Shown: in pieces, positions 1 through 64,000 of the stretch | Layout of the letters: each line of letters begins with the position of its first letter | Numbering within the stretch: the stretch's first letter is position 1 | Assembly: GCF_003966895.1 (NCBI RefSeq) | Contig: NZ_AP018449.1 | Location: 2,373,501 to 2,437,500 of the forward strand | Source: Methylomusa anaerophila | Lineage (GTDB): Bacteria; Bacillota; Negativicutes; Sporomusales; Sporomusaceae | Length of the DNA: 64,000 nucleotides | Direction: 5' to 3' | The notes under the pieces: generated by a model | Database searches by the model: none | What the model was told of the DNA's origin: nothing | The model's input: the letters and a program-made list of their open reading frames with translations, nothing else | Position numbers and translations under genes: made by a program

Positions 1-945
1 GCTCCGGTTGTGATTAAATTCCGGGAATTTAAAAAAGCCCTTGCGTCTATAGAGGAAGCCCGGGAAATGCTTAAGGAAAAACTGGACGAAGAATTCCGGG
101 GAATGGTGGAAGCCGAATTCGAGGAAGCTAAAGGCAAAATTCCTGCTTTAAGTGAAGAACTCAGGATTTTGCTGCTGCCTAAAGATCCCAATGATGATAA
201 AAACGTAATCGTGGAGATTCGTGGCGGGGCCGGCGGGGACGAAGCCGCGCTGTTTGCCGGCGATCTGTTCCGGATGTACACCCGCTATGCCGAAAACCAG
301 GGATGGCGGACGGAAGTACTGGATGCCAACGTATCCGACCTTGGCGGGTTTAAGGAAGTTGTGTTCGTGATTGAGGGTGACGGCGCTTATTCCAAGTTGA
401 AATACGAAAGCGGTGTTCACCGGGTGCAACGGGTGCCGACAACCGAATCCAGCGGCCGTATTCACACATCTACCGTTACGGTCGCTGTTCTGCCGGAGGC
501 GGAAGACGTGGATGTGGAGATTAATCCCAATGATCTGAGAATCGACACTTATTGCGCCAGCGGCGCCGGTGGCCAGCATGTAAACAAGACGGAATCGGCG
601 GTGCGAATTACCCACCTGCCTACGGGGGTAGTAGTACAGTGTCAGGATGAAAAATCCCAGCTTAAGAACCGGGATAAGGCCATGCGGGTGCTGCGCGCCA
701 AACTGTTGGAACTGGCCCAGGAGGAACAACATGCCGAGGTGGCTGAAAGCCGGAAAAGCCAGGTAGGCACAGGCGACCGCAGTGAGCGTATCCGGACCTA
801 TAACTTTCCCCAGGGACGGGTGACCGACCACCGTATCGGTCTCACCCTGCACAAGCTTGACTTTATATTGAACGGTGATTTGGACGAATTGATATCGTCG
901 CTGGTGACGGCCGGACAGAGCGAGCAGCTCAAACAAGTCGAATAA
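1..945 (+). CDS. prfA: Peptide chain release factor 1 (5' end outside window)
   Basis: Class I release factor that recognises UAA and UAG in the ribosomal A site and triggers peptidyl-tRNA hydrolysis. The reading frame is open from base 1, so the N-terminus lies upstream; about 314 residues are visible against a usual length near 355. The domain 2 codon-recognition motif is seen as PTT within [17 protein letters not shown] (RF1 has PxT, RF2 would have SPF). The catalytic GGQ motif is in [12 protein letters not shown], whose glutamine is the target of the methyltransferase encoded immediately downstream. A GTG at base 10 is in frame but is internal to the family alignment and is not the real start. 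Followed by prmC after 24 bases, the usual gene pair. Confidence 0.97.
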
Positions 946-969
946 TAAGATGATGCAGGGTGTAACACG

Positions 970-1842
970 ATGACAGACGTACCAAAATCATGGAACATTG
1001 GGTTGATTTTAAATTGGACCAGGCAGTATTTCAGCGAAAAAGGCGTGGAAAACCCACGCCTTGATGCTGAAGTACTGCTTTCCCATATCTTAGGCCGGGA
1101 CCGCCTATATCTCTATACCCATTTTGACCAGCCGCTGACGGCTTCGGAATTGGCCGCTTACCGGGAAATGGTAAAAAAACGGGCAAAACGGGCGCCGGTA
1201 GCTTATATTACCGGCAGGAAAGAATTTATGGGTCTGGAGTTTGCTGTTAGTCCGGCAGTACTTATACCCCGGCCTGACACCGAAATATTGGTGGAGGCGG
1301 TTTTGTCCCGTCTGCAGAAATTGACTAAGCCGGAAATCGCCGATTTGGGAACAGGCAGCGGGGCAATCATCGTCAGCCTGTTAGCTGTTATTCCCTCAGC
1401 CTGCGGGGTTGCTGTGGACCTTTCCCCGGAAGCGTTGGCGGTAGCCGGCGAGAATGCCAGGCGGCATCAGGTTGAGGAACGGTTAACGTTATGCTGCGGC
1501 GATCTCATTAGTCCCCTGACCGGTCGGAAATTTGACGCGCTGATTTCCAATCCGCCTTATATTCCCACAGCGGCTATAGCGGGTTTGAGTCCCGAAGTCC
1601 GGCAGGAGCCCAGAGTGGCCCTGGACGGCGGCGAGGACGGTTTGATTTTTTATCGTTGCATTGTGGCCAAGGGAGCCCAATACCTAAAGCCAGGCGGATT
1701 TATCGCCGTTGAGGTAGGTATGGGGCAAGCCCGCCCGGTGGCGGCTTTGGCTGCGGCAGAAACCCGCCTGACTGTTGCCGAGGTAATCAAAGATTATAGC
1801 GGTATTGAACGGGTAGTTGTATTTCAGGGAGTTGTTTCATAA
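970..1842 (+). CDS. prmC: Release factor glutamine methyltransferase PrmC (HemK)
   Basis: SAM-dependent enzyme that methylates the glutamine of the GGQ motif in release factors RF1 and RF2, raising termination efficiency. The 290-residue length is normal. The N-terminal helical domain is followed by a Rossmann-type methyltransferase domain with motif I (ADLGTGSGAI, about residues 124-133) and the diagnostic glutamine-binding NPPY motif (about residues 194-197). It sits directly downstream of its substrate gene prfA. Its stop codon overlaps the ATG of the next gene by one base, which suggests translational coupling. Confidence 0.96.
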   Translation: MTDVPKSWNIGLILNWTRQYFSEKGVENPRLDAEVLLSHILGRDRLYLYTHFDQPLTASELAAYREMVKKRAKRAPVAYITGRKEFMGLEFAVSPAVLIPRPDTEILVEAVLSRLQKLTKPEIADLGTGSGAIIVSLLAVIPSACGVAVDLSPEALAVAGENARRHQVEERLTLCCGDLISPLTGRKFDALISNPPYIPTAAIAGLSPEVRQEPRVALDGGEDGLIFYRCIVAKGAQYLKPGGFIAVEVGMGQARPVAALAAAETRLTVAEVIKDYSGIERVVVFQGVVS

Positions 1843-2888
1843 TGGATACTCAATATCTGAAGCTGGACAAAGATAATCCCGACGTCAAGGCTTTAGCGTT
1901 TGCGGCCGGGGTATTACGTCAAGGCGGGCTTGTTGCCTTTCCTACCGAGACAGTATACGGATTAGGCGCAAACGGTCTTGATAAGGAAGCGGTGGCAGGC
2001 ATTTTCCGGGCCAAGGGCCGGCCGTCGGACAACCCTCTTATATTGCATATTGCCGATACTCCTGCTATTTTTTCTTTGGCCGCAGATGTTCCGGCCAATG
2101 CGAGGGCATTGATGGAGCGGTTTTGGCCGGGACCGTTGACAGTAGTGCTAAAACGTAAACCAATTGTCCCGGATGCGGTTACAGGCGGTCTTGATACGGT
2201 GGCAATTCGCTTGCCGGCTTCGAAAGTGGCCAGAGAACTGATCAGGTTGTCGCAAGTTCCTGTTGCGGCGCCCAGTGCCAACATATCAGGCCGTCCCAGT
2301 CCGGCAAACGCCCAGGACGTACTAACCGACTTAGGGGGGCGGATTGCTATTATCATCGATGCCGGCCCTTGTGACATTGGCCTGGAATCCACGGTAGTGG
2401 ACTGTACCACACCTGTTCCCACCTTGCTGCGGCCCGGCGGGGTTACGTATGAGATGCTTATTAATATCTTAGGCGCAGTGGAGATTGATCCGGGTTCAGC
2501 CGGTGACGGCGGGATTCCCAGGTCGCCGGGCATGAAATATGCTCATTACGCGCCCAAGGCTGCCATGTATCTGGTGGAGGCCGGCCGTTTTGCGGCCGGA
2601 GCCATCCTGCGCCGGGAAATTGATTTAGCTTTAGCCCAACGCAAGCGAGTGGGAGCGGTGGTAGCTGCCGAAACGGCTTCTGAACTGCCGGCAAGCGTAA
2701 TCGTGGCCGCATATGGACGGTACTCCGACGCGGGTGCCATTGCCGCTAACCTTTATACCGCCTTACGCTACTTTGACGATAAAGCAGTTGACGTTATTTA
2801 CGCCCAGGGCGTTAGTGAAGCTGGTCTGGGGCTGGCAATCATGAACCGTCTGCGCAAGGCTTCCGGATACAGAATCATTAGAGAGTAG
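1842..2888 (+). CDS. ywlC: Threonylcarbamoyl-AMP synthase (Sua5/YwlC type)
   Basis: Makes L-threonylcarbamoyladenylate from threonine, bicarbonate and ATP, the first step in the t6A37 modification of ANN-decoding tRNAs. The 348-residue length is that of the two-domain Sua5 form. The YrdC domain covers about residues 15-205, with the signatures PTETVYGLGANG, KGRPSDNPL and SANISGRPSP. A C-terminal Sua5 domain starts near SPGMKYAHYAPKA. It overlaps prmC by one base and belongs to the prfA-prmC-ywlC block conserved in Firmicutes. A dispersed palindromic repeat follows immediately. Confidence 0.95.
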   Translation: MDTQYLKLDKDNPDVKALAFAAGVLRQGGLVAFPTETVYGLGANGLDKEAVAGIFRAKGRPSDNPLILHIADTPAIFSLAADVPANARALMERFWPGPLTVVLKRKPIVPDAVTGGLDTVAIRLPASKVARELIRLSQVPVAAPSANISGRPSPANAQDVLTDLGGRIAIIIDAGPCDIGLESTVVDCTTPVPTLLRPGGVTYEMLINILGAVEIDPGSAGDGGIPRSPGMKYAHYAPKAAMYLVEAGRFAAGAILRREIDLALAQRKRVGAVVAAETASELPASVIVAAYGRYSDAGAIAANLYTALRYFDDKAVDVIYAQGVSEAGLGLAIMNRLRKASGYRIIRE

Positions 2889-2908
2889 AGTACTGTTCAA
2901 CTTTAAGT

Positions 2909-3146
2909 GGGGGAACTGCTTATAAACCGCCATCTGCGTCGTTGCTTCTGCGGTGCTCGCTCCGACGTACCACCAGTACGCCTCCGCGAGGTCCCCGCAC
3001 AAACTATTATGCCAAGTCAACGAAATCAGAATCGTCGTCGCACCTCCGGTCTGACTATGATAGTTCGAACTTGTAATTAGCAAATATCATTGCAATAAGT
3101 TTTTTTCATATGCAACGGTATCTGGCAATTTCTAAGCAGTTCGTGG
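2909..3146 (-). repeat. Dispersed palindromic repeat family 1, copy A (long class)
   Basis: About 238 bp with terminal inverted repeats: GGGAACTGCTTATAAACCG at the left, and a right end whose reverse complement reads CGAACTGCTTAGAAATTG. The inner part carries a small palindrome (GACGTAC...GTACGC). The copy at 7178-7416 is almost identical but in the opposite orientation. It fills most of the 2889-3231 gap. No transposase is encoded. Short reading frames inside it are not supported. Confidence 0.85.
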
Positions 3147-3231
3147 CATTTGATAATCTGAATACATACGAGAGTGGAGTGCTTCATATAACCTGGCTTC
3201 GCCTCATATACATGGATATGGGGTGAGGAGT

Positions 3232-3840
3232 TTGAGTACGTTTGAATTGTTTGTTTTAAGCGCAGCGTTGGGGACGGATTTATTTTCTGTTGCCATCCCC
3301 ATTGGCATGAACCGGATCAGGCGTTTGGTAATTTTGCAATCAGCGGCTGTTTTTGCTGTTTTTCATATTGGGATGCTGCTTGCAGGTTACCATGCCGGTC
3401 ATTGGCTGGGTTACATGGTGGAGCATGTGGGCGCCTATCATATCGAATGGCCGGTAACCACGGTGGAAAACTGCGCAAAAATTATGGGCGCGTTGGTGCT
3501 GGCCGGCCTGGGTGTGAATATGATCCGGGAGAATGCAGTCGGCAGTGACCATAGCGGCAATATCAACCCACCCTTGAATCATCCGCTGCAGGGTATAACC
3601 CTTGTGATGCTGGCGACCGGTGTCAGCCTTGATGCGCTGGCGGCAGGCTTCAGCCTTGGCATGATTGATGTTGATTTGTTTAAGCTAAGCGCAGTACTAG
3701 GGGGCGTAATATTTTTAATCGCCATCCTGGGGCTGGGCTTGGGGCGTAAGGTAGGGCGCTGCCTGGGATCAAAAGCCGAGCAAATAGGAGGTTCGGTTTT
3801 GTTTCTGCTAGGATGTCACATCATATGGGCAACGTTGTGA
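3232..3840 (+). CDS. mntP: MntP-family manganese efflux pump (DUF204)
   Basis: Small integral membrane protein of the MntP family, known for manganese export. About six hydrophobic segments are visible. The two conserved acidic half-motifs are present: GTDLFSVAIPIG near the N-terminus and SLDALAAGFSLG in the second half. In B. subtilis the ywlD/mntP gene occupies the same place between ywlC and ywlE, which supports the call. The start is uncertain: TTG at 3232 gives MSTFELFVLSAALGTD and follows a GGGGTG with suitable spacing, while GTG at 3223 would add three residues. At roughly 200 residues it is slightly longer than the E. coli protein. Metal specificity is inferred from the family. Confidence 0.82.
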   Translation: MSTFELFVLSAALGTDLFSVAIPIGMNRIRRLVILQSAAVFAVFHIGMLLAGYHAGHWLGYMVEHVGAYHIEWPVTTVENCAKIMGALVLAGLGVNMIRENAVGSDHSGNINPPLNHPLQGITLVMLATGVSLDALAAGFSLGMIDVDLFKLSAVLGGVIFLIAILGLGLGRKVGRCLGSKAEQIGGSVLFLLGCHIIWATL

Positions 3841-3994
3841 ACTGCTGCCGCTTAACCTCAGCTTATCCTAATACCTGGATGTCAATTCTTAATGCGGCAT
3901 ATAGGCTGTTTTTGACAAAAGGGAGTTCTGGCAATTTACCCCCTGGTATGATAAAATTATGCCGGACATACAATCGGAGGAGTTGGGGACATTC

Positions 3995-4462
3995 GTGTTT
4001 AAAGTCTTGCTGGTGTGCACGGGAAATACTTGTCGCAGCCCTATGGCTGAGGCTATTTTGCAGGATAAATTCGCTCAAAATAATGTCGGCCGCCTGATAC
4101 GGGTGGAATCCGCCGGCCTGGCCGGTGCTGAGGAACCGGCAGCCAAGCCTGCCCGGGCCGCAATTCGCCGGTGGGGCTTGAACATCGATAATCACCGCTC
4201 GCGGCGACTGACTCCTGCCATGGTACAAGCCGCCGGCTTAATATTGACTATGACCCGGGCCCATAAGCAGGCTGTCTGCCGCTTGCTGCCTCAAGCCACC
4301 GGCAAAGTACATACTTTATCTGAGTTCGCCGACGAGTCCGCCGACATTTTTGATCCCTTCGGCGGCTCGGAAAATGATTACCGGGAATGCGCGTCCCAAA
4401 TCAACCGCCTGCTGGATAAATCCTGGCAAAAAATTGTCAAACTGGCAGGAAATGAAGAGTAA
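3995..4462 (+). CDS. ywlE: Low-molecular-weight protein phosphatase, YwlE (arginine phosphatase) type
   Basis: Member of the low-molecular-weight tyrosine phosphatase fold. The P-loop reads CTGNTCRSPMAE; the threonine in the loop is characteristic of the YwlE protein-arginine phosphatases rather than tyrosine-specific enzymes. The catalytic aspartate lies in DPFGGSENDYREC near the C-terminus. Position between mntP and rpiB matches B. subtilis ywlE. GTG at 3995 gives MFKVLLVCTGNTC, starting where the family does; an ATG at 3959 would add 12 poorly conserved residues. The GGAGGAG at 3976-3982 is somewhat far (12 bases) from this GTG. Arginine specificity is inferred from the loop and synteny. 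Confidence 0.88.
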   Translation: MFKVLLVCTGNTCRSPMAEAILQDKFAQNNVGRLIRVESAGLAGAEEPAAKPARAAIRRWGLNIDNHRSRRLTPAMVQAAGLILTMTRAHKQAVCRLLPQATGKVHTLSEFADESADIFDPFGGSENDYRECASQINRLLDKSWQKIVKLAGNEE

Positions 4463-4487
4463 AAGCCGAAAAATAATCATTTGTCAC

Positions 4488-4536
4488 TTGTATCTGCTAA
4501 GCGCCGCAGATGGCGGTTTCTAAGCAGACTTCCCTG
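4488..4536 (+). repeat. Family 1 repeat, solitary end fragment
   Basis: The stretch around GCAGATGGCGGTTTCTAAGC resembles the right end of copy B (7178-7416), including a trailing CCCTGCT. The rest of the element is missing, so this looks like a decayed or solo terminus. Flanking bases ATCTGC...GCAGAT can form a small hairpin. Confidence 0.5.
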
Positions 4537-4577
4537 CTAATATATTGGGCACCACAAGAAATGAAAATGGAGAACGT

Positions 4578-4737
4578 TTTACCACAGAGGCGCAGAGGGC
4601 GCAGAGAAACGCAGAGGGATTCATTATTTATGTTTTTTCAACGCTCTTCGTTATCCTTTCTCTGTGTCCCTCTGTGTCCTCAGTGTCTCTGTGGTTCCGG
4701 TTCCTTTGTCTTATGAGGTTTTAGATTTTCAGGATAG
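4578..4737. repeat. CAGAGG-type palindromic repeat (family 3), copy 1
   Basis: An imperfect palindrome that begins ACCACAGAGGCGCAGAGG and returns as CTCTGTGGT near 4693, followed by a tail resembling CTCATAAGACAAAGG on the other strand. The same tail recurs at 24826-24905. Other copies are at 32594-32656 and 35503-35626. A 68-codon open frame across it is an artefact of the repeat. Together with the family 1 fragment this accounts for most of the 4463-4777 gap. Confidence 0.75.
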
Positions 4738-4777
4738 TTCCCCGCTTAATGTGAATAGTTACTAGGAGGTTTTGATT

Positions 4778-5221
4778 TTGTTAGTAGCAATCGGCAGCGA
4801 TCATGGCGGTTTCTGTCTGAAGGAAGAAATAAAGAAGTTTTTGGCTGAAAAGGGTGTAGCCTGTCGCGATTATGGTACACATTCAACTGAATCTGTCGAT
4901 TACCCCGACATATCCTTGGCGGTAGCGCAAGCAGTTGCTGCCGGGGAATGTGACCGGGGCATTATTGTCTGCGGGACAGGCATCGGTGTATGTATTGCCG
5001 CCAACAAAGTCAAAGGTATCCGGGCGGCTTTGTGCCATGATGTTTACTCGGCCCAAATGTCGCGCGAACACAATGACGCCAACATCCTGACGCTGGGGGA
5101 GCGGGTTATCGGCTGGGGTCTTGCCCGCATGATTGTGGATGTTTGGCTGAAGACGGAATTTGCCGGCGGCCGTCACCGGCAGCGAGTTGAAAAGATTTGC
5201 GCCTTGGACAAGCTGCTTTAA
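4778..5221 (+). CDS. rpiB: Ribose-5-phosphate isomerase B
   Basis: Interconverts ribose 5-phosphate and ribulose 5-phosphate in the non-oxidative pentose phosphate pathway (LacA/RpiB family). Visible motifs: GSDHGG at the N-terminus, the active-site cysteine in CGTGIGVCIAANK, and SREHNDANILTLGERV. Start chosen at TTG 4778 (MLVAIGSDHGG), 8 bases after a perfect AGGAGG at 4764-4769; a TTG two codons upstream would be only two bases from it. The length of about 147 residues is normal. Synteny ywlE-rpiB-ywlG-glyA agrees with B. subtilis (ywlF). Confidence 0.95.
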   Translation: MLVAIGSDHGGFCLKEEIKKFLAEKGVACRDYGTHSTESVDYPDISLAVAQAVAAGECDRGIIVCGTGIGVCIAANKVKGIRAALCHDVYSAQMSREHNDANILTLGERVIGWGLARMIVDVWLKTEFAGGRHRQRVEKICALDKLL

Positions 5222-5276
5222 CCGTACGGCGCAAGACAGCCTTATTAACGCTATTTGGATTGCGGGTGGTGAAAAA

Positions 5277-5834
5277 ATGGAGATTGATTTGGCGACAATC
5301 GCCCGGCAGGCCGCACAGGCGGCGGAAGAATTACTAAAGACAGCTAAACTGCAAAAAGATCAGATTTTGGTTGTCGGCTGCAGTACCAGTGAAGTTCAGG
5401 GGGCCCGTATAGGTTCTTACGGTTCGGAAGTGGTTGCCGCCAAGATATTAATAAGCCTCATGAAAGCCTGCTCATGGCATCAGGTCTATTTGGCCGTGCA
5501 ATGCTGCGAGCATCTTAACCGGGCTTTGGTGGTAGAACGGGCTGTTATGGAAAAATATAATCTTGAGGAAGTTACCGTCATACCTGTCGCCACAGCCGGC
5601 GGGTCGCTGGCGGCGCAAGCCATGCGCGACTTTGCCGACCCGGTGGTGGTTGAGTCCATTGCCGCTCACGCCGGACTTGACATAGGGTGCACTCTGATCG
5701 GCATGCATTTAAAAAAAGTTGCCGTCCCGGTTCGGTTGACTAACAAACAAATCGGCCAGGCACTGGTAATTGCCGCCCGCACAAGACCCAAACTGGTCGG
5801 CGGCGCGCGCGCGGTTTATGAAATCTGTACATAG
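5277..5834 (+). CDS. ywlG: UPF0340 / DUF436 family protein, YwlG-like
   Basis: Conserved Firmicute protein of unknown biochemical function, about 185 residues. The sequence has the family features GCSTSEVQGARIGSYGS, VQCCEHLNRALVVE and the C-terminal RPKLVGGARAVY. ATG 5277 follows GGGTGGTG and gives MEIDLATIARQ. A longer in-frame extension runs back into rpiB and is not expected. The gene lies between rpiB and glyA as in B. subtilis. I would not assign an activity; the conserved cysteines and histidine could form a metal or thiol site, but this is only a guess. Confidence 0.9.
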   Translation: MEIDLATIARQAAQAAEELLKTAKLQKDQILVVGCSTSEVQGARIGSYGSEVVAAKILISLMKACSWHQVYLAVQCCEHLNRALVVERAVMEKYNLEEVTVIPVATAGGSLAAQAMRDFADPVVVESIAAHAGLDIGCTLIGMHLKKVAVPVRLTNKQIGQALVIAARTRPKLVGGARAVYEICT

Positions 5835-5900
5835 AAAAAGGGAAAAAATAGGAGAAATAGTTACGGGAAAATATTTATTGCAGTAGGAGGAAGTGTCGTC

Positions 5901-7142
5901 ATGAGTATTTTGGCAGGAGTGGACCCGGAGGTTGCCAGGGCAATTGATCTTGAACGCGCCCGGCAGCAGAATAAACTGGAGCTGATTGCTTCCGAAAACT
6001 TTGTCAGCAAGGCGGTAATGGAGGCCCAGGGCTCGGTATTGACCAACAAATACGCGGAAGGTTATCCAGGGCAGCGCTATTACGGCGGCTGTGAATACGT
6101 TGACATGGTGGAGCAGCTGGCCATTGAACGGGCCAAAGATTTGTATGGGGCCGAACATGCGAATGTCCAGCCCCATTCCGGTGCCCAGGCTAATACAGTA
6201 GTCTATTTTGCTTTTTTAAAACCAGGTGATTTGATCTTAGGTATGAATCTGGCTCATGGCGGACATCTGACTCATGGCAGTCCGGTTAATATCTCCGGAC
6301 GATATTTCCAAATTTTACCATATGGCGTAGATCACCAGACCCATCTTATCAATTATGACCAGGTAAGAGAATTGGCGCTTAAGCACCGCCCTAAAATGCT
6401 GGTGGCCGGCGCCAGCGCCTATCCCAGAATTATAGATTTTGCCAAACTGGGCGAGATTGCCAGAGAGTCCGGCGCCCTGTTTATGGTGGATATGGCTCAT
6501 ATCGCCGGTTTGGTTGCCGCCGGCCTTCATCCCAGTCCGGTACCGCAAGCGGATATCGTCACAACTACTACCCATAAAACCTTACGGGGGCCGCGGGGCG
6601 GCATGATTCTTTGCCGCCGGCAGCATGCCAAGGCAATCGATAAGGCACTATTCCCAGGTATCCAGGGCGGGCCGCTTATGCATGTTATTGCTGCCAAAGC
6701 TGTGGCGCTCAAAGAAGCGTTAAGCGAAGAGTTTCGCCTGTATCAATCGCAAATTATCAGAAATGCCCGGGCTCTTGCCGACAAACTCAAACAGCAGGGT
6801 TTTACTCTGGTGTCCGGCGGCACCGACAACCATCTCATGCTTGTGGATTTGAGAAATAAAAATCTGACAGGTAAACAGGCGGCGCATCTTTTAGATGAGA
6901 TCGGCGTTACCGTTAATAAAAACGCTATTCCTTATGATCCGGCCAGCCCGCTCATTACCAGCGGCATTCGCGTCGGGACGCCGGCAGTGACCTCCCGCGG
7001 CATGGTTGAGGCTGATATGTCGGTTATCGGCGAGATTATCGCCATGACGTTGAACCACCCGGACAATCCGGATTTTAAGGGGAAGGCACTTGCCCTGGTC
7101 CGGGACTTATGCCAAAAGTACCCGCTTTACCACGAGAAGTAA
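5901..7142 (+). CDS. glyA: Serine hydroxymethyltransferase
   Basis: PLP enzyme converting serine and tetrahydrofolate to glycine and methylene-tetrahydrofolate, the main one-carbon source. 413 residues, full length. The PLP lysine is in [14 protein letters not shown], and other family hallmarks are [25 protein letters not shown] and [16 protein letters not shown] 5901 is preceded by AGGAGG. No frameshift or missing motif. Followed by copy B of the family 1 repeat and then upp. Confidence 0.98.
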
Positions 7143-7177
7143 AAGCCTTCGCGTAAGGTTTACCCAGCTTATCAATT

Positions 7178-8080
<903 letters not shown>

Positions 8081-8113
8081 CCCCGGCGTAAAAAGGAGAG
8101 ATAAGTTCTATGA

Positions 8114-8383
8114 ATGACCTTGTTTCAAAAGGTGAACTTAATTAAACAAGTCAAAAGTGTTACCCCTCTTGATGACTATGAACTATTACTTGAATTTAAC
8201 ACCGGCGAGAAGCGAATATTTGACGTAAAACCTCTGCTTGACAAACCGGTATTTCAACCACTCCGCAATAAAGAATTATTTAAAAAAGTCCATATTGTTT
8301 TTGATTATACTATAGCCTGGAATGATGATATTGATATGTGTCCGGATAATCTATATTTACAAAGCGTTCCTGTTAATTGCTAA
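8114..8383 (+). CDS. DUF2442 domain protein
   Basis: 89 residues with the DUF2442 pattern: a leading valine-rich strand, DYELLLEFNTGEKRIFDVKPLL, an F...L...F...V core and the closing TIAWNDDIDMCPDNLY. Family members are small single-domain proteins, often next to DUF4160 or toxin-antitoxin-like genes; no activity is established. No such partner is adjacent. The start is uncertain: the visible GGAG is 15 bases from ATG 8114, and another start may be used. Base composition is more AT-rich than upp. Confidence 0.72.
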   Translation: MTLFQKVNLIKQVKSVTPLDDYELLLEFNTGEKRIFDVKPLLDKPVFQPLRNKELFKKVHIVFDYTIAWNDDIDMCPDNLYLQSVPVNC

Positions 8384-8556
8384 AACAAAAGCCGCCAACC
8401 TCATTGGTGGCGACTACCCGACGTTCCTATTTACTACTTCCCCTATTGCATTTATCTGTTAATGAGTCAAGAATTCCGCCTCTACAGACGGCGTTAATTC
8501 AGGTGGAGTAGACTCTCCACCTGAATCCTCGATGTTTCAGCTATGCTGAAACGAGT
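8384..8556. other. Intergenic stretch with three hairpins
   Basis: Three perfect or near-perfect stem-loops follow one another: GCCGCCAA...TTGGTGGC, ATTCAGGTGGAG...CTCCACCTGAAT, and GTTTCAGC-TAT-GCTGAAAC. None has a T-tract, so they are not classical terminators. Lying between two convergent genes they may still limit read-through. The last hairpin followed by GAGTTCAC vaguely recalls right ends of IS200/IS605 elements, but no transposase remnant is present. Confidence 0.45.
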
Positions 8557-8760
8557 TCACTTCATTACCATGACTTCGGTTGATTTTATTAAAGCCGTTA
8601 CTTCATCTCCGGGTTTTAAACCTAAGTCGTCCACAGAATCCACAGTGATAGCCGCTACAATTTCTTCCCCCTTGTAATCCATGACAACTTTAGCCATCAC
8701 TGCACCTTTTACAATTTCCTTCACCTGAGCGGGAAGTTTGTTTCTGCCGCTGATCTTCAA
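8557..8760 (-). CDS. Molbindin / Mop-type TOBE domain protein
   Basis: 67-residue single TOBE (Mop) domain: MKISGRNKLPAQVKEIVKGA start, VVMDYKGEEIVAAIT core and LGLKPGDEVTALIKSTEVMV end. Such molbindins bind molybdate or tungstate and buffer or sense oxyanion in the cytoplasm. The start is TTG at 8760 (minus strand), preceded by GGGGG at suitable distance. It stands alone on the minus strand, convergent with the DUF2442 gene. No mod transporter genes are nearby. Confidence 0.88.
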   Translation of the reverse strand: MKISGRNKLPAQVKEIVKGAVMAKVVMDYKGEEIVAAITVDSVDDLGLKPGDEVTALIKSTEVMVMK

Positions 8761-8920
8761 TGCTGTTTCCCCCTTATATGTTTTTTATTCTTATTATCCC
8801 AATACACCCTTATTATACAGTATGTCCTAAATATTTTACAAGTTATTGCAAGCTGTTTGAAGAAAAAAAATATTAAATAATAATAGTTTACAAAGAGTAT
8901 ATTAGAATATATAAAAGAAT

Positions 8921-8960
8921 ATATTGAATATATTATTGAATATATTATTGAATATATTAA
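8921..8960. repeat. Short AT-rich tandem repeat (12-bp unit)
   Basis: About three consecutive copies of TTGAATATATTA upstream of the MazG-like gene, inside a very AT-rich 8761-9067 gap that otherwise shows only the divergent promoter region for the molbindin gene. Could contain promoter elements, but none is clear. Confidence 0.55.
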
Positions 8961-9067
8961 GGAAGATACCTGCCCAATGCTGCAGGAATTTGCCGATTGC
9001 CGGCGAAATATATTGAGAATTGGGTTTGTCTTGCCTGCGTGTCCAAATGTTGCGGGAGGAAAACTAT

Positions 9068-9748
9068 GTGTTTGACGCCATTTATTTGCCTAAACTCGAC
9101 AGCCTTACGCCGACGCTGGCTTCTACTTTGTTGAAAGCCATGGAAGAGGCCGGGGAACTGGCGCGGGCAGTTCTGAAATTTTTGCCCTATGAGCAGTATT
9201 CGCCGGCGGAACTGGCTGACCGGATTGAGGCGCCCGGTCTCCTGGCCGATGTAGCTGAAGAACTGCTGGATGTGGCGCAAGTCTGTGTTACCATGATATT
9301 TGTAATGGAAGAATATCATGGGGTGAATGTGGACGATTTAGTGACTTATCATTTGCGCAAACTGACGGCTAAGAACTATCGCTATGATGAAAGCCGAACC
9401 TATAGTATTTCCACTAGACAGGCCGCAGGAACCCAGCCGGGAAACTTTAAATGTCTGAATTTGCCGCGACTCGCAATCAGCGGTGTGACACTGCTGACTA
9501 CCGTCTGCAAAATTCAGGAGGAACTTGGCGAACTTACCCAGTACATAGGCAAACATTCCCGGGCATCAGGGGAAAAGGCCGGTCTTGACCAAACAGAAGT
9601 TTTCCGGGGTTCGGCCCTGGAATTGTTAGACGTTGCCCAGTGCTGCTTTACTATGATGTACATATTGGCCGAACGTTATGCAGTCGATATACCCTGTTTA
9701 GTCAGCCGCCATGTGGCGAAACTGAAGCGCAAGGGGTATTGCAGCTGA
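9068..9748 (+). CDS. Tandem MazG-like all-alpha NTP-pyrophosphatase domain protein
   Basis: About 226 residues made of two MazG-like halves. The first half has KAMEEAGELARAV and EELLDVAQVCVTMIFVMEE; the second has KIQEELGELTQYI and LELLDVAQCCFTMMYILAE. Each half ends in a similar H...KL..KxY. These acidic motifs are the Mg-binding helices of the MazG/dUTPase-like fold, which hydrolyses nucleoside triphosphates. Start chosen at GTG 9068 (MFDAIYLPKLDSL), 8 bases after GGGAGG; a longer form from 9020 lacks a ribosome site. Most MazG-like proteins have one such domain and dimerise; here two are fused, possibly forming an intramolecular dimer. Substrate unknown. Confidence 0.8.
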   Translation: MFDAIYLPKLDSLTPTLASTLLKAMEEAGELARAVLKFLPYEQYSPAELADRIEAPGLLADVAEELLDVAQVCVTMIFVMEEYHGVNVDDLVTYHLRKLTAKNYRYDESRTYSISTRQAAGTQPGNFKCLNLPRLAISGVTLLTTVCKIQEELGELTQYIGKHSRASGEKAGLDQTEVFRGSALELLDVAQCCFTMMYILAERYAVDIPCLVSRHVAKLKRKGYCS

Positions 9749-9846
9749 AAGGCTGAATAACTTGTTCTAAGGCGATATTAAATGCATATAGTTATTGGTA
9801 ATGAAAATACTAAATAATAGATGAGAATTTGTCCAGATACTGCTCG

Positions 9847-9876
9847 TTGACAAGTTTTAAAGATTTGGGTTACAAT
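9847..9876 (+). promoter_or_regulatory. Probable sigma-A promoter of the tagO-like gene
   Basis: TTGACA at 9847-9852, 18-base spacer, TACAAT at 9871-9876, 37 bases before the ATG at 9914. Confidence 0.65.
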
Positions 9877-9913
9877 GTATGGGGTGTTGCCTAGAAATGA
9901 GGTGTTATAACAT

Positions 9914-10963
9914 ATGCAAACGTATGTAGTGGCCTTTGCGGTTGCCTTGGCGGCGGCTTATCTGATTACGCCCCATGTAAAGGATCTGGCCATTAAGGCC
10001 GGGGCTCTTGACGCTCCCGATGCCCGTAAAGTGCACAAAACTCCCATTCCCCGTATGGGCGGGCTGGCTATCTATTTTGGCTTTGTATTGGCTGTATTGT
10101 CCAGCATGCATGTGAGCCGGGAAATTTGCGGCCTGCTGCTTGGCGGAACGGTGATACTGGCCGTCGGCATTATTGATGACTTAAAGCAATTATCCGCCAA
10201 AGTCAAACTTTTAGGACAAATAACAGCTGCCGGCATACTGGTTCTTTTCAACATTCGTATCGACTGGATTACCAATCCCTTCGGCGATATGCTGTATGTG
10301 GATTACCTTTCTGTTCCTCTTACCATTCTCTGGGTAGTCGGTCTCACCAATACCGTTAACCTGATCGATGGACTGGATGGTTTGGCTGCGGGCGTTTCAA
10401 CCATCGCTTCCATTACTATACTTTTGGTAGCTCTCGAACAAAACTTTTGGACGGTGGCCATATTGACCGCCGCGTTAGCCGGCAGCGCCTTGGGATTTTT
10501 ACAGCATAACTTCAATCCCGCCAAAATTTTCATGGGTGATACCGGCAGCATGTTTTTAGGCTATATATTGGCGGCCGTGTCCATTCTCGGCGCCGTTAAG
10601 AGTGCGACAACCATCGCCCTGGTAGTTCCCATTGTAGCTCTTGGTCTGCCGATTATGGATACCGCTTTTGCGATTATCCGCCGTTATACCAGTGGCAGAC
10701 CCATCTTTAAGCCGGATAAAGGCCATTTGCATCATCGCCTGCTGGCGATGGGCTTAAGTCAGAAACAGGCGGTGCTCCTCATGTATGTTATCAGCAGCTG
10801 CTTAGGCGTTAGCGCCATCGCCCTGACTGCCGTCAGCGAAATATATGCGGCTTTGATTTTGCTCATCATTGTTATCGTGGCCTTTATCGGGGCAAAGAAA
10901 ATTGGCGTTCTCAAAAACAATGACGGTGTTATACCCGAGAGCGAATCCGTTAAAACCCATTGA
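9914..10963 (+). CDS. tagO: Undecaprenyl-phosphate sugar-1-phosphate transferase (TagO/WecA family)
   Basis: Polytopic membrane enzyme that transfers a UDP-linked sugar phosphate (usually GlcNAc-1-P) to undecaprenyl phosphate, starting O-antigen, teichoic acid or related polymer synthesis. 349 residues, about ten membrane segments. MraY/WecA motifs are visible: IPRMGGLAIYFGF, VNLIDGLDGLAAG, the catalytic FMGDTGSMFLGY and KGHLHHRLL. The UDP-GlcNAc 2-epimerase gene follows about 220 bases later, so the two likely serve the same surface polymer. WecA versus TagO cannot be told from sequence alone; a diderm host suggests an LPS-type or enterobacterial-common-antigen-like role. A terminator lies just after the gene. 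Confidence 0.9.
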   Translation: MQTYVVAFAVALAAAYLITPHVKDLAIKAGALDAPDARKVHKTPIPRMGGLAIYFGFVLAVLSSMHVSREICGLLLGGTVILAVGIIDDLKQLSAKVKLLGQITAAGILVLFNIRIDWITNPFGDMLYVDYLSVPLTILWVVGLTNTVNLIDGLDGLAAGVSTIASITILLVALEQNFWTVAILTAALAGSALGFLQHNFNPAKIFMGDTGSMFLGYILAAVSILGAVKSATTIALVVPIVALGLPIMDTAFAIIRRYTSGRPIFKPDKGHLHHRLLAMGLSQKQAVLLMYVISSCLGVSAIALTAVSEIYAALILLIIVIVAFIGAKKIGVLKNNDGVIPESESVKTH

Positions 10964-10978
10964 AATCTTTTAACTTTT

Positions 10979-11019
10979 ACCACAAGGGCGGGCGTTTCAT
11001 TGCCCGCCCCCCTTGTTTA
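10979..11019 (+). terminator. Rho-independent terminator after the tagO-like gene
   Basis: Stem AAGGGCGGGC with GCCCGCCC...CCTT around the loop GTTTCATT, followed by TTGTTTATT. Confidence 0.7.
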
Positions 11020-11022
11020 TTA

Positions 11023-11122
11023 GCCTTATTAACGCTGCGACCCTGCCGTTTAACCACCGCTTATAATAAAGGCTGTCCTTCGCCTGCTGGTCGTCGGCAA
11101 GACGCGTTAGCGTTTTTCTTTT
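11023..11122 (-). repeat. Intergenic repeat family 4, copy 1
   Basis: On the minus strand this reads AAACGCTAACGCGTCTTGCC, then GACGACCAGCAGGCGAAGGA, CAGCCTTTATTATAAGCGG and GCGTTAATAAGGC. It matches the segment at 52294-52401 over roughly 95 bp with scattered differences. No coding potential is credible. Confidence 0.7.
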
Positions 11123-11185
11123 CGTGTCAGGCAATCGTTCTACATAGAACACATGGGGAAAGGGAATGGAAAGGAGCATGTTTTT

Positions 11186-12349
11186 ATGTCCCGGATCAAA
11201 GTTATGACGGTCTTCGGCACTCGCCCGGAAGCAATCAAAATGGCGCCGGTGGTGCTGGAACTGGCAAAATATCCTGAGATGATTACCCCGGTGGTGGCGG
11301 TTACTGCGCAGCACCGGGAAATGCTTGACCAGGTTCTAAGCCTGTTTCAGATAGAACCGCACCACGATCTTGACATTATGTGCAAAGGTCAGACTTTGTT
11401 TGATATTACCTGCCGGTCCATACAAGGTTTAAACCAGGTGATGGCGCAGGAAAAACCCGATATCGTCCTGGTGCACGGCGATACCACCACCACATTCGCC
11501 GGCGCCCTGACCGCCTTTTACCACCAGATTGCCGTCGGCCATGTGGAAGCCGGGCTCCGGACCCATAACAAGTACTCCCCCTTTCCCGAAGAAATGAACC
11601 GTAAACTGACAGGCTCGCTGACGGACCTGCATTTTGCTCCCACCGGGACGGCCAGGGAGAATCTCCTGGCGGAAGCCGTAGGCCCCGAGAGTATTTTTGT
11701 TACCGGCAACACGGTGATCGACGCTCTGAAGGCCACGGTTGACCCCGCTTATCGTTTTGCCGACAACATATTGCAGCAGGTTGATTATGCGACCCTGAAA
11801 ATCATTCTTGTAACCACCCACCGGCGGGAAAACCTGGGTGAGCCTATGCGCCGCGTTTATCAGGCCCTGCGTGATATTGCCGCGGAATTCAGTGACAAGG
11901 TGGAGATTGTATTTCCGGTGCATAAAAATCCCCTGGTACGGAAAGTGGTGCAGGAGGAACTGGGCGGAGTCAGTCAGGTGAAATTGATTGATCCCTTGGA
12001 TTATCAGCCTTTTGCCAATTTGATGGCCCGCTCCCACCTGATTCTCACCGATTCGGGCGGCATCCAGGAGGAAGCGCCGGCCCTGGGAAAACCGGTGCTG
12101 GTGCTCCGGGATACTACCGAACGGCCGGAGGCTATCGAGGCCGGCACGGTAAAACTAATCGGCACCGACAGGGAAAAAGTTTACGCTGCCACCAAACTTC
12201 TTCTTACCAATCAGGCTGAATATGAACGAATGTCCAATGCCTGCAATCCCTATGGCGACGGCTTGGCTGCGGCCCGCATTGTAAAATGCGTTTTATGGAA
12301 ATATGGCTTAACCCGGGAGCGGCCCGGCCAATTTTGCGGCGGCAAGTAG
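11186..12349 (+). CDS. wecB: UDP-N-acetylglucosamine 2-epimerase (non-hydrolysing)
   Basis: Interconverts UDP-GlcNAc and UDP-ManNAc for cell-surface polysaccharide (MnaA/WecB family). 387 residues from ATG 11186, which gives MSRIKVMTVFGTRPEAIKM; an upstream in-frame ATG at 11153 precedes the AAAGGAG site and is unlikely. Motifs: GTRPEAIKMAPV, TAQHREMLDQV, VHGDTTTTFAGALTAFY, HVEAGLRT, FPEEMNR and TDSGGIQEEAPALGKPVL. In several Firmicutes mnaA lies directly before the atp operon; here the 12-kb accessory island is inserted between them. A strong terminator follows. Confidence 0.96.
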   Translation: MSRIKVMTVFGTRPEAIKMAPVVLELAKYPEMITPVVAVTAQHREMLDQVLSLFQIEPHHDLDIMCKGQTLFDITCRSIQGLNQVMAQEKPDIVLVHGDTTTTFAGALTAFYHQIAVGHVEAGLRTHNKYSPFPEEMNRKLTGSLTDLHFAPTGTARENLLAEAVGPESIFVTGNTVIDALKATVDPAYRFADNILQQVDYATLKIILVTTHRRENLGEPMRRVYQALRDIAAEFSDKVEIVFPVHKNPLVRKVVQEELGGVSQVKLIDPLDYQPFANLMARSHLILTDSGGIQEEAPALGKPVLVLRDTTERPEAIEAGTVKLIGTDREKVYAATKLLLTNQAEYERMSNACNPYGDGLAAARIVKCVLWKYGLTRERPGQFCGGK

Positions 12350-12350
12350 A

Positions 12351-12392
12351 ACGGGGCGTCGGCGGTTGCCAAGCGCCCCGTTTTTTTTTTTG
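12351..12392 (+). terminator. Rho-independent terminator after the epimerase gene
   Basis: ACGGGGCG and CGCCCCGT stem with a run of more than ten T residues. Confidence 0.85.
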
Positions 12393-12430
12393 GCTTTTTT
12401 AAAAAAAAATTGAGAAATATAGGAAAAATA

Positions 12431-12473
12431 CCTCATCTGAGGCATTTACGGCCTCCTTGTCCTGAGATATGCT
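12431..12473 (+). promoter_or_regulatory. Palindromic operator plus promoter, RTX gene (site 1 of 3)
   Basis: CCTCATCTGAGG at 12431-12442, then TTTACG at 12445-12450, a 17-base spacer and TATGCT at 12468-12473. The same arrangement with identical spacing occurs at 13685-13727 and 21518-21560, and all three share the following AAGCAGAAA. The palindrome touching the -35 region is a likely regulator-binding site. The 100-base leader that follows shows no B12 box. Confidence 0.68.
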
Positions 12474-12578
12474 GAAAGCAGAAACCGGGATTGTCCTGCT
12501 CCTCACGGCGGGGTAAAAACTCATGGAATTACCTCCGGTTCTGGTTGATAATCTACAATACAAGGGACAAAGGAGTGA

Positions 12579-13559
12579 ATGAAAATGGCTGATATTTACG
12601 GGAGCAATCGGTCTGACTTCTTATTCGGCGGCAGCGGCAGCGACGCGATCTACGGCTATGACCGTTCCGACCTTCTGTTTGGCGGGGACGGCGACGACTC
12701 ACTCGATGGCGGGGACGGTGACGACCTGCTGTATGGCGGCGGCGGCAGCGACTACTTGTACGGCGGCAGCGGCAGTGACTTGTTGTTTGGCGGCGAGGGC
12801 AGTGACTATCTGGACGGCGGCGAGGGCAGTGACGTGCTGTTTGGCGGCGCCGGCGACGATTATCTGGACGGCGGCGAGGGTGACGACCTGCTTTTCGGCG
12901 GCGAAGGCAACGACCTGCTGTTTGGCGGCGCCGGCAATGACCTGCTTTTCGGCGGCGAGGGCAACGACTTGCTTTTCGGTGGCGAGGACAACGACTTGCT
13001 TTTCGGCAGTGGCGGCGACGACTGGCTGGACGGCGGCGACGGCAGCGACGACCTGTACGGCGGCGCCGGCAACGACACCTATATTGTGGACAATCCCGGC
13101 GATGCGGTGCAGGAGAATCCCGGGGAAGGTGTCGACTCCGTAACCCTCTTGAATCTCACCAGCTATACCCTGCCGGATAACGTGGAAAACCTGTTTGGCA
13201 TCAATACGGACGGTCTCATCCTGACCGGCAACAGCCTGGACAACATAATCGACGGCGGCGACGGCAGCGACACCCTCTATGGCGGCAGCGGCAGCGACGT
13301 CTACAGCTTCCAGGGCGACTTCGGCCATGATACCATTGCCGCGGCCCCGGACAACCGCTATGACACGATCGACTTCAGCGCCTTTGCCAGTTCCGCCGCC
13401 GCCGTCGGCCTCGGCGGCAGCAGCGGCGGCGACCTCATCGTCACCATCGGCGCCAATACCGTCACCATCGCCGACTGGGACCAAAGCGGCGGCAACAGGC
13501 TCAGCACCTTCGTCTTCAGCGACGGCGTCAGGACAACCAACGGCACAAGCTGGCTGTAA
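12579..13559 (+). CDS. RTX-type calcium-binding repeat protein
   Basis: 326 residues, with roughly the first 170 made of glycine- and aspartate-rich nonapeptides of the type GGxGxDxLx (for example [18 protein letters not shown]). These fold into a calcium-filled beta-roll. A second short repeat block around residues 225-250 is followed by a C-terminal part with [14 protein letters not shown] and ending TNGTSWL, resembling the C-terminal regions of type I secretion substrates. No signal peptide is seen, so type I export is expected, but no HlyB/HlyD genes are nearby; a TolC-like gene lies at 50.8 kb. ATG 12579 follows AAAGGAGTGA. The GC-rich repeats create long spurious frames on the other strand. 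Function beyond calcium binding is unknown. Confidence 0.85.
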
Positions 13560-13614
13560 GCGCCGGCGCATCACCCCTTTCGGCGGCAACTGAACATCAG
13601 CATGGCCCGATACA

Positions 13615-13655
13615 GACCCGGTCGCGTGAGGGACCGGGTCTTGTCAAGTTTTTTA
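13615..13655 (+). terminator. Rho-independent terminator after the RTX gene
   Basis: Perfect 9-bp stem GACCCGGTC / GACCGGGTC (13615-13623 and 13632-13640) followed by TTGTCAAGTTTTTT. Confidence 0.8.
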
Positions 13656-13684
13656 ATAATTTATGCATAATTATCTATCGAATA

Positions 13685-13727
13685 CCTCATGTGAGGGATT
13701 TACGTCCTGTTTGTCCTGCGATATCAT
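13685..13727 (+). promoter_or_regulatory. Palindromic operator plus promoter, receptor operon (site 2 of 3)
   Basis: CCTCATGTGAGG at 13685-13696, TTTACG at 13699-13704, 17-base spacer, TATCAT at 13722-13727. Transcription would start a few bases later and run into the cobalamin riboswitch at about 13750. Confidence 0.7.
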
Positions 13728-13749
13728 AAAAAGCAGAAAAGGAAAATAC

Positions 13750-13960
13750 AGGGATAGGTGCCCTTGGGGCTTAATAGGGAAGACCGGTGTGATGCCGGCG
13801 CGGTCCCGCCACTGTAACGGGGAGCAATCTCGCCTAGTTGCCACTGAAGCGGTCTGCTTCGGGAAGGCGCGGGGAAGCGATGAGCCGGAGTCAGGAGAAC
13901 TGCCTGTCCGGCAATCGCCATTTGACCTGCGAGCGACAGGGAGGAGATTACGAACGGCCG
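13750..13960 (+). ncRNA. Cobalamin riboswitch 1
   Basis: Adenosylcobalamin-family riboswitch: start GGGATAGGTGCC, the purine-rich core GGGAAGACCGGTGTGATGCC, the B12 box GCCACTGTAACGGGGAGC, then GATGAGCCGGAGTCAGGAG and GACCTGCGAGCGACAGG. The next stem-loop (13992-14014) is an intrinsic terminator, so ligand binding probably ends transcription before the receptor gene. A nearly identical riboswitch is at 21590-21788. Open frames across this RNA are not genes. Confidence 0.95.
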
Positions 13961-13991
13961 GCGGCAAGCCTGTCCGCCAATTAGCGTAAGT

Positions 13992-14014
13992 ACTCCCGTG
14001 AGGGAGTTTTTTTT
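13992..14014 (+). terminator. Riboswitch-controlled terminator 1
   Basis: ACTCCC-GTGA-GGGAGT followed by eight T residues, immediately downstream of the cobalamin aptamer; the expected expression platform. Confidence 0.85.
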
Positions 14015-14052
14015 ATATAATCCTTGTATCAACATGGAGGGGGAGAAATTGG

Positions 14053-17000
14053 TTGAGACAACACAAAGCAAAACAAGCAAAGCAAAGCGGCAAGTTAAAG
14101 AAAAAAGCTTTGGCCATGCGGATCTGCTGCGCCCTGGCCCTGGGTTTCGCGGCCCAGCCCGGGGGCCCTGCCTATGCGGCTGAAGCGGGGGCCTCGGTGA
14201 CGGTGGAGGCGGATAGCGTGAAAGAAACGACGGCGGATGCTTCCGGCCAAATAAATTACGGTACGTCTTATACAGACGTGACCATCCAAAATAGCGGCCG
14301 CTGGCGGCCGATGGATGCCATAACGTTTGGCGATCCGTACTATCTTCCGGTTTACGAGATTTATATCGATAAGCTTGACGTAAAGGCCGGCGGCATTATT
14401 GATTTGACCTGGCAGGAAACGCCTAATCCGGTGTTTTGGGGAGAACAGTTTGGAATAGGCGGGAGTAACTTTTTCCGTAATTTATGGGTAACGGACGCCA
14501 CGCTGGCGGACGGCGCGGTTTTCCGGATCAGCGCGGCACCTGCCGTCTATAATGGGGAATACTCTCTCAGTGTCACCCCGTCAGTGAATCGTATCACTTT
14601 GGGAAGCTATACCAGCCCGGTGGCCGGCGGCGGCACAATATATGTCCAGCTTGGCAATATCATCGGTTTTGATCCGCTGAAGATCAACAGCAGTTCGAAG
14701 ACTTTCGGAACAAGCGGGACGAGGTTTTTAACAATTTATGAACAAACATCCGGCCAGTTCCGGATTGCCGGCCAGGCCTCCTATCTGGACGCCCCCCTGA
14801 ATGTCTACAAAGTGACGCCGGTGATCGAGACTTCGGAGGCAGGCGGCAACGAGTATCAACCCGAATATATGGTGTTTGCCGATCTGCTGGACTATACCGT
14901 CGACAACACCGGCCTTCTGTCGGAGTCGGCCAAAACCGCCGGCGACATGCAGCTGGCGATGCGCAACCTGTGGCGGCTGGAAAATGCCAACACCCTCAGC
15001 CGCCTGGACGAACTGCACACCCCCGAGGCCAGGCGCCGGGAAGGCATCTGGACCAACGCCTACGGCGGCCGGTTTACCAATAACAGCAGCTACGGCCGCA
15101 GCGTGCGGGAAAACTATCACGGCCTGCAAGTCGGCTACGATCAGGAGCGCCCCGGCGGTTTCTACGGCGGCCGGCTGTATACCGGGCTATTCTTCCAGCA
15201 GACCAGGGCCGACACCGGCCTTCATACCGGCAGCGGCAGCTCCGAGAGCAGCGGCTTCGGCGCCTATGCCGCCTGGGTGGGCCGTAACGGCCGCTATCTG
15301 GACCTCATGCTGCGGGGCTCCAAACTCCACAACGATTACTATTTTTACAGCAACGGCGGCAAAATCGACGCCGACTACCATGCCTGGGCCTTCGGCCTCA
15401 ATGCCCGCTACGGCCTGCATAAACCCCTGACCAACGGCTGGTTCTGGGAACCCCACGTCGGTCTGGCCGCCGGCCGGATCGATGACGCGGATTATCCCAC
15501 CAGCAACGGCTTGCAGGTGACCCAAGGCAAGGTGGACGTTCTGACCGGGCAGGTGGGCGTGCTGGCCGGCCGGTCCCTGGGCGAAAAAGGGAATTTCTAC
15601 GCCAGGGTGACGGTCAACCATGATTTCGCCGGCAGCGGGTCCCTGCGGGGCAGCTATTCCGGCGGGACCCAGGCCATAGAAACCGGCGCCGCCAGGGATA
15701 CCTGGTGCGAGCTGGCCCTGGGCGCCAATGCCAGGATCTCCCCCAGCGGCAATTTCAACGTGAATGTGCTCCACACCTTCGGCGGCGATGTCAAGACCGA
15801 CTGGCAGGTAAACGGCGGCTTCAACTGGCGGTGGGGCGGCTTCGCTTCCCGGCAGAAACCGCCGGCTCAGCCCCAGGAGGCGGCAGCGCCGGCCGTGACG
15901 CCGGCAGCGGTTGCCGGCAGTACGCCGGCGAGCGGGCCTGAACCGCCGGCGGAGGGCGCCGGCAGCAACAGCCTGATCGCCGCCGGCGAAGCAATAGGCG
16001 CCGGCGACGACCTGGCGCTGCCGGTTGCCGGGCCGGACAAGCAGCCGGTCGCTGTCGCCCGTGACGGCGCCGCCGCCGGCCAGCCCGGCCCAACCGACCT
16101 TTCCCCCGAACCGGCTGCGACTGACGAACCCAGTCCGGCGCCGGCGCCCGCCCCTGCCGGGGAAAGCGCCCCTGCTTCCGGCTACGCCCTGGAGCCGGTG
16201 GTGGTGGAAGCGCCCCGCCCGGCGTGGGAGGACAAGCTGTCCCCCGGCACCGTGACCGTCATTGAACCGGATAAATACAAAGGCGAGCAAAAAACGCTGC
16301 CCGACCTCCTGAAGGAAGTCCCCGGCGTGCATGTGCGCTATTCCGCCGGCGGCATCGGCCAGTACACCACCGTCTCCGTGCGGGGCAGCACCGCCTCCCA
16401 GGTGGGGGTGTTCGTCGACGGCGTGCTGACCAATCTGGGGGGCGACGCGGCGGTGGACATCTCCACCATCCCGGTGAAAAACGTGGCCCGGATTGAGGTG
16501 TACCGGGGCTATGTCCCGGCCCGCTTCGGCGGCACCTACATGGGCGGCGTCATCAACATCGTCACCAAAAAGCCGGAAAAAGCCGATATTTCCGCTTCCT
16601 ACGGGCAACGCTCCTGGGGCGGCTACACCGGCAGCCTGCAGGTGGATGCCCCCCTGGGCAGCGGCTCCTTAATGGTGGGAATCAACCGGGACCAAAGCGA
16701 CGGGGATTTCCGCTATACGAATTTTGGTTATCAGAATGGTATTGCTACCCTACTGGCGTCTTATGAGCAATCTGTTGCAGATCTCGAAGGTCAGATTGCC
16801 CGGGGCGAGATTTCCGCCGACAACACGGATTATATTAGAGAGAAAAACTACTTGGCCTATCTCAAGCGTCTTTCGCCGACCCGCTATCGCATGAATAACA
16901 GCTATAAAAATACCGACGCGCTCCTCAAATGGCAGGATGAGCACTGGCAGGTCAAGGCCGGCTGGAAGCAAATCGACCGGCTGATGCCGCTATCACTTAG

Positions 17001-18444
17001 TGGCAACACATGCTGGGATAAGGAGGATGTGCCTGATGAATATTCGCCCGACGCGCCAGGTCCGTCCTACCAGAAGACTAATCTGAGGAAGAGACAGGAG
17101 CTTACCGCCAAAGATATTCTGGTCGGCCGGCGGGATACCAGCGGCAACCTGGAATGGGGCTGGAATGTCAATTATCTGGACCAGGAGAAAAGGTACAGCA
17201 ATCCTGATCTTGCACCAGGCAGCTATGCCATGACGAAGCCGCTCTCCGTCTGGAGCGCTTATGACTCCCGCAGGTTCGGCGCTTCGCTGGACGGGTCCTT
17301 CAAAGCCGGCAACCATCTGCTGGACTTCCTGCTGAACTATTCCCGCGAAACAATGGATATTAAGGGATGGAGAATGGATGATATTAATTCAATAGCTAAC
17401 AAGCAATGGAAATATAAATATCGCCAAACCCTCTTTAATGTCCAGCTGCAGGATACCATTACCCTGAATGATGCCGGCGACCTGTGGTTTACTCCCAGTA
17501 TCCGCTACAACTCTTCCGATATATTAGGCAGTTCCCGGGAAAAAAGGGGGGGGGGATGGTTGAAGGCGGACGATGAACAGAGAGACAGCAAGACCACCTG
17601 GCAGTTCGCCCTGAAAAAGAAGGTGAGCAACAGTCTGACCTTGCGCGCTTCCTACGGCAAGTACTACCGGCTGTTGAACCTTTATGAGATTGCCGGCGAC
17701 GGGGCCGGCATTCTGCCGCGCCCCGGTACTGATGCGCACGGTAACGCTTGGGGCTCCGTTTATCCGCAGCCGGAAGAGGGAATCCAGTGGGATGTGGGCG
17801 CTGCCTGGAAGGGCAGGTGGCTCAAGGCCGACGCCGATATCTCCCTGACCTATTTCAGCCGTCGGTCGGAAAATCTGCTGCAACTGCAGCGGTATGGCAT
17901 TAACAACTGGTGCTATGTGAATGCGGCCAAAGGCAAAGCCAGCGGCGTGGAACTGCAGAGCAATCTGACCTGGGCCAAATGGGATCTCAATCTGGCCGCT
18001 ACCTATGTACATGCCAGAAGTTCTTCCACTACCGGTAATACTCCCGCCGGCCTTTATACCTGGAATGATTACCCTATGACCTATACGCCGGAATGGGAAG
18101 GAAAGCTGCGCCTGACCTACCGTCCGGACAGCAAGACAGCCCTGTTCACGGAAATAAACTATACGGGCGAACAGTATTACGCCGATAGTTTATCTACTTT
18201 GGGTGGTGGTTCTAGTCAATATATGCAGACGGCGCTTACTACCGTAGGGTTGGGCTGCCGGTACCAACTGAACAAAAATGCCCAGTTGGTTGTCGGCGTC
18301 AACGATCTTTTTGACAAGGGACCGGAACTGAAGGAGATTTATACGGAAACCGACGGTTACGGCCTAAATGTGAGGAAGGAGTCCAACGCTGCCTATCCGC
18401 TGCAGGGACGGACTTACTACGCGACAGTGCAATATAATTTTTAG
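14053..18444 (+). CDS. Autotransporter - TonB-dependent receptor fusion protein
   Basis: A continuous 1463-codon frame encoding two outer-membrane modules. TTG 14053 follows GGAGGGGGAG by 7 bases. Residues 1-44 are a signal peptide (KKKALAMRICCALALGF, cleavage near AYA-AEA). About 45-325 is a short passenger of unknown fold. About 330-597 is an autotransporter-type barrel, from GIWTNAYGGRFTNN to VNGGFNWRWGGF. About 598-710 is a Pro/Ala-rich linker. A TonB-box-like stretch (LEPVVVEAP) leads to the plug, with LPDLLKEVPGVHVRY, VSVRGSTASQVGVFVDGV and GGVINIVTKKPEK; a receptor barrel runs to the C-terminal aromatic end VQYNF. The topology is consistent, because the linker and plug would both be periplasmic. 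Being behind a cobalamin riboswitch points to uptake of a corrinoid. The fusion is unusual; ligand specificity is inferred. Confidence 0.88.
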   Translation: MRQHKAKQAKQSGKLKKKALAMRICCALALGFAAQPGGPAYAAEAGASVTVEADSVKETTADASGQINYGTSYTDVTIQNSGRWRPMDAITFGDPYYLPVYEIYIDKLDVKAGGIIDLTWQETPNPVFWGEQFGIGGSNFFRNLWVTDATLADGAVFRISAAPAVYNGEYSLSVTPSVNRITLGSYTSPVAGGGTIYVQLGNIIGFDPLKINSSSKTFGTSGTRFLTIYEQTSGQFRIAGQASYLDAPLNVYKVTPVIETSEAGGNEYQPEYMVFADLLDYTVDNTGLLSESAKTAGDMQLAMRNLWRLENANTLSRLDELHTPEARRREGIWTNAYGGRFTNNSSYGRSVRENYHGLQVGYDQERPGGFYGGRLYTGLFFQQTRADTGLHTGSGSSESSGFGAYAAWVGRNGRYLDLMLRGSKLHNDYYFYSNGGKIDADYHAWAFGLNARYGLHKPLTNGWFWEPHVGLAAGRIDDADYPTSNGLQVTQGKVDVLTGQVGVLAGRSLGEKGNFYARVTVNHDFAGSGSLRGSYSGGTQAIETGAARDTWCELALGANARISPSGNFNVNVLHTFGGDVKTDWQVNGGFNWRWGGFASRQKPPAQPQEAAAPAVTPAAVAGSTPASGPEPPAEGAGSNSLIAAGEAIGAGDDLALPVAGPDKQPVAVARDGAAAGQPGPTDLSPEPAATDEPSPAPAPAPAGESAPASGYALEPVVVEAPRPAWEDKLSPGTVTVIEPDKYKGEQKTLPDLLKEVPGVHVRYSAGGIGQYTTVSVRGSTASQVGVFVDGVLTNLGGDAAVDISTIPVKNVARIEVYRGYVPARFGGTYMGGVINIVTKKPEKADISASYGQRSWGGYTGSLQVDAPLGSGSLMVGINRDQSDGDFRYTNFGYQNGIATLLASYEQSVADLEGQIARGEISADNTDYIREKNYLAYLKRLSPTRYRMNNSYKNTDALLKWQDEHWQVKAGWKQIDRLMPLSLSGNTCWDKEDVPDEYSPDAPGPSYQKTNLRKRQELTAKDILVGRRDTSGNLEWGWNVNYLDQEKRYSNPDLAPGSYAMTKPLSVWSAYDSRRFGASLDGSFKAGNHLLDFLLNYSRETMDIKGWRMDDINSIANKQWKYKYRQTLFNVQLQDTITLNDAGDLWFTPSIRYNSSDILGSSREKRGGGWLKADDEQRDSKTTWQFALKKKVSNSLTLRASYGKYYRLLNLYEIAGDGAGILPRPGTDAHGNAWGSVYPQPEEGIQWDVGAAWKGRWLKADADISLTYFSRRSENLLQLQRYGINNWCYVNAAKGKASGVELQSNLTWAKWDLNLAATYVHARSSSTTGNTPAGLYTWNDYPMTYTPEWEGKLRLTYRPDSKTALFTEINYTGEQYYADSLSTLGGGSSQYMQTALTTVGLGCRYQLNKNAQLVVGVNDLFDKGPELKEIYTETDGYGLNVRKESNAAYPLQGRTYYATVQYNF

Positions 18445-18513
18445 CCTTGCGTAAGAGTTACATGTGTTCTGACATACCAGGTTAACAGAAATGGAATTCC
18501 AGGAAAGGAGGTG

Positions 18514-18591
18514 ATGCGAAAAGCCTTAAAGCAGCGAAAGGGGGTGAAAGCAACTTCGGGACAAGCAGCAAGCGGAAAATCAGGACTGTAA
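18514..18591 (+). CDS. Possible small peptide (25 residues)
   Basis: A short frame beginning ATG CGA AAA GCC just after AAGGAGGTG, translating to MRKALKQRKGVKATSGQAAS and ending GKSGL. The ribosome binding site is strong but very close to the ATG. The peptide is basic with no recognisable motif. It lies between the receptor and propeller genes and could be a leader peptide, or the Shine-Dalgarno could be fortuitous. Confidence 0.25.
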   Translation: MRKALKQRKGVKATSGQAASGKSGL

Positions 18592-18605
18592 AAATAGGAG
18601 GGGAC

Positions 18606-19856
18606 ATGAGTATGAAACTGTTTAAAAAAGTATGGATCGTCTTAGCGCTGGTGATGGCCTTTGCTACCACCGCCTGGGCCAACTCCGCCTATACGGTGGT
18701 GAACTCCGGTTATAGCCAGGGGAAAGTGGGGACCATCACAAGCACCGGCTCCGTAACCCCCAGCGCCGTCTCCACGCCTTTGAACGGCGCCCCGGCGGTG
18801 CACTCCTTCACCGACGCCAACGGCCAGCCCCGGATGCTTGTTTATAACTATACTGCCGCTACAGGTAACCCTGAAGTCCTAATCTACAACCCGGCCACAT
18901 CCCCGTGGACCCAGGTGAAATCTATTGCCGATTTGGCCGGCGCCAACATTGTCAACTTATACGGCATCGCCACATCCGGGAGCTATCTCTACGCGGTGGA
19001 CTATGACACCGCGAAGATCGTTCAAATCAACATGGCGGGCGATGCCTACTCCGTGACCGCCACCTACACATTCCCGGGGACCACGGGCTATGAAAAACAC
19101 GGTGTGGCCATTGCCGCCGTGGGTGACTACGTCTACGGCCTGTTTACGGAAGTGGACGATGATTATGCGACCAACCCTAATTACCTGACCAGCAAAGTGG
19201 TTAAACTCAATAAAAGCACCTTGGCTGCAGTCGGCACTGCCGCTCAGGTGGGCAAAAACGCCTTCACCCTGAAGTCTTACAATAACAAGCTCTACGTTGC
19301 CGCCGTTGGCGGCAAGCAGCGGGATGACGGGACCTACAACAGCGGGGAGTCCAAGCTGAATGTGGTGAACCTCGCCGATATGACGGTGGCCACGCCTTTT
19401 ACGTCGGGCACGGCAATTCCGTACGAATTCCGGGATATTACCCTCAGCACCGCCGGCGATGCCTATCTTCTGGTCGGCAGGTACACCCCCGGCTACGCAA
19501 CAATGACCGGGAAGGTGTACAAAACCACAGCGACGGCTATCGCCTCCGGCAGCCTCGGCACGGAAAAACAGAGTTTCAACACCGCCGGTTACTACTGGGC
19601 GCTGCTTTATGAAACTGCCGCCGACCGGCTGTGGTTCGCCCAAGGCAACCAGGTCGACCTCCGCATCGCATCTACTTACACCTCCATAGTGAGTTTGCCG
19701 GCGCAAACGATACTGGGCGGCTCCCAATATCCCAACCTCAACTCCGTCGCCTTAATCGGGCAGGCGGGCGCCACCCTCCAGGGCTATCAGGACCCGGCCC
19801 TGCCCGGCGTGCAATCCGGCCTGAAAGCAGCCCGAAAAATCAAAACCACGAAGTAA
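18606..19856 (+). CDS. Secreted beta-propeller-like protein, candidate corrinoid-binding partner of the receptor
   Basis: About 416 residues with a clear signal peptide (KLFKKVWIVLALVMAF, cleavage after TTAWA) and no lipobox. The mature part is a series of beta-strand repeats with recurring xLYxxDYDTxKIVxINM, DYVYGLF, KLYVAAVGG and DAYLLVGRY elements, as in seven- or eight-bladed propellers. It lies 160 bases downstream of the riboswitch-controlled receptor gene with no terminator between them, so it is probably co-transcribed. In Bacteroidetes a surface propeller protein, BtuG, captures B12 for the BtuB receptor; this gene could be a non-homologous or distant counterpart (inference). Start ATG 18606 or 18612; AGGAGG at 18596-18601 fits both. 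Its last 30 codons are also found, degenerate, at 21891-21985. Confidence 0.72.
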   Translation: MSMKLFKKVWIVLALVMAFATTAWANSAYTVVNSGYSQGKVGTITSTGSVTPSAVSTPLNGAPAVHSFTDANGQPRMLVYNYTAATGNPEVLIYNPATSPWTQVKSIADLAGANIVNLYGIATSGSYLYAVDYDTAKIVQINMAGDAYSVTATYTFPGTTGYEKHGVAIAAVGDYVYGLFTEVDDDYATNPNYLTSKVVKLNKSTLAAVGTAAQVGKNAFTLKSYNNKLYVAAVGGKQRDDGTYNSGESKLNVVNLADMTVATPFTSGTAIPYEFRDITLSTAGDAYLLVGRYTPGYATMTGKVYKTTATAIASGSLGTEKQSFNTAGYYWALLYETAADRLWFAQGNQVDLRIASTYTSIVSLPAQTILGGSQYPNLNSVALIGQAGATLQGYQDPALPGVQSGLKAARKIKTTK

Positions 19857-20005
19857 TCCTATCGTTTTTTCCTGCGCCGCCGTTGGCTATACGGCGGTCC
19901 GGTGTTTGTAAAAGGAGCTGGTACTGTTGTACTGGCTCTTTTGCTTTGGCGCAGGGCCGGCCCTATTCGATAACTGTCTGCTTCTTAGAGAAACGAGGCG
20001 AGGAA

Positions 20006-20200
20006 ATGTTTTTGCGACAATACCGAAAAACCGCGGTTGCTGCCTTGATTGCGGGATTGCTTATTTTTACGCTGCCGGTTGCCGCTTTGGCCGACGCAGT
20101 GAATGACGGACCGGCGCCGGCCGCGAATCCCGCTGATCCGCCGGCCAACCCGCCGAGTGTCAAAAGGGACGGTTCTGTGACTCATTTAAAAACACAGTAG
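20006..20200 (+). pseudogene. Truncated copy of the secretin gene
   Basis: Starts exactly like the secretin at 22115 (signal peptide MFLRQYRKTAVAALIAGLLI) and shares its upstream 150 bases, but only about 50 codons remain, with a 66-bp deletion in the proline-rich part. At 20155 the homology ends in a REP-like element that supplies the final residues and stop. A reading frame of 64 codons persists and could still be translated into an exported stub, but no secretin domain is left. Confidence 0.85.
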
Positions 20201-20221
20201 AACCCCGTCCCCTGACACTCC
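20156..20221. repeat. REP-like palindromic element 1
   Basis: AGTGTC...GGGACGGTTCTGTGACTC on the left and AGAACCCCGTCCCCTGACACT on the right form a long imperfect hairpin. A related copy is at 21376-21449. Such sequences in Firmicutes often accompany REP-associated tyrosine transposases; none is in this window. Confidence 0.7.
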
Positions 20222-20479
20222 ACGCAAGGGGGTTAATTCGACATTGACAGAATCTGGTATACAAATGAATTTGATGCAGGACGACATTTTGTACGGTGTT
20301 CATTTTTCCTTATAAAACGCTATAATGAGGTTATAGCGAATTTTTTCCTGGAAGGATTATAATGTCAGGCAATTTGGTGGCGTTACTCCCAGAAGTGGAT
20401 TTAGCTTGACGAAGATTTGGTAATAATGATAATGTGTAGATAGAATGTAGATGAAATATAAGGAAAGGAAACATGGGCT

Positions 20480-20836
20480 ATGCCTATCGCTAAAGATAAG
20501 AAAGATTACGTAAATAAAATTATGGATGAAATAGTTGGCAGTATGCGCAGAATTTTTGGTGATGACTTACGCCAGGTAATCCTTTTTGGTTCGTATGCTC
20601 GTGGAGAAGAAGAAGTGTATTCAGATATGGATGTAATGGTGTTGGTCAATTTACGTGATGCTGAATTATGTAAATATAATAATGTTCTTGCAGAAGTAAT
20701 GACCGATATTTCTGTTAAATATGGTGTTCTTCCGGCAATTATTGATAAAAATTATGAACAGTTTTATCATTGGTTGCCAGTATTGCCTTTTTACCGTAAT
20801 GTAAAGAACGAAGGTATTGAATTTTATGCAAGCTGA
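20480..20836 (+). CDS. MNT-domain nucleotidyltransferase (antitoxin of MNT/HEPN pair)
   Basis: 118 residues of the minimal nucleotidyltransferase family (MntA type). The active-site signature GSYARGE...SDMDVMV (GS plus DxD) is intact. In known MntA/HepT systems this enzyme adds AMP to the partner HEPN RNase and blocks it. ATG 20480 lies 9 bases after AGGAAAGGAA. The gene overlaps the HEPN gene by about ten bases, the usual arrangement. Composition is much more AT-rich than the neighbouring receptor and secretin genes, consistent with separate acquisition. It sits between two REP-like elements. Confidence 0.88.
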   Translation: MPIAKDKKDYVNKIMDEIVGSMRRIFGDDLRQVILFGSYARGEEEVYSDMDVMVLVNLRDAELCKYNNVLAEVMTDISVKYGVLPAIIDKNYEQFYHWLPVLPFYRNVKNEGIEFYAS

Positions 20837-21233
20837 TATGTTAGAGTTGTCTAAGTATCGTATGTTAAAGGCGAAGGAATGTCTTGCGGATGCTCAGGAT
20901 GCTTTTGAAGAAAGTCGGCTAGCAAACTCAATTAACCGGTCATATTATGCGATGTTTCATGCAACTAGAGCATTATTGGCTATAGATAGTTTTGATTCTA
21001 AAAAACATTCAAGTATTTTAGGCTATTTTAATCAGCAGTATATTGCTAGTAAAAGGGTTGAAACGAATTATTACCAGATGCTGGCCAATGCTTTCAGGGT
21101 AAGGAATAAGACTGATTATGATGATTTTTATATTGTTAGCAGGGAAGAGACTTTGCAACAATTAAACAATGCTCAAACTTTTATCACATTCATGAATGCT
21201 TTCATTGATAGTTTGATAGAAATTAGTGAATAG
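20826..21233 (+). CDS. HEPN-domain protein (toxin of MNT/HEPN pair)
   Basis: About 135 residues, all-helical HEPN family (UPF0332/COG1895 type). Recognisable parts are ANSINRSYYAMFHATRALL, KKHSSILGYF and RNKTDYDDFYIV. HEPN partners of MNT enzymes are metal-independent RNases. The clear RxxxxH of the canonical HepT active site is not obvious here, so nuclease activity is uncertain. Start taken as ATG 20826 (MQADMLELSK), overlapping the MNT stop; ATG 20838 is possible. AT-rich like its partner. Confidence 0.82.
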   Translation: MQADMLELSKYRMLKAKECLADAQDAFEESRLANSINRSYYAMFHATRALLAIDSFDSKKHSSILGYFNQQYIASKRVETNYYQMLANAFRVRNKTDYDDFYIVSREETLQQLNNAQTFITFMNAFIDSLIEISE

Positions 21234-21375
21234 CAAAAACCCATACGGAAATGCCGGAAGTCTTTATAAAAAACTGCTTATCCACTGCTTATTTTCAAAA
21301 GTACAAATATTTCATAAGTTACATACCGCCACAGGCACAAACAGGACGAAATAGAACAAATGAGCGGCAAACGTG

Positions 21376-21449
21376 AGTGGCATAGGGACGGTTCTGTGAC
21401 TCACTTAAAAGCACAATAGTTGTCAAGAACCCCGTCTCTGACACTCTCC
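21376..21449. repeat. REP-like palindromic element 2
   Basis: Contains GGGACGGTTCTGTGACTCAC and AAGAACCCCGTCTCTGACACT, matching the element at 20156-20221. With it, this copy brackets the MNT/HEPN operon. Confidence 0.68.
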
Positions 21450-21517
21450 AATACCAGCCTTATCCGTAATGGCAGACAATTTTTTTTTGACAATTGTGCA
21501 TAATTATCCACCAAATA

Positions 21518-21560
21518 CCTCATATGAGGGATTTACGCTATATTTATCCTAAGATATCAT
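21518..21560 (+). promoter_or_regulatory. Palindromic operator plus promoter, secretin unit (site 3 of 3)
   Basis: CCTCATATGAGG (a perfect 12-base palindrome) at 21518-21529, TTTACG at 21532-21537, 17-base spacer and TATCAT at 21555-21560. It is the duplicate of site 2, and the riboswitch follows at the same distance. Confidence 0.7.
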
Positions 21561-21589
21561 AAGAAGCAGAAAAGGAAAATACGGGATAG

Positions 21590-21788
21590 GTGCCCTTGGG
21601 GGCTTAATAGGGAAGACCGGTGTGATGCCGGCACGGTCCCGCCACTGTAACGGGGAGCAATCTCGCCTAGTTGCCACTGAAGCGGCCTGCTTTGGGAAGG
21701 CGCGGGGAAGCGATGAACCGGAGTCAGGAGAACTGCCTGTCCGGCAATCGCCATTTGACCTGCGAGCGACAGGGAGGAGATTACGGAA
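21590..21788 (+). ncRNA. Cobalamin riboswitch 2
   Basis: Near-identical duplicate of the riboswitch at 13750-13960: GGGATAGGTGCC, GGGAAGACCGGTGTGATGCC, GCCACTGTAACGGGGAGC and GACCTGCGAGCGACAGG are all conserved. Only scattered substitutions are seen, so it looks functional. Confidence 0.95.
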
Positions 21789-21830
21789 CGGCCGGCCGTC
21801 AGGCCTGTCCCGCCAGTCTAGCGTACGTAC

Positions 21831-21850
21831 CTCCCGTGAGGGAGTTTTTT
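21831..21850 (+). terminator. Riboswitch-controlled terminator 2
   Basis: CTCCC-GTGA-GGGAG plus TTTTTT, the counterpart of the terminator at 13992-14014. Confidence 0.8.
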
Positions 21851-21890
21851 GCTTTTTGTGGGATTTATTCGCCCGGGAAAGGAAGGATCT

Positions 21891-21985
21891 CTTAATCGGG
21901 CAGGCGGGCAGCACCAACCATCCAGGGCTATCAGGACCCGGCCCTGACCGGCGTGCAATCAGGTCTAAAAACAACGCGAAAAATC
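21891..21985 (+). pseudogene. Remnant of the 3' end of the propeller gene
   Basis: Matches the last part of the propeller gene (19751-19845), from CTTAATCGGGCAGGCGGGC through GGGCTATCAGGACCCGGCCC to CGCGAAAAATCAAAAC, with a small insertion that breaks the frame. It is joined directly to the riboswitch terminator region, so the receptor gene and most of the propeller gene are missing from this copy. Confidence 0.85.
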
Positions 21986-22114
21986 AAAACATTGGCTATA
22001 CGGCGGTCCGGTGTTTGTAAAAGGAGCTGGTACTGTTGTACTGGCTCTTTTGCTTTGGCGCAGGGCCGGCCCTATTCGATAACTGTCTGCTTCTTAGAGA
22101 AACGAGGCGAGAAA

Positions 22115-23251
22115 ATGTTTTTGCGACAATACCGAAAAACCGCGGTTGCTGCCTTGATTGCGGGATTGCTTATTTTTACGCTGCCGGTTGCCGCTTCGAC
22201 CGACGCGGTGAATGACGGACCGCCGCCGGCCGCTGCCGGTGCGGCGCCAGCCGGCGGCCCGGACAGTACGCCGGGGCAGGCGCCGGCGGCGAATCCCGCT
22301 GATCCGCCGGCCAACCCGCCGGATCAGGCTCCGGCGGCCGCGCCGCAGCCTGCCTTCGACCTGCCGGCCCCCGACCCCGGCCTGCCGGCAAATACCGGGC
22401 TGTCGCCGCTGGTCATCAAGCTGGAATACGTAAAGGCCGAGCAAGTGAAAGCGATGCTTGCCGCTTTATTTCCGGATAACCGGGTCAGGGCGGAAATTAT
22501 TAACGGCATGCTGGTGGCGGTCGGCAGCGAGGAGGACTGCGCCATGGTTAAGGACATGCTGGCCAGGATTGATGTCGCGCCGAAGCAGGTTATTTTTGAA
22601 GCCGAAGCGATCGAGGTATCGCGGGACGATGCCAGAAAAATCGGCATCGACTGGGGGCCGGTCACCGCCTTGCCGGGCGCGGCGACGACCGACGGCAGTT
22701 CTTTTCGCCTCGGGCTGGGCATTCCCAACCATGAGGAATACGGCGTCAATGTTTCGGCCACGATTCGCCATCTGGTGGAAACCAAAAAAGGCCGGCTGCT
22801 GGCCAGCCCGCGGATTGCCGCTTTGGACGGACAGACGGCGCAAATTCTCATCGGCGACAAGCTGGCGGTGGAAAGTACGCAGATTTCCAGCGGCACGACC
22901 ATCACCACGGTCACCTACGTGGAAGTGGGCATCAAACTGGAAGTGACGCCCACCATCCATGCGGACGGCACTATAAGCACCCATATCAAACCGGAAGTCA
23001 GCAACAAAACGGACACTACCAGCAGCGGCAACCCCAACATCCGGACCCGCCAGGCCGAAACAACGCTGCGGGTAAAAAACGGCGAAACAATCGTGCTTGG
23101 CGGTCTGATCCAGCGCCAGGAAACCCAGGATACGGTCAAATTCCCGCTATTGGGCGATATACCCATCATCGGGCAGTTCTTTCGCTCGACAACCAAGGAA
23201 AAAACTGAAAGCGAGCTGATTATCCTAATTACCCCGAAATTGATAGAGTAG
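22115..23251 (+). CDS. Compact secretin-family outer-membrane protein
   Basis: 378 residues: signal peptide (MFLRQYRKTAVAALIAGLLI, cleavage near VAAST), a Pro/Ala-rich stretch to about residue 90, one secretin N-type domain (LVIKLEYVKAEQVKAMLAAL...VGSEEDCAMVKDMLARID), then the secretin pore domain with VETKKGRLLASPRI, ETTLRVKNGETIVLGGLI and FPLLGDIPIIGQFF. Secretins (GspD, PilQ) form gated pores in the outer membrane. This one is much shorter than GspD or PilQ and has no adjacent secretion genes. It stands behind cobalamin riboswitch 2, an unusual regulation. A possible role is export of the secreted proteins of the island or entry of a large corrinoid; both are inference. An upstream in-frame extension from 21953 is leftover duplication, not coding. 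Confidence 0.88.
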   Translation: MFLRQYRKTAVAALIAGLLIFTLPVAASTDAVNDGPPPAAAGAAPAGGPDSTPGQAPAANPADPPANPPDQAPAAAPQPAFDLPAPDPGLPANTGLSPLVIKLEYVKAEQVKAMLAALFPDNRVRAEIINGMLVAVGSEEDCAMVKDMLARIDVAPKQVIFEAEAIEVSRDDARKIGIDWGPVTALPGAATTDGSSFRLGLGIPNHEEYGVNVSATIRHLVETKKGRLLASPRIAALDGQTAQILIGDKLAVESTQISSGTTITTVTYVEVGIKLEVTPTIHADGTISTHIKPEVSNKTDTTSSGNPNIRTRQAETTLRVKNGETIVLGGLIQRQETQDTVKFPLLGDIPIIGQFFRSTTKEKTESELIILITPKLIE

Positions 23252-23282
23252 TAAGGAGAGGCTTGTAACTAGGGATGCAGCA

Positions 23283-23312
23283 TTGACAGAATCTGGCATC
23301 GGATACTACAAT
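23283..23312 (+). promoter_or_regulatory. Probable promoter of the repeat-protein gene
   Basis: TTGACA at 23283-23288, 18-base spacer, TACAAT at 23307-23312. The segment ATTGACAGAATCTGG is also present at 20243-20257, at the end of the truncated first copy. Confidence 0.6.
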
Positions 23313-23372
23313 AATAACAGTGAATTATAAATGACGGGTTGGCCTGAGAATTATCAAAGGAGATGGGGAGTT

Positions 23373-24167
23373 ATGCAGCGTTGTGTTTCTCTTAGACGGA
23401 TGGCGGGCGTCCTATTGGGTTTGGTATTGTACTTTTTGCTGACTGTCCCCTGGGTGCAGGCGGCGACCAGGACTTTGCCCAAGGACGCCAAACTGCATCC
23501 CCAGGGATGGGCAGTGGGCGATCTGATCCAATTTAAAAAAGGTACGACGGTTAGCACCAATGACCTGGGAGAGGTTGTTTCCGGCACCCTGGCTGATGAC
23601 ACATTGCTCCAGCCCCGCGGCTGGGAGCGGGTGATTGACGATTACTACTATGTTTCGGCTTACACGGACCTTAGCCCGTATTTTCCCCGCTATCCCCGTT
23701 TTTTTGCCGAAAGAAAATACAATATGGCTATTCCCGGTTACGGCCATTTGTTGTACAAGGGCGGCAGTACGGTTACCTTTAGCGAAAAGGGAGAAGTACT
23801 TGCCGGTACCATCGCCGAGCCGGCAACCGTCCGTTTGGTGGCGGGAAAATACGGTTTTGTGACATTTAAGCCGAATACGGCCCTCGCCTTTTACGATTCC
23901 GGCGCGCTTTTGTCCGGCGTATTGGATGCGGATACCAACCTGCGGCCTGTGGGCTGGGCCGCGAACAACCGGGCAGACGATTCGGCCGGCTTTATAAAGT
24001 TCAGCGGGAAAAAAAACGTTGTATTCAGTGAAAATGGAGAAGTCATCTCCGGCACATTAAAAGAGCCTGTCAAGTGGCATTCAACAGAAGGGCCGGTACG
24101 GGAATTTTCCGCCCAATCTTCCGTGCATTTTTATGAACAGGGTACGGCGGCTGAAAAAGCGGACTGA
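23373..24167 (+). CDS. Secreted repeat protein of unknown function
   Basis: About 264 residues from ATG 23373 (AAAGGAG upstream). A signal peptide is clear (RRMAGVLLGLVLYFLLTV, cleavage near VQAA). The mature protein has about five units built around F..gt.V.F...GEV.sGTL..dt.L.p.GW; examples are VSTNDLGEVVSGTL, TFSEKGEVLAGTI and VFSENGEVISGTL. The units suggest a repetitive beta structure. I do not recognise the family. It lies downstream of the secretin gene but has its own promoter, and a terminator follows. A role at the cell surface is likely from the signal peptide only. Confidence 0.75.
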   Translation: MQRCVSLRRMAGVLLGLVLYFLLTVPWVQAATRTLPKDAKLHPQGWAVGDLIQFKKGTTVSTNDLGEVVSGTLADDTLLQPRGWERVIDDYYYVSAYTDLSPYFPRYPRFFAERKYNMAIPGYGHLLYKGGSTVTFSEKGEVLAGTIAEPATVRLVAGKYGFVTFKPNTALAFYDSGALLSGVLDADTNLRPVGWAANNRADDSAGFIKFSGKKNVVFSENGEVISGTLKEPVKWHSTEGPVREFSAQSSVHFYEQGTAAEKAD

Positions 24168-24213
24168 GGGCTGGGGAGGGGAGAGTTAGTGCTGACAGGG
24201 GGGGACACACAGG

Positions 24214-24246
24214 GCCGGCCAATTTTTGCCGGCATTTTAATTTTTT
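24214..24246 (+). terminator. Possible terminator after the repeat-protein gene
   Basis: GGCCGGC and GCCGGC around AATTTTT followed by ATTTTAATTTTTT. It reaches into the 3' end of the convergent toxin gene, so it may serve both directions. Confidence 0.5.
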
Positions 24247-24509
24247 ACATCCCGGTAAAAATTTTCGTGTACTCCTAATGCCATTAACAAAATAACCTTT
24301 TCATCTGCCTCGATCTCATAGGCCAGTAAAAATAATTGGCTTTGAATTTTAAATTTATAAACTCTTATTCCGGCTAAATCTCCCCGTTTCATTTCGCCGG
24401 TTTCTGGATTATCGGCAATATGGCGAATTGCATTGTTAACTGCCGGAACTTGATTCGGATGAAGCTTCTTATAGGCTCTTCGAAAATTGGGTGTCTGTTC
24501 AATTTTCAT
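24237..24509 (-). CDS. RelE/ParE-family toxin
   Basis: About 90 residues in the RelE/ParE fold: MKIEQTPNFRRAYKKLHPNQ start, IADNPETGEMKRGDLAGIRVYKFKIQ core and the C-terminal LLMALGVHENFYRDVK. Related toxins cleave mRNA on the ribosome or poison gyrase; which applies here is not clear. The start at 24509 overlaps the end of the antitoxin gene by 11 bases, as expected for a coupled pair. It is the second gene of a minus-strand operon. Confidence 0.87.
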   Translation of the reverse strand: MKIEQTPNFRRAYKKLHPNQVPAVNNAIRHIADNPETGEMKRGDLAGIRVYKFKIQSQLFLLAYEIEADEKVILLMALGVHENFYRDVKN

Positions 24510-24723
24510 CTCTGAACGCGAAGGGCTCCTTTTCATCCCTTAATGATTTCGCCTTTAATATTTCTTGTATAAACTCAACGGGTAAATCAGGATTTTCTAA
24601 AACAAGATGGCCAATTTTTGCCCAATATTCAATTTGCATTGGCATTGATCTATGTTCGGCATTTCCTATTTTTTCTGCGTGTTTACACAGTTCTTCGTCT
24701 ATTCTTATTGATCTGGTAGCCAT
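24499..24723 (-). CDS. ParD-like ribbon-helix-helix antitoxin
   Basis: 74 residues beginning MATRSIRIDEELCKHAEKIG, a typical ribbon-helix-helix DNA-binding start, with a C-terminal toxin-binding tail (VEFIQEILKAKSLRDEKEPF). The ATG at 24723 is 9 bases after AAGGAGG. First gene of the operon, expected to bind the toxin and repress its own promoter at 24754-24782. Confidence 0.87.
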   Translation of the reverse strand: MATRSIRIDEELCKHAEKIGNAEHRSMPMQIEYWAKIGHLVLENPDLPVEFIQEILKAKSLRDEKEPFAFRDEN

Positions 24724-24753
24724 TTTCCACAACCTCCTTATTTTATATAATAT

Positions 24754-24782
24754 ATTGTAGTATGTTGCCGCAATTGTGTCAA
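24754..24782 (-). promoter_or_regulatory. Promoter of the toxin-antitoxin operon
   Basis: On the minus strand TTGACA (24782-24777), 17-base spacer, TACAAT (24759-24754). The surrounding alternating TA sequence is a plausible autorepression operator. Confidence 0.75.
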
Positions 24783-24825
24783 TATATTTATTTCGTGGTA
24801 TTGTGCCGCGGGATAGACATACAAA

Positions 24826-24905
24826 TCCAATTCCTATCCTAAAAATCTAAAACGCCATAAGACAAAGAAAGCGGAACCACCGAGACACCAAAGACGCCTT
24901 CTTTT
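24826..24905 (-). repeat. Family 3 repeat, truncated copy
   Basis: CTATCCTAAAAATCTAAAAC, then CCATAAGACAAAG and CGGAACCACCGAGACACC, matches the reverse complement of the 4680-4737 end of copy 1. The second half of the palindrome is missing. It lies in the 24724-25108 gap, which otherwise holds only AT-rich promoter-like sequence ahead of the atp operon. Confidence 0.65.
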
Positions 24906-25108
24906 TTCAAAAAATTCTTTCTAATTTGATTAATTATAATGGCAGCAGGAATTTGAGTAAAACATAGCGAATAGAAATATATCGAATTTTTGCTTAAAAG
25001 AAAATTTAAGGAAAGCAGTTGCAGGTTTATAGCTGTTTGTTGGTAAATAATACGGTATTATTTAGGGGATACTGGCGGTGGGAAGTATTTCACGCCGGAG
25101 GTGGCGCT

Positions 25109-25321
25109 GTGGCGAAAGGGGATAAAAATTCCGTGCTTAATGCTTTTGGCTTAGTGGGAGCCATTGGGCTCAACATGGCGGCAACTGCAGCGGTAGGATT
25201 TTTTGGCGGACGTTTTGCCGACAACCACCTGAACACCTTTCCCTGGTTTACGGTTATTGGCATCCTGCTAGGCATGCTGGCCGGGCTTTGGTCTACCTAT
25301 AAAAAAATTATAAACCAGTAG
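25109..25321 (+). CDS. atpZ: AtpZ/AtpI-like small membrane protein
   Basis: 70 residues with two membrane helices (LVGAIGLNMAATAAVGFFGG and WFTVIGILLGMLAGLW). Such AtpZ/AtpR proteins precede the F-type ATPase genes in many bacteria and are linked to assembly or ion supply for the enzyme. GTG 25109 follows GGAGGTGG and gives MAKGDKNSVLNAFGLVG; a longer frame from 25019 has no support. First gene of the atp operon. Confidence 0.83.
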   Translation: MAKGDKNSVLNAFGLVGAIGLNMAATAAVGFFGGRFADNHLNTFPWFTVIGILLGMLAGLWSTYKKIINQ

Positions 25322-25421
25322 TCCATATTGTTTTCAAGAATGATTTACTAATTTACAATTGTAATGTGCAGTGACTATAATTTAATGAATGAAGGATTGC
25401 ACTGACTACGAGGATGCAAGA

Positions 25422-25874
25422 ATGCAAACAAAACAAGGTTATATGAATGACTTTACCGGTGAAATAAGGCGCACCGTGTGGGGGGTGCTGGCCTGGGGAC
25501 TGGTTACGCTTCTCGGCGCCTACCTGACGGAACGGCAGCGGCTTGTGCCCGGTTTTTTGTTGGGATTCGCCGCCAGTATAATTTATTACACGCTGATGTG
25601 TTTTAGAATTAAACGAAGCGTGGACCTGCCGCCGGAGCGGGCCATCGGCTATATGCGCTCCGGCTGGCTTATTCGCTTGAGTTTTATTGTCATGATACTT
25701 ATCATATCCCTTCGTATTCCGGGAGTTGATTTTTGGTCAGCAGTAGTGGGAATGTTCTCACTTCAGATAGTTTTTCTGCTGAATGCCGCCATAATTGTGG
25801 CAGCAGGGCTTATTTCCAGAATCGGTAGGACAAGTGGTACCGAGTATGGTGAATATTTGAAAAGAAAGGAGTGA
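25422..25874 (+). CDS. atpI: ATP synthase subunit I
   Basis: About 150 residues with four predicted membrane helices, matching the ATP synthase I family, which helps assemble the c-ring. It precedes atpB as usual. ATG 25422 follows GAGGA by 7 bases; ATG 25389 upstream lacks a ribosome site. The family is weakly conserved, so the call leans on size, hydrophobicity and position. Confidence 0.8.
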   Translation: MQTKQGYMNDFTGEIRRTVWGVLAWGLVTLLGAYLTERQRLVPGFLLGFAASIIYYTLMCFRIKRSVDLPPERAIGYMRSGWLIRLSFIVMILIISLRIPGVDFWSAVVGMFSLQIVFLLNAAIIVAAGLISRIGRTSGTEYGEYLKRKE

Positions 25875-25884
25875 AAGCAAAACT

Positions 25885-26559
25885 ATGGGACATGGTCATG
25901 AGATTGGCAGTCATAAGCTGGCGCATCTTGCCGGGTTGACGTTTCATCTTGACACCTTGTACATGACCTGGCTGACTATGGCGATTGTTATTTTGCTGGC
26001 CGTGCTGGCGACTCGCCGGCTTAGTCTTGTGCCGGGCGGCTGGCAGAACTGCCTGGAAATAGCCGTTACGGCTCTTATGGGCCAGATTGAGTCTACACTG
26101 GGGCCGAAAGGCCAAAAATGGGCACCCATGATTATTACGCTGTTTCTGTTTCTGCTTGTCGGTAATGAATTAGGTTTGATACCCGGATTTACATCACCAA
26201 CGAACGACCTTAACACTTCCTTTGGTTTAGCGCTGATGGTGCTGGTCCTGGTACACGTTCTGGCAATCGTGAACAAAGGGCCGGTGCGCTATATCAAACA
26301 TTACTTTGAACCCTTCCTACCCTTTGTTATTATTAACCTTATTGAAGAAATTGCCAAGCTGATAACCCTGTCTTTCCGGCTATTTGGCAATATCGTTGCC
26401 GGCGAAATTCTGCTCATCATTTTGGGTATGCTGGTCCCGTATGTAGTCCCGACGGCTTGGCTGGCCTTCAGTGTATTTGTCGGCCTTATACAGGCTTTTC
26501 TATTTACCATGCTGTCCATGTCGTATCTTGCCAACTCATTGCAGGACGGTCAGCATTAA
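25885..26559 (+). CDS. atpB: ATP synthase F0 subunit a
   Basis: 224 residues, integral membrane subunit forming the proton half-channels. The essential arginine is in the helix EEIAKLITLSFRLFGNIVAGE, and the C-terminal helix has LIQAFLFTMLSMSYLANS. ATG 25885 follows GAAAGGAGTGAAAG. Next in order after atpI. Confidence 0.97.
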   Translation: MGHGHEIGSHKLAHLAGLTFHLDTLYMTWLTMAIVILLAVLATRRLSLVPGGWQNCLEIAVTALMGQIESTLGPKGQKWAPMIITLFLFLLVGNELGLIPGFTSPTNDLNTSFGLALMVLVLVHVLAIVNKGPVRYIKHYFEPFLPFVIINLIEEIAKLITLSFRLFGNIVAGEILLIILGMLVPYVVPTAWLAFSVFVGLIQAFLFTMLSMSYLANSLQDGQH

Positions 26560-26617
26560 ACATTGCTGCCCATCCTACATTATTTAGGTATCCCAGGTAT
26601 CCGTGGTATCCATTTAA

Positions 26618-26899
<282 letters not shown>

Positions 26900-26987
26900 G
26901 TAATGCAGCGTTATAGGGCGACTGGCAGGATCTAAAACATTCCGGCCAGCCGCTCCCCTTATACGCCGGAAAGAGGAGGGACCCTCA

Positions 26988-27491
26988 TTGATTGATTTGA
27001 ATGCGACGCTATTTGCGCAAATTATAAATTTTCTTATTTTAGTGTTAATTTTGAGCAAGGTCGCTTATAAACCGCTGATGAAGGTATTAGCCGACCGGCA
27101 GGCTAAGATTCAGGCAAGCCTGGATACTGCCGAACAGGAACGGCTGGCTGCCGAGAAGCTGAGACAGGAATATGTGGCCCAAATGGCTGATGCCCGTAAA
27201 GAGGCTCAGACCATTCTGGAAAAAGCAACAAAACTGGCGGAACAGGCCAAGGAAGATATTCTTAAAGAAGCACGGGAAGAGAGTACCCGGCTTTTGAAAG
27301 CCACCCAAGAGGAGATCGCAGTGGAGCGGGAACGGTTCTTGCACGAGATTAAAGGTGAGGTTGTGAGCCTCGCTATCACGGCAGCCGCCAAGGTGGTTGC
27401 CCAAAATCTTGACGAGCAGGCTAACGCCAAGCTGGTGACCAATTTTATCGATAGCCTGGATGAAAAGAAAATAGGTGGTCTGCCATGCTAA
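26988..27491 (+). CDS. atpF: ATP synthase F0 subunit b
   Basis: 167 residues: an N-terminal membrane helix (LFAQIINFLILVLILS) and a long charged coiled-coil that forms the peripheral stalk. TTG 26988 follows AGGAGGG. The end overlaps the start of atpH by 7 bases. Confidence 0.95.
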   Translation: MIDLNATLFAQIINFLILVLILSKVAYKPLMKVLADRQAKIQASLDTAEQERLAAEKLRQEYVAQMADARKEAQTILEKATKLAEQAKEDILKEAREESTRLLKATQEEIAVERERFLHEIKGEVVSLAITAAAKVVAQNLDEQANAKLVTNFIDSLDEKKIGGLPC

Positions 27492-28024
27492 TGAACCAGC
27501 TGGCGCAAAGATACTCTCAGGCCATTTATGAAATTGCTTCAGAAAAGAACATGATGGACCAGGTGGAAGCCCAGCTGAATTTGGTTCAGTCCGCTATTGC
27601 CGGGTATAGTGATTTGAGTACGCTTATGTATCATCCGCAGGTTCCTGCCCAAGCCAAAAAAGAGACAGTGAATAAAATTTTCGCTAACGAATTGGATGAT
27701 TTTGTCCGCAATTTTTTATTCCTGCTCATTGATAAACGGCGGGAAGCGGCCCTTCCGGCCATTGTCCGGGAATATGTAAAACTGGCGAATGCGGCCCGGA
27801 ATATTCTGGAAGCGGAAGTCATTACCGCTAAGGCGCTAAACCCTGAGCAACAACGGACTTTGGCGGATAAAATTTCTAAAGTTACCTGCAAGAAGGTTGT
27901 CTTGAAATCTCACGTCAATGAGGAAATTTTAGGCGGTGTTATTGTTAAAATTGGTGACAAGCTGATTGACGGCAGTGTGGTCCGCCAACTGAAATCCTTG
28001 CAGGCGGCACTCCTAGCGCAGTAG
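27485..28024 (+). CDS. atpH: ATP synthase F1 subunit delta
   Basis: 179 residues of the OSCP/delta family that links the stalk to F1. Features: LAQRYSQAIYEIASE start, RNFLFLLIDKRREAAL and the C-terminal KSHVNEEILGGVIVKIGDKLIDGSV. ATG 27485 after AGGTGG; ATG 27491 is possible. A family 1 repeat separates it from atpA, an unusual gap in this operon. Confidence 0.95.
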   Translation: MLMNQLAQRYSQAIYEIASEKNMMDQVEAQLNLVQSAIAGYSDLSTLMYHPQVPAQAKKETVNKIFANELDDFVRNFLFLLIDKRREAALPAIVREYVKLANAARNILEAEVITAKALNPEQQRTLADKISKVTCKKVVLKSHVNEEILGGVIVKIGDKLIDGSVVRQLKSLQAALLAQ

Positions 28025-28096
28025 CCCAAGCCAAGTTTTTTCTTAAATCACTGTGTTGCTTTTGTATTTTCGTAACGGCTCAGCATACCTAATGCC

Positions 28097-28291
28097 TCGA
28101 ACTGCTTAGAAATCGTTAGATGCTAGGCTCGACGAGGACCAGAACGGAAGCGTACTGGACGTACGCTGGAGTGAGGACCGCAGAAGCACGATTCTAATTT
28201 CGTTAGTGTTATCAACGTGAGTTAACTTGTCGCAGATAACAGCAACGCAGATGGTGCGGCGACGCAGCATGACGGTTTATAAGCAGTTCCC
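28097..28291 (+). repeat. Dispersed palindromic repeat family 1, copy D (middle class)
   Basis: About 195 bp, from CGAACTGCTTAGAAATCG to TTTATAAGCAGTTC. It has the inner palindrome GCGTACTGGACGTACGC and shares with copy E the section containing ACGATTCTAATTTCGTTAG and GTCGCAGATAACAGC. It sits inside the atp operon between atpH and atpA and accounts for most of the 28025-28342 gap. Confidence 0.85.
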
Positions 28292-28342
28292 TACTTAAAG
28301 GTGAATATTCTTTCGAGGACTAAGATTGGGGTGACAAACTAC

Positions 28343-29872
28343 ATGAAAATGAAGCCAGAAGAAATAACGGCCATCATCAAGCAGCAGATTGAGCACTATC
28401 AAGTGGATCTTAATGTTGATGATATTGGTTCCGTTATTGAAGTAGGCGACGGAATTGCCCGGATCCACGGCTTGGAAAAGGCCATGGCCGGTGAGCTTCT
28501 GGAATTCCCGCATGAAGTTTTTGGCATGGTGCTCAACCTGGAAGAAGATAACGTTGGCGCCGTGCTTTTGGGCGGCGAGGTTGAAATTAAGGAAGGCGAC
28601 ACGGTTCGCCGTACCGGCCGCATCATGCAGGTTCCTGTGGGTGAAGTCATGGTCGGCCGGGTTGTGAATGCTATCGGCCAGCCGATTGACGGCAAAGGAC
28701 CTATCAATACTACGGAATTCCGGCCGGTTGAATACCGGGCGCCCGGCATTGCCGACCGTCAGTCGGTTAAGGAACCTTTGCAAACAGGACTCAAGGCTAT
28801 TGACTCCATGGTACCCATCGGCCGCGGTCAGCGGGAACTGATTATCGGTGACCGGGGTACCGGCAAGACAGCCATTGCCGTGGACACCATTATTAACCAA
28901 AAGGGCCAGGGCGTAATTTGTATTTATGTAGCCATCGGCCAAAAATCATCCACTGTCGCGCGGGTGGTGAAAACACTGAGCGACGCAGGCGCAATGGAAT
29001 ACACAATTGTCGTGTCCGCTGCCGCTTCCGACAGTGCGCCGCTGCAGTACCTGGCTCCTTATGCCGGGGTTACGATGGGTGAGTATTTTATGCTCAAAGG
29101 CGGGCATGTGTTGTGTGTTTATGACGATTTGTCCAAACATGCTACCGCTTATCGGGCCATGTCCCTGCTGTTAAGGCGTCCGCCGGGACGTGAGGCGTAT
29201 CCGGGCGACGTATTCTACCTCCATTCCCGTTTATTGGAACGGGCGGCTAAACTGTCCAACGAACTTGGCGGCGGTTCAATCACCGCTCTGCCGGTAATTG
29301 AAACCTTGGCCGGCGACGTTTCGGCTTATATCCCGACTAACGTTATTTCCATTACCGACGGTCAGATATTCTTAGAGAGCGAGTTATTCTACTCCGGCGT
29401 TCGTCCGGCGATCAACGCCGGTCTGTCGGTATCCCGGGTAGGCGGCTCGGCTCAGATTAAAGCCATGAAGCAAGTTGCCGGGCGCTTACGCCTGGACTTG
29501 GCCCAATTCCGCGAACTGGCTGCTTTTGCCCAGTTCGGGTCCGATCTTGACAAGGCAACCAAAGCTCAATTGGATCGCGGACAGCGTATGATGGAGCTGT
29601 TAAAGCAGCCCCAATATGTTCCGATGGTGGTTGAGGAGCAGGTGATGTCCATCTACACCGGCATTCACGGTTATCTTGACGATGTTGCCGCTGCGGATGT
29701 AACCAAGTTTGAACAGGATTTCCTTAAGTTTATGCGGGCCAACTATGCCGAGGTTGCTAAAACCATTCGGGAAAAGAAAACATTGGACGCTGACACGGAA
29801 GAGGTCCTCAAGAAAGCTATAAAAGAATTTAAAGATACTTTCACCACGAATAAGATTGAAGCGGCGAGGTGA
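28343..29872 (+). CDS. atpA: ATP synthase F1 subunit alpha
   Basis: About 509 residues. The P-loop [13 protein letters not shown], the signature [17 protein letters not shown] and the N-terminal [19 protein letters not shown] are standard. ATG 28343 follows GGGGTGAC; an in-frame start at 28301 would add residues not found in the family. Non-catalytic nucleotide-binding subunit of F1. Confidence 0.98.
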
Positions 29873-29878
29873 TAAGAT

Positions 29879-30730
29879 ATGGCTAGCTCCGGGGATATAC
29901 GCCGCCGCATAAAAAGCGTAAAAAATATTCAGCAGATTACCAAAGCCATGAAGATGGTTGCCGCTGCCCGTTTGCGCCGGGCGCAGGAACGGGCTATTGC
30001 CAGCCGGCCGTACACCGATAAAATCCAGGAAGTTCTGGCCAGCGTAACTGCCAATGCCCGGGATGCCGTTCATCCATTGTTGGCAGCGAGGGAAGTTAAG
30101 CGAACCGGATATCTTGTGCTAAGCGCCGATAAAGGCTTGGCCGGTGCCTATTCTTCCAATCTAATCCGGGAAGTATTGCCGCAGGTTTATGGCAAGGAGA
30201 ACGTGCGGCTGGTTACTGTGGGCAGAAAAGCCCGGGATTACTTTCGGCGGCGGGGTTACACCATTGATGACGCATTCATAGGCTTTTCCGAAAGGCCATC
30301 CTATGCTAACGCCGTTGATTTGGCCAAGCTGATGGCGGACAAGTTTACCGCCGGTGAGTATGATGAGATTTATCTTGCTTATACCCGCTTCTATTCGCCG
30401 ATTAACCAAAAGCCGACGACAGTGAAGCTGTTGCCGGTGGCGGGAACGGGCGAAGGCGAAGACCTTCCGCAAACCGAATACATTTTTACGCCTTCCGCCG
30501 AGGAAGTTTTGAATCTCTTATTGCCCAAGTATTTGGAGACAGTCATTTACGGCGCGCTGCTGCAATCGGCTGCCAGTGAGCTTGGTTCACGGATGACGGC
30601 CATGGGGTCGGCCACCGATAATGCTCAGGAACTGATCTCCAAACTGACCTTGCACTACAATAAAGTTCGCCAGGCCACCATTACCCGGGAAATAACGGAA
30701 ATTGTGGGTGGCGCCGAAGCGCTTAAGTAA
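29879..30730 (+). CDS. atpG: ATP synthase F1 subunit gamma
   Basis: 283 residues forming the central rotor shaft. N-terminal SSGDIRRRIKSVKNIQQITKAMKMV (read in two parts) and C-terminal TLHYNKVRQATITREITEIV are the family hallmarks. It starts 6 bases after atpA with GAGGTG upstream. Confidence 0.98.
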   Translation: MASSGDIRRRIKSVKNIQQITKAMKMVAAARLRRAQERAIASRPYTDKIQEVLASVTANARDAVHPLLAAREVKRTGYLVLSADKGLAGAYSSNLIREVLPQVYGKENVRLVTVGRKARDYFRRRGYTIDDAFIGFSERPSYANAVDLAKLMADKFTAGEYDEIYLAYTRFYSPINQKPTTVKLLPVAGTGEGEDLPQTEYIFTPSAEEVLNLLLPKYLETVIYGALLQSAASELGSRMTAMGSATDNAQELISKLTLHYNKVRQATITREITEIVGGAEALK

Positions 30731-30767
30731 GACAGTTCCTAGTAAGACCAAAGGAGGGGGAACCTAA

Positions 30768-32177
<1,410 letters not shown>

Positions 32178-32180
32178 TGA

Positions 32181-32585
32181 GTGGCCAACAAGATCAGGCT
32201 GGACATTGTTACTCCGGAGCGCATGGTTTATTCCGAAGACGTTAACATGGTTATCGCCCGGGCAACCGACGGGGATCTTGGTGTTTTGCCCGGACACGTT
32301 CCTTTAATTGCCGGGCTGGATATTTGGCCGCTGCGAATTCTGCAGGACGAGGGCGAGGCCCAGGTTGCCGTGTGCGGCGGTTTTATTGAAGTCCGGCCGC
32401 AGAAAATTACCATTTTAGCCGGCTGCGCTGAACTACCGGGTGAGATTGATATTGAACGGGCCGAGGCTGCTAAAGAACGGGCGGAAGCACGTTTGAAAAG
32501 CCAGGGGCCGGATATTGATGTACTTCGCGCTGAGAGCGCCTTACGGCGGGCGATAGTGCGGCTAAAGGTAGGCAGCAGCAAATAA
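32181..32585 (+). CDS. atpC: ATP synthase F1 subunit epsilon
   Basis: 134 residues: N-terminal beta-sandwich (IRLDIVTPERMVYSED...GVLPGHVPLIAGL) and a C-terminal helical hairpin rich in Glu, Ala and Arg that regulates the enzyme. GTG 32181 lies 3 bases after atpD. Last gene of the atp operon. Confidence 0.97.
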   Translation: MANKIRLDIVTPERMVYSEDVNMVIARATDGDLGVLPGHVPLIAGLDIWPLRILQDEGEAQVAVCGGFIEVRPQKITILAGCAELPGEIDIERAEAAKERAEARLKSQGPDIDVLRAESALRRAIVRLKVGSSK

Positions 32586-32593
32586 CGCATTTT

Positions 32594-32656
32594 AAACCGC
32601 AGAGACCCAGAGAGCACGAGAACTTCGCGCACTCTGCGTCCTCTGCGGTTTTTAAT
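32594..32656. repeat. Family 3 palindromic repeat, short copy (terminator-like)
   Basis: AAACCGCAGAGACCCAGAGA on the left and CTCTGCGTCCTCTGCGGTTT on the right, followed by TTAATTTT. As a hairpin with a T-rich end it may act as the terminator of the atp operon. Confidence 0.7.
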
Positions 32657-32867
32657 TTTCAAAAAAATTACCGAAAAATTTCATTGTATAGGATATCAAA
32701 AAAATGGCAAAAATGAATTTAGTACGAAATATGATTAATTAGAGCTCAAGGACTTAAGCCCCTTGCTTACCATATACAGTGATGATAAACTATTAAAGAG
32801 AAAAAAGTTGCTATTTGACAAAGCTGGAATAATAGTTAATTTTACCGCTGTTGTGGGAGGAACTTAT

Positions 32868-34127
32868 GTGGAAAAGATAGTTGTTCAAGGAGGAAACCGT
32901 CTGTCCGGCAGCATTAAAATCAGCGGCGCCAAAAATGCGGTTTTGCCGATCATTGCTGCCACGCTGCTTGCGACTACACCGAGCACGCTCGAGGAGATTC
33001 CCGATCTTGAAGATGTGCGTACAATATGTGAAGTCCTGGGGCATTTGGGTGTCGTTGTAACAAAGAACACTCCTAATACCTTGACCATTGATAGCAGTAA
33101 CATCATCTCGTGTGAAGCACCTTATGAACTGGTAAGAAGAATGCGGGCATCCTTTTACGTTATGGGACCGCTTTTAGCGCGTGAAAATATGGCTAAAATT
33201 TCTTTGCCCGGCGGTTGTGCTATTGGCACCCGGCCGATTGATCTTCATCTAAAAGGTTTTGAAGCGTTGGGGGCGGAGATTTTGCTGGGACACGGTTTTA
33301 TTGAAGCAAAAGCGCCGCAAGGCCTGAAAGGAGCCCGAATTTATCTGGATTTTCCCAGCGTCGGCGCTACGGAGAATATTATGATGGCCGCCAGTATGGC
33401 TAAAGGTCAGACTATTATTGAGAATCCGGCACAAGAACCGGAGATTGTAGATTTGGCAAACATATTGAATGCAATGGGCGGGCGTATTCGGGGTGCCGGG
33501 ACGAACATAATCAGAATCGACGGGGTCAAAGAATTAACAGGAGCTTGTTACGCGGTTATTCCGGACCGGATTGAAGCGGGGACCTATATGCTGGCGGCGG
33601 CGATAACCGGCGGCGACCTCTGGCTGGAAAACGCCTTGACCGAGCATTTAAAACCTGTAATCGCCAAATTAAGAGAAGTTGGCGTGGTTATTGAGGAAGA
33701 TGTAACCGGTGTGCGGGTCCGGGGGAATGGCCCTCTGAAAGCCGTTGACGTTAAGACTTTGCCTTATCCGGGCTTCCCGACCGATATGCAAGCCCAGTTC
33801 ATGGCGTTAATGACGGTAGCAGAAGGAACCAGTATTGTCACCGAGACCGTCTTTGAAAATCGCTTCATGCACGTAGATGAACTCAAGCGGATGGGCGCCA
33901 GCATTAAGATAGAAGGCCGGAGCGCAGTTGTCGAGGGCGTAAAAGCTTTGACCGGATGCCAGGTAAAAGCTACCGACCTTAGGGCGGGGGCCGCCCTGGT
34001 ACTCGCTGGTTTAGCAGCGAACGGACAGACGGAAATTGGCTGCGTTCATCATATTGACCGGGGTTATGACGGATTGGTGGAAAAGCTTAAAAGCGTCGGC
34101 GCCTCTATCCAACGGGTAGGACGATAG
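32868..34127 (+). CDS. murA: UDP-N-acetylglucosamine 1-carboxyvinyltransferase
   Basis: First committed step of peptidoglycan synthesis: adds enolpyruvate to UDP-GlcNAc. About 419 residues from GTG 32868 ([14 protein letters not shown]), 7 bases after GGGAGG. The active-site cysteine, the fosfomycin target, is in [18 protein letters not shown], and [10 protein letters not shown] is intact. The atp-murA-spoIID-spoIIQ-spoIIID-mbl order matches B. subtilis (murAA). A strong terminator follows. Confidence 0.97.
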
Positions 34128-34144
34128 GCGGGGGGAGTATCCAG

Positions 34145-34172
34145 AGGTCAGGAGTCAGAAGTCAGAATCCTT
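34145..34172. repeat. Family 2 short repeat (TCAGGAGTCAGAA), copy 1
   Basis: GTCAGGAGTCAGAAGTCAG, the same unit as at 34328-34388 and 48370-48442. Confidence 0.55.
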
Positions 34173-34254
34173 CGCTAAGGCGTTCTTCTATTTCGTCTTT
34201 TCATAACTACCTTACTACCTTTTGCATAGCTATAATAATATCCTAAACAATTCG

Positions 34255-34296
34255 CAGCAGGCGGCCGTTCCGGCCGCCTGCTGATTTATTTTCGGT
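34255..34296 (+). terminator. Rho-independent terminator after murA
   Basis: Perfect 13-bp stem CAGCAGGCGGCCG / CGGCCGCCTGCTG with a 3-base loop, then ATTTATTTT. Confidence 0.8.
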
Positions 34297-34327
34297 TATC
34301 ATTCAAATATACAGAATTGAGAATTAG

Positions 34328-34388
34328 ATTAAAATACTCCGAAACGAGCGTTCGCTCATTCTGACTCCTGAATTCTGAATTCTGCCCC
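34328..34388. repeat. Family 2 short repeat, copy 2
   Basis: CGAGCGTTCGCTC followed by ATTCTGACTCCTGAATTCTG, the inverted form of the unit at 34145. Lies just upstream of spoIID. Confidence 0.6.
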
Positions 34389-34426
34389 CTGCCCCATCAG
34401 CATACCCCTTGCTTTGTCGGCATATT

Positions 34427-35479
34427 ATGAAACAGAAGCTGTGTTTCGACGCATGGCGAAAGGATGATGCCGGGGTGAGATATATACTGATATACGGTAT
34501 ATTGCTGGTAATCGCAGTAGTCATTGTCATTCCGGCAATCACTATCGGCGGACTTGGCATCGTTTTCCAGTCCAGGGTTACCCAGTCGCAAAATGAAGCC
34601 CATACAGGCGAGGATGTTTCCATTAAGGTATTTAACCATGCAACCGGGGAAATTATCACCATGAATCTGGAAGACTATGTTAAAGGAGTTGTGGCTGCCG
34701 AGATGCCGGGAGAGTTCGAATTAGAAGCGTTAAAAGCGCAGGCTGTGGCAGCGCGAACTTATGCGGTTAAGCATATGGCTTATTTTGGCGGAACAGGAAC
34801 AGCGGAACACCCGGGGGCGGATGTAAGCAGCGATCCCAAGGAAAGCCAGGCCTGGCAAAGCGACAGTGTTATACAGATGAAATGGGGGCGCAACTACAAA
34901 AAGTATTGGAGCAAGGTTACGCTGGCAGTAGACCAGACAAGAGGCTTAATTGTTACATATAATGGTGAACCGATTAATGCGGTTTTTCATTCAACCAGCG
35001 GTAACCGGACCGCCAGCGCCAAAGAAGTCTGGGGATTTGATTATCCGTATCTGAGAAGTGTAGCCTGCACCTGGGATCAAAATTCTCCCAAATATCACGA
35101 TGTAAAAGAGGTAACATTGGTGGAATTAGAAACTAAGCTGGGAACAGACGCAGGGATCATAGCGGCCGCCCAAGACGGTAACCAGGCCAGTATCGTCAAT
35201 ATTATTAACCGGACGGAATCAGGACGGGTCGACAAGGTAAGGATTGGCAACAAGATTTTCTCCGGTCTGGAAGTGAGGGAAAAGCTGGATCTGCGTTCGT
35301 CGCTTTTCGATATTGAACCTCAGGCCGATAAGCTGATTATTAAAACAGTAGGTTACGGGCACGGCGTCGGTCTCTGCCAGTATGGCGCCAATGGCCAAGC
35401 GAAGAAAGGGCGAGACTTCCGGCAGATTTTAACTTATTATTACACTGGTGTTGCTATCAGAAATATATTTGGCTCCTGA
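34427..35479 (+). CDS. spoIID: Stage II sporulation protein D
   Basis: Membrane-anchored lytic transglycosylase that, with SpoIIM and SpoIIP, drives engulfment during sporulation. An N-terminal membrane helix (ILIYGILLVIAVVIVIPAI) is followed by the SpoIID domain: NLEDYVKGVVAAEMPGEFEL, ALKAQAVAARTYAVKHM, FHSTSGNRTASA and the C-terminal GYGHGVGLCQYGANGQAK. About 350 residues. The start is uncertain: no good ribosome site precedes ATG 34427. Synteny with murA and spoIIQ supports the call. Confidence 0.95.
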   Translation: MKQKLCFDAWRKDDAGVRYILIYGILLVIAVVIVIPAITIGGLGIVFQSRVTQSQNEAHTGEDVSIKVFNHATGEIITMNLEDYVKGVVAAEMPGEFELEALKAQAVAARTYAVKHMAYFGGTGTAEHPGADVSSDPKESQAWQSDSVIQMKWGRNYKKYWSKVTLAVDQTRGLIVTYNGEPINAVFHSTSGNRTASAKEVWGFDYPYLRSVACTWDQNSPKYHDVKEVTLVELETKLGTDAGIIAAAQDGNQASIVNIINRTESGRVDKVRIGNKIFSGLEVREKLDLRSSLFDIEPQADKLIIKTVGYGHGVGLCQYGANGQAKKGRDFRQILTYYYTGVAIRNIFGS

Positions 35480-35502
35480 TTATTACGTAAATATCTAGTA
35501 AA

Positions 35503-35626
35503 GGACCGGAACCGCAGAGACACAGAGGACACAGAGGGCCACAGAGAAAGAATGACGAAGAGGGAGCATGTAAAATAAAACCCTCTGTGTTTCTCTGTGC
35601 CCTCTGCGCCTTTGTGGTAAAACGTC
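35503..35626. repeat. Family 3 palindromic repeat, long copy
   Basis: GGACCGGAACCGCAGAGACA and ACAGAGGACACAGAGGG on the left return as CCCTCTGTGTTTCTCTGTGC and CTCTGCGCCTTTGTGGT on the right. Fills most of the spoIID-spoIIQ gap. Confidence 0.75.
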
Positions 35627-35685
35627 TCTTCACGTTAACGTTTCCCTTGAATGAAAACTGGGCATAATATACTTGAGGTGATATT

Positions 35686-36441
35686 ATGCCCGGAAAATTA
35701 TTCCCGGCCTTGTTTGGTAAAGATAAAGTGATAAGATATATTTGGCGTTCCGGCGGAATTGAGGCGAAACCGGTATTTACCGCTGCCACCTTGCTGATTT
35801 TAGCCGCTATTCTCGCATTTTTCGTTATTAGTGTTTTCCAAGCCGAGAAAGAGCAGCTCCTCCTGCAAAAGGTTCAGCCTATTCAAAACCCTGAACCGCC
35901 GGTCATTAGTTCCGAAATATCCGAAATAAATAATGTCCCGGCGACACTGCCTTCCAGTACACCGGTGACAGCAGCCGAAACAGGCGACATAGAACAAAAA
36001 ATTCCTGCTGGCGGACCGGGTAACGCAGACGATAGCAGCGAAAGTATTCACCGGTTACTCAACGGTAATGTGATATTGGCATTTGGTTGGCAGGAACATC
36101 CATTATTCAAGGATTGGCGTTACCATACCGGTGTGGATTTAGCGGCAGCAGAAGGACAAGCCGTTCCGGCTTTTTTGCCGGGAGAGGTAATTGATGTGAA
36201 TACTGATAAACATTTAGGATTAACTGTGGTTGTGAAAAGTGAAAAATATGCTGTTTATTATGGTTCTATCGCGACAGCCAGTGTAAGTAAAGGCGATAGG
36301 GTAGCAACCGGTATGCAAATCGGGCTTATTGGGGCGGCAGCCGGGGAAAAATATGGCCCCCATCTCCACCTGGGAGTAAAATCACTGGTAACAGACACCT
36401 ATATTAATCCGGCAGAAATATTTCCCGAAATCAAAAATTAA
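35686..36441 (+). CDS. spoIIQ: SpoIIQ-like M23 (LytM) family protein
   Basis: 251 residues: an N-terminal membrane helix (TLLILAAILAFFVISVF), a low-complexity linker and a LytM/M23 domain from about residue 125. Zinc ligands are visible in HTGVD and GPHLHLGV, so both metal motifs seem intact, as in clostridial SpoIIQ, whereas the B. subtilis protein is degenerate. SpoIIQ spans the forespore membrane and contacts SpoIIIAH in the engulfing mother cell. ATG 35686 follows GAGGTG. Position after spoIID matches Firmicute synteny. Confidence 0.88.
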   Translation: MPGKLFPALFGKDKVIRYIWRSGGIEAKPVFTAATLLILAAILAFFVISVFQAEKEQLLLQKVQPIQNPEPPVISSEISEINNVPATLPSSTPVTAAETGDIEQKIPAGGPGNADDSSESIHRLLNGNVILAFGWQEHPLFKDWRYHTGVDLAAAEGQAVPAFLPGEVIDVNTDKHLGLTVVVKSEKYAVYYGSIATASVSKGDRVATGMQIGLIGAAAGEKYGPHLHLGVKSLVTDTYINPAEIFPEIKN

Positions 36442-36469
36442 CAGAAACATCGCCTGAGAGGCGCTGCAA

Positions 36470-36516
36470 GAAAAGAGTGAACTCCCGCTGCTATTAGTGG
36501 TAGTTCACTCTTTTGT
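36470..36516 (+). terminator. Rho-independent terminator after spoIIQ
   Basis: 13-bp perfect stem AAAAGAGTGAACT (36471-36483) and AGTTCACTCTTTT (36502-36514). A small CGCCT-GAG-AGGCG hairpin lies just before it. Confidence 0.82.
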
Positions 36517-36695
36517 CTGGGGTATCTTGTAATATATACCATGTACTATATATAAACTCTGTGATTAGAGTATTTTAAGAAATATCAGCTTTTTCTTACT
36601 TGATCAGCTTGTACCTATAGAGTCTTTTCCCGCCTTTTCCCGCATATACATGTTAGCAAGAGCAGAAAGGGCGTTCACAGGAGGGAGAGACTGGA

Positions 36696-36953
36696 ATGAA
36701 AGAATATATTCGCAAACGGGTATTGGATATATGTAACCATATCATGGAAACGAAAGAAACTGTGAGACAAACAGCAACAGTATTCGGTGTCAGCAAAAGC
36801 ACCGTACATAAAGACATGATAGAAAGGCTGCCGGAGATTAACAAGCGTTTAGCAGCCAAAGTGAAAAACATATTAGAACTAAACAAAGCGGAACGCCATA
36901 TTCGCGGCGGTGAAGCTACAAGGAAAAAATATAAGAACGCGGAAAAAAATTAA
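36696..36953 (+). CDS. spoIIID: Sporulation transcription factor SpoIIID
   Basis: 85-residue helix-turn-helix regulator active in the mother cell with sigma-E. The sequence KEYIRKRVLDICNHIMETKE and the recognition region TATVFGVSKSTVHKDMIERL are characteristic. ATG 36696 follows GGAGGGAGAG. Directly upstream of mbl, as in B. subtilis. Confidence 0.97.
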   Translation: MKEYIRKRVLDICNHIMETKETVRQTATVFGVSKSTVHKDMIERLPEINKRLAAKVKNILELNKAERHIRGGEATRKKYKNAEKN

Positions 36954-37156
36954 AAAATACTAAAATTAAGCCAAAATTAACCAAAGTATGTAGTATATTG
37001 TTGATATTTAGAGGATTTTTGCTTTTTATGTAGAATAGAATATTTATATCAATTTTGAAAAATGTGTTAAAAATGTACTATCTTAGTCTGTTTTTTCTTA
37101 GCCATGATAGGACAAGCAGCGGTAAGGGATACGGCTGAAAGGAGATTCGGTTCTGC

Positions 37157-38188
37157 ATGTTTGGGTCAATGGATATAGGAGTGGATTTGGGTACAGCCAA
37201 TATATTAATATATATAAAAGGTAAAGGTATTGTGCTGAGGGAACCGTCAGTCGTGGCCATCGACCGGGACAGCAACCGCGTGTTGGCTATCGGGGAAGAA
37301 GCCCGCCGTATGCTGGGGAGGACCCCCGGCAACATTATCGCCATTCGCCCGCTGAGCGAAGGAGTTATCGCTGATTATGACACTACGGAAAGTATGCTGC
37401 GCCACTTTATCCAGAAAGTGGTCGGCAAGAAATTTTTCTTCTTCAAACCCCGGATCATGGTCTGCATTCCTTCCGGAGTTACTACTGTGGAAAAACGGGC
37501 GGTGCTAGAGGCGGCAATGCAGGCAGGAGCAAGAAAAACATACTTAATCGAGGAACCCCTGGCCGCAGCCCTCGGCGCCGGACTGGAAATCTCCGAGCCA
37601 TGCGGCGCTATGGTCGTTGATATCGGCGGCGGTACCACTGACGTGGCGGTGCTAAGCCTCGGCGGAATTGTAGTCAGCGAGTCCCTGCGGCTTGGCGGGG
37701 ATAAATTCGATGAAGCTTTGGTGCGGCATGTGAAGAAAGAGTACAACATCCTTATTGGTGAACGTACTGCCGAAGAAATCAAGATGACAATTGGTACCGC
37801 CTATCCTTCCGAACGGGATGAAAGTATGGAAATCCGGGGCAGAGACCTGGTATCCGGTCTACCCAAAACAATCCGTATTACTTCCGTTGAAACCAGGGAA
37901 GCGCTGTCTGAGCCAATTTCGCTTATAATTGAATGTGTCAAATCAGTATTGGAGAAGACCCCCCCGGAACTGGCCGCCGATATTGTTGACAGAGGTATTG
38001 TTATGACCGGCGGCGGCTCTTTGATCCATGGACTTGATAAATTAATTAACCATGAAACAGGGATTCCCACATATCTTGCCGAGGACCCGTTATCCTGCGT
38101 TGCTCTGGGAACAGGTAAAGCCTTGGAAGCTCTGGCAAACCTGCAGGATAGCTTAACTACGCTGAAAAAAGGCAGTATTTCTTATTAG
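37157..38188 (+). CDS. mbl: MreB-family rod-shape protein (Mbl)
   Basis: 343-residue bacterial actin. Phosphate-1 motif [20 protein letters not shown], phosphate-2 motif [18 protein letters not shown] and the adenosine motif [15 protein letters not shown] are intact. It organises lateral wall synthesis. The location between spoIIID and flhO identifies it as the Mbl orthologue rather than MreB of the mreBCD operon. AAAGGAG lies 13 bases before ATG 37157. Confidence 0.95.
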
Positions 38189-38275
38189 AGGCAGTTATCT
38201 TAATTTATTAAGCAGTTCACGACCTTTGGCCAGTGAACAGGCATTTTAGTTTATAAAAAAGAGAGGTGCCCAAAG

Positions 38276-39034
38276 GTGATTCGTGGTATTTATACTTCGG
38301 CTTCTGGTATGATGGCCGAGACTGTTCGCACCGATACCATATCCAATAACCTGGCCAACGGCAACACCGCCGGCTATAAGAAGGATGTAGCCATCAACAA
38401 GGACTTTGCCAGCATCTTGACCATGCGGATTGAAAACGAGGAAAGCGACCCCAATATCGGCGGCATGGGGGTTGGCGTGGTAACCGACAAGATTGTAACC
38501 GTTCACAATCCGGGATCTATTCAGCCAACCGGTAATACCTTTGATCTGGCCATTAACGGCAAAGGTTATTTTGCTGTGGAAACTCCGGCCGGCATCCGTT
38601 ATACCCGTAACGGCTCCTTCACCCGCAGCAACCGGGGCGAACTTGTGACTATGGACGGCTACCGGGTTTTGGGCCAAAACGGGCCGGTGCAAATCAATAC
38701 CGGCGACCAAAATGTCAGCAAAATATCTGTTGACGGTACCGGTCGTATTTCCGTGGATGGTGCGGAAGTTGACCGTTTGCGGCTCGTGGATTTTGCCGAT
38801 GACCAGCAACTGGGCAAGGAAGGCGCCAGCTTGTTTTTAGCCGGCCCCAATGCTGTCGAACAGGCGGCGACCGGACAAGTTAGTCAGGGTTATTTGGAGT
38901 CGTCCAACGTCAACCCCATCTCTGAAATGGTTAATCTCATTTCAGCTTATCGCGCCTATGAAATCAACGCCAAAACCGTTCAGGCCCATGACCAGTTAAT
39001 GGACAAGGCGGTAAATGATGTGGCCCGGGTATAA
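38276..39034 (+). CDS. flgF: Flagellar basal-body rod protein, FlgF/FlhO type
   Basis: 252 residues: N-terminal rod motif RGIYTSASGMMAETVRTDTI and SNNLANGNTAGYKKD, and the C-terminal ESSNVNPISEMVNLISAYRAYEINAKTVQ (in two parts). Proximal rod component. GTG 38276 follows GAGAGGTG. Same place as flhO in B. subtilis. Confidence 0.93.
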   Translation: MIRGIYTSASGMMAETVRTDTISNNLANGNTAGYKKDVAINKDFASILTMRIENEESDPNIGGMGVGVVTDKIVTVHNPGSIQPTGNTFDLAINGKGYFAVETPAGIRYTRNGSFTRSNRGELVTMDGYRVLGQNGPVQINTGDQNVSKISVDGTGRISVDGAEVDRLRLVDFADDQQLGKEGASLFLAGPNAVEQAATGQVSQGYLESSNVNPISEMVNLISAYRAYEINAKTVQAHDQLMDKAVNDVARV

Positions 39035-39131
39035 AAATAGCGTCAATTAACATTTAATTTATTTAATTTATTCCAGTTTTTTTTCGATAATATTTATAAA
39101 TGGCAAGAAAAATATGGGGGTATATAATAAT

Positions 39132-39920
39132 ATGATGCGTGCTCTTTGGACTGCCGGGACCGGCATGGCGGCTCAGCAGGCGAACATGGATGTAATATCC
39201 AATAACTTGGCCAACGTTAACACTACCGGCTTTAAGAAAAGCCGGACGGATTTCGCCGATTTAATGTATCAAACCCTGCGCCAGCCCGGTGCTTCCAGCG
39301 GACCGGATACCCAGGTCCCCAGCGGTATCCAGATGGGACATGGCGTACGTCAGGTGGCAACCCAGAAGATCTTCACGCAAGGTTCCTACCAAAGCACCGG
39401 CAACTCGCTGGATATGCTGATTGAGGGGGACGGCTTCTTTCAGGTTACCATGCCTGACGGAACTATCTCCTATACCCGTGACGGATCATTTAAAAAAGAC
39501 TCACAAGGCCGAATCGTGACTTCGGACGGCTATCCGCTGGAGCCGCAAATTACAATTCCCGACAATGCTACCGAATTAAGCGTGTCTTCCGACGGCATAA
39601 TTACAGTCGCAATTCCCGGGCAAACAGCGCCGCAGGAACTGGGACAGCTTCAAATTGTCCGGTTTATCAACCCTGCAGGTCTCAGCAGTATTGGGCGCAA
39701 CTTATACCAGGAAACTGCCGCCTCCGGCACACCGACAGCAGGAAATCCCGGTGATGACGGCGCCGGCACTATAACCCAAAAATATTTGGAAATGTCTAAC
39801 GTGCAAGTAGTTGAAGAGATGGTAAATATGATTGTCGCTCAAAGAGCTTATGAGATTAACTCCAAAGCCATTCAGACATCGGATGAAATGCTGGGACAGG
39901 TTGCCGGATTGAAACGGTAA
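39132..39920 (+). CDS. flgG: Flagellar distal rod protein, FlgG/FlhP type
   Basis: About 262 residues: [40 protein letters not shown] with the FlgG-specific [11 protein letters not shown], and the C-terminal [20 protein letters not shown]. Builds the distal rod that crosses peptidoglycan and, here, the periplasm. ATG 39132 chosen, with GGGGG about ten bases upstream; ATG 39114 would add six residues not seen in the family. Confidence 0.95.
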
Positions 39921-39930
39921 GGCTAATCGT

Positions 39931-40914
39931 ATGCGCAACTTAATCTTCTGGCTGATCCTTCTGGTTAGCTGGTGTTTTCCCGGCATGGTTAGCGCCGGGG
40001 ATGCTATCACCGTGAATGTAGCGGCGGAAGCACAGCTTTCCAGTCCCTATATAGCATTGGGAGACATCGCCGGCATCATTGGCGGCAATGAGGCACGATT
40101 GGATTCTTTACGGCGGCTTAATTTGGGTAGTGCGCCTATTCCCGGGCAGACTCTGGTCTTTACGAAGGAATTATTAGGTGCCCGGTTGGTGGCTGCGGGA
40201 GTTGATTTGTCCGGAATTACCTGGAATATTCCCAACCAGGTAAAAATAACATCCGCCTCCCAAGTGTTAAGCGGCGATAAGATTCTATTGGAAGCAAAGA
40301 ATTTTGCGGAAAAACAAGTGAAGACCGGCTATGCCGGCGAGTGTACGATTACGCCGCTGGGGAATCAACGGGATCTTACATTACCCCCCGGGTATGTGAC
40401 GCTGCACATGGATGCCCCTGCCGGTATTCGCTATAACGGATCGACTGCCATCCAGGTTAATGTGCTGGTGGACGGGCAACCGGCAGCTGTCGCCAGAGTC
40501 AGATTCGATATCAGGTTGTATCAAGATGTCATTGTTACGGCCAAACTGATTAATGCCAAAGAAAAGGTGTCATTGGAAAACTGCCGGCTTGAGAGGCGTG
40601 ACATTGGCCGGATTACTCCCGGCTATATTACCGACTTTAACAAAATAAGGGAAATGTCGGTGCGCCGGACGCTGCCGGCAGGGATAGTGCTTACCGGCCT
40701 AATGCTGGACAAACCTGTTATCATTAAGCGAGGCACAATGATAACAATAGTTGGCGGCGATAGCGGCATAGAGGTAACCGCCGCCGGAATTGCCCTGCAG
40801 AATGGCTATGAAGGGCAACTCATTCAGGTACAGAACGCCAACTCCAAGAAACTAATATCCGCAGTGGTGGCGGATGCCGGTACCGTTCGGGTGCCAATAT
40901 ACAGCGGAAAGTGA
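39931..40914 (+). CDS. flgA: Flagellar P-ring assembly chaperone FlgA
   Basis: 327 residues with a signal peptide (LIFWLILLVSWCFPGMV, cleavage near SAG). The C-terminal half is a SAF domain with DVIVTAKLINAKEKVSLENC and RRTLPAGIVLTGLMLDKPVI. FlgA is a periplasmic chaperone for P-ring formation. It heads the flgA-flgH-flgI-flgJ group. Confidence 0.92.
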   Translation: MRNLIFWLILLVSWCFPGMVSAGDAITVNVAAEAQLSSPYIALGDIAGIIGGNEARLDSLRRLNLGSAPIPGQTLVFTKELLGARLVAAGVDLSGITWNIPNQVKITSASQVLSGDKILLEAKNFAEKQVKTGYAGECTITPLGNQRDLTLPPGYVTLHMDAPAGIRYNGSTAIQVNVLVDGQPAAVARVRFDIRLYQDVIVTAKLINAKEKVSLENCRLERRDIGRITPGYITDFNKIREMSVRRTLPAGIVLTGLMLDKPVIIKRGTMITIVGGDSGIEVTAAGIALQNGYEGQLIQVQNANSKKLISAVVADAGTVRVPIYSGK

Positions 40915-40924
40915 AGTGAGAAGA

Positions 40925-41518
40925 ATGCGGGTCGCAATTGGTTTTCTGCTGATACTTGCAATAATTATAACTATGTCACCCGCTGCCGGCGGGGTGCAGG
41001 CTGAGTCTTTATGGAGCGATAATTCACCGGCGGCGAATATTTTTAGCGATCACAGGGCTCATGCCGTCGGTGACATTCTTACCATCATCATCAGTGAGAA
41101 CAGCAGCGCCAGCCGTTCAGGCAGTTCAAGCAACTCCAAGTCGTCCAGTACTTCCACAACTGCCGGCGTTGGCTTGCTTACTTTTATTGATGATATGAGC
41201 GCCAGCGGCCAGGACAGCTTTGATTCTAAGGGTGCGATTACCAACAGCAATAGAGTTAGCGGCCGCGTCACGGTAAAGGTTGTTGAAATAAAACCTAACG
41301 GCGACCTGGTTTTATCCGGGACGCAAAGCATAAAACAAAACAACGAAGAGCAAAAAATAACCGTAACCGGTACTGTTAGACCTTATGATGTAAATTCAGA
41401 CAACACTGTTTATTCCTATAATGTGGCGGATGCCCAAATCCGGATGGACGGCAAGGGCCCGATTTCCGCCAAGCAGCGCCAGGGAATATTGTCACAGATA
41501 TTTAATTTCATATTTTAG
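40925..41518 (+). CDS. flgH: Flagellar L-ring protein FlgH
   Basis: About 197 residues from ATG 40925 (MRVAIGFLLILAIIITMSPA). The family pattern SLWSDNSPAANIFSDHRAHAVGDI with TIIISENSSASRSGSS and the C-terminal VSGRVTVKVVEIKPNGDLVL are clear. FlgH forms the bushing in the outer membrane. Proteobacterial FlgH is a lipoprotein; no lipobox cysteine is seen here, so it appears to use signal peptidase I. Confidence 0.95.
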   Translation: MRVAIGFLLILAIIITMSPAAGGVQAESLWSDNSPAANIFSDHRAHAVGDILTIIISENSSASRSGSSSNSKSSSTSTTAGVGLLTFIDDMSASGQDSFDSKGAITNSNRVSGRVTVKVVEIKPNGDLVLSGTQSIKQNNEEQKITVTGTVRPYDVNSDNTVYSYNVADAQIRMDGKGPISAKQRQGILSQIFNFIF

Positions 41519-41582
41519 TAGTATTATCAGAGTTGTTGGATTGTTACGATTGTTCCATATTCTGATAGGAAGCGGAGGGCCT

Positions 41583-42698
41583 ATGCGCAATTTCTTAAGG
41601 AAATTTCTGATAGGGACGGTTTTAGCCTCTATTCTTTTGTCCGTACCTGGTACCCCGGTTTTGGCATATGCCCGCATCAAGGATATTGCCAAAGTACAGG
41701 GCGTGAGAAGCAATCAATTGGTAGGCTATGGTTTAATAGTGGGACTTGCCGGTACGGGGGATTCCAACAAAAGCGATTTTACGCTCCAATCGATAGCCAA
41801 TGTGCTCAAATCCTTCGGCGTCATGATAGATTCATCCCAATTTCAGACCAAAAATGCCGCCGCGGTGATGGTAACTGCCCAACTGCCGGCCTTTGCCAAG
41901 CCGGGTGATACCATTGACATTACCGTATCTTCCATGGGCGATGCGAAAAGTCTGCAAGGCGGAACACTTCTTCAGACGCCTTTAAGAGCGGCAAATGGGG
42001 CAGTCTATGCTGTTGGCCAAGGCTCGCTGGCAACCGGCGGATATGTCGCAGGCAGCAACGGTTCCAGTCAGCAAAAGAACTTTACTACTGCCGGGAATAT
42101 TCCCAACGGCGCGATTGTGGAAAAGGATGTTCCCACCCAGTTTGGCAGCCGGGACAGAATTACTCTGTCACTCAGCCAGCCTGACTTTACGACAGCCAGC
42201 CGTATCAGTGAGGCAATTGACAGTCGCTTTGGACAGATCACTGAGGCTAAAGATCCGGGAACTGTTATTGTTAACGTTCCTTACAATTACTCTGCCGACA
42301 TGGTCGGTTTTATTGCGGCAGTAGAAGAATTGCCTGTTACTCCCGATAACTCTGCCAAAGTAGTAATTAATGAAAAAACAGGCACAGTGGTCATCGGCAA
42401 CAATGTTACAATTGACGAAGTTGCCGTGGCGCAGGGAGGACTAACCGTACGCATCAGCAGGCAGACTGACGTATCGCAGCCGCCGCCGTTTTCCAACGGT
42501 AATACGGTAGTGACAACGCAAACCAATGTAAACGTCCAAGAGCAACCCGCCGGATTAATCGTTTTACCGGCCGCTTCAAGCGTCAGCAGTGTTGTGCGCG
42601 CCCTGAACGCTGTGGGGGCTACCCCCCGCGACGTGATTGCCATTTTACAGGCAATTAAGGCGGCCGGGGCCTTGCACGCCGACCTCCAAATCATGTAG
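41583..42698 (+). CDS. flgI: Flagellar P-ring protein FlgI
   Basis: 371 residues from ATG 41583 (GCGGAGGG upstream), with a signal peptide and the family start YARIKDIAKVQGVRSNQLVG and GYGLIVGLAGTGDS. The C-terminal VVRALNAVGATPRDVIAILQ and IKAAGALHADLQIM is complete. Forms the peptidoglycan ring. A longer frame reaching back into flgH is not coding. Confidence 0.96.
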   Translation: MRNFLRKFLIGTVLASILLSVPGTPVLAYARIKDIAKVQGVRSNQLVGYGLIVGLAGTGDSNKSDFTLQSIANVLKSFGVMIDSSQFQTKNAAAVMVTAQLPAFAKPGDTIDITVSSMGDAKSLQGGTLLQTPLRAANGAVYAVGQGSLATGGYVAGSNGSSQQKNFTTAGNIPNGAIVEKDVPTQFGSRDRITLSLSQPDFTTASRISEAIDSRFGQITEAKDPGTVIVNVPYNYSADMVGFIAAVEELPVTPDNSAKVVINEKTGTVVIGNNVTIDEVAVAQGGLTVRISRQTDVSQPPPFSNGNTVVTTQTNVNVQEQPAGLIVLPAASSVSSVVRALNAVGATPRDVIAILQAIKAAGALHADLQIM

Positions 42699-42717
42699 TG
42701 TAACGGTTCGCTTAAAG

Positions 42718-42914
42718 TGGGGAACTGCTTATAAACCGTCATGCTGCGTCGCCGCACCATCTGCGTTGCTGTTATCTGCGACAAGTTAACTGCGTTGATA
42801 ATACTAACGAAATCAGAATCGTGCTACTGCGGTCCTCACTGCGACGTACCTCCAGTACGCCTCCGTTGTGGTCCTCGTCGCGCCTAGCATCTAACGATTT
42901 CTAAGCAGTTCGGG
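42718..42914 (-). repeat. Dispersed palindromic repeat family 1, copy E (middle class)
   Basis: About 197 bp between flgI and flgJ: GGGGAACTGCTTATAAACCG at the left, TTTCTAAGCAGTTCG at the right, inner palindrome GACGTACCTCCAGTACGC. Closest to copy D but in the opposite orientation. Confidence 0.85.
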
Positions 42915-42964
42915 GCAGGAGTTAACTTATGCCGTTACGTAAGGGAATAGAAGGGTGTGTTTTT

Positions 42965-43384
42965 ATGCAAATTAGTGGGGTTGATGGAAGTCAGTTCACC
43001 AACTCGAATGGGGCATTGGAAAGGGCTAAGGTGCAGAGTGCTGTTGAGATGCAGGACGGTTTTGCCGCGAAATTGGAGAGGGCGGTTGGTGCCGGCGGCG
43101 GGACGGGCGGACAGAATACCAATAAAGAGGGTTTGAAGCTGAAGCAGGCTTGCAGGGATATGGAAGCGGTTTTTTTGAATATTATGTTGACGAGAATGCG
43201 GGCCACTGTTCCCAAGTCGGGTTTGCTTGGCGATAATAAGGAAGAAAATATTTACCAGTCGCTTTTGGATACCGAGTTGACTAAAAATATGGCGCAAGCC
43301 GGCGGTATTGGTCTGGCCGATATGTTGTACCGGCAATTATCCCCGGCAAAATACAGTGGTCCCAAAGGTCAGGTTTCGCGTTAG
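42965..43384 (+). CDS. flgJ: FlgJ-type rod-binding protein (no muramidase domain)
   Basis: About 140 residues with the rod-binding domain: LKLKQACRDMEAVFLNIMLT, RMRATVPKSGLL and YQSLLDTELTKNMAQAGGIG. The muramidase half of proteobacterial FlgJ is absent, as in many Firmicutes. ATG 42965 (MQISGVDGSQF) has AAGGGTG 7 bases upstream; ATG 42929 has GCAGGAG upstream and is also possible. Last of the flagellar genes here. Confidence 0.9.
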   Translation: MQISGVDGSQFTNSNGALERAKVQSAVEMQDGFAAKLERAVGAGGGTGGQNTNKEGLKLKQACRDMEAVFLNIMLTRMRATVPKSGLLGDNKEENIYQSLLDTELTKNMAQAGGIGLADMLYRQLSPAKYSGPKGQVSR

Positions 43385-43530
43385 CGCCTGCCCTTTTTTT
43401 ATTATTCCTTATCTTGTGGTAAAAAAAGGAAATCTATAATTGCTCTGAATATGGAGGATAAAGAAGGATACAGAGAGAATGTATTCCATAAAATATAATA
43501 TTGATTCTTACATATTCGGAGGATGAAAAC

Positions 43531-44979
43531 ATGAAAGGGTTCCGCAATTTGACGGCGTTTCATTCGGCCCGCCGTTGGGGATTTTTTTTGGCATTAATTC
43601 TGTGCCTTTTAGCTGTTCCTGCCCAGGCCTGGGCTGACCCAGGCAGCATAATCACCAAAATCAGGTCGAGTCAATCGGCGGAAAGGGTCCGGATTGTATT
43701 TGAATTTAATAATATCCCGCAATATAAGGTAACTACTCTGGAAAATCCATTGCGGTTGGTGCTTAACCTGTCCGGGAGCGTGAACCAGGCGGGGCTGTCG
43801 CAAATAACGTTTAACGATCCTATCGTCAGCAAGCTCAGGCTGTTTGCCGCCGGCGCCGGCAAATTGCAGGCGGTAGTGGATTTAAAATCAACCTATATGT
43901 ATAATGTCTTTACCATTAAGAACCCTGACCGCCTGATCGTGGATATTATTAAAAACTATGATCAAAAGCTGGTAGAAGAAGTAACGCCGGGAATCAAACA
44001 TATTTCCTGGCAACGCAGCACCGGTGACGGTCCGGTGTGGGCACACGCCCTGGACGTGGATCCCCAAGCCGGCTATCTTATTAAACCGGTATTGTCCAAC
44101 GGCATTGTCCAGGGATTGGAGACGCTTGTACCCATGTCCCAACGCGCCCGGGCAATAGCGGCGGTAAACGGCTCCTATTTTGCACCGGACGGTACGATCA
44201 TCGGCCTTTTAAAGATGGATGGCCAGATTGTCAGCACGCCGGAGTTGCCCAGAACGGCATTTGGGATTCTGCCTGACGGGAAAATAATCATTGATCAGGT
44301 TGATTATGAGGGGAAGGTGGAACTGCCTGACGGCCGGACTATTCCGCTTAGTGCGGTCAACAGAGAACGCGGGCCGGATGAATTGATTTTGTACAACAGC
44401 TTCTATGATGCAACCACAAGGTCTAATCCCTATGGGATTGAAGTTACGATAATAAACGGTAAAATTGCGGCGATAAATGATAATAACTCGCCAATCCCTC
44501 CAGACGGAGCAGTACTGTCTGCTCATGGTGCGGCTGCGAAAATAATGAGTGGCCTCAAAATTGGCGACGAGGTAAAAATAAGCCAAACCCTTGGCACGGT
44601 TTGGGATAAAATTACTTGGGCGTTGAGTGCCGGGCCAATGCTGGTGAAAGATAACAGTGTGTTTTTAACAACCAAAATTGAAGAATTTGGCCCGGATGTA
44701 GCCGGCGGGCGCGCCCCCAGAACAGCATTGGGAATAACTGCCGACGGACATATTCTTTTGGTGGTTGTTGATGGCCGGCAGTCCACCAGTATTGGGATGA
44801 CGCTGCTGGAAACAGCTTTATTTATGCAGGAACTGGGCGCCACCGACGCAATGAATCTGGATGGCGGTGGTTCAAGCGAAATGGTGATACGGGATACTGT
44901 GGTCAATAAGCCGTCAGACGGACAGGAAAGAAAGTTAGGAAGTGCCGTTGTGGTAATCCCCGGCCGTATTGCTAACTAA
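43531..44979 (+). CDS. AMIN domain plus phosphodiester glycosidase (NAGPA/DUF2233) protein
   Basis: About 482 residues. Signal peptide (FFLALILCLLAVPAQAWA), an AMIN domain at about 30-145 (ERVRIVFEFNNIPQYKV...DRLIVDI), which usually binds peptidoglycan, then an NAGPA-type domain from about 180, with AAVNGSYFAPDGTIIGLL, RTALGITADGHILLVVVDGR and the signature DAMNLDGGGSSEMVI. Family enzymes remove GlcNAc from phosphodiesters; the substrate here is unknown. ATG 43531 follows GGAGG. It begins the envelope cluster. Confidence 0.87.
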   Translation: MKGFRNLTAFHSARRWGFFLALILCLLAVPAQAWADPGSIITKIRSSQSAERVRIVFEFNNIPQYKVTTLENPLRLVLNLSGSVNQAGLSQITFNDPIVSKLRLFAAGAGKLQAVVDLKSTYMYNVFTIKNPDRLIVDIIKNYDQKLVEEVTPGIKHISWQRSTGDGPVWAHALDVDPQAGYLIKPVLSNGIVQGLETLVPMSQRARAIAAVNGSYFAPDGTIIGLLKMDGQIVSTPELPRTAFGILPDGKIIIDQVDYEGKVELPDGRTIPLSAVNRERGPDELILYNSFYDATTRSNPYGIEVTIINGKIAAINDNNSPIPPDGAVLSAHGAAAKIMSGLKIGDEVKISQTLGTVWDKITWALSAGPMLVKDNSVFLTTKIEEFGPDVAGGRAPRTALGITADGHILLVVVDGRQSTSIGMTLLETALFMQELGATDAMNLDGGGSSEMVIRDTVVNKPSDGQERKLGSAVVVIPGRIAN

Positions 44980-45058
44980 CCCGGATACATATATAATAAA
45001 AGCAGGCTAGTATATAAACTAGTATACAAAATATGTGATTAATGGGAGGGTGGACTGT

Positions 45059-45376
45059 TTGCTTAAGAGTAAAAAGACTATGGTTATGATAATCGTGATA
45101 CTGGTTTTGGGTATTATGGCCTGGGCCTGGGCCGCAGGTCAAACAGTCGAGCAACACAGTGTTCTTTCCGGTCAGGTTCTTGCTAATGGCCTCGTATCTC
45201 CGGGCGCCGAAGTGCGGGAAGGTGACATCCTGGTATATGTTGATACGATTACCGGACCAGCAGCAGCTGTACGGGCAACTGTTGACGGCATTGTCAAAGA
45301 AGTGACGGTGAAAGCTGGCGATCAGGTCCAATCCGGTGATGTGCTCGCCCGGATCGAACCAGGGAAACGTAAGTAA
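45059..45376 (+). CDS. Membrane-anchored lipoyl/biotinyl-like (barrel-sandwich) protein
   Basis: 105 residues: one N-terminal membrane helix (TMVMIIVILVLGIMAWAWAA), then a barrel-sandwich hybrid fold with VSPGAEVREGDILVYVDTIT and VDGIVKEVTVKAGDQVQSGD. The lysine motif for biotin or lipoate is missing, so the domain is more like those of HlyD-type adaptors, but alone. TTG 45059 follows GGGAGG by 9 bases. It lies 26 bases before the S55 peptidase gene, so the two are probably co-expressed. Function unknown. Confidence 0.75.
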   Translation: MLKSKKTMVMIIVILVLGIMAWAWAAGQTVEQHSVLSGQVLANGLVSPGAEVREGDILVYVDTITGPAAAVRATVDGIVKEVTVKAGDQVQSGDVLARIEPGKRK

Positions 45377-45402
45377 ACCAGTTTTGGAAGGATGATTATA
45401 CA

Positions 45403-47379
45403 TTGTACACCTATATTAGGCGCTATATTTTGGTAATAGTGGCGCTGGTATTGGCGCTACCGGTAACCATCGCTACTGCGGCGCCTGAATTTATGCCCGT
45501 CGATCAGATTACTCCCGGTATGCATGGGGTGGCGAAAACAGTTGTTGCCGGCAACACCATTGAAGAATTCGGTGTGGAAGTGCTGGGGATTATGAAACAG
45601 AAAGGACCGTCCGGCGACCTGATTCTTGTGCGTACATACGGAGATGTCATTGAACGGACAGGCGGAATCGCCCAGGGGATGAGCGGCAGCCCGGTATACA
45701 TCAACGGCAAGCTGGTGGGAGCAATTGCTTATGGCTGGCCGCTTACCGATCATAAAGTAGGCATGGTTACTCCTATTGCTGATATGTTGAAATTGTGGTC
45801 GGTGCAAGAATACCAGGAAAACCAGGAAAACAGCAAAAATAATTCTCCGGCCGCTCCACCGGCAACGGAAAATAAACCGGCAGACAATTTGCCTGATTCC
45901 GGCCAAAAAGAAGAAACAAAACCGGAGCAACCGGGGCAGCCGGAGTCGGAGCCGCCGACTGCTGACACTAAAGCAGAAGAAAAAGCCACACCTCTTATGG
46001 CGGCAGGATTTAGTGAGCAGGCTCTGCAATGGCTTAAGGGAAAATTAAAGCCTTATAACCTGGTGCCTTATGCGGCGGCTGATGCCGGAACCGACGATAT
46101 CGCCTACCGGGTGGTGGAACCGGGCAGCACAATAGGTGTTCAACTGGTTCGCGGTGATGTCAGCCTTGGGGCGCTGGGAACCGTGACTTATGTAGAAGAC
46201 GGGAAAGTTCTGGCTTTTGGACACCCGTTCCTCAAGCGCGGCAACGCCAATTATTTTCTTACCGAAGCCGAGGTATACACGACCACGCCCGGCATGGAGA
46301 ACTCGTTTAAAATAGGAGCAACGGGGGCGGCGATTGGGAAAATCAGCCAGGACCGCGGCGCTGGCATCGCCGGCAAGTTTGGTGTATTTCCCCGGATAGT
46401 ACCGCTAAGGGTTCATGTAACGGATAAGTCGCTGGGAAGATCCCAGGATCTTGCGGCGCAGGTGGCGTATGACGAAGAGTTGGCGCCGGTATTGGCGGCG
46501 GTGTCGGTTTTTAACGCTATTGACAAAGCCACAGACCGAGCGGGCGCCGGAACCGCAAAAGTAAGCTTTGAAATCAGCGCCGCCGACATTCCGGGCGAGG
46601 TTCTGAAACGGGACAATATGTTTTACACTGCGGGCAATATTGGCGAACTGGCGGTGGGAGAAATCTTTGAGGCTTTGGCTTTATTGACCGGCAACCAATA
46701 TAAAGCCATTACTATTACAGATGTAAAAGTAAACGTAGAACTGGAAACCAGCCATCGGACGGCATCCATTTTGCAAGCAAGCGCCAATAGCAGCAGTGCG
46801 AAGCCGGGCGACAAAATTGACATCGCAGTAAAGCTGAAACCTTTCCGGGAAGAGGCAATAACCCGGAATATCAGTTTTACCATTCCCAAGGATCAGCCGC
46901 CGGGAACCATGATGCTGTCGGTACGGGGCGGAGGAACTGTGTCCCTGGCTCAACTCCTGGGTAAACGTCAAGGCACTGATGCTGAGGCAAACCACCTGCC
47001 TTTCGTCCTGAAACCTAAACCGAGCACCCTGGAAGAGACGGTAAAAGAATTGGTCGAACGGGATCGGAATAACGATCTTGTCGCGGAAATCATGGATTTT
47101 AACTTTGATAACTTAAATGGAACACCAACTGGGCAAAATCCAAGAATATCCACGGAATTAGGCGAAAGCCCGAGTCCGGTCGTTCCTGATAAAACCGGGA
47201 AAAAGAAACCGGACACTATTGATCCAGGAACAAATCCAGGAACAAGTCAAAGTCAACCAGGCAAAGTCAAGAAAGCCGGCGAAAGCAAACGGAAATTTAG
47301 CGTCACCACCGATTATATTATTGACGGGGAAACTCAGCTAGTGATAAATATTGAGGATGCCGGAAAGAAAGCCAAGTAA
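45403..47379 (+). CDS. SpoIVB-type S55 peptidase-domain protein
   Basis: 658 residues. N-terminal signal or anchor (YILVIVALVLALPVTIA), then an S55 domain whose two halves, with MPVDQITPGMHGVAKTVVAG and IAQGMSGSPVYINGKLVGAI, hold the likely catalytic histidine and serine. A Pro/Glu-rich insert (about 145-195) separates these from the rest of the domain (GTVTYVEDGKVLAFGHPFLK). A long C-terminal part of unknown fold follows. True SpoIVB activates sigma-K and lies between recN and spo0A; this longer protein lies in the outer-membrane cluster, so an envelope role is likelier. TTG start after GGAAGGATG. Strong terminator follows. Confidence 0.82.
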   Translation: MYTYIRRYILVIVALVLALPVTIATAAPEFMPVDQITPGMHGVAKTVVAGNTIEEFGVEVLGIMKQKGPSGDLILVRTYGDVIERTGGIAQGMSGSPVYINGKLVGAIAYGWPLTDHKVGMVTPIADMLKLWSVQEYQENQENSKNNSPAAPPATENKPADNLPDSGQKEETKPEQPGQPESEPPTADTKAEEKATPLMAAGFSEQALQWLKGKLKPYNLVPYAAADAGTDDIAYRVVEPGSTIGVQLVRGDVSLGALGTVTYVEDGKVLAFGHPFLKRGNANYFLTEAEVYTTTPGMENSFKIGATGAAIGKISQDRGAGIAGKFGVFPRIVPLRVHVTDKSLGRSQDLAAQVAYDEELAPVLAAVSVFNAIDKATDRAGAGTAKVSFEISAADIPGEVLKRDNMFYTAGNIGELAVGEIFEALALLTGNQYKAITITDVKVNVELETSHRTASILQASANSSSAKPGDKIDIAVKLKPFREEAITRNISFTIPKDQPPGTMMLSVRGGGTVSLAQLLGKRQGTDAEANHLPFVLKPKPSTLEETVKELVERDRNNDLVAEIMDFNFDNLNGTPTGQNPRISTELGESPSPVVPDKTGKKKPDTIDPGTNPGTSQSQPGKVKKAGESKRKFSVTTDYIIDGETQLVINIEDAGKKAK

Positions 47380-47388
47380 TTTATGTCC

Positions 47389-47433
47389 CAGAAGCAAAAG
47401 TCTCAGGTTGGATAAACCTGAGACTTTTGCTTG
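47389..47433 (+). terminator. Rho-independent terminator after the S55 gene
   Basis: 18-bp perfect stem AAGCAAAAGTCTCAGGTT (47392-47409) and AACCTGAGACTTTTGCTT (47415-47432), 5-base loop. The T content lies within the stem. Confidence 0.82.
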
Positions 47434-47601
47434 TCGGCAAACCCACATAGGCACCGGCGCCCTTACGCCTTTTGTGAGCTTCAGGAAAACATCGGCAAAT
47501 AAAATTGACATAAGAAAAGCAGGGAATTAATCGCCAATATTGAATAGTAATACAGCGAAAACTATTGACCTCATCCTGACACAAAGAGGGGTATACCCGT
47601 C

Positions 47602-48372
47602 ATGCTGCAGCATTTTCTCAGCCGGATCGGTGCACAGGTGCTGATGGTTTTAGAAACCATCGGGCAGTTATGCATTTTAACCGTTCAGACTATTTACCAT
47701 TTGCCCCAGGTGAATGGCAGGCATTTAATTCGCCAGATGGCTCATTTAGGGGTGGATTCATTACCCATTGTGCTGCTAACCATGTTGTTTACCGGCATGG
47801 TGCTGACCATTCAGACGGCCCACGAATTTATTAAATACGGCGCCCAGTCTTCAGTCGGGGGGCTGGTGGCAATCGCTATGGGCCGGGAACTATCCCCCGT
47901 TCTGACGGGAGTCGTTGTTGCCGGGCGGGTCGGGGCTGCTATCACGGCTGAGATCGGATCAATGAAAGTTACGGAGCAAATTGACGCCTTAAGGGTCATG
48001 GCTGTAAACCCCATAGCCTATTTGGTTGTGCCGCGCTTAGTGGCCTGTATGATCATGGTTCCGCTGCTGGTTGTGTTTGCCGATATTATTGGTACCATAG
48101 GCGGTTACATGATTGCCACCTTATATTCCGGTATTAATTCTTTTACTTTTATGAATTCCATTAAAATATTTGCCATACCCCATGATGTGACAGGCGGACT
48201 TATAAAAGCCACCTTTTTCGGTGCGATTGTGGCGCTTATCGGCTGCCATAAAGGGTTGACAACCACGGAAGGAGCGGAAGGAGTCGGCCATGCCACCACC
48301 GGCTCGGTCGTTTTCTCCATCATACTGATATTTGTCAGCAACTACTTTCTGTCGGTATTGTTGTATAGGTAG
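47602..48372 (+). CDS. mlaE: Phospholipid-trafficking ABC permease MlaE
   Basis: 256-residue permease of the Mla system. MlaE features: FTGMVLTIQTAHEFIKYGAQ, GRELSPVLTGVVVAGRVGAA, EIGSMKVTEQIDALRVM and the C-terminal LIFVSNYFLSVLLYR. It forms the inner-membrane channel with MlaF and MlaD. ATG 47602. First gene of mlaEFD. Confidence 0.95.
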   Translation: MLQHFLSRIGAQVLMVLETIGQLCILTVQTIYHLPQVNGRHLIRQMAHLGVDSLPIVLLTMLFTGMVLTIQTAHEFIKYGAQSSVGGLVAIAMGRELSPVLTGVVVAGRVGAAITAEIGSMKVTEQIDALRVMAVNPIAYLVVPRLVACMIMVPLLVVFADIIGTIGGYMIATLYSGINSFTFMNSIKIFAIPHDVTGGLIKATFFGAIVALIGCHKGLTTTEGAEGVGHATTGSVVFSIILIFVSNYFLSVLLYR

Positions 48373-48442
48373 TATTCAGAAGTCAGAATTCAGGAGTCAG
48401 AATGAGAGAGCGAGAATTCTGAATTCTGAATCCTGAATACTT
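48370..48442. repeat. Family 2 palindromic repeat, copy 3
   Basis: AGTATTCAGAAGTCAGAATT and CAGGAGTCAGAAT pair with AATTCTGAATTCTGAATCCT and GAATACT. It lies between mlaE and mlaF; the hairpin could weaken read-through, but no T-tract is present. Confidence 0.65.
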
Positions 48443-48457
48443 GATCGGGGTGCTTTA

Positions 48458-49213
48458 ATGATCAACCTTGTAAATGTAAATATGACATTTCATGGCAAAC
48501 AGATATTGAAAGACATTAATCTTAGTGTCAAACAAGGCGAGATCATGGTGATTATCGGGCCCAGCGGCTCCGGCAAGAGTACCCTGCTGCGGCTCATGAT
48601 CGGGCTCTTAAAGCCAACCGCCGGTGAGGTGTGGATCCATGACCGTGAAATCACCGCCATGGACGAAGATCATCTCAACCAAATACGTTTGGAGATGGGC
48701 ATGGTTTTTCAATACTCAGCTTTGTTTGATTCCATGACAGTGGGAGAAAATGTTGCCTTTGGCCTTAGGCAGCATACTACCTTAACGGAACAGGAAATCC
48801 GGCAGGTTGTACGGCGCAAGCTCCGCATGGTGGGGCTCTCCGGCCAAGAGCGCGCTATGCCCAGTGAATTGTCCGGCGGCATGAAAAAACGGGTTAGTCT
48901 GGCCAGGGCGATTGCCGCTGACCCTCATATCGTATTATATGATGAACCTACTTCCGGCTTGGATCCCATCATGTCGGCCACCATTAACCGTCTCATCCTG
49001 AATACCCGCCGGGTTATTGGCGCCACTTCCGTTGTTGTAACTCATGACATGGCCAGCGCCTTTTATATAGCTGACCGGATTGCCATGATTTATAAAGGAA
49101 GCATCATCGCAATGGGCACATTGGAAGAGATCAAAGCAAGTACCAATCCGGTTGTAGCCAAATTTATCGCCGGAATTGTTGGGTACACGGACAAGGGGAG
49201 GACAAAATCATGA
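48458..49213 (+). CDS. mlaF: Phospholipid-trafficking ABC ATPase MlaF
   Basis: 251 residues. Walker [21 protein letters not shown], signature [16 protein letters not shown] and Walker [15 protein letters not shown] are complete. The MKKR after the signature is usual for the MlaF/Ttg2A subfamily. Overlaps mlaD by 4 bases. Confidence 0.95.
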
Positions 49214-50481
49214 ACACTGAGGCCAAGGTAGGCGCCATAACCCTGACCGGCTTGGTATTGCTGGCAGTGATGATCCTATTTCTGGGCGGGATCAGCATTG
49301 GCGAAAAAGGGTATCCGGTTTATGCCGTGTTCAGCCAGGTCAACGGCTTAAAGCCGGGAAATCTGGTGCGCTATGCCGGGGTGGACGTCGGTAAGGTCCA
49401 AGCGGTGGAAATCCTGCCAAATGGCGTGAAAGCAAAACTTATGTTGAATCCGGGAGTAAAAGTTCCCAGCGGCGCTGTATTCACCATCGGAGCTGACGGG
49501 TTATTGGGCGAGAAGTTCATAAACATATCGCCGCCGCTGGAAACCAAAGGCTTTTTGTCTCCCAACTCAGAGGTAACCGGTCAAAATACCCAGGGCCTGG
49601 ATGAGCTAATGGTAGCTGGTAATCAAACACTGGCTGAGGTTCAAGCGTTAGTCAGATCTTTAAATGATGTTTTATCTGACGAAAAGGTAAAAGCAGCCTG
49701 GCGGGAAACTGCTTTCAACGCCCAGGAAATGACTGCCAATTTTAACCGTATGAGTGCAGTATTGGCCCGATTGGCGGAAACCAACGAGGGACAGTTAAAT
49801 GACATGGTATCCGATCTGAAATCCATGTCCGGCAGTCTGCGGGATGTAACCGCAAGGTTGGATCAAATGCTTGCCAGCGTTGATAACAACGGGCAGACTG
49901 CCAATGATCTAAAAATGACAATCCACAATCTCCAAATGACAAGCAATCGAATTGAAAAGATGGCCGCCGCATTGGAGGGGGTTGTCACTGATCCCCAAAC
50001 CGCAAAGGACGTTAAAGAAACCCTTAAGAATGCTCGCGAAGCCTCTGCCAAAGCTAACCGGATGCTTACTCCGGGAGGGGCGGTCAAGGCGGAAACAGGC
50101 GTGGAAGTTTTATACAACTCTTCCCAGGGGAGATACCAGAGCAACGGCGACGTTAGAATCAGCTTCACCCCGAATGATTTTGCCGTTATTGGCGTAAACG
50201 ATATCGGGGAGAATGATAAATTTAATTTTCAGGTTGGTAAAGGAAGTTCAAGCTGGAGTCAGCGGCTGGGTGTCATAGATAGTAAGGCAGGTGTCGGTAT
50301 AGATGCCGCGTTAAATAGTCAGATCAAAATATCACTGGATTTATATGATCCCAATGATCTAAGATTCAAGTTAAGGACCCAATACCGGCTGTCGCCGCAT
50401 ACTTTTCTCATTGGCCAAGCCGATAAAACCACTGGAAAGGATGATCGCATGACGTATTTTGGCCTGCGGAAGGTTTTCTAA
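49210..50481 (+). CDS. mlaD: MlaD (MCE) protein with C-terminal barrel-like domain
   Basis: 423 residues. N-terminal membrane helix ([18 protein letters not shown]), MCE domain at about 35-120 ([36 protein letters not shown]), then a long amphipathic coiled-coil region (about 135-290) and a beta-rich C-terminus ending YFGLRKVF with a terminal phenylalanine, as in outer-membrane barrels. This architecture would link both membranes in one chain. A similar trans-envelope MlaD has been described in Veillonella parvula, another diderm Firmicute. ATG 49210 overlaps mlaF. Confidence 0.93.
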
Positions 50482-50489
50482 CCTCTCAA

Positions 50490-50684
50490 GAGAGACTGCT
50501 TAGAAACGTTCATATGCGAGGCGCAACGAGGACGCGCAGCGCGGCGTACATAGCGGTACGTAAGAGATCGTCGCCATGGAAACGCTGTTTGTGCGAAACG
50601 GCTCACTTAGTAAGAACAGCCAGCATTATCAGACCGGGCCCGCAGGAGCAACGAAGCAGATGGGCGTTTATAAGCAGTCTCAAG
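50490..50684 (+). repeat. Dispersed palindromic repeat family 1, copy F (middle class)
   Basis: About 195 bp. Its two ends read GAGACTGCTTAGAAACG and, reversed and complemented, GAGACTGCTTATAAACG; both differ from the usual GAACTGCTTA in the same way. The middle is more diverged than in other copies. Confidence 0.8.
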
Positions 50685-50711
50685 ATAACAGAATGTTAAC
50701 GTGAACCTATA

Positions 50712-50740
50712 TTGACACTTACGATATTTGGAAATATAAT
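50712..50740 (+). promoter_or_regulatory. Promoter of the TolC-like gene
   Basis: TTGACA at 50712-50717, 17-base spacer, TATAAT at 50735-50740: a perfect consensus sigma-A promoter. Confidence 0.88.
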
Positions 50741-50790
50741 TATAATGTACCTGACTGCCGAGTCAGTATGACATGCCAAGGAGGTCAAAC

Positions 50791-52107
50791 TTGTCCATGC
50801 TAGATATGTTTAAGAAGAATCTGAGGAAACGTGTAATGATTACATTGGCTAGCGGCTTTATGATAGCAAACACCATAGTATTTACAGTCGCCGCCGCACC
50901 CATGGAATTGACTTTAGACGATTCAGTTGCCCTGGCCCTTAAAAATAATCCGTCGATAAAAATGGCGGAAGCAGATTTAACGAAAGCCGGCTGGAGTTTG
51001 AATCAAGCCAAGGCAGGGAAAGGGCCAACCCTAAGCTTTTCTCATACGGATTCCCGCATCAGAGAAATTAGCAGCACTACAGGAATAGCATACGTAGACT
51101 TTTATTACAAGAATCAGGCCACTCTGGCTTTGCCGCTCTATACCGGCGGCAGAGTCGAAGGTAATATTGACAAAGCCAAACTTGGGGTTGAGTATTATGG
51201 CCTGGGGGTGGAGCAAGCCAAGCAGCAAATAAAGTTGGACGCCACCACCTCATACTATAATTTGCTGCAAACCCGCAACCTGGTCAAACTAAATCAGGAA
51301 TCAGTAGACCAACTGGACGCCCACCTCAAAAATGTGCAGGCCCAATATGGGGCAGGAACTGTCGCCAAGTCTGATGTTTTGCGCTCGGAAGTAGAAAAAG
51401 CCAATGCCGAACAAAATCTGATTAAAGCCCAAAATAACTATGATTTGGCAATGGCCAGCAGCAATAATGTAATGGGGTTGCCCCTGGACACGCAACTTGC
51501 GGTAAAAGATGAACTGAAATATGAAAAGTTTGGGAAGAGTCTGGAAGATTGCGTTCAGATAGCTCTTGCCAATAGACCGGAAGCCACCCAGGCCGATACC
51601 AACGTGGCGATGGCCAGGAAGGACATTGATATTGCGGCCAGCGGCAATAAGCCGCAGGTGTCATTGAACGCCAATTCCGGGTGGTATAACGACGAGTTCC
51701 CCGGAGCCGATAATAATACCTGGTCAGTGGCAGTAGTCACAAGTCTTAATGTGTTTGATTCAAATCTTACCAAATCCCAGGTTAAGGGGGCGGATGCGGC
51801 GCTGGTCAGAGCAACCGAACAGGCTCGCCAGGCTAAAGACGGAATCCAGCTGGAAGTCCGGGAAGCGTATCTCAATATGCTGGAAGCCGAAAAGCGGATT
51901 GATACCAGTTCCGTTGCCGTAACCAAAGCCGAGGAAGACTTTAAAATTGCCCAGGTCCGTTATAGCGCCGGTGTGGGTACCAACCTGGATGTTATTGATT
52001 CCCAGGTAGCCCTGACCAATGCCAAGACCAATTATGTCCAGGCTCTCTATGACTATAATTCAAACCGGGCGAAACTGGAAAAAGCCATTGGCACAGCTGT
52101 AAAGTAA
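50791..52107 (+). CDS. tolC: TolC-like outer-membrane efflux protein
   Basis: About 438 residues, with signal peptide (ITLASGFMIANTIVFTVAAA) and two outer-membrane efflux repeats. Recognisable are LTLDDSVALALKNNPSIKMA, the coiled alpha-barrel region DAHLKNVQAQYGAGTVAKSD and the second repeat AQVRYSAGVGTNLDVIDSQV. Forms a trimeric exit duct for tripartite pumps or type I secretion; in this window it is the only candidate partner for the RTX protein. TTG 50791 follows AGGAGG by 6 bases. Flanked by its own promoter and terminator. Confidence 0.92.
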   Translation: MSMLDMFKKNLRKRVMITLASGFMIANTIVFTVAAAPMELTLDDSVALALKNNPSIKMAEADLTKAGWSLNQAKAGKGPTLSFSHTDSRIREISSTTGIAYVDFYYKNQATLALPLYTGGRVEGNIDKAKLGVEYYGLGVEQAKQQIKLDATTSYYNLLQTRNLVKLNQESVDQLDAHLKNVQAQYGAGTVAKSDVLRSEVEKANAEQNLIKAQNNYDLAMASSNNVMGLPLDTQLAVKDELKYEKFGKSLEDCVQIALANRPEATQADTNVAMARKDIDIAASGNKPQVSLNANSGWYNDEFPGADNNTWSVAVVTSLNVFDSNLTKSQVKGADAALVRATEQARQAKDGIQLEVREAYLNMLEAEKRIDTSSVAVTKAEEDFKIAQVRYSAGVGTNLDVIDSQVALTNAKTNYVQALYDYNSNRAKLEKAIGTAVK

Positions 52108-52136
52108 TACAGGCTGGGCTTGCCGCCGCTGCTATG

Positions 52137-52184
52137 GAAAAAGATCGTTTGTCTCGTCGCCGAGGGAACGATCTTTTTTTATTT
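52137..52184 (+). terminator. Rho-independent terminator after the TolC-like gene
   Basis: AAAAAGATCGTT (52138-52149) pairs with AACGATCTTTTT (52167-52178), followed by TTATTTCTTTT. Confidence 0.85.
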
Positions 52185-52293
52185 CTTTTCCGGACAGAAT
52201 TAAATTCCAGATATATGTAACAGGAAGAAGCCCCGGCAGCGTCGAACTACTTATAGACGCTAAATTATAAAATAACCTGACAGTAAGAAAAAC

Positions 52294-52401
52294 AAGAAAA
52301 ACGCTAACGCATCTTTTGGACGACCGGCAGGCAAAGGACAGCCTTATTATAAGCGGAGGCGGCAGTGTCGAAGCGTTAATAAGGCTGTCCTTTGCCGTCC
52401 T
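52294..52401 (+). repeat. Intergenic repeat family 4, copy 2
   Basis: AAACGCTAACGCATCTTTTG, then GACGACCGGCAGGCAAAGGA and on to GCGTTAATAAGGC, similar to 11023-11122 on the other strand. A perfect 20-bp inverted repeat is visible: GGCAAAGGACAGCCTTATTA at 52330-52349 and its complement at 52377-52396. It is the main content of the 52108-52448 gap. Confidence 0.75.
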
Positions 52402-52448
52402 AAACAGATCCTTTCTTACAATATAGCAAAAAGGCTTGGGGGCAGAAC

Positions 52449-55400
52449 ATGCGAACTAAGGTCACGGCGTTAATTGTAACATTAACGTTAATTATATTGA
52501 CTACCGGTGCCGCCTGGTGGTGGACAGTAAAAAGCCATACCGTTCTGAATGAAGCAAAGGAAACAATCGCCGCTGAGCTTTCCAAGGCCTTCGGCCTGCC
52601 TGTTTCCATTGATCAGCTGGCTGTAAGCGGTCTTAATGCAGCTTCAGCCGCCAATATTACAATTTACGACAAACAGGGTCAGATCCTGGCTCAGATTGAA
52701 CAACTGACAGTGAATTATAGTTTGTTCAGTATTTTTACCGGCAAAGCGCCGGTGAGCGCCATAAATGAAATCAACGTGACCCGCCCGCATTTTTTTCTCA
52801 CTGAATATGTCAACGGCACATGGAATATTGCCGACATATCCCGGACGAAGGATGAAAGCGCCGCTGATTTCACCGGTAAGGTACAACTGCAGGAAGGGAT
52901 TATATCGATAACAACTCCTCAAGGCCAGTGGGACCTTACGCAGCTTGCGGGAACCGTTGACTTTGCCAGAGCGGACGCAACCGGTTTTTCTCTTGCCTTT
53001 ATGAATGATATTACCAACTATAGAACGTCCGGAACGGCCAACCTCAAAAACGGGCGCTTATCGGCCGCCTTACAGGCCGATAAGCTGAATCCGGCTAATT
53101 ATCAGACCATATTGCCGGCAGAGGTCAAGGTTCGCTTTGCCGGCGGCAGTCTTACCAATATGGATGTCGCCGTCAATTATGACGGGAAAAATTTTGCGTA
53201 CGCCGGGGAGTTTAGACTTACCGACCTGGCGGCGGAAGTTTATGGGAAAGATGTTACGCAGGTAAACGGATTGATAACGTTTACGTCTGAACACGTTTAC
53301 ATATTAGGGACAAAGGCGCTGGTGGCCGGCCAGCCGGTAAGCCTGCAAGGCCAGGTGGCCTTAGGCGGGGAACAGCCTGTCCTCGACATCACAGCCAATT
53401 CGCCCGGTTTTGACTTTGCAACGGTTATCAGCGGTTTTCCCCTGACCGGCGCCGTCAAATTTGAATCATCCATCCGCGGCGTGCCGGATAATCCGGTTGT
53501 TGACGCTGCAATCCAGTTGGCCGACAGCAGTTATGACCGGTATTCCATCAGGAATGCCAAGGCAAAGCTTCACTATGACAATGGCGTAGTGGGCGTTGAG
53601 AATGCTGCAGCAAATGTACTGGGCGGCGATATAGCTTTTTCCGGCAATTATCATGTTGACAATCAGCACTACCAGATTAGTTTGCGGGGGCAAGGGCTTA
53701 ACAGCGCGGAATTATTGGCAGGGAGCGATCTGCCGGCGTTAAGCGGTCGGACTGCGGTTGAAATTTATGCCAGCGGTCAGGGAACAAACTTGACCCAGGC
53801 TTCCATGAGCGGGCAAGTTTCTGTCAGTGAAGGCAGCGTTGCCGGCATGCCTTTCGATAAGTTTTACGGTGCTTTTGAACAAACCGGCGGCTTGCTTACT
53901 ATTACCCAGGCCAGTATGGCCTTGCCGGCGGGAGGCCTTATTTCCTCTTCCGGCAAGGCCGATTTAGCCGGCGGCAATATTAATTTTGCTGTTGACGGTT
54001 TCAGTGTTGATGTTGGAAAGTTGCCTCTTACAGTTCCTAATAATATTAAGCTGGCGGGGACTGCCGATTTTACAGCCAGCGTGGCCGGAACGCTGGCGCG
54101 TCCGGAAGCTGAAGCTTCCCTGACGATAAACGATATGGCGGTACAGGACCAGAATTTTGGCCAGGCTAACGGTCAAGTCAAGTTATCGCCGGAACAAATT
54201 GTCATCCGGAATATGGTGCTGGTTGATGGCGTTGGCCAAAACGAATTGAGCGGCAGTATTGAGCTTACAGGAATGAAAAATGTTAACCTCAAGCTTATCA
54301 CGACAAATGTCAGAGCCGAAAAGTTAGCGCAAATTTTTGCTACAGATCAACGTATTACCGGCAATTTAGACCATGAGCTGCTTATTACCGGTCCCCTTGC
54401 CGATGTTTCATTAGCAGGCAGAGTTAAACTTACCGAAGGCAGCTTTAACGGGCAGTTGATTGCTGAAGCCCAGGGAACTTATCAGCGGCGCAACGGTATG
54501 ATTTATATTCCCGAGTTAGCCATCCGGTCTTTAGACAGCAGAATTACTCTGTCAGGTACGGTCGGCAGCAACAACGAGCTAAGCTTGAACGTAGCTGCCC
54601 GCGATATCGACATTACCCGCTTAGGCATCCAATATCCTTATCCTGTTGCCGGTATGGCCAATTTGAACGGGGCGGTAACCGGAACTGCTGCCAGCCCGGT
54701 ATTCACCGGCAATATGATGTCATCTTTCATAAAAGCAAATGGGCAAGTACTGACCAATATTAACGCCCAGTTTCAGTATAATGCCGGTTTGCTGGACCTG
54801 TATCACTTACAAGTTGACCATGGGGCGGGCAAGTTCAATTTTACCGGCTCGGTAGATACCAGGAGCGGCAGGATGTTCGGCAGAATTACCGCCGAGAGCG
54901 GCAATGTTGCCGGCTTGCTGGCCCTTGCCAATCAGCCCGACAGGGGCGTGAGCGGTTTTCTTGACGGAGATATTTTACTGGGAGGAACTTTCAGCAATCC
55001 CAGTATTCAGTTGCTTGGCAAGATCAGAGAAGGCAGAATCAAAAACTATGCGCTGACGACGGTGGATCTGGATGCATCACTCGCCGATCATGTGGTTACT
55101 ATCAATCAATTTACGGCCAAACAGTCCGGCGACGGTATCATTGCCGCCCGCGGCACAGCTGATGTCAACGGTGAAATTAATATGGAAGTAGGCGGCAAGA
55201 ATGTGGATGCGGGCCTGTTTTCGGCCCTTTTTGACACAACGGTGCAACCCTATGGCAAAGTAAGTTTTACCGCTCAGGCAACAGGGGCCACCAAGGATCC
55301 GCGCGTTGCTCTGTCCCTTGATATCAGCGACGGTGGCGTTGTTAATGCCCAGTTCGACCATTTGTACGGATTATTCCTATATAATAGCGGCAGCATCCAT

Positions 55401-56807
55401 GTGAATCAGTTATATATTGCCAAAGGTCCTTATAAAGCAAGCGCTTACGGCGAAATACCCTTGAAGGCGCTTAACAGTAAAGGGCGTAAGCAGGCAGATA
55501 TAAGAGATTCCATGAATCTGGCCATCCATCTTGACAATGCCGATTTAAGCATTCTGCCGCTGTTAACAAAAGAAGTGTCCTGGGCTGCCGGACCGACTGC
55601 CGGGGAACTGGTAATAGGCGGAACACTGGCTCAACCCACGCTTGACGGCAAAATTACCGTGAGTGACGGCACACTTAAATTGGCTTCCTTAGCCGAACCT
55701 TTCCGGAAACTAGGGGTTGATATTCGCTTTGAAGGTGATAAAATAAATATCAAGGCCTGCGACGGCCAGATGGGTGGGGGGTCCTACCAACTGACTGGTA
55801 CGGCATACATTGACGGTTTGTCGTTGACCAATTATAATTTAGCTATGAATATCGATAAACTCGGTATTCGCCATAAGTACTACCAAGGTCCGGTTAATGG
55901 CGCCTTATCTTTAACGGACAAAGCCGGCAAGCCGACGCTTCAAGGCCGGCTGGAGCTTAACAATACCACCGTTAACATTCCTGCCCTACCGGAAACTACC
56001 TCTGCCGATATTGATATTGCCCTTGATCTTGATATCGAGCTGGGGCAAAGAACGCACATGTATAATGCCTATTTGTACGATTTTTTTGCCGAAGGTTCGC
56101 TTCATCTTGGCGGCACTGTCGGCCGGCCGAATGCAACCGGCAGGATTACGGCCAGGAACGGTTCGGTACGGTATTTAACCAACCGGTTTAATATTAAAAC
56201 CGGCTCAGCTGAGTTTTCACCCTATCGCGGCATTGAGCCGGTGATTAAGCTGCATGCGGAAAACCGGCTGGCAAGCACAGTAATTAATCTGGATATCAAT
56301 GGCCCTGTCAGTGCTATGAACCTGGGACTGACATCGGAACCGGCAATGAGCCAGGAGGAAATTCTCTCCTTATTAACATTAAGAGGCAGTTATTTTACAG
56401 GACAAAGAACTTCTAACGGCAGTGTCGACTCCGTTTTGGGGCGGGATCAACTGATTAGCCTGCTGGATGCCGGTTTGCAAATGCAGTTTATCGCCGAAAC
56501 CGAAAATGCCGTTCGTAATATTTTAGGCGTTGATGAATTCCAAATTGTGCGGGCTTCCATGTTTGATGTCCGCAATCAACGCAATCAAACAAGCAGGAGT
56601 ACACAGTCCCCGGAATTTGCCGGCTATAATCTGGAAATCGGCAAATATCTGACCGACAAACTGCTCATCAGCTATACGCTGGGAATTGATCAAAAGACTC
56701 AGAACATTTCCTTCCGTTATGAACTAAACAAACGGATAAGTGTTGGCGGCAATTTTGGGGGAGCCAACAACGGGTTGTATACCATAGAAACGCGGTTTAA
56801 TTTTTAA
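52449..56807 (+). CDS. tamB: TamB-family (DUF490) trans-envelope protein
   Basis: 1452 residues: N-terminal membrane anchor (TALIVTLTLIILTTGAAWWW), a long array of beta-strand repeats forming an AsmA/TamB-like groove, and a C-terminal DUF490 domain with GRITARNGSVRYLTNRFNIK, EPAMSQEEILSLLTLRGSYF and the barrel-like end LYTIETRFNF. TamB proteins bridge the envelope and help lipid transport and barrel assembly. The BamA gene is close by; no separate TamA is present, consistent with TamB working with BamA. ATG 52449. Confidence 0.94.
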   Translation: MRTKVTALIVTLTLIILTTGAAWWWTVKSHTVLNEAKETIAAELSKAFGLPVSIDQLAVSGLNAASAANITIYDKQGQILAQIEQLTVNYSLFSIFTGKAPVSAINEINVTRPHFFLTEYVNGTWNIADISRTKDESAADFTGKVQLQEGIISITTPQGQWDLTQLAGTVDFARADATGFSLAFMNDITNYRTSGTANLKNGRLSAALQADKLNPANYQTILPAEVKVRFAGGSLTNMDVAVNYDGKNFAYAGEFRLTDLAAEVYGKDVTQVNGLITFTSEHVYILGTKALVAGQPVSLQGQVALGGEQPVLDITANSPGFDFATVISGFPLTGAVKFESSIRGVPDNPVVDAAIQLADSSYDRYSIRNAKAKLHYDNGVVGVENAAANVLGGDIAFSGNYHVDNQHYQISLRGQGLNSAELLAGSDLPALSGRTAVEIYASGQGTNLTQASMSGQVSVSEGSVAGMPFDKFYGAFEQTGGLLTITQASMALPAGGLISSSGKADLAGGNINFAVDGFSVDVGKLPLTVPNNIKLAGTADFTASVAGTLARPEAEASLTINDMAVQDQNFGQANGQVKLSPEQIVIRNMVLVDGVGQNELSGSIELTGMKNVNLKLITTNVRAEKLAQIFATDQRITGNLDHELLITGPLADVSLAGRVKLTEGSFNGQLIAEAQGTYQRRNGMIYIPELAIRSLDSRITLSGTVGSNNELSLNVAARDIDITRLGIQYPYPVAGMANLNGAVTGTAASPVFTGNMMSSFIKANGQVLTNINAQFQYNAGLLDLYHLQVDHGAGKFNFTGSVDTRSGRMFGRITAESGNVAGLLALANQPDRGVSGFLDGDILLGGTFSNPSIQLLGKIREGRIKNYALTTVDLDASLADHVVTINQFTAKQSGDGIIAARGTADVNGEINMEVGGKNVDAGLFSALFDTTVQPYGKVSFTAQATGATKDPRVALSLDISDGGVVNAQFDHLYGLFLYNSGSIHVNQLYIAKGPYKASAYGEIPLKALNSKGRKQADIRDSMNLAIHLDNADLSILPLLTKEVSWAAGPTAGELVIGGTLAQPTLDGKITVSDGTLKLASLAEPFRKLGVDIRFEGDKINIKACDGQMGGGSYQLTGTAYIDGLSLTNYNLAMNIDKLGIRHKYYQGPVNGALSLTDKAGKPTLQGRLELNNTTVNIPALPETTSADIDIALDLDIELGQRTHMYNAYLYDFFAEGSLHLGGTVGRPNATGRITARNGSVRYLTNRFNIKTGSAEFSPYRGIEPVIKLHAENRLASTVINLDINGPVSAMNLGLTSEPAMSQEEILSLLTLRGSYFTGQRTSNGSVDSVLGRDQLISLLDAGLQMQFIAETENAVRNILGVDEFQIVRASMFDVRNQRNQTSRSTQSPEFAGYNLEIGKYLTDKLLISYTLGIDQKTQNISFRYELNKRISVGGNFGGANNGLYTIETRFNF

Positions 56808-56846
56808 CAGCTTTTTTAACATTTTTACCCCGCCGCTTTTGAAAGG

Positions 56847-57503
56847 ATGATTACCATGACTCTCAATCAATATCTGGGTGAACTGAAAAACGTCAAGCTG
56901 CTTGCTGGCGAGGAGGAACAGGCTCTCTGGCAGGCGTTTAAGGATACTGATGATTTGGATGCACGGCGGCGGCTCATTGAAAGCTACCAGCCGTTGGTCT
57001 TTAAAGTTGCTATGCGCTGGCGCCTTGAGGAGTCCGTTCTCATGGATCTTGTCCAGGAAGGAACAGTGGGTCTTATTGAAGCGGTGGAAAATTATGACCA
57101 TACCCGGGGGGTAGCTTTCAGTCTATATGCCACCCACCGTATCCGGGGGCGTATTCTCAATTATCTCAATAAAGAAAAGAGTCCGGCCCTGGTGCATATG
57201 GAAAGTCCGCTGGCTGCCGGCGAGGCCGATGACTCGGGAACTTTCGGCGACCTGTTGGTTGATGCTTCGGCCGAGGTTGCAGCGCAAGCCGAACAGAGTT
57301 ATCTGGTGGAACAGCTGAAGCATGCAATGGGACGTTTACCGGTGAAGGAACAGCTGGTATTAAGCGGTATGTATCTGGATGAAACTGAGCCCAAAGAACT
57401 GGCGGTAAATATGGATATGAGCGTTTCCCATATTTACCGTCTGCAAAAGCAGGGAATCCGCCGTTTGCGGGGTATGCTAGCCCGGCTGATGGGCAGCTGG
57501 TAG
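56847..57503 (+). CDS. Sigma-70 family RNA polymerase sigma factor
   Basis: 218 residues. Region 2 is clear (DLVQEGTVGLIEAVENYDHT, FSLYATHRIRGRILNYL) and region 4 has LPVKEQLVLSGMYLDETEPK with the helix-turn-helix AVNMDMSVSHIYRLQKQGIR. The middle (about 115-160) is short and acidic, so region 3 seems reduced. It resembles flagellar/sporulation-type alternative factors, but I cannot name a subfamily. It is located between tamB and the bamA group, so control of envelope genes is plausible. No anti-sigma gene is apparent; the next gene encodes a membrane protein that could have such a role. Confidence 0.88.
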   Translation: MITMTLNQYLGELKNVKLLAGEEEQALWQAFKDTDDLDARRRLIESYQPLVFKVAMRWRLEESVLMDLVQEGTVGLIEAVENYDHTRGVAFSLYATHRIRGRILNYLNKEKSPALVHMESPLAAGEADDSGTFGDLLVDASAEVAAQAEQSYLVEQLKHAMGRLPVKEQLVLSGMYLDETEPKELAVNMDMSVSHIYRLQKQGIRRLRGMLARLMGSW

Positions 57504-57630
57504 AGAGGCTGATTTAAAACACCCATCTGCTTCGTTGCTCCTGCGGGCGTTCGCTTCACGTACTTCTCTGTACTGTTCCGCTCACGTCCTCGTCGCGCCT
57601 AGCATCTGAGCATTTTAAATCAGCCTCTTT
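57502..57630. repeat. Dispersed palindromic repeat family 1, copy G (short class)
   Basis: About 129 bp. Inner parts (CATCTGCTTCGTTGCTCCTG, GTCCTCGTCGCGCCTAGCAT) match the family. The ends are different: AGAGGCTGATTTAAAA and TTTTAAATCAGCCTCT, which are perfect complements of each other. Inner palindrome GTACTTCTCTGTAC. The rest of the 57504-57843 gap holds a small GTGTTTT...AAAACAC hairpin and AT-rich sequence. Confidence 0.82.
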
Positions 57631-57843
57631 AAATTGAGGTAGCGTGTTTTTTAAAACACACATGGAAAAGAGGATAAAAGAGCATAGTACTAAAAAACAC
57701 GAGAAAACAAGTGGATTTGTCGATTAATATTTAGCAATTTGCTTTAGATGCGTGAATTTACCTGTTTTTCGATTGTTGTGGAGGACCAGAATTTGGCCCC
57801 TTCCCATGATTATAGTAATGTGTTTATAATAGGGGTGATAAAT

Positions 57844-58416
57844 ATGACGGGATGCAAAGATCGAATTAACCGACATCTCAGCTCGGCGCGGCGGTGGCTT
57901 TCCCAAGCCGAACGGGCTTTTGAAGGAGAACGGGATGTTCGCGGTGAACTTAATTTGTTTTTAGCTCAGGCTGAACTGCAGCATGCCCGTGAAGTTAACC
58001 GTTCTAAGCATTGGCGATTTAAATACCCGCTTCTATCCCATGGATTGGCTTTAGGTTTGGCCGCAACGGTAATCGCTTTTGGCTTTGGCGCCAGCTTTAG
58101 GCTGGTTCAGGAGCTGCCGAAGCCGAGTGAACCAGCCCCGGTAGTGGTGGTTGACCAAAGTCAGCCGGCTGATACTGCGCTAAAGCCGCTGGTGGTAATT
58201 ACACCGGAGCCGGCAGCGCCTGTTTCCAATCAGCCAGCCCGTCAAATTTTGACTAAGCCGGTCCAAAATGAGACAGTAGAACCGGTTTCTGCGCCTGCCG
58301 TACCGGAGAAAGCGATTTCTGCCTCCCAAGCTGCCGAGGAACAAGAAGTTCGCTTATCCTCCGAAGAGATGCAGAAACTTGTCAGGTCTGCGGGCAAGTC
58401 ATTACGCGGCTTGTAA
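57844..58416 (+). CDS. Single-pass membrane protein of unknown function
   Basis: 190 residues from ATG 57844 (GGGGTG 8 bases upstream). N-terminal cytoplasmic helical part (INRHLSSARRWLSQAERAFE), one membrane segment at about 63-82 (LALGLAATVIAFGFGASF), then a Pro/Val-rich periplasmic stretch and a charged C-terminus (LSSEEMQKLVRSAGKSLRGL). The layout resembles TonB or an anti-sigma factor, but no TonB C-terminal or known anti-sigma domain is seen. It lies between the sigma factor and bamA. Unrecognised. Confidence 0.75.
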   Translation: MTGCKDRINRHLSSARRWLSQAERAFEGERDVRGELNLFLAQAELQHAREVNRSKHWRFKYPLLSHGLALGLAATVIAFGFGASFRLVQELPKPSEPAPVVVVDQSQPADTALKPLVVITPEPAAPVSNQPARQILTKPVQNETVEPVSAPAVPEKAISASQAAEEQEVRLSSEEMQKLVRSAGKSLRGL

Positions 58417-58447
58417 ATACTGCTTAAGAAGATAAAGGAGGTAATAG

Positions 58448-60181
58448 ATGAAGGCTTTTAAGGGTTCTAAATATGTATTATTCGCAGCCATTATCAGCTT
58501 CAGTCTTGTTTTTGCCGTACTGCAGGCAAGTGCGGTGGACATTACCGGCAAAACGGCAACTGCTATACAGGTAACAGGCAGCAACCAGGTGGCTGAAAGC
58601 ACAATTATGGGAGTTGTCCAGCTAAAGCCTGGGGACACGATAACTGCAGATAAAATTAAGCAGGATTTGCAGTCTATTTATGATCTTGGTTATTTTTTTG
58701 ACGTAGTTGCCAACTTTTCTGAAGTCCCGGAAGGAATTAAAGTAATTTATACGGTAATGGAAAATCCACAGCTAAATGACGTTGTCGTCCAAGGCGCAAC
58801 AAAAGTTTCTGCAGACAAAATCAAGGGAATGATCACTGTCAATAAGGGTTCCATAGTGAATACCAGGACGGTAGATACCAATATTCGTTCCATTGAACAA
58901 TACTATCATGATCAGGGATATATACTGGCTAAAGTAAGCGACGTATCCATGAGCCCGGGAGGCGTGCTGACTCTGACCGTCAACGAGGGCAGGCTTGAAG
59001 GTATTGTGGTAAAAGGCAACGAAAAGACCAAAACCGGCGTAATCACCCGGGAAATGACAAAACTCCAGGTTGGACAACCTTTTAATGTCAAGGATGCCCA
59101 GCGAAGTATGCAAAAAGTGCATAACCTGGGGTACTTTGAAGATGTAAACATGAAGTTAAACCCGGGTCAGGAACCCAATGCAGTTGTTGTAGAGACCAGC
59201 GTGGTTGAGCAAAAGACCGGTACCTTCTCCATTGGCGGCGGCTACAGCGAGGCTGATGGAATGATTGGTATCATCGAGCTTGGCGACAACAATTTCCGCG
59301 GTACCGGGGACAAGGTTAAACTCCACTGGGAGTTTGGCGGCACCAGCAACAAAAACTATGAGGTTAGTTATACCCGTCCGTGGCTTGACAGCAAGCAAAC
59401 GTCACTGGGATTCAGCGTGTACAATATGACCAACCGGTACAGCGACTACTATGACGGCGGCGATTTGCAATCCACCTACGATAAGAATCGCCGGGGATTT
59501 GACATTACGCTGGGCCGGCCTCAGGGCGAATATGTACAAAACTATATTACTTTCAAAAATCGCCACGACTCTCATGTAGAATATGTGGAAGGGGCGGAGA
59601 ATTATTCCGATGGAACGCCGCAACACCAACAATATCTAGATGATAACTTCGGCCTGACCCGCAGCATTACCCTGACAAGAGTGTTTGACTCCCGCGACAA
59701 TTATATGAATCCAACTGAAGGCCGGCGGGTATCTTTATCTTCTGAATTTGCCGGCCTGGGTGGAGATTTTAAATTCAATAAATATACTTTGGATGCCCGT
59801 CAATACCGCAGCCTTGGTCATGACCATGTTCTTGCCGCGCGGGTAATGGCCGGCTATGCTGACGGCAACATGCCGGAAGCCGGTAAGTTTGCCGTCGGCG
59901 GACCTGATACTCTGCGCGGTTATAAAGATGACGAGTATAAAGGCGACAAAATGCTGGCTGCTTCCGTTGAATACCGTTTCCCGCTTGTCAGCAAAGTTCA
60001 GGGAGCGTTTTTCACCGATATTGGTAATGCTTGGGATGGGGAAGGGTACAAGTTGGACGATCTTAAGGGCAGTGTCGGCGTCGGCATTCGCCTGGTTACG
60101 CCGATTGGACCGGTTCGCATTGACTATGCCAAAGGAAGCGAAGGCGGTAGAGCTCATTTTAGTTTTGGCGGCCAATTCTAA
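58448..60181 (+). CDS. bamA: Outer-membrane barrel assembly factor BamA (Omp85)
   Basis: 577 residues: signal peptide (VLFAAIISFSLVFAVLQASA), three POTRA domains (about 35-260; for example NQVAESTIMGVVQLKPGDTI) and the 16-strand Omp85 barrel. The conserved GGPDTLRGYKDDEYKGDKM motif and the final FSFGGQF with terminal Phe are intact. Three POTRAs, not five, is typical outside Proteobacteria. ATG 58448 follows AAAGGAGGT. Central component of the outer-membrane cluster. Confidence 0.96.
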   Translation: MKAFKGSKYVLFAAIISFSLVFAVLQASAVDITGKTATAIQVTGSNQVAESTIMGVVQLKPGDTITADKIKQDLQSIYDLGYFFDVVANFSEVPEGIKVIYTVMENPQLNDVVVQGATKVSADKIKGMITVNKGSIVNTRTVDTNIRSIEQYYHDQGYILAKVSDVSMSPGGVLTLTVNEGRLEGIVVKGNEKTKTGVITREMTKLQVGQPFNVKDAQRSMQKVHNLGYFEDVNMKLNPGQEPNAVVVETSVVEQKTGTFSIGGGYSEADGMIGIIELGDNNFRGTGDKVKLHWEFGGTSNKNYEVSYTRPWLDSKQTSLGFSVYNMTNRYSDYYDGGDLQSTYDKNRRGFDITLGRPQGEYVQNYITFKNRHDSHVEYVEGAENYSDGTPQHQQYLDDNFGLTRSITLTRVFDSRDNYMNPTEGRRVSLSSEFAGLGGDFKFNKYTLDARQYRSLGHDHVLAARVMAGYADGNMPEAGKFAVGGPDTLRGYKDDEYKGDKMLAASVEYRFPLVSKVQGAFFTDIGNAWDGEGYKLDDLKGSVGVGIRLVTPIGPVRIDYAKGSEGGRAHFSFGGQF

Positions 60182-60277
60182 CCTTTCCAGAACTTGCAGG
60201 AAAAGAACAGCATTTCTTTAGAGTCAGGTCTTTGGCCTGACTCTTGCCACAGGCAAGGAGGTGTAATTTCTTACAGC

Positions 60278-61618
60278 ATGTTATATTCTTCAGCATTTGC
60301 GAAGGTTGCCAAGATTATGAAGATTATAAAGATTATGAAGGTTATTTGGATTTTAGCCGTTGCTTCATTTTTTATGAGTGTTCCGGCATCTCATGCCTAC
60401 GCTGCCCAATCAACTCAAGATGAAGTTGCAGCAATAACTGTCAGTATAACGGCTGTAAAACCTCCGCCGGTTCGGATTGTCAAACGTATGTCGGCAAGTG
60501 TCGCCACGGTGGGTGAGCAAATGTTCCTGGGACGCTCAGTAACAGATTTGGAAACCAACAGCCAATCTTACAGCCAGTTGATTAAGGAAATATTTGACAG
60601 AGTGCTGGTTGGCTACTCTGTGGAGCGGGTAAGTATTTCCCCGGGACCTACAACGCACATTGCCGTTAATGTCACGCCCTGGGGAGATGTTGTTCAGGAT
60701 GTGGCGCTGGAGATCGACTTTGGCCGTTTGTCGCCTGAATTGACCGATATTATTAAACAGGATATGGGTAGCATTGAAGAAAAGATTAATGATGTACTGA
60801 TTGGGCTGCCGGTGGATGCGGTAGATTGGGCCGGGGGGGTTTCCAAAAGTGTAATCCGGGAAATCCTGGCCGACCAGTTGCCGGAATTTAAAGCTAATCT
60901 GGATATCATTGCCGGACAACGCACGGTGGTTAAATTGTCCCTCATTCCGGCGGGCGCCACAGTGCAAGCTGTTAATGTTTCTTTTCGCTCGCACACCATT
61001 CCTCAGCTTTTGCTGTTGGAAGCAAAGCCGGTTGTGGAAAAAGAGGTGGCAGTCATGCGCGGCTTACCGGTTGCCTTCTTAGAGCGGCACCGGGATTATT
61101 TCACAAATACAATCTCTTCCTATGCTGAGCGTCAACCCTTAGTGAAGCGTTACGGGGTGACGATTACTCCCGTTATTAATCCCGGCGAGGATACCCAGGT
61201 TATATTGCAGGCTGAGACGACAAAATACCGGATAAGTCTTGAAGGCAATCTGGATATAGGACGTTTACAGGATAATACTTCAGCTAAACTGCATGCCGGT
61301 GTATTTCTCAATAAAAAGGATGAAGCCTTTCTCGAAGTGAGCTTTTTACCAAGTTCGGTAACCTGGGAGTTTGAGCCCGGTTGGGGTCACCGATTAAGCA
61401 GCCAAACGACGGCGGGTTTCAGGTACAATTTTGCCCATGGCCAGGCTAAAGTCTGGATGACCCAGGATATAGGGCGAAACTGGAGTTTGCGCCTGGAGAG
61501 AACTCCGGAAAGCGGCGCGAATGAATTTGCTGTCAGGTACAAACTGCATGAGCTATTAAGTGCTGAATATGTGTTTACCAATCAGGAGAATTGGCTGCGA
61601 CTGGTCGGCAATCTCTAA
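60278..61618 (+). CDS. Envelope protein of unknown function downstream of bamA
   Basis: About 446 residues with a signal peptide (MKVIWILAVASFFMSVPASH). The mature part has POTRA-like alternation in its first half (YSVERVSISPGPTTHIAVNV) and beta-strand-rich repeats at the end (KLHAGVFLNKKDEAFLEVSF, TAGFRYNFAHGQAKVWMTQD), suggesting a small barrel-like or sheet domain. I do not recognise the family. It sits between bamA and the OmpH genes, so a role in outer-membrane biogenesis is likely. The start is uncertain: AAGGAGGTG at 60254 is 17 bases before ATG 60278. Confidence 0.75.
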   Translation: MLYSSAFAKVAKIMKIIKIMKVIWILAVASFFMSVPASHAYAAQSTQDEVAAITVSITAVKPPPVRIVKRMSASVATVGEQMFLGRSVTDLETNSQSYSQLIKEIFDRVLVGYSVERVSISPGPTTHIAVNVTPWGDVVQDVALEIDFGRLSPELTDIIKQDMGSIEEKINDVLIGLPVDAVDWAGGVSKSVIREILADQLPEFKANLDIIAGQRTVVKLSLIPAGATVQAVNVSFRSHTIPQLLLLEAKPVVEKEVAVMRGLPVAFLERHRDYFTNTISSYAERQPLVKRYGVTITPVINPGEDTQVILQAETTKYRISLEGNLDIGRLQDNTSAKLHAGVFLNKKDEAFLEVSFLPSSVTWEFEPGWGHRLSSQTTAGFRYNFAHGQAKVWMTQDIGRNWSLRLERTPESGANEFAVRYKLHELLSAEYVFTNQENWLRLVGNL

Positions 61619-61705
61619 GAGGAAAGGATTGAAGTACAGGCTCTTGCCTGTTATAATTAGGAAGTAGGCTCTAAAATATGCCTAATGGGCAAAAAAGGAA
61701 AAAGG

Positions 61706-62182
61706 ATGGGTAAAATAGTGTTCAAAAACAAGAGAAACGCCAAAATTATCGCCATTGCCGTAGTCGCATTTTTTGTATTGGGAGTAGTCGGCATTGCCGT
61801 TTCCCAAAGCGGCTCCAGCAAAGCTGCCGGTACTTCCTCTAACATCGGTAAAGTCAATTATGGCCGGTTGGTGACCGAAAACCCCGAGTGGACTAAGATG
61901 CAGCAGACCATGCAAACAGAATATGACCAGGCTAAAAAGGACTTTGACGAAAAGTCCAAAAGCATGAATGATCAGGAAAAAGAGCAGTATTACAATCAGT
62001 TGAAGGAGCGGCTGGACCTCAAAGAGCAGGAACTTAAAGCCCCTATTTTTGATAAAGTAAATGCTGCTGTAAAAACTGTTGCCGACGCTAAGGGCATTGC
62101 CGTGGTAATGGATGCCGGCAACGTCGTTTACGGCGGTCAGGATTTGACTGATGATGTAATGAAAAATCTTACCGGTAAATAA
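61706..62182 (+). CDS. OmpH/Skp-family periplasmic chaperone 1
   Basis: About 158 residues. N-terminal membrane helix (IIAIAVVAFFVLGVVGIAVS), then the OmpH pattern: IGKVNYGRLVTENPEWTKM, a charged coiled coil, and the C-terminal KGIAVVMDAGNVVYGGQDLT followed by DDVM. Skp/OmpH proteins shield barrel proteins on the way to BamA. No lipobox. ATG 61706 chosen over ATG 61685. Confidence 0.9.
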   Translation: MGKIVFKNKRNAKIIAIAVVAFFVLGVVGIAVSQSGSSKAAGTSSNIGKVNYGRLVTENPEWTKMQQTMQTEYDQAKKDFDEKSKSMNDQEKEQYYNQLKERLDLKEQELKAPIFDKVNAAVKTVADAKGIAVVMDAGNVVYGGQDLTDDVMKNLTGK

Positions 62183-62282
62183 TTCTTAAGATTATAGGTT
62201 CTGGTTAGCCGAGCTGCTAGGTACTAGTGTTGTGCTCGGCTTTCTTCAAAATCGTGGTTAAATCTAGAGAGGATGGTTCGTT

Positions 62283-63248
62283 GTGCTGCCAAGCATTCCA
62301 AGGTGGTTTCGCTTCTTGGGACTTTTAGGTTTGAGTGCCGCCCTGTTGACCGGCTGTGCTTCGAAACAGTCTCCCGGCCCCAATTTGCCCCCGCAGCCCG
62401 CTGTTGGTGTAATTGATATGGATAAAGCCCTTCAAGCCCATCCTAAAGCTGAGGAGTGGGCTATACTCCAAAAGGAAGCTCAGACTATTGTAGAGCAAAT
62501 AAATACCGAAACCCGGCATTTGAGTATGAATAATAGTGCCGATTCCCCGGCAGCCGCCATCCCTCCTGCCGTACAAGACGGACAGCAAGCAGCTCTGACG
62601 CAAGAGTATAATGCAAAAATGGCGGCAAAAGAAAAAGAAGTGCGTGCCCGTCTTGACGCCAAAGCCGCTAAAATTCACGCCGATTTAGATGAGAAGATGA
62701 AAGCTTATGAGGCTGAGCTGGAAAAAGAATATCAACCGCAAATCTTTAATATCCAACTAAAATTGCAAACCCTTCACCTGGAAGAAAAAGAGGCCAATGA
62801 ACTAAAAAATTCTTTGGAGCAGCTAAAAAAAGAACAGGCGGAAAAGCTTGCCGCCCGCCAGCAGGAATTGTCCAATACCTTTAATGAGGCATTAGCTCCT
62901 GATAAGGCTGCCGCTGAACAGGAAATGGCCGAATATGCCAAAAATCTAAGTGACGAATTGAATGCCCGGGCCCGTTCGTTTAAGCAAGAATTGAATGGAT
63001 CTGTGCAAGCGCCTAATAACTCTTTGGGTCAAGCCGATGCCGGCGGACGGATCGCGGAACTGGAACACCAGCTCGAGATGAAGAAGCAGGAGATCCAGGT
63101 CTTGCAAGAAGCTATTATCAAAGATGTCCAGGATAAAACAGCTAAGGTTGCCGCCGAGCACCGCCTGGAAACGGTATTGGCCGGCCACAAAATGAATATT
63201 GCCGCGGTTGATGTTACCGACTGGGTTATTGCCGAGTTAAAAAAATAA
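62283..63248 (+). CDS. OmpH/Skp-like lipoprotein 2 (long form)
   Basis: 321 residues, about twice the usual OmpH length. Lipoprotein signal FLGLLGLSAALLTGC. OmpH-like start VGVIDMDKALQAHPKAEEWA, followed by an extended coiled coil rich in Glu, Lys and Ala, and the C-terminal HKMNIAAVDVTDWVIAELKK. The long coiled coil might form longer tentacles. GTG 62283. Confidence 0.85.
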   Translation: MLPSIPRWFRFLGLLGLSAALLTGCASKQSPGPNLPPQPAVGVIDMDKALQAHPKAEEWAILQKEAQTIVEQINTETRHLSMNNSADSPAAAIPPAVQDGQQAALTQEYNAKMAAKEKEVRARLDAKAAKIHADLDEKMKAYEAELEKEYQPQIFNIQLKLQTLHLEEKEANELKNSLEQLKKEQAEKLAARQQELSNTFNEALAPDKAAAEQEMAEYAKNLSDELNARARSFKQELNGSVQAPNNSLGQADAGGRIAELEHQLEMKKQEIQVLQEAIIKDVQDKTAKVAAEHRLETVLAGHKMNIAAVDVTDWVIAELKK

Positions 63249-63265
63249 ACTGGTGGCTGTTAAGT

Positions 63266-63392
63266 GGGGAACTGCTTATAAACCGCCATCTGCTTCGTTA
63301 CTTCTGCGATCCTCACTCCAGCGTACAACCAGTACGCTTGCGTTCCGGTTCTCGTCGTGCCTCGCAGCTGACGATTTCTAAGCAGTTCGTGG
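63266..63392 (-). repeat. Dispersed palindromic repeat family 1, copy H (short class)
   Basis: About 127 bp: GGGGAACTGCTTATAAACCG at the left, TTTCTAAGCAGTTCG at the right, centre GCGTACAACCAGTACGC. Fills most of the gap between two OmpH genes. Confidence 0.85.
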
Positions 63393-63515
63393 CATTTGTG
63401 GACTTGAGCGGGAGACGGTTTAAGAAGTAATTTCCTGTGCATACTAAATTTAAAGAAATGCGTAGCTCAGGGTCCCTAGTAAAGGTGAGCTATTGCGGAT
63501 GATTGGAGGATATAC

Positions 63516-63971
63516 GTGATGAGATCAATGGTTAAATCTATTTTAGGTATGTCAAAAAGAGTGAAACTCTCGCTTGTTGTGGTTGCTATATTGGCGGCGA
63601 CAATTTTGCTTGGCGGCTGTAATTTCGGCCAAAGCACCGTTGGGGTGCTGGATGTCAACAAGGTTATGTCGGATAGTCCTAGGATTAAGCAATTTCAGGA
63701 TCAACTCAATACCAAAGGTAAAGAGCTGAGTGACCAGTTAGAGAAGGACAAACCCAATATTAGCGCCGAAGAATATCAAAAACGGCAGGAAACGGCTTAT
63801 GGGGAGTTTTTAAAGACTAAACAGGAACTGGAAACGCAAATTGATGATAGCATTAAACAAGCCATCGAACAGGTCGGCAAAGAAAAGAAAATGGGGGTAG
63901 TCCTTTACAAAACCAGCGTTGCTCACGGTGGAACCGACGTAACTGACGACGTCCTTAAGAAAATGCAATAG
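63516..63971 (+). CDS. OmpH/Skp-like lipoprotein 3
   Basis: 151 residues. Lipoprotein signal with lipobox ILLGGC, then VGVLDVNKVMSDSPRIKQFQ, a coiled coil and the closing GVVLYKTSVAHGGTDVTDDV. GTG 63516 or ATG 63519 after GGAGG. Third OmpH homologue in a row. A GTG AAA AAA at 63990 after GAATAGAGG may start the next gene, but only three codons are in the window. Confidence 0.9.
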   Translation: MMRSMVKSILGMSKRVKLSLVVVAILAATILLGGCNFGQSTVGVLDVNKVMSDSPRIKQFQDQLNTKGKELSDQLEKDKPNISAEEYQKRQETAYGEFLKTKQELETQIDDSIKQAIEQVGKEKKMGVVLYKTSVAHGGTDVTDDVLKKMQ

Positions 63972-64000
63972 GGAATAGAGGCTGTTTCAGTGAAAAAAAC

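Follow-up and report, generated by a model that had tools for sequence, protein, structure and literature searches.

A single gene of Methylomusa anaerophila, situated behind a cobalamin riboswitch in the 64,000-nt stretch of DNA analysed here (the window), encodes an autotransporter (AT) and a TonB-dependent receptor (TBDR) in one chain. We consider it probable that the product is a single-chain, two-barrel outer-membrane receptor for corrinoids (the vitamin B12 family), with the AT passenger placed beside the receptor mouth as a docking or co-capturing element. The window genome and Sporomusa fall in one family; Sporomusa and its relatives are major users and producers of corrinoids.

An autotransporter and a TonB-dependent receptor share one frame

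The initial annotation of this stretch had described one uninterrupted frame with a signal peptide, a short passenger, an AT barrel, a Pro/Ala linker, a TonB-box-like segment, a plug and a receptor barrel. This was borne out by Pfam, an AF2 model and the sequence itself: the frame running from the TTG at 14053 to the stop at 18444 has no internal stops and encodes 1463 aa. The features of the locus are as follows.

13739..13921, + strand: cobalamin riboswitch aptamer RF00174 (113.0 bits, gathering 31.5, full length 1-189)
13992..14014, + strand: intrinsic terminator ACTCCCGTGAGGGAGT with T-run, probable riboswitch expression platform (sequence and folding, z -2.49)
14036..14045, + strand: ribosome-binding site GGAGGGGGAG, about 8 nt 5´ of the TTG at 14053 (sequence)
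14053..18444, + strand: AT-TBDR fusion gene, 1463 aa, TTG start (sequence and Pfam)
14053..14178, + strand: signal peptide region, residues 1-42, resembling in type those of standalone B12-TBDR paralogs (sequence and comparison)
14179..14910, + strand: passenger, residues 43-286, with the family-specific WRPMD motif at 84-88 (homolog comparison; low AF2 confidence)
14911..15012, + strand: autotransporter pore helix, residues 287-320 (AF2 model helix 245-278, plus 42)
15040..15831, + strand: 12-strand autotransporter barrel, residues 330-593 (Pfam, TIGR01414, AF2, Foldseek)
15847..16176, + strand: Pro/Ala-rich linker, residues 599-708, ~110 aa (20% P, 27% A)
16192..16212, + strand: TonB-box-like EPVVVEA, residues 714-720 (sequence; conservation in fused homologs)
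16240..16551, + strand: TBDR plug domain, residues 730-833 (PF07715, 3.1e-18; phmmer to BtuB, 4.5e-19)
16552..18441, + strand: TBDR barrel with aromatic end YNF (PF00593, 2e-31)
18606..19856, + strand: beta-propeller protein with signal peptide and BtuG-like fold (AF2 pTM 0.85; Foldseek; VIA)

All three Pfam domains for which the annotation had proposed a search were matched far over cut-off, with PF03797 at residues 332-571 (E 1.1e-33), PF07715 at 730-833 (E 3.1e-18) and PF00593 at 1014-1419 (E 2e-31), the latter two both exceeding the gathering score. The alignment behind the AF2 model of residues 43-612 combined the window protein with four related fused segments and a further autotransporter. 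In the model, the pore helix at 287-320 precedes 12 long strands at 330-593, for the most part with block pLDDT of 67-94; the 12-strand barrel claimed for residues 330-597 was thus recovered. The best PDB matches of the modelled barrel were EspP, Hbp, BrkA and NalP. The passenger (43-286) was modelled mostly at pLDDT under 50. The chain therefore has the signal peptide, passenger, pore helix and 12-strand barrel of a type Va autotransporter, except that this barrel does not lie at the extreme C terminus, being followed by 870 residues. These hold a plug and a receptor barrel, along with a predicted TonB box before the plug and a C-terminal aromatic residue (F1463), as expected of a TBDR. Each half has its own aromatic terminal strand, and the protein belongs among outer-membrane proteins with at least two barrels per chain, the TBDR half being recognised by profile.

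The fusion recurs across Negativicutes

The full-length fusion was present in a single frame in 20 of the 380 Negativicutes genomes sampled, representing 11 GTDB families, and further fused copies among the 380 are interrupted by contig ends. The annotation's expectation that related genomes might hold more examples was thus correct. Full-length fused homologs were likewise found in many genera in a search of 60 relatives; carriers include Sporomusa acidovorans, Pelosinus propionicus and an uncultured Phascolarctobacterium, and the 17 fused homologs that were extracted and compared showed 31-38% identity. On the complete Sporomusa termitida plasmid pSPTER the fusion is one 1776-aa CDS, labelled "TonB-dependent receptor" in RefSeq, and the next gene encodes a propeller labelled "hypothetical protein"; with no more than these labels, the system has been overlooked. 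A second Pelosinus copy is disrupted by a frame change. A single-sequence search of genome contigs with the window protein returned no matches, and an alignment-based search of genome contigs returned mostly unrelated plugs, plus Sporomusa, Pelosinus and Phascolarctobacterium. The AT fusion was absent from all 151 Synergistota genomes scanned, and that scan gave no case beyond Negativicutes.

Two features of the gene would be in keeping with separate genes merged by a frameshift or an assembly join, namely the incongruence of the trees of its TBDR and AT halves and the unlike GC of these halves (about 0.65 vs 0.53-0.55). Against such a merger, the architecture is repeated in the 20 genomes and on the complete annotated plasmid, with an in-frame, family-typical linker. 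Since the identical single-frame architecture recurs in independent genomes, we rejected an artefact, including the join within residues 598-710 that the annotation had warned of, and regard its probability as negligible.

In comparing the fused proteins, we found that nearly all passengers carry a WRPxD-type motif, which lies ~190-350 residues ahead of the barrel; W84 and P86 are invariant in the alignment. The motif was not found in the other autotransporters compared, and the one exact outside match, L061/L030, is half of a probable fused gene that a contig end interrupts. A motif common to fused passengers argues for a fixed job rather than a variable adhesin. The linkers run into a conserved segment around PVVVEA-RPDWE-LSPG, within which V718 is invariant and E719/A720 nearly invariant among the 17 fused homologs. 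ESPR is present in long fused forms, and one standalone receptor also has the autotransporter-type extended signal peptide (PF13018).

Fused genes lie downstream of cobalamin riboswitches

At the window locus the riboswitch is followed by the terminator hairpin and T-run and then by the fusion gene. A same-strand cobalamin riboswitch was found upstream of every distinct fused gene with a usable 5´ flank (28/28), as one to several copies located directly before the gene or before a same-orientation gene for an OmpH-like or propeller protein. Most Negativicutes receptors of this family that stand alone also have cobalamin riboswitches, as do the loci searched in Synergistaceae, Sphingomonas and Deltaproteobacteria; searches at three loci (L197, L200 and L201) detected none. 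The window genome has 15 cobalamin riboswitches, so the fusion locus is not the sole one under B12 regulation.

The receptor resembles BtuB and its neighbor resembles BtuG

By sequence, the solved structures closest to the receptor are those of BtuB (phmmer, plug region, E 4.5e-19), and its best TBDR family match is TIGR01779 TonB-B12 (E 7e-35). The score of 120.6 bits is far under the curated cut-off of 599.7, and by that rule the receptor is not a BtuB equivalog. TIGR01785 TonB-hemin follows closely (1.5e-33), as might be seen if the receptor imported another ligand, such as haem, a siderophore or a cobalt complex, with the riboswitch reading corrinoid status only indirectly. We judge this quite improbable given the riboswitch at all fused loci checked, BtuB as the best solved relative, the BtuG-like partner and the presence of CbiZ near some relatives. 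Corrinoid uptake by the fusion receptor is a well-supported prediction.

The product of 18606-19856 gave no Pfam domain match, and AF2 produced a confident beta-propeller model (pTM 0.85). Foldseek ranks 1 and 2 went to cyanocobalamin-bound BtuG2 and BtuG1, and VIA-align ranks 1-10 were all BtuG or BtuG-like (Z 28.2-29.5, compared with 26.9 for YncE); the model can be assigned to the BtuG fold by a margin that is modest because propellers resemble one another. A profile search gave a weak BtuG match (E 7e-5) beside Kelch proteins, and identity to BtuG is only about 13%. The signal peptide ends in ATTAWA-NSAY with no Cys, and thus no lipobox.

A propeller adjoins 25 of 29 fused genes. Most of these propellers have no signal peptide, making them a poor fit to a surface partner in those species, although the window copy has one. 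Several of the leaderless forms have a good Shine-Dalgarno site at the leaderless start; the S. termitida propeller WP_170233417.1 is an example of a leaderless form. We rejected the idea that leaderless propellers are exclusive to double barrels, because standalone receptors have them too. Homologous propellers of Synergistaceae have a signal peptide and a C-terminal anchor-like tail. In relatives, the fused loci also encode CbiZ, CbiK-like, TonB, OmpH/Skp-like, papain-like and CHAT proteins. The initial annotation had passed over the riboswitch, the BtuB-like nature of the receptor and the BtuG-like propeller, as well as the CbiZ, CbiK-like and TonB neighbors in relatives.

Autotransporter barrels probably joined the module more than once

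Profile searches across about 60 loci, taking receptor, propeller and AT as the module, revealed four fusion states. The AT and receptor can be fused with the propeller separate (25 of the 29 fused genes), or a standalone receptor can be accompanied by a separate propeller. At other loci, the gene after a standalone receptor encodes a protein of ~1700-2260 aa that has a signal peptide and an N-terminal propeller (E down to 5e-46) and ends, where the frame is complete, in an AT barrel, most clearly at L196 and L202. This third arrangement, in which the AT would display the propeller at the surface, suggests that an AT partner for this receptor family is a recurring solution. Finally, one Sphingomonas and one Deltaproteobacteria MAG have a receptor with an added region C-terminal to the barrel; we rejected this as a common form, as it was found in only 1 of 150 Sphingomonadaceae.

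In the barrel tree, all 31 of the fused AT barrels cluster in a single clade (99/98) apart from propeller-AT barrels and other autotransporters. From these separate clades, two or more entries of AT barrels into the receptor-propeller module are probable. The receptor tree unites the other fused receptors but places the window receptor firmly within the standalone/propeller-AT clade (100/100), and the signal peptide of the window protein likewise matches the standalone type. Together, these placements point to one of two origins for the window gene: either a fused-type AT recombined with a standalone-type receptor, or the gene descends from a fused ancestor whose AT was lost by close kin.

A model for surface corrinoid capture

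The BtuB-like receptor, the riboswitch, the BtuG-like neighbor and the sister propeller-ATs make a corrinoid receptor with an AT-displayed module the most likely identity of the fusion. Judging from the behaviour of the riboswitch class, scarcity of corrinoid would permit read-through of the terminator and expression of the fusion gene, probably together with the BtuG-like propeller. The BAM machinery would insert both barrels. The N-terminal AT barrel would expose the passenger on the outside of the cell, the Pro/Ala linker would remain periplasmic, and the C-terminal BtuB-like receptor would import the ligand with TonB energy received via the box at 714-720. The covalent link would hold the passenger 1:1 beside the receptor mouth, where it most likely docks the propeller or aids corrinoid capture, much like the lipid-anchored BtuG lids of Bacteroides BtuB. 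Tandem barrels with a periplasmic linker and a tethered passenger had been proposed by the annotation; this fits all the evidence, including the class-wide conservation, and it is the substrate system that the annotation had not identified. Its guess that the passenger is the capture domain fared less well: from our analysis the propeller is more likely the capture protein, and a role for the passenger as a dock or co-capture element still fits.

The chain could undergo cleavage within the linker, and the fusion might then serve co-expression and co-assembly only, with a periplasmic protease separating halves that act apart, the AT perhaps as an adhesin. The linkers, at 82-143 aa, low-complexity and poorly conserved in sequence, would suit this, as would the aromatic terminal strand on each half and the occurrence of the same receptor family as standalone proteins. 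We nonetheless find it unlikely, as the fusion has been retained across 11 families, all fused AT barrels fall in one clade (99/98), and the fused passengers have the specific WRPxD motif in common without adhesin-like variation. It is equally doubtful that the passenger itself captures corrinoid while the propeller has a periplasmic or cytoplasmic role, such as carriage or storage. Leaderless propellers predominate at fused loci, several of them behind good Shine-Dalgarno sites, and W84 and P86 are invariant, all of which is consistent with that division of labour; homologous propellers that form the N-terminal autotransporter passengers of other Negativicutes, or that have a signal peptide and anchor-like tail in Synergistaceae, argue against it. 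Returning to the dock or co-capture reading, a broader version is that diderm Firmicutes built their own surface corrinoid capture by recruiting AT barrels twice, as AT-BtuB and as propeller-AT, with the fused passenger acting as receptor lid or dock. We hold this view tentatively, at slightly less than even chances.

Comparison with known systems

Our search of the open-licence literature found no description of an AT-TBDR fusion, in agreement with the annotation, and in the outer-membrane proteome of Veillonella parvula, TonB systems and autotransporters appear as separate entries. Chains with two outer-membrane barrels are in themselves a described class, as exemplified by GfcD/YjbH (Solan et al. 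2021, cited in PMC9603273). As far as the class is represented in that citation, the window protein shares with it two barrels in one chain and differs in joining a classical AT translocator to a plugged TBDR. The AT-BtuB fusion appears to be a new variant among known two-barrel chains. As a class-wide, regulated case in which one chain combines barrels from two different families, it raises the question of how BAM assembles both.

The AT half resembles type Va autotransporters (EspP, Hbp, BrkA, NalP) in its signal peptide, passenger, pore helix and 12-strand barrel, and in the ESPR of long fused forms, but its barrel is succeeded by a linker, a plug and a second barrel. E. coli BtuB is the nearest solved relative of the plug region (E 4.5e-19), whereas the window protein is longer by about 700 N-terminal residues and misses the TIGR01779 equivalog cut-off. 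In Bacteroides, BtuG is a corrinoid-binding surface lipoprotein that caps BtuB (PMC10404256). Like the BtuB-BtuG loci (PMC10404256, PMC6143338), the window locus combines a TonB-dependent B12 receptor and a propeller under riboswitch regulation, and the propeller model matches BtuG best. In contrast to Bacteroides, the locus has no lipid-anchored propeller, and the receptor bears an N-terminal AT passenger and barrel. BtuB-BtuG-like capture may thus have been achieved by fusing an AT to the receptor in one lineage and to the propeller in another, with AT fusion taking the place of Bacteroides-style lipid anchoring of the propeller.

Further copies and relatives of the fused gene

Additional copies of the gene that joins an autotransporter barrel to a BtuB-like TonB-dependent receptor were found in Pelosinus and Sporomusa. 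The second copy of Pelosinus propionicus (L065, 13210-17591) is read as two overlapping frames, a split that is a frameshift or sequencing error. Sporomusa termitida has at least three fused copies in its genome, one of which is carried on the 131-kb plasmid pSPTER (L053; NZ_CP036260.1, 40432-45762). Two members of the receptor family (L070, 5598-8750, and L072, 7725-11309) have an additional C-terminal region beyond the TonB-dependent receptor barrel; that of L070 gave an OMP_b-brl-like match just under the cut-off, and that of L072 is similar to a separate 286-aa frame of the same genome.

Genes adjoining the fused genes

The propellers adjoining fused genes (L044-L060) mostly lack a signal peptide and start at what corresponds to the mature N-terminus, with a good Shine-Dalgarno site preceding several of these starts. 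We also noted that leaderless papain-like proteins, CHAT-domain proteins and members of two unknown families repeatedly adjoin fused genes at cobalamin-regulated loci, as at:

L051, 1317-3893
L060, 10862-11803
L059, 11200-12324

In the window, an RTX calcium-binding repeat protein (12579-13559) is encoded on the same strand just 5´ of the first cobalamin riboswitch. Direct repeats 88 nt and 242 nt long (19759-20124 and 21903-22233; 84-98% identity) duplicate the propeller gene end and the secretin gene start, and these duplications flank the first of the following features:

20480-21233, nucleotidyltransferase/HEPN-like pair
21571-21754, second cobalamin riboswitch (113.8 bits)
21953-23251, short secretin-domain protein, GspD/PilQ-like C-terminal part, downstream of this riboswitch

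Such putative regulation of a secretin by B12, suggested by the riboswitch upstream, is unusual.

Follow-up and report, generated by a model that had tools for sequence, protein, structure and literature searches.

Does a secreted propeller of a Negativicutes bacterium capture corrinoids for the receptor encoded next to it, as BtuG does in Bacteroides? This question is raised by a gene of Methylomusa anaerophila (Sporomusaceae, Negativicutes, diderm Bacillota; genome size 4.78 Mb) located in the 64,000-nucleotide stretch of DNA analyzed here, referred to below as the window. BtuG has been held to be specific to Bacteroidota, and this has been offered as one reason why these bacteria are strong competitors for gut corrinoids. 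It was described as exclusive to Bacteroidetes (eLife 2018; PMC6143338), and BtuG2, working with BtuB2, binds its ligand in a central cavity by hydrogen bonds to the corrin side chains and then transfers it to the receptor beneath (PMC10404256, PMC6143338). The literature search yielded no paper joining BtuG with Negativicutes. The reading we favor, with a probability of about three in four, is that the window protein is a secreted BtuG-like corrinoid-capture propeller working with the receptor, the ligand binding, the complex and the export route being those we infer from the evidence set out below.

The propeller gene and the features preceding it are as follows:

13739 to 13921, plus strand: cobalamin riboswitch aptamer 1, in the leader of the receptor-propeller operon (Rfam RF00174, 113 bits, E 1.6e-27)
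13992 to 14007, plus strand: terminator-like hairpin and T run behind aptamer 1 (pattern scan, consensus match only)
14053 to 18444, plus strand: receptor of 1463 aa (Pfam PF03797, PF07715, PF00593)
18606 to 19856, plus strand: putative secreted BtuG-like seven-bladed propeller of 416 aa (predicted model, structural matches, family profile)

The hairpin is probably the expression platform of riboswitch 1. The receptor consists of an N-terminal passenger, an autotransporter barrel (residues 332-571), a linker, and a TonB plug and barrel (730-1419) with matches to PF07715 and PF00593 that both exceed the cutoff. The best TonB-receptor model in NCBIfam was TIGR01779 (TonB-B12), the BtuB equivalog, with a score of 120.6 bits that falls far short of the cutoff of 599.7. 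Judging from its sequence, the receptor is BtuB-like, below the equivalog cutoff: it shares the plug and barrel of a TonB-dependent receptor with BtuB of E. coli, from which it differs in this score and in its N-terminal autotransporter module. The receptor stop codon and the propeller ATG are 161 nt apart, and the pattern scan detected no terminator-like or promoter-like site in this gap. The original prediction that the propeller gene lies directly 3' of a riboswitch-controlled receptor, with no terminator between them, is thus borne out by the RF00174 match and the clean gap. Immediately 5' of riboswitch 1 is a gene (12579-13559) encoding a protein with RTX-type calcium-binding nonapeptide repeats. 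Autotransporter and TonB receptor barrels combined in one chain recur in Negativicutes propeller loci (e.g., L024 and L109-L113).

The propeller frame is intact and encodes a free-standing protein, in which the following parts were distinguished:

18606 to 18683, plus strand: Sec signal peptide, residues 1-26, probable cut AWA|NS (sequence; hydrophobic core score)
18675 to 19763, plus strand: propeller domain, residues 24-386 (range aligned to BtuG in VIA-align)
19242 to 19343, plus strand: most invariant segment, residues 213-246, VGKNA...GGxQ...N (the part alignable with BtuG by sequence)
19764 to 19853, plus strand: basic, low-confidence C-terminal tail, residues 387-416 (pLDDT < 50)

A Sec signal peptide forms the N-terminus, MSMKLFKKVWIVLALVMAFATTAWA|NS; residues 4-18 are helical in the AlphaFold model, and inspection of the sequence revealed no lipobox cysteine. 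The model, built with 16 relatives aligned, is all-beta (pLDDT 80.7, pTM 0.82). Near-invariant positions occur every ~49-56 residues at seven places (62, 117, 166, 218, 274, 328, and 379), and N218, G235, Q238, and N245 are invariant in 54 family sequences; this seven-fold pattern would fit a ligand site at the mouth of the channel. Residue 62 is Asp in 52 of 53 relatives and Ala in the window copy, the binding capacity of which may therefore be altered. Tails comparable to residues 387-416 are present in other free-standing relatives and absent in a prophage copy.

Among the solved structures, Foldseek ranked BtuG2 (8ptf) first, with an E-value of 1.9e-10, and the first ten rows of the VIA-align comparison were all BtuG (Z 27.1-28.6, rmsd ~3 over ~305 residues). 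The first places in both Foldseek and VIA-align again went to BtuG when the Methylobacillus relative was modeled separately (pLDDT 87.8). The original prediction had described a signal peptide, blade-like repeats, and the lack of a lipobox, which would imply a different mode of attachment, and had named a fold other than a propeller as one outcome that would speak against it; all of this agrees with the plain Sec signal peptide, the seven conserved places, and the predicted propeller, of which BtuG is the nearest solved structure. The seven-bladed propeller is a common fold, and non-BtuG seven-bladed propellers came close behind in VIA-align (Z 27.0 and lower, 1-2 Z units below). Since unrelated propellers are nearly equal in Z, the fold alone is not decisive for kinship with BtuG.

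No matches with the window propeller were found in Pfam, NCBIfam, or PADLOC, phmmer with the single sequence recovered neither BtuG nor any other relative from the PDB, and searches with short peptides retrieved no relatives from genome contigs or plasmids. The published criterion for BtuG homology is a BlastP E-value < 1e-10 to BT1490, BT1954, or BT2095, and since phmmer was blind to BtuG, this strict criterion is probably missed. When a profile of 54 family members was compared with 177,635 PDB sequences, only BtuG fell under E 0.01 (5e-5 to 1.5e-4). Using hhalign, we obtained an E-value of 2.9e-6 (probability 88%, 153 columns in register) against three Bacteroidota BtuG sequences and 0.002 to 0.004 against single ones, with 0.094 for Pgl and 0.14 for YncE as controls. 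The VGKNA segment of the family aligns with 'VGRNA...GKLYVSNSGG' of BtuG, and the aligned part holds those residues of the family that are most invariant (N218, G235, Q238, and N245). The ranking of PDB sequences is sensitive to the alignment used: with a 16-member profile, designed and human kelch propellers stood above BtuG (E 1e-6 vs 0.017). These matches vanished with the 54-member profile, leaving only BtuG, which is why the latter profile was trusted. Remote homology between this family and BtuG, resting on about two blades, is well supported at the sequence level, and the profile evidence points to a link stronger than the term "analogue" in the original prediction.

Relatives were gathered by whole-genome search and profile scan. 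They were identified in 45 of the 380 Negativicutes genomes, belonging to 24 of 102 genera, and outside this group in Methylobacillus, Oryzomicrobium, Zoogloeaceae, Azoarcus, Accumulibacter, Sphingomonas, and one Synergistes MAG. Two weak matches in other Bacillota (E ~4e-4 to 6e-4) were treated as generic propellers, and a matching contig of a Bacillota MAG (G581), which has the appearance of a Synergistota-type contig, was excluded from the counted spread; the presumed C-terminal sorting signal of its copy was not recognized by NCBIfam. A same-strand TonB-dependent receptor is present within 1 kb of 68 of the 70 homologous ORFs, a set including a few fragments or near-copies (65 after copy removal, 53 of them testable upstream), and this association is not due to chance. 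The two copies without a receptor are the prophage copy (L023) and a truncated one (L025). Of the 53 testable cases, 47 are preceded on the same strand by a cobalamin riboswitch at a distance of at most 6.5 kb, and one more has a riboswitch detected by Rfam only; in a check set, the riboswitch model behind this count missed a single Rfam match. Based on the genome-wide riboswitch density, chance would account for ~1.3% per case (binomial P ~1e-82 with uniform placement). Uniform placement and independence are simplifications, given the kinship among the loci and the clustering of riboswitches, but the excess is much too large to be explained by them. In ten loci the propeller is 5' of the receptor, and the riboswitch is located 0.3-1.4 kb upstream of the propeller. 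The cassette consisting of riboswitch, receptor, and propeller is conserved across many genera, and in Methylobacillus the propeller-receptor pair is surrounded by cobU, a gene for a BtuF-type binding protein, cobN, cobB, and cobO.

How the propeller might reach the cell surface varies in the family. In one clade (support 100/99), it is the passenger of giant autotransporters of 1.7 to more than 3 thousand residues adjoining the receptor (e.g., L027: 2232 aa, propeller 45-414, barrel 1965-2232), and it should therefore sit outside the cell. No type V barrel is present C-terminal to the window propeller in the same chain, which is a free protein of 416 aa. The features further downstream in the window bear on its exit:

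21571 to 21754, plus strand: cobalamin riboswitch aptamer 2, upstream of the secretin (Rfam RF00174, 113.8 bits)
21903 to 21990, plus strand: remnant of the 3' end of a second propeller gene (84% identical to 19759-19846; residues 376-414 match)
22115 to 23251, plus strand: secretin of the GspD/PilQ type behind riboswitch 2 (Pfam PF00263, E 8.9e-49)

A linked secretin was found with all five independent free propellers carrying a signal peptide and with none of the ~40 free ones without it. These secretins stand behind a cobalamin riboswitch wherever this is readable, and in the tree the combined trait falls on two or more distinct branches, which no bootstrap tree unites. This co-occurrence makes the secretin a candidate outer-membrane exit for the window propeller. 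The host genome carries two further secretins and a cluster with a type II/type IV pilus-type ATPase, which could provide the rest of the export machinery. The positions 19883-20124 hold a truncated secretin copy 98% identical to its counterpart at 21992-22233, and the repeat pair 13649-13948 / 21482-21781 is a further scar, in the riboswitch region. As read from the sequence, these scars are those of a tandem duplication of a riboswitch-receptor-propeller-secretin block, from which the second receptor and propeller were deleted, so that riboswitch 2 now stands before the secretin; the truncated copy indicates that a secretin formerly lay directly 3' of the window propeller. Within the duplication there is a nucleotidyltransferase and HEPN pair (MNT-HEPN type toxin-antitoxin, 20480-21233), flanked by copies of a 36-nt direct repeat at 20165-20200 and 21384-21419.

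Most of the free relatives, including all the proteobacterial ones, are signal-less (e.g., L020:9071-10318 and L060:10001-11269). This is a point against extracellular capture, since a purely extracellular role does not explain it, and it raises the question as to how these copies exit from the cell. The C-terminal tails they share were rejected as their secretion signal because tails also occur in signal-bearing copies. A papain-family C1 peptidase without any obvious signal peptide is often a neighbor of signal-less propellers (L018, L020, L022, L026, L029, L030, and L135). In Sporomusa termitida, riboswitches, fusion receptor, propeller, and peptidase are all carried by the plasmid pSPTER (L135).

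On these grounds, the following sequence of events can be proposed. When corrinoid is scarce, riboswitch 1 would permit transcription of the operon, as suggested by its identity and by the hairpin. The receptor, with its autotransporter barrel and BtuB-like TonB-dependent barrel in one chain, would be inserted into the outer membrane, while the propeller would cross the inner membrane by Sec and then probably leave through the nearby riboswitch-controlled secretin. Outside the cell, it would bind cobalamin or another corrinoid in the mouth of the central channel, lined by conserved Asn, Asp, Gln, and Trp, and hand it to the receptor in a putative complex, as BtuG does to BtuB.

A role as a lid or docking scaffold for assembly or gating of the receptor, without any useful affinity for corrinoids, is unlikely. 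The obligate linkage to a receptor is as compatible with a partner role as with the binding of a ligand, and the window copy has lost a near-invariant Asp, but polar residues and glycine predominate among the invariant ones, whose seven-fold pattern fits blade starts around a central channel, and the family's most invariant residues lie in the segment shared with BtuG. The same lost Asp, together with the duplication scars, the truncated secretin copy, and a long branch, might mean that the window copy is degenerating and possibly a relic in a locus where a tandem duplication has collapsed. Its full-length frame, signal peptide, confident fold, and retention of nearly all the other invariant residues make this very unlikely.

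The protein might also be a secreted enzyme on a propeller scaffold, trimming or remodeling corrinoids, for example, or acting as a lactonase, given that its structural neighbors include 6-phosphogluconolactonases, a gluconolactonase, and NirF. We regard this as highly improbable, since BtuG outranks all of them in both models, no enzyme family of Pfam or NCBIfam matches, and Pgl gives no profile signal. That the ligand is not a corrinoid but haem, a siderophore, or another cofactor, the B12 riboswitch being a metabolic link, is hardly plausible either: TonB haem and siderophore models score about the same as the B12 model on several receptors, and XusB and YncE/PqqU point to propeller partners for other TonB receptors as well, whereas the link to the riboswitch is found again in separate phyla, the profile matches BtuG specifically, and cob genes flank the Methylobacillus pair.

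Corrinoid capture by the propeller being the preferred reading, its closest parallel is BtuG (BtuG1/2/3 of Bacteroides). Both are seven-bladed propellers encoded beside a TonB receptor under cobalamin-riboswitch control, with a common VGxN...LYV...GG segment, and BtuG is the closest solved structure. Very tight cobalamin binding and a lid-like complex with the receptor further characterize BtuG. The window family differs in that it occurs outside the Bacteroidota, shows ~13% identity, has a C-terminal tail, and often has a partner receptor fused to an autotransporter barrel. Its display would involve a signal peptide and probably a secretin, or an autotransporter passenger, or no signal at all, and the window propeller has neither a lipobox nor a lipoprotein export signal. 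We therefore call it BtuG-like and not BtuG, since this lipoprotein hallmark is absent. In the literature searched, no precedent was found for these apparent differences in export and display. YncE beside PqqU in E. coli and XusB in Bacteroides fragilis likewise adjoin or serve a TonB-dependent transporter, but with other ligands, and YncE has no profile match to the family; the pairing of propellers with receptors is thus a more general theme. BtuH and the DUF4465 family are accessory B12-binding proteins for cell-surface capture, DUF4465 being an augmented beta-jellyroll and not a propeller (PMC13398666); DUF4465 shows that other B12 binders exist outside the Bacteroidota.

The original prediction is largely supported, and the system extends further than it proposed. 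Because relatives stand beside B12-riboswitch-controlled receptors across the Negativicutes (relatives of Sporomusa included) and in some Proteobacteria and Synergistota, what was thought to be a B12-capture trick of one phylum appears to be widespread. If they are genuine, surface B12-capture propellers would represent an outer-membrane strategy of general occurrence, with novel ways of display, and many 'hypothetical proteins' would gain a testable function. More tentatively, and at somewhat less than even odds, BtuG-like capture might be an old mobile module present in at least three further phyla with interchangeable modes of display, which a prophage tail fibre has taken up, probably to dock on the B12 receptor in the manner of the host's propeller. 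Foldseek against viral models returned assorted propellers, including a tail fibre, and was uninformative. No family relatives were found when viral contigs and phage genomes were searched, and a single genome is therefore the basis of the prophage case. Here the propeller (L023:8799-10211, minus strand; G009:C1 ~3936300-3937700) is fused behind a tail-fibre-type N-terminal domain, adjoins a 'central tail fiber J' (phrog_31), and shares 60% identity with the receptor-linked propeller of the same genome. This fusion may enable the phage to dock on the B12 receptor, which would be a possible case of a phage imitating a nutrient-capture protein to find its receptor.
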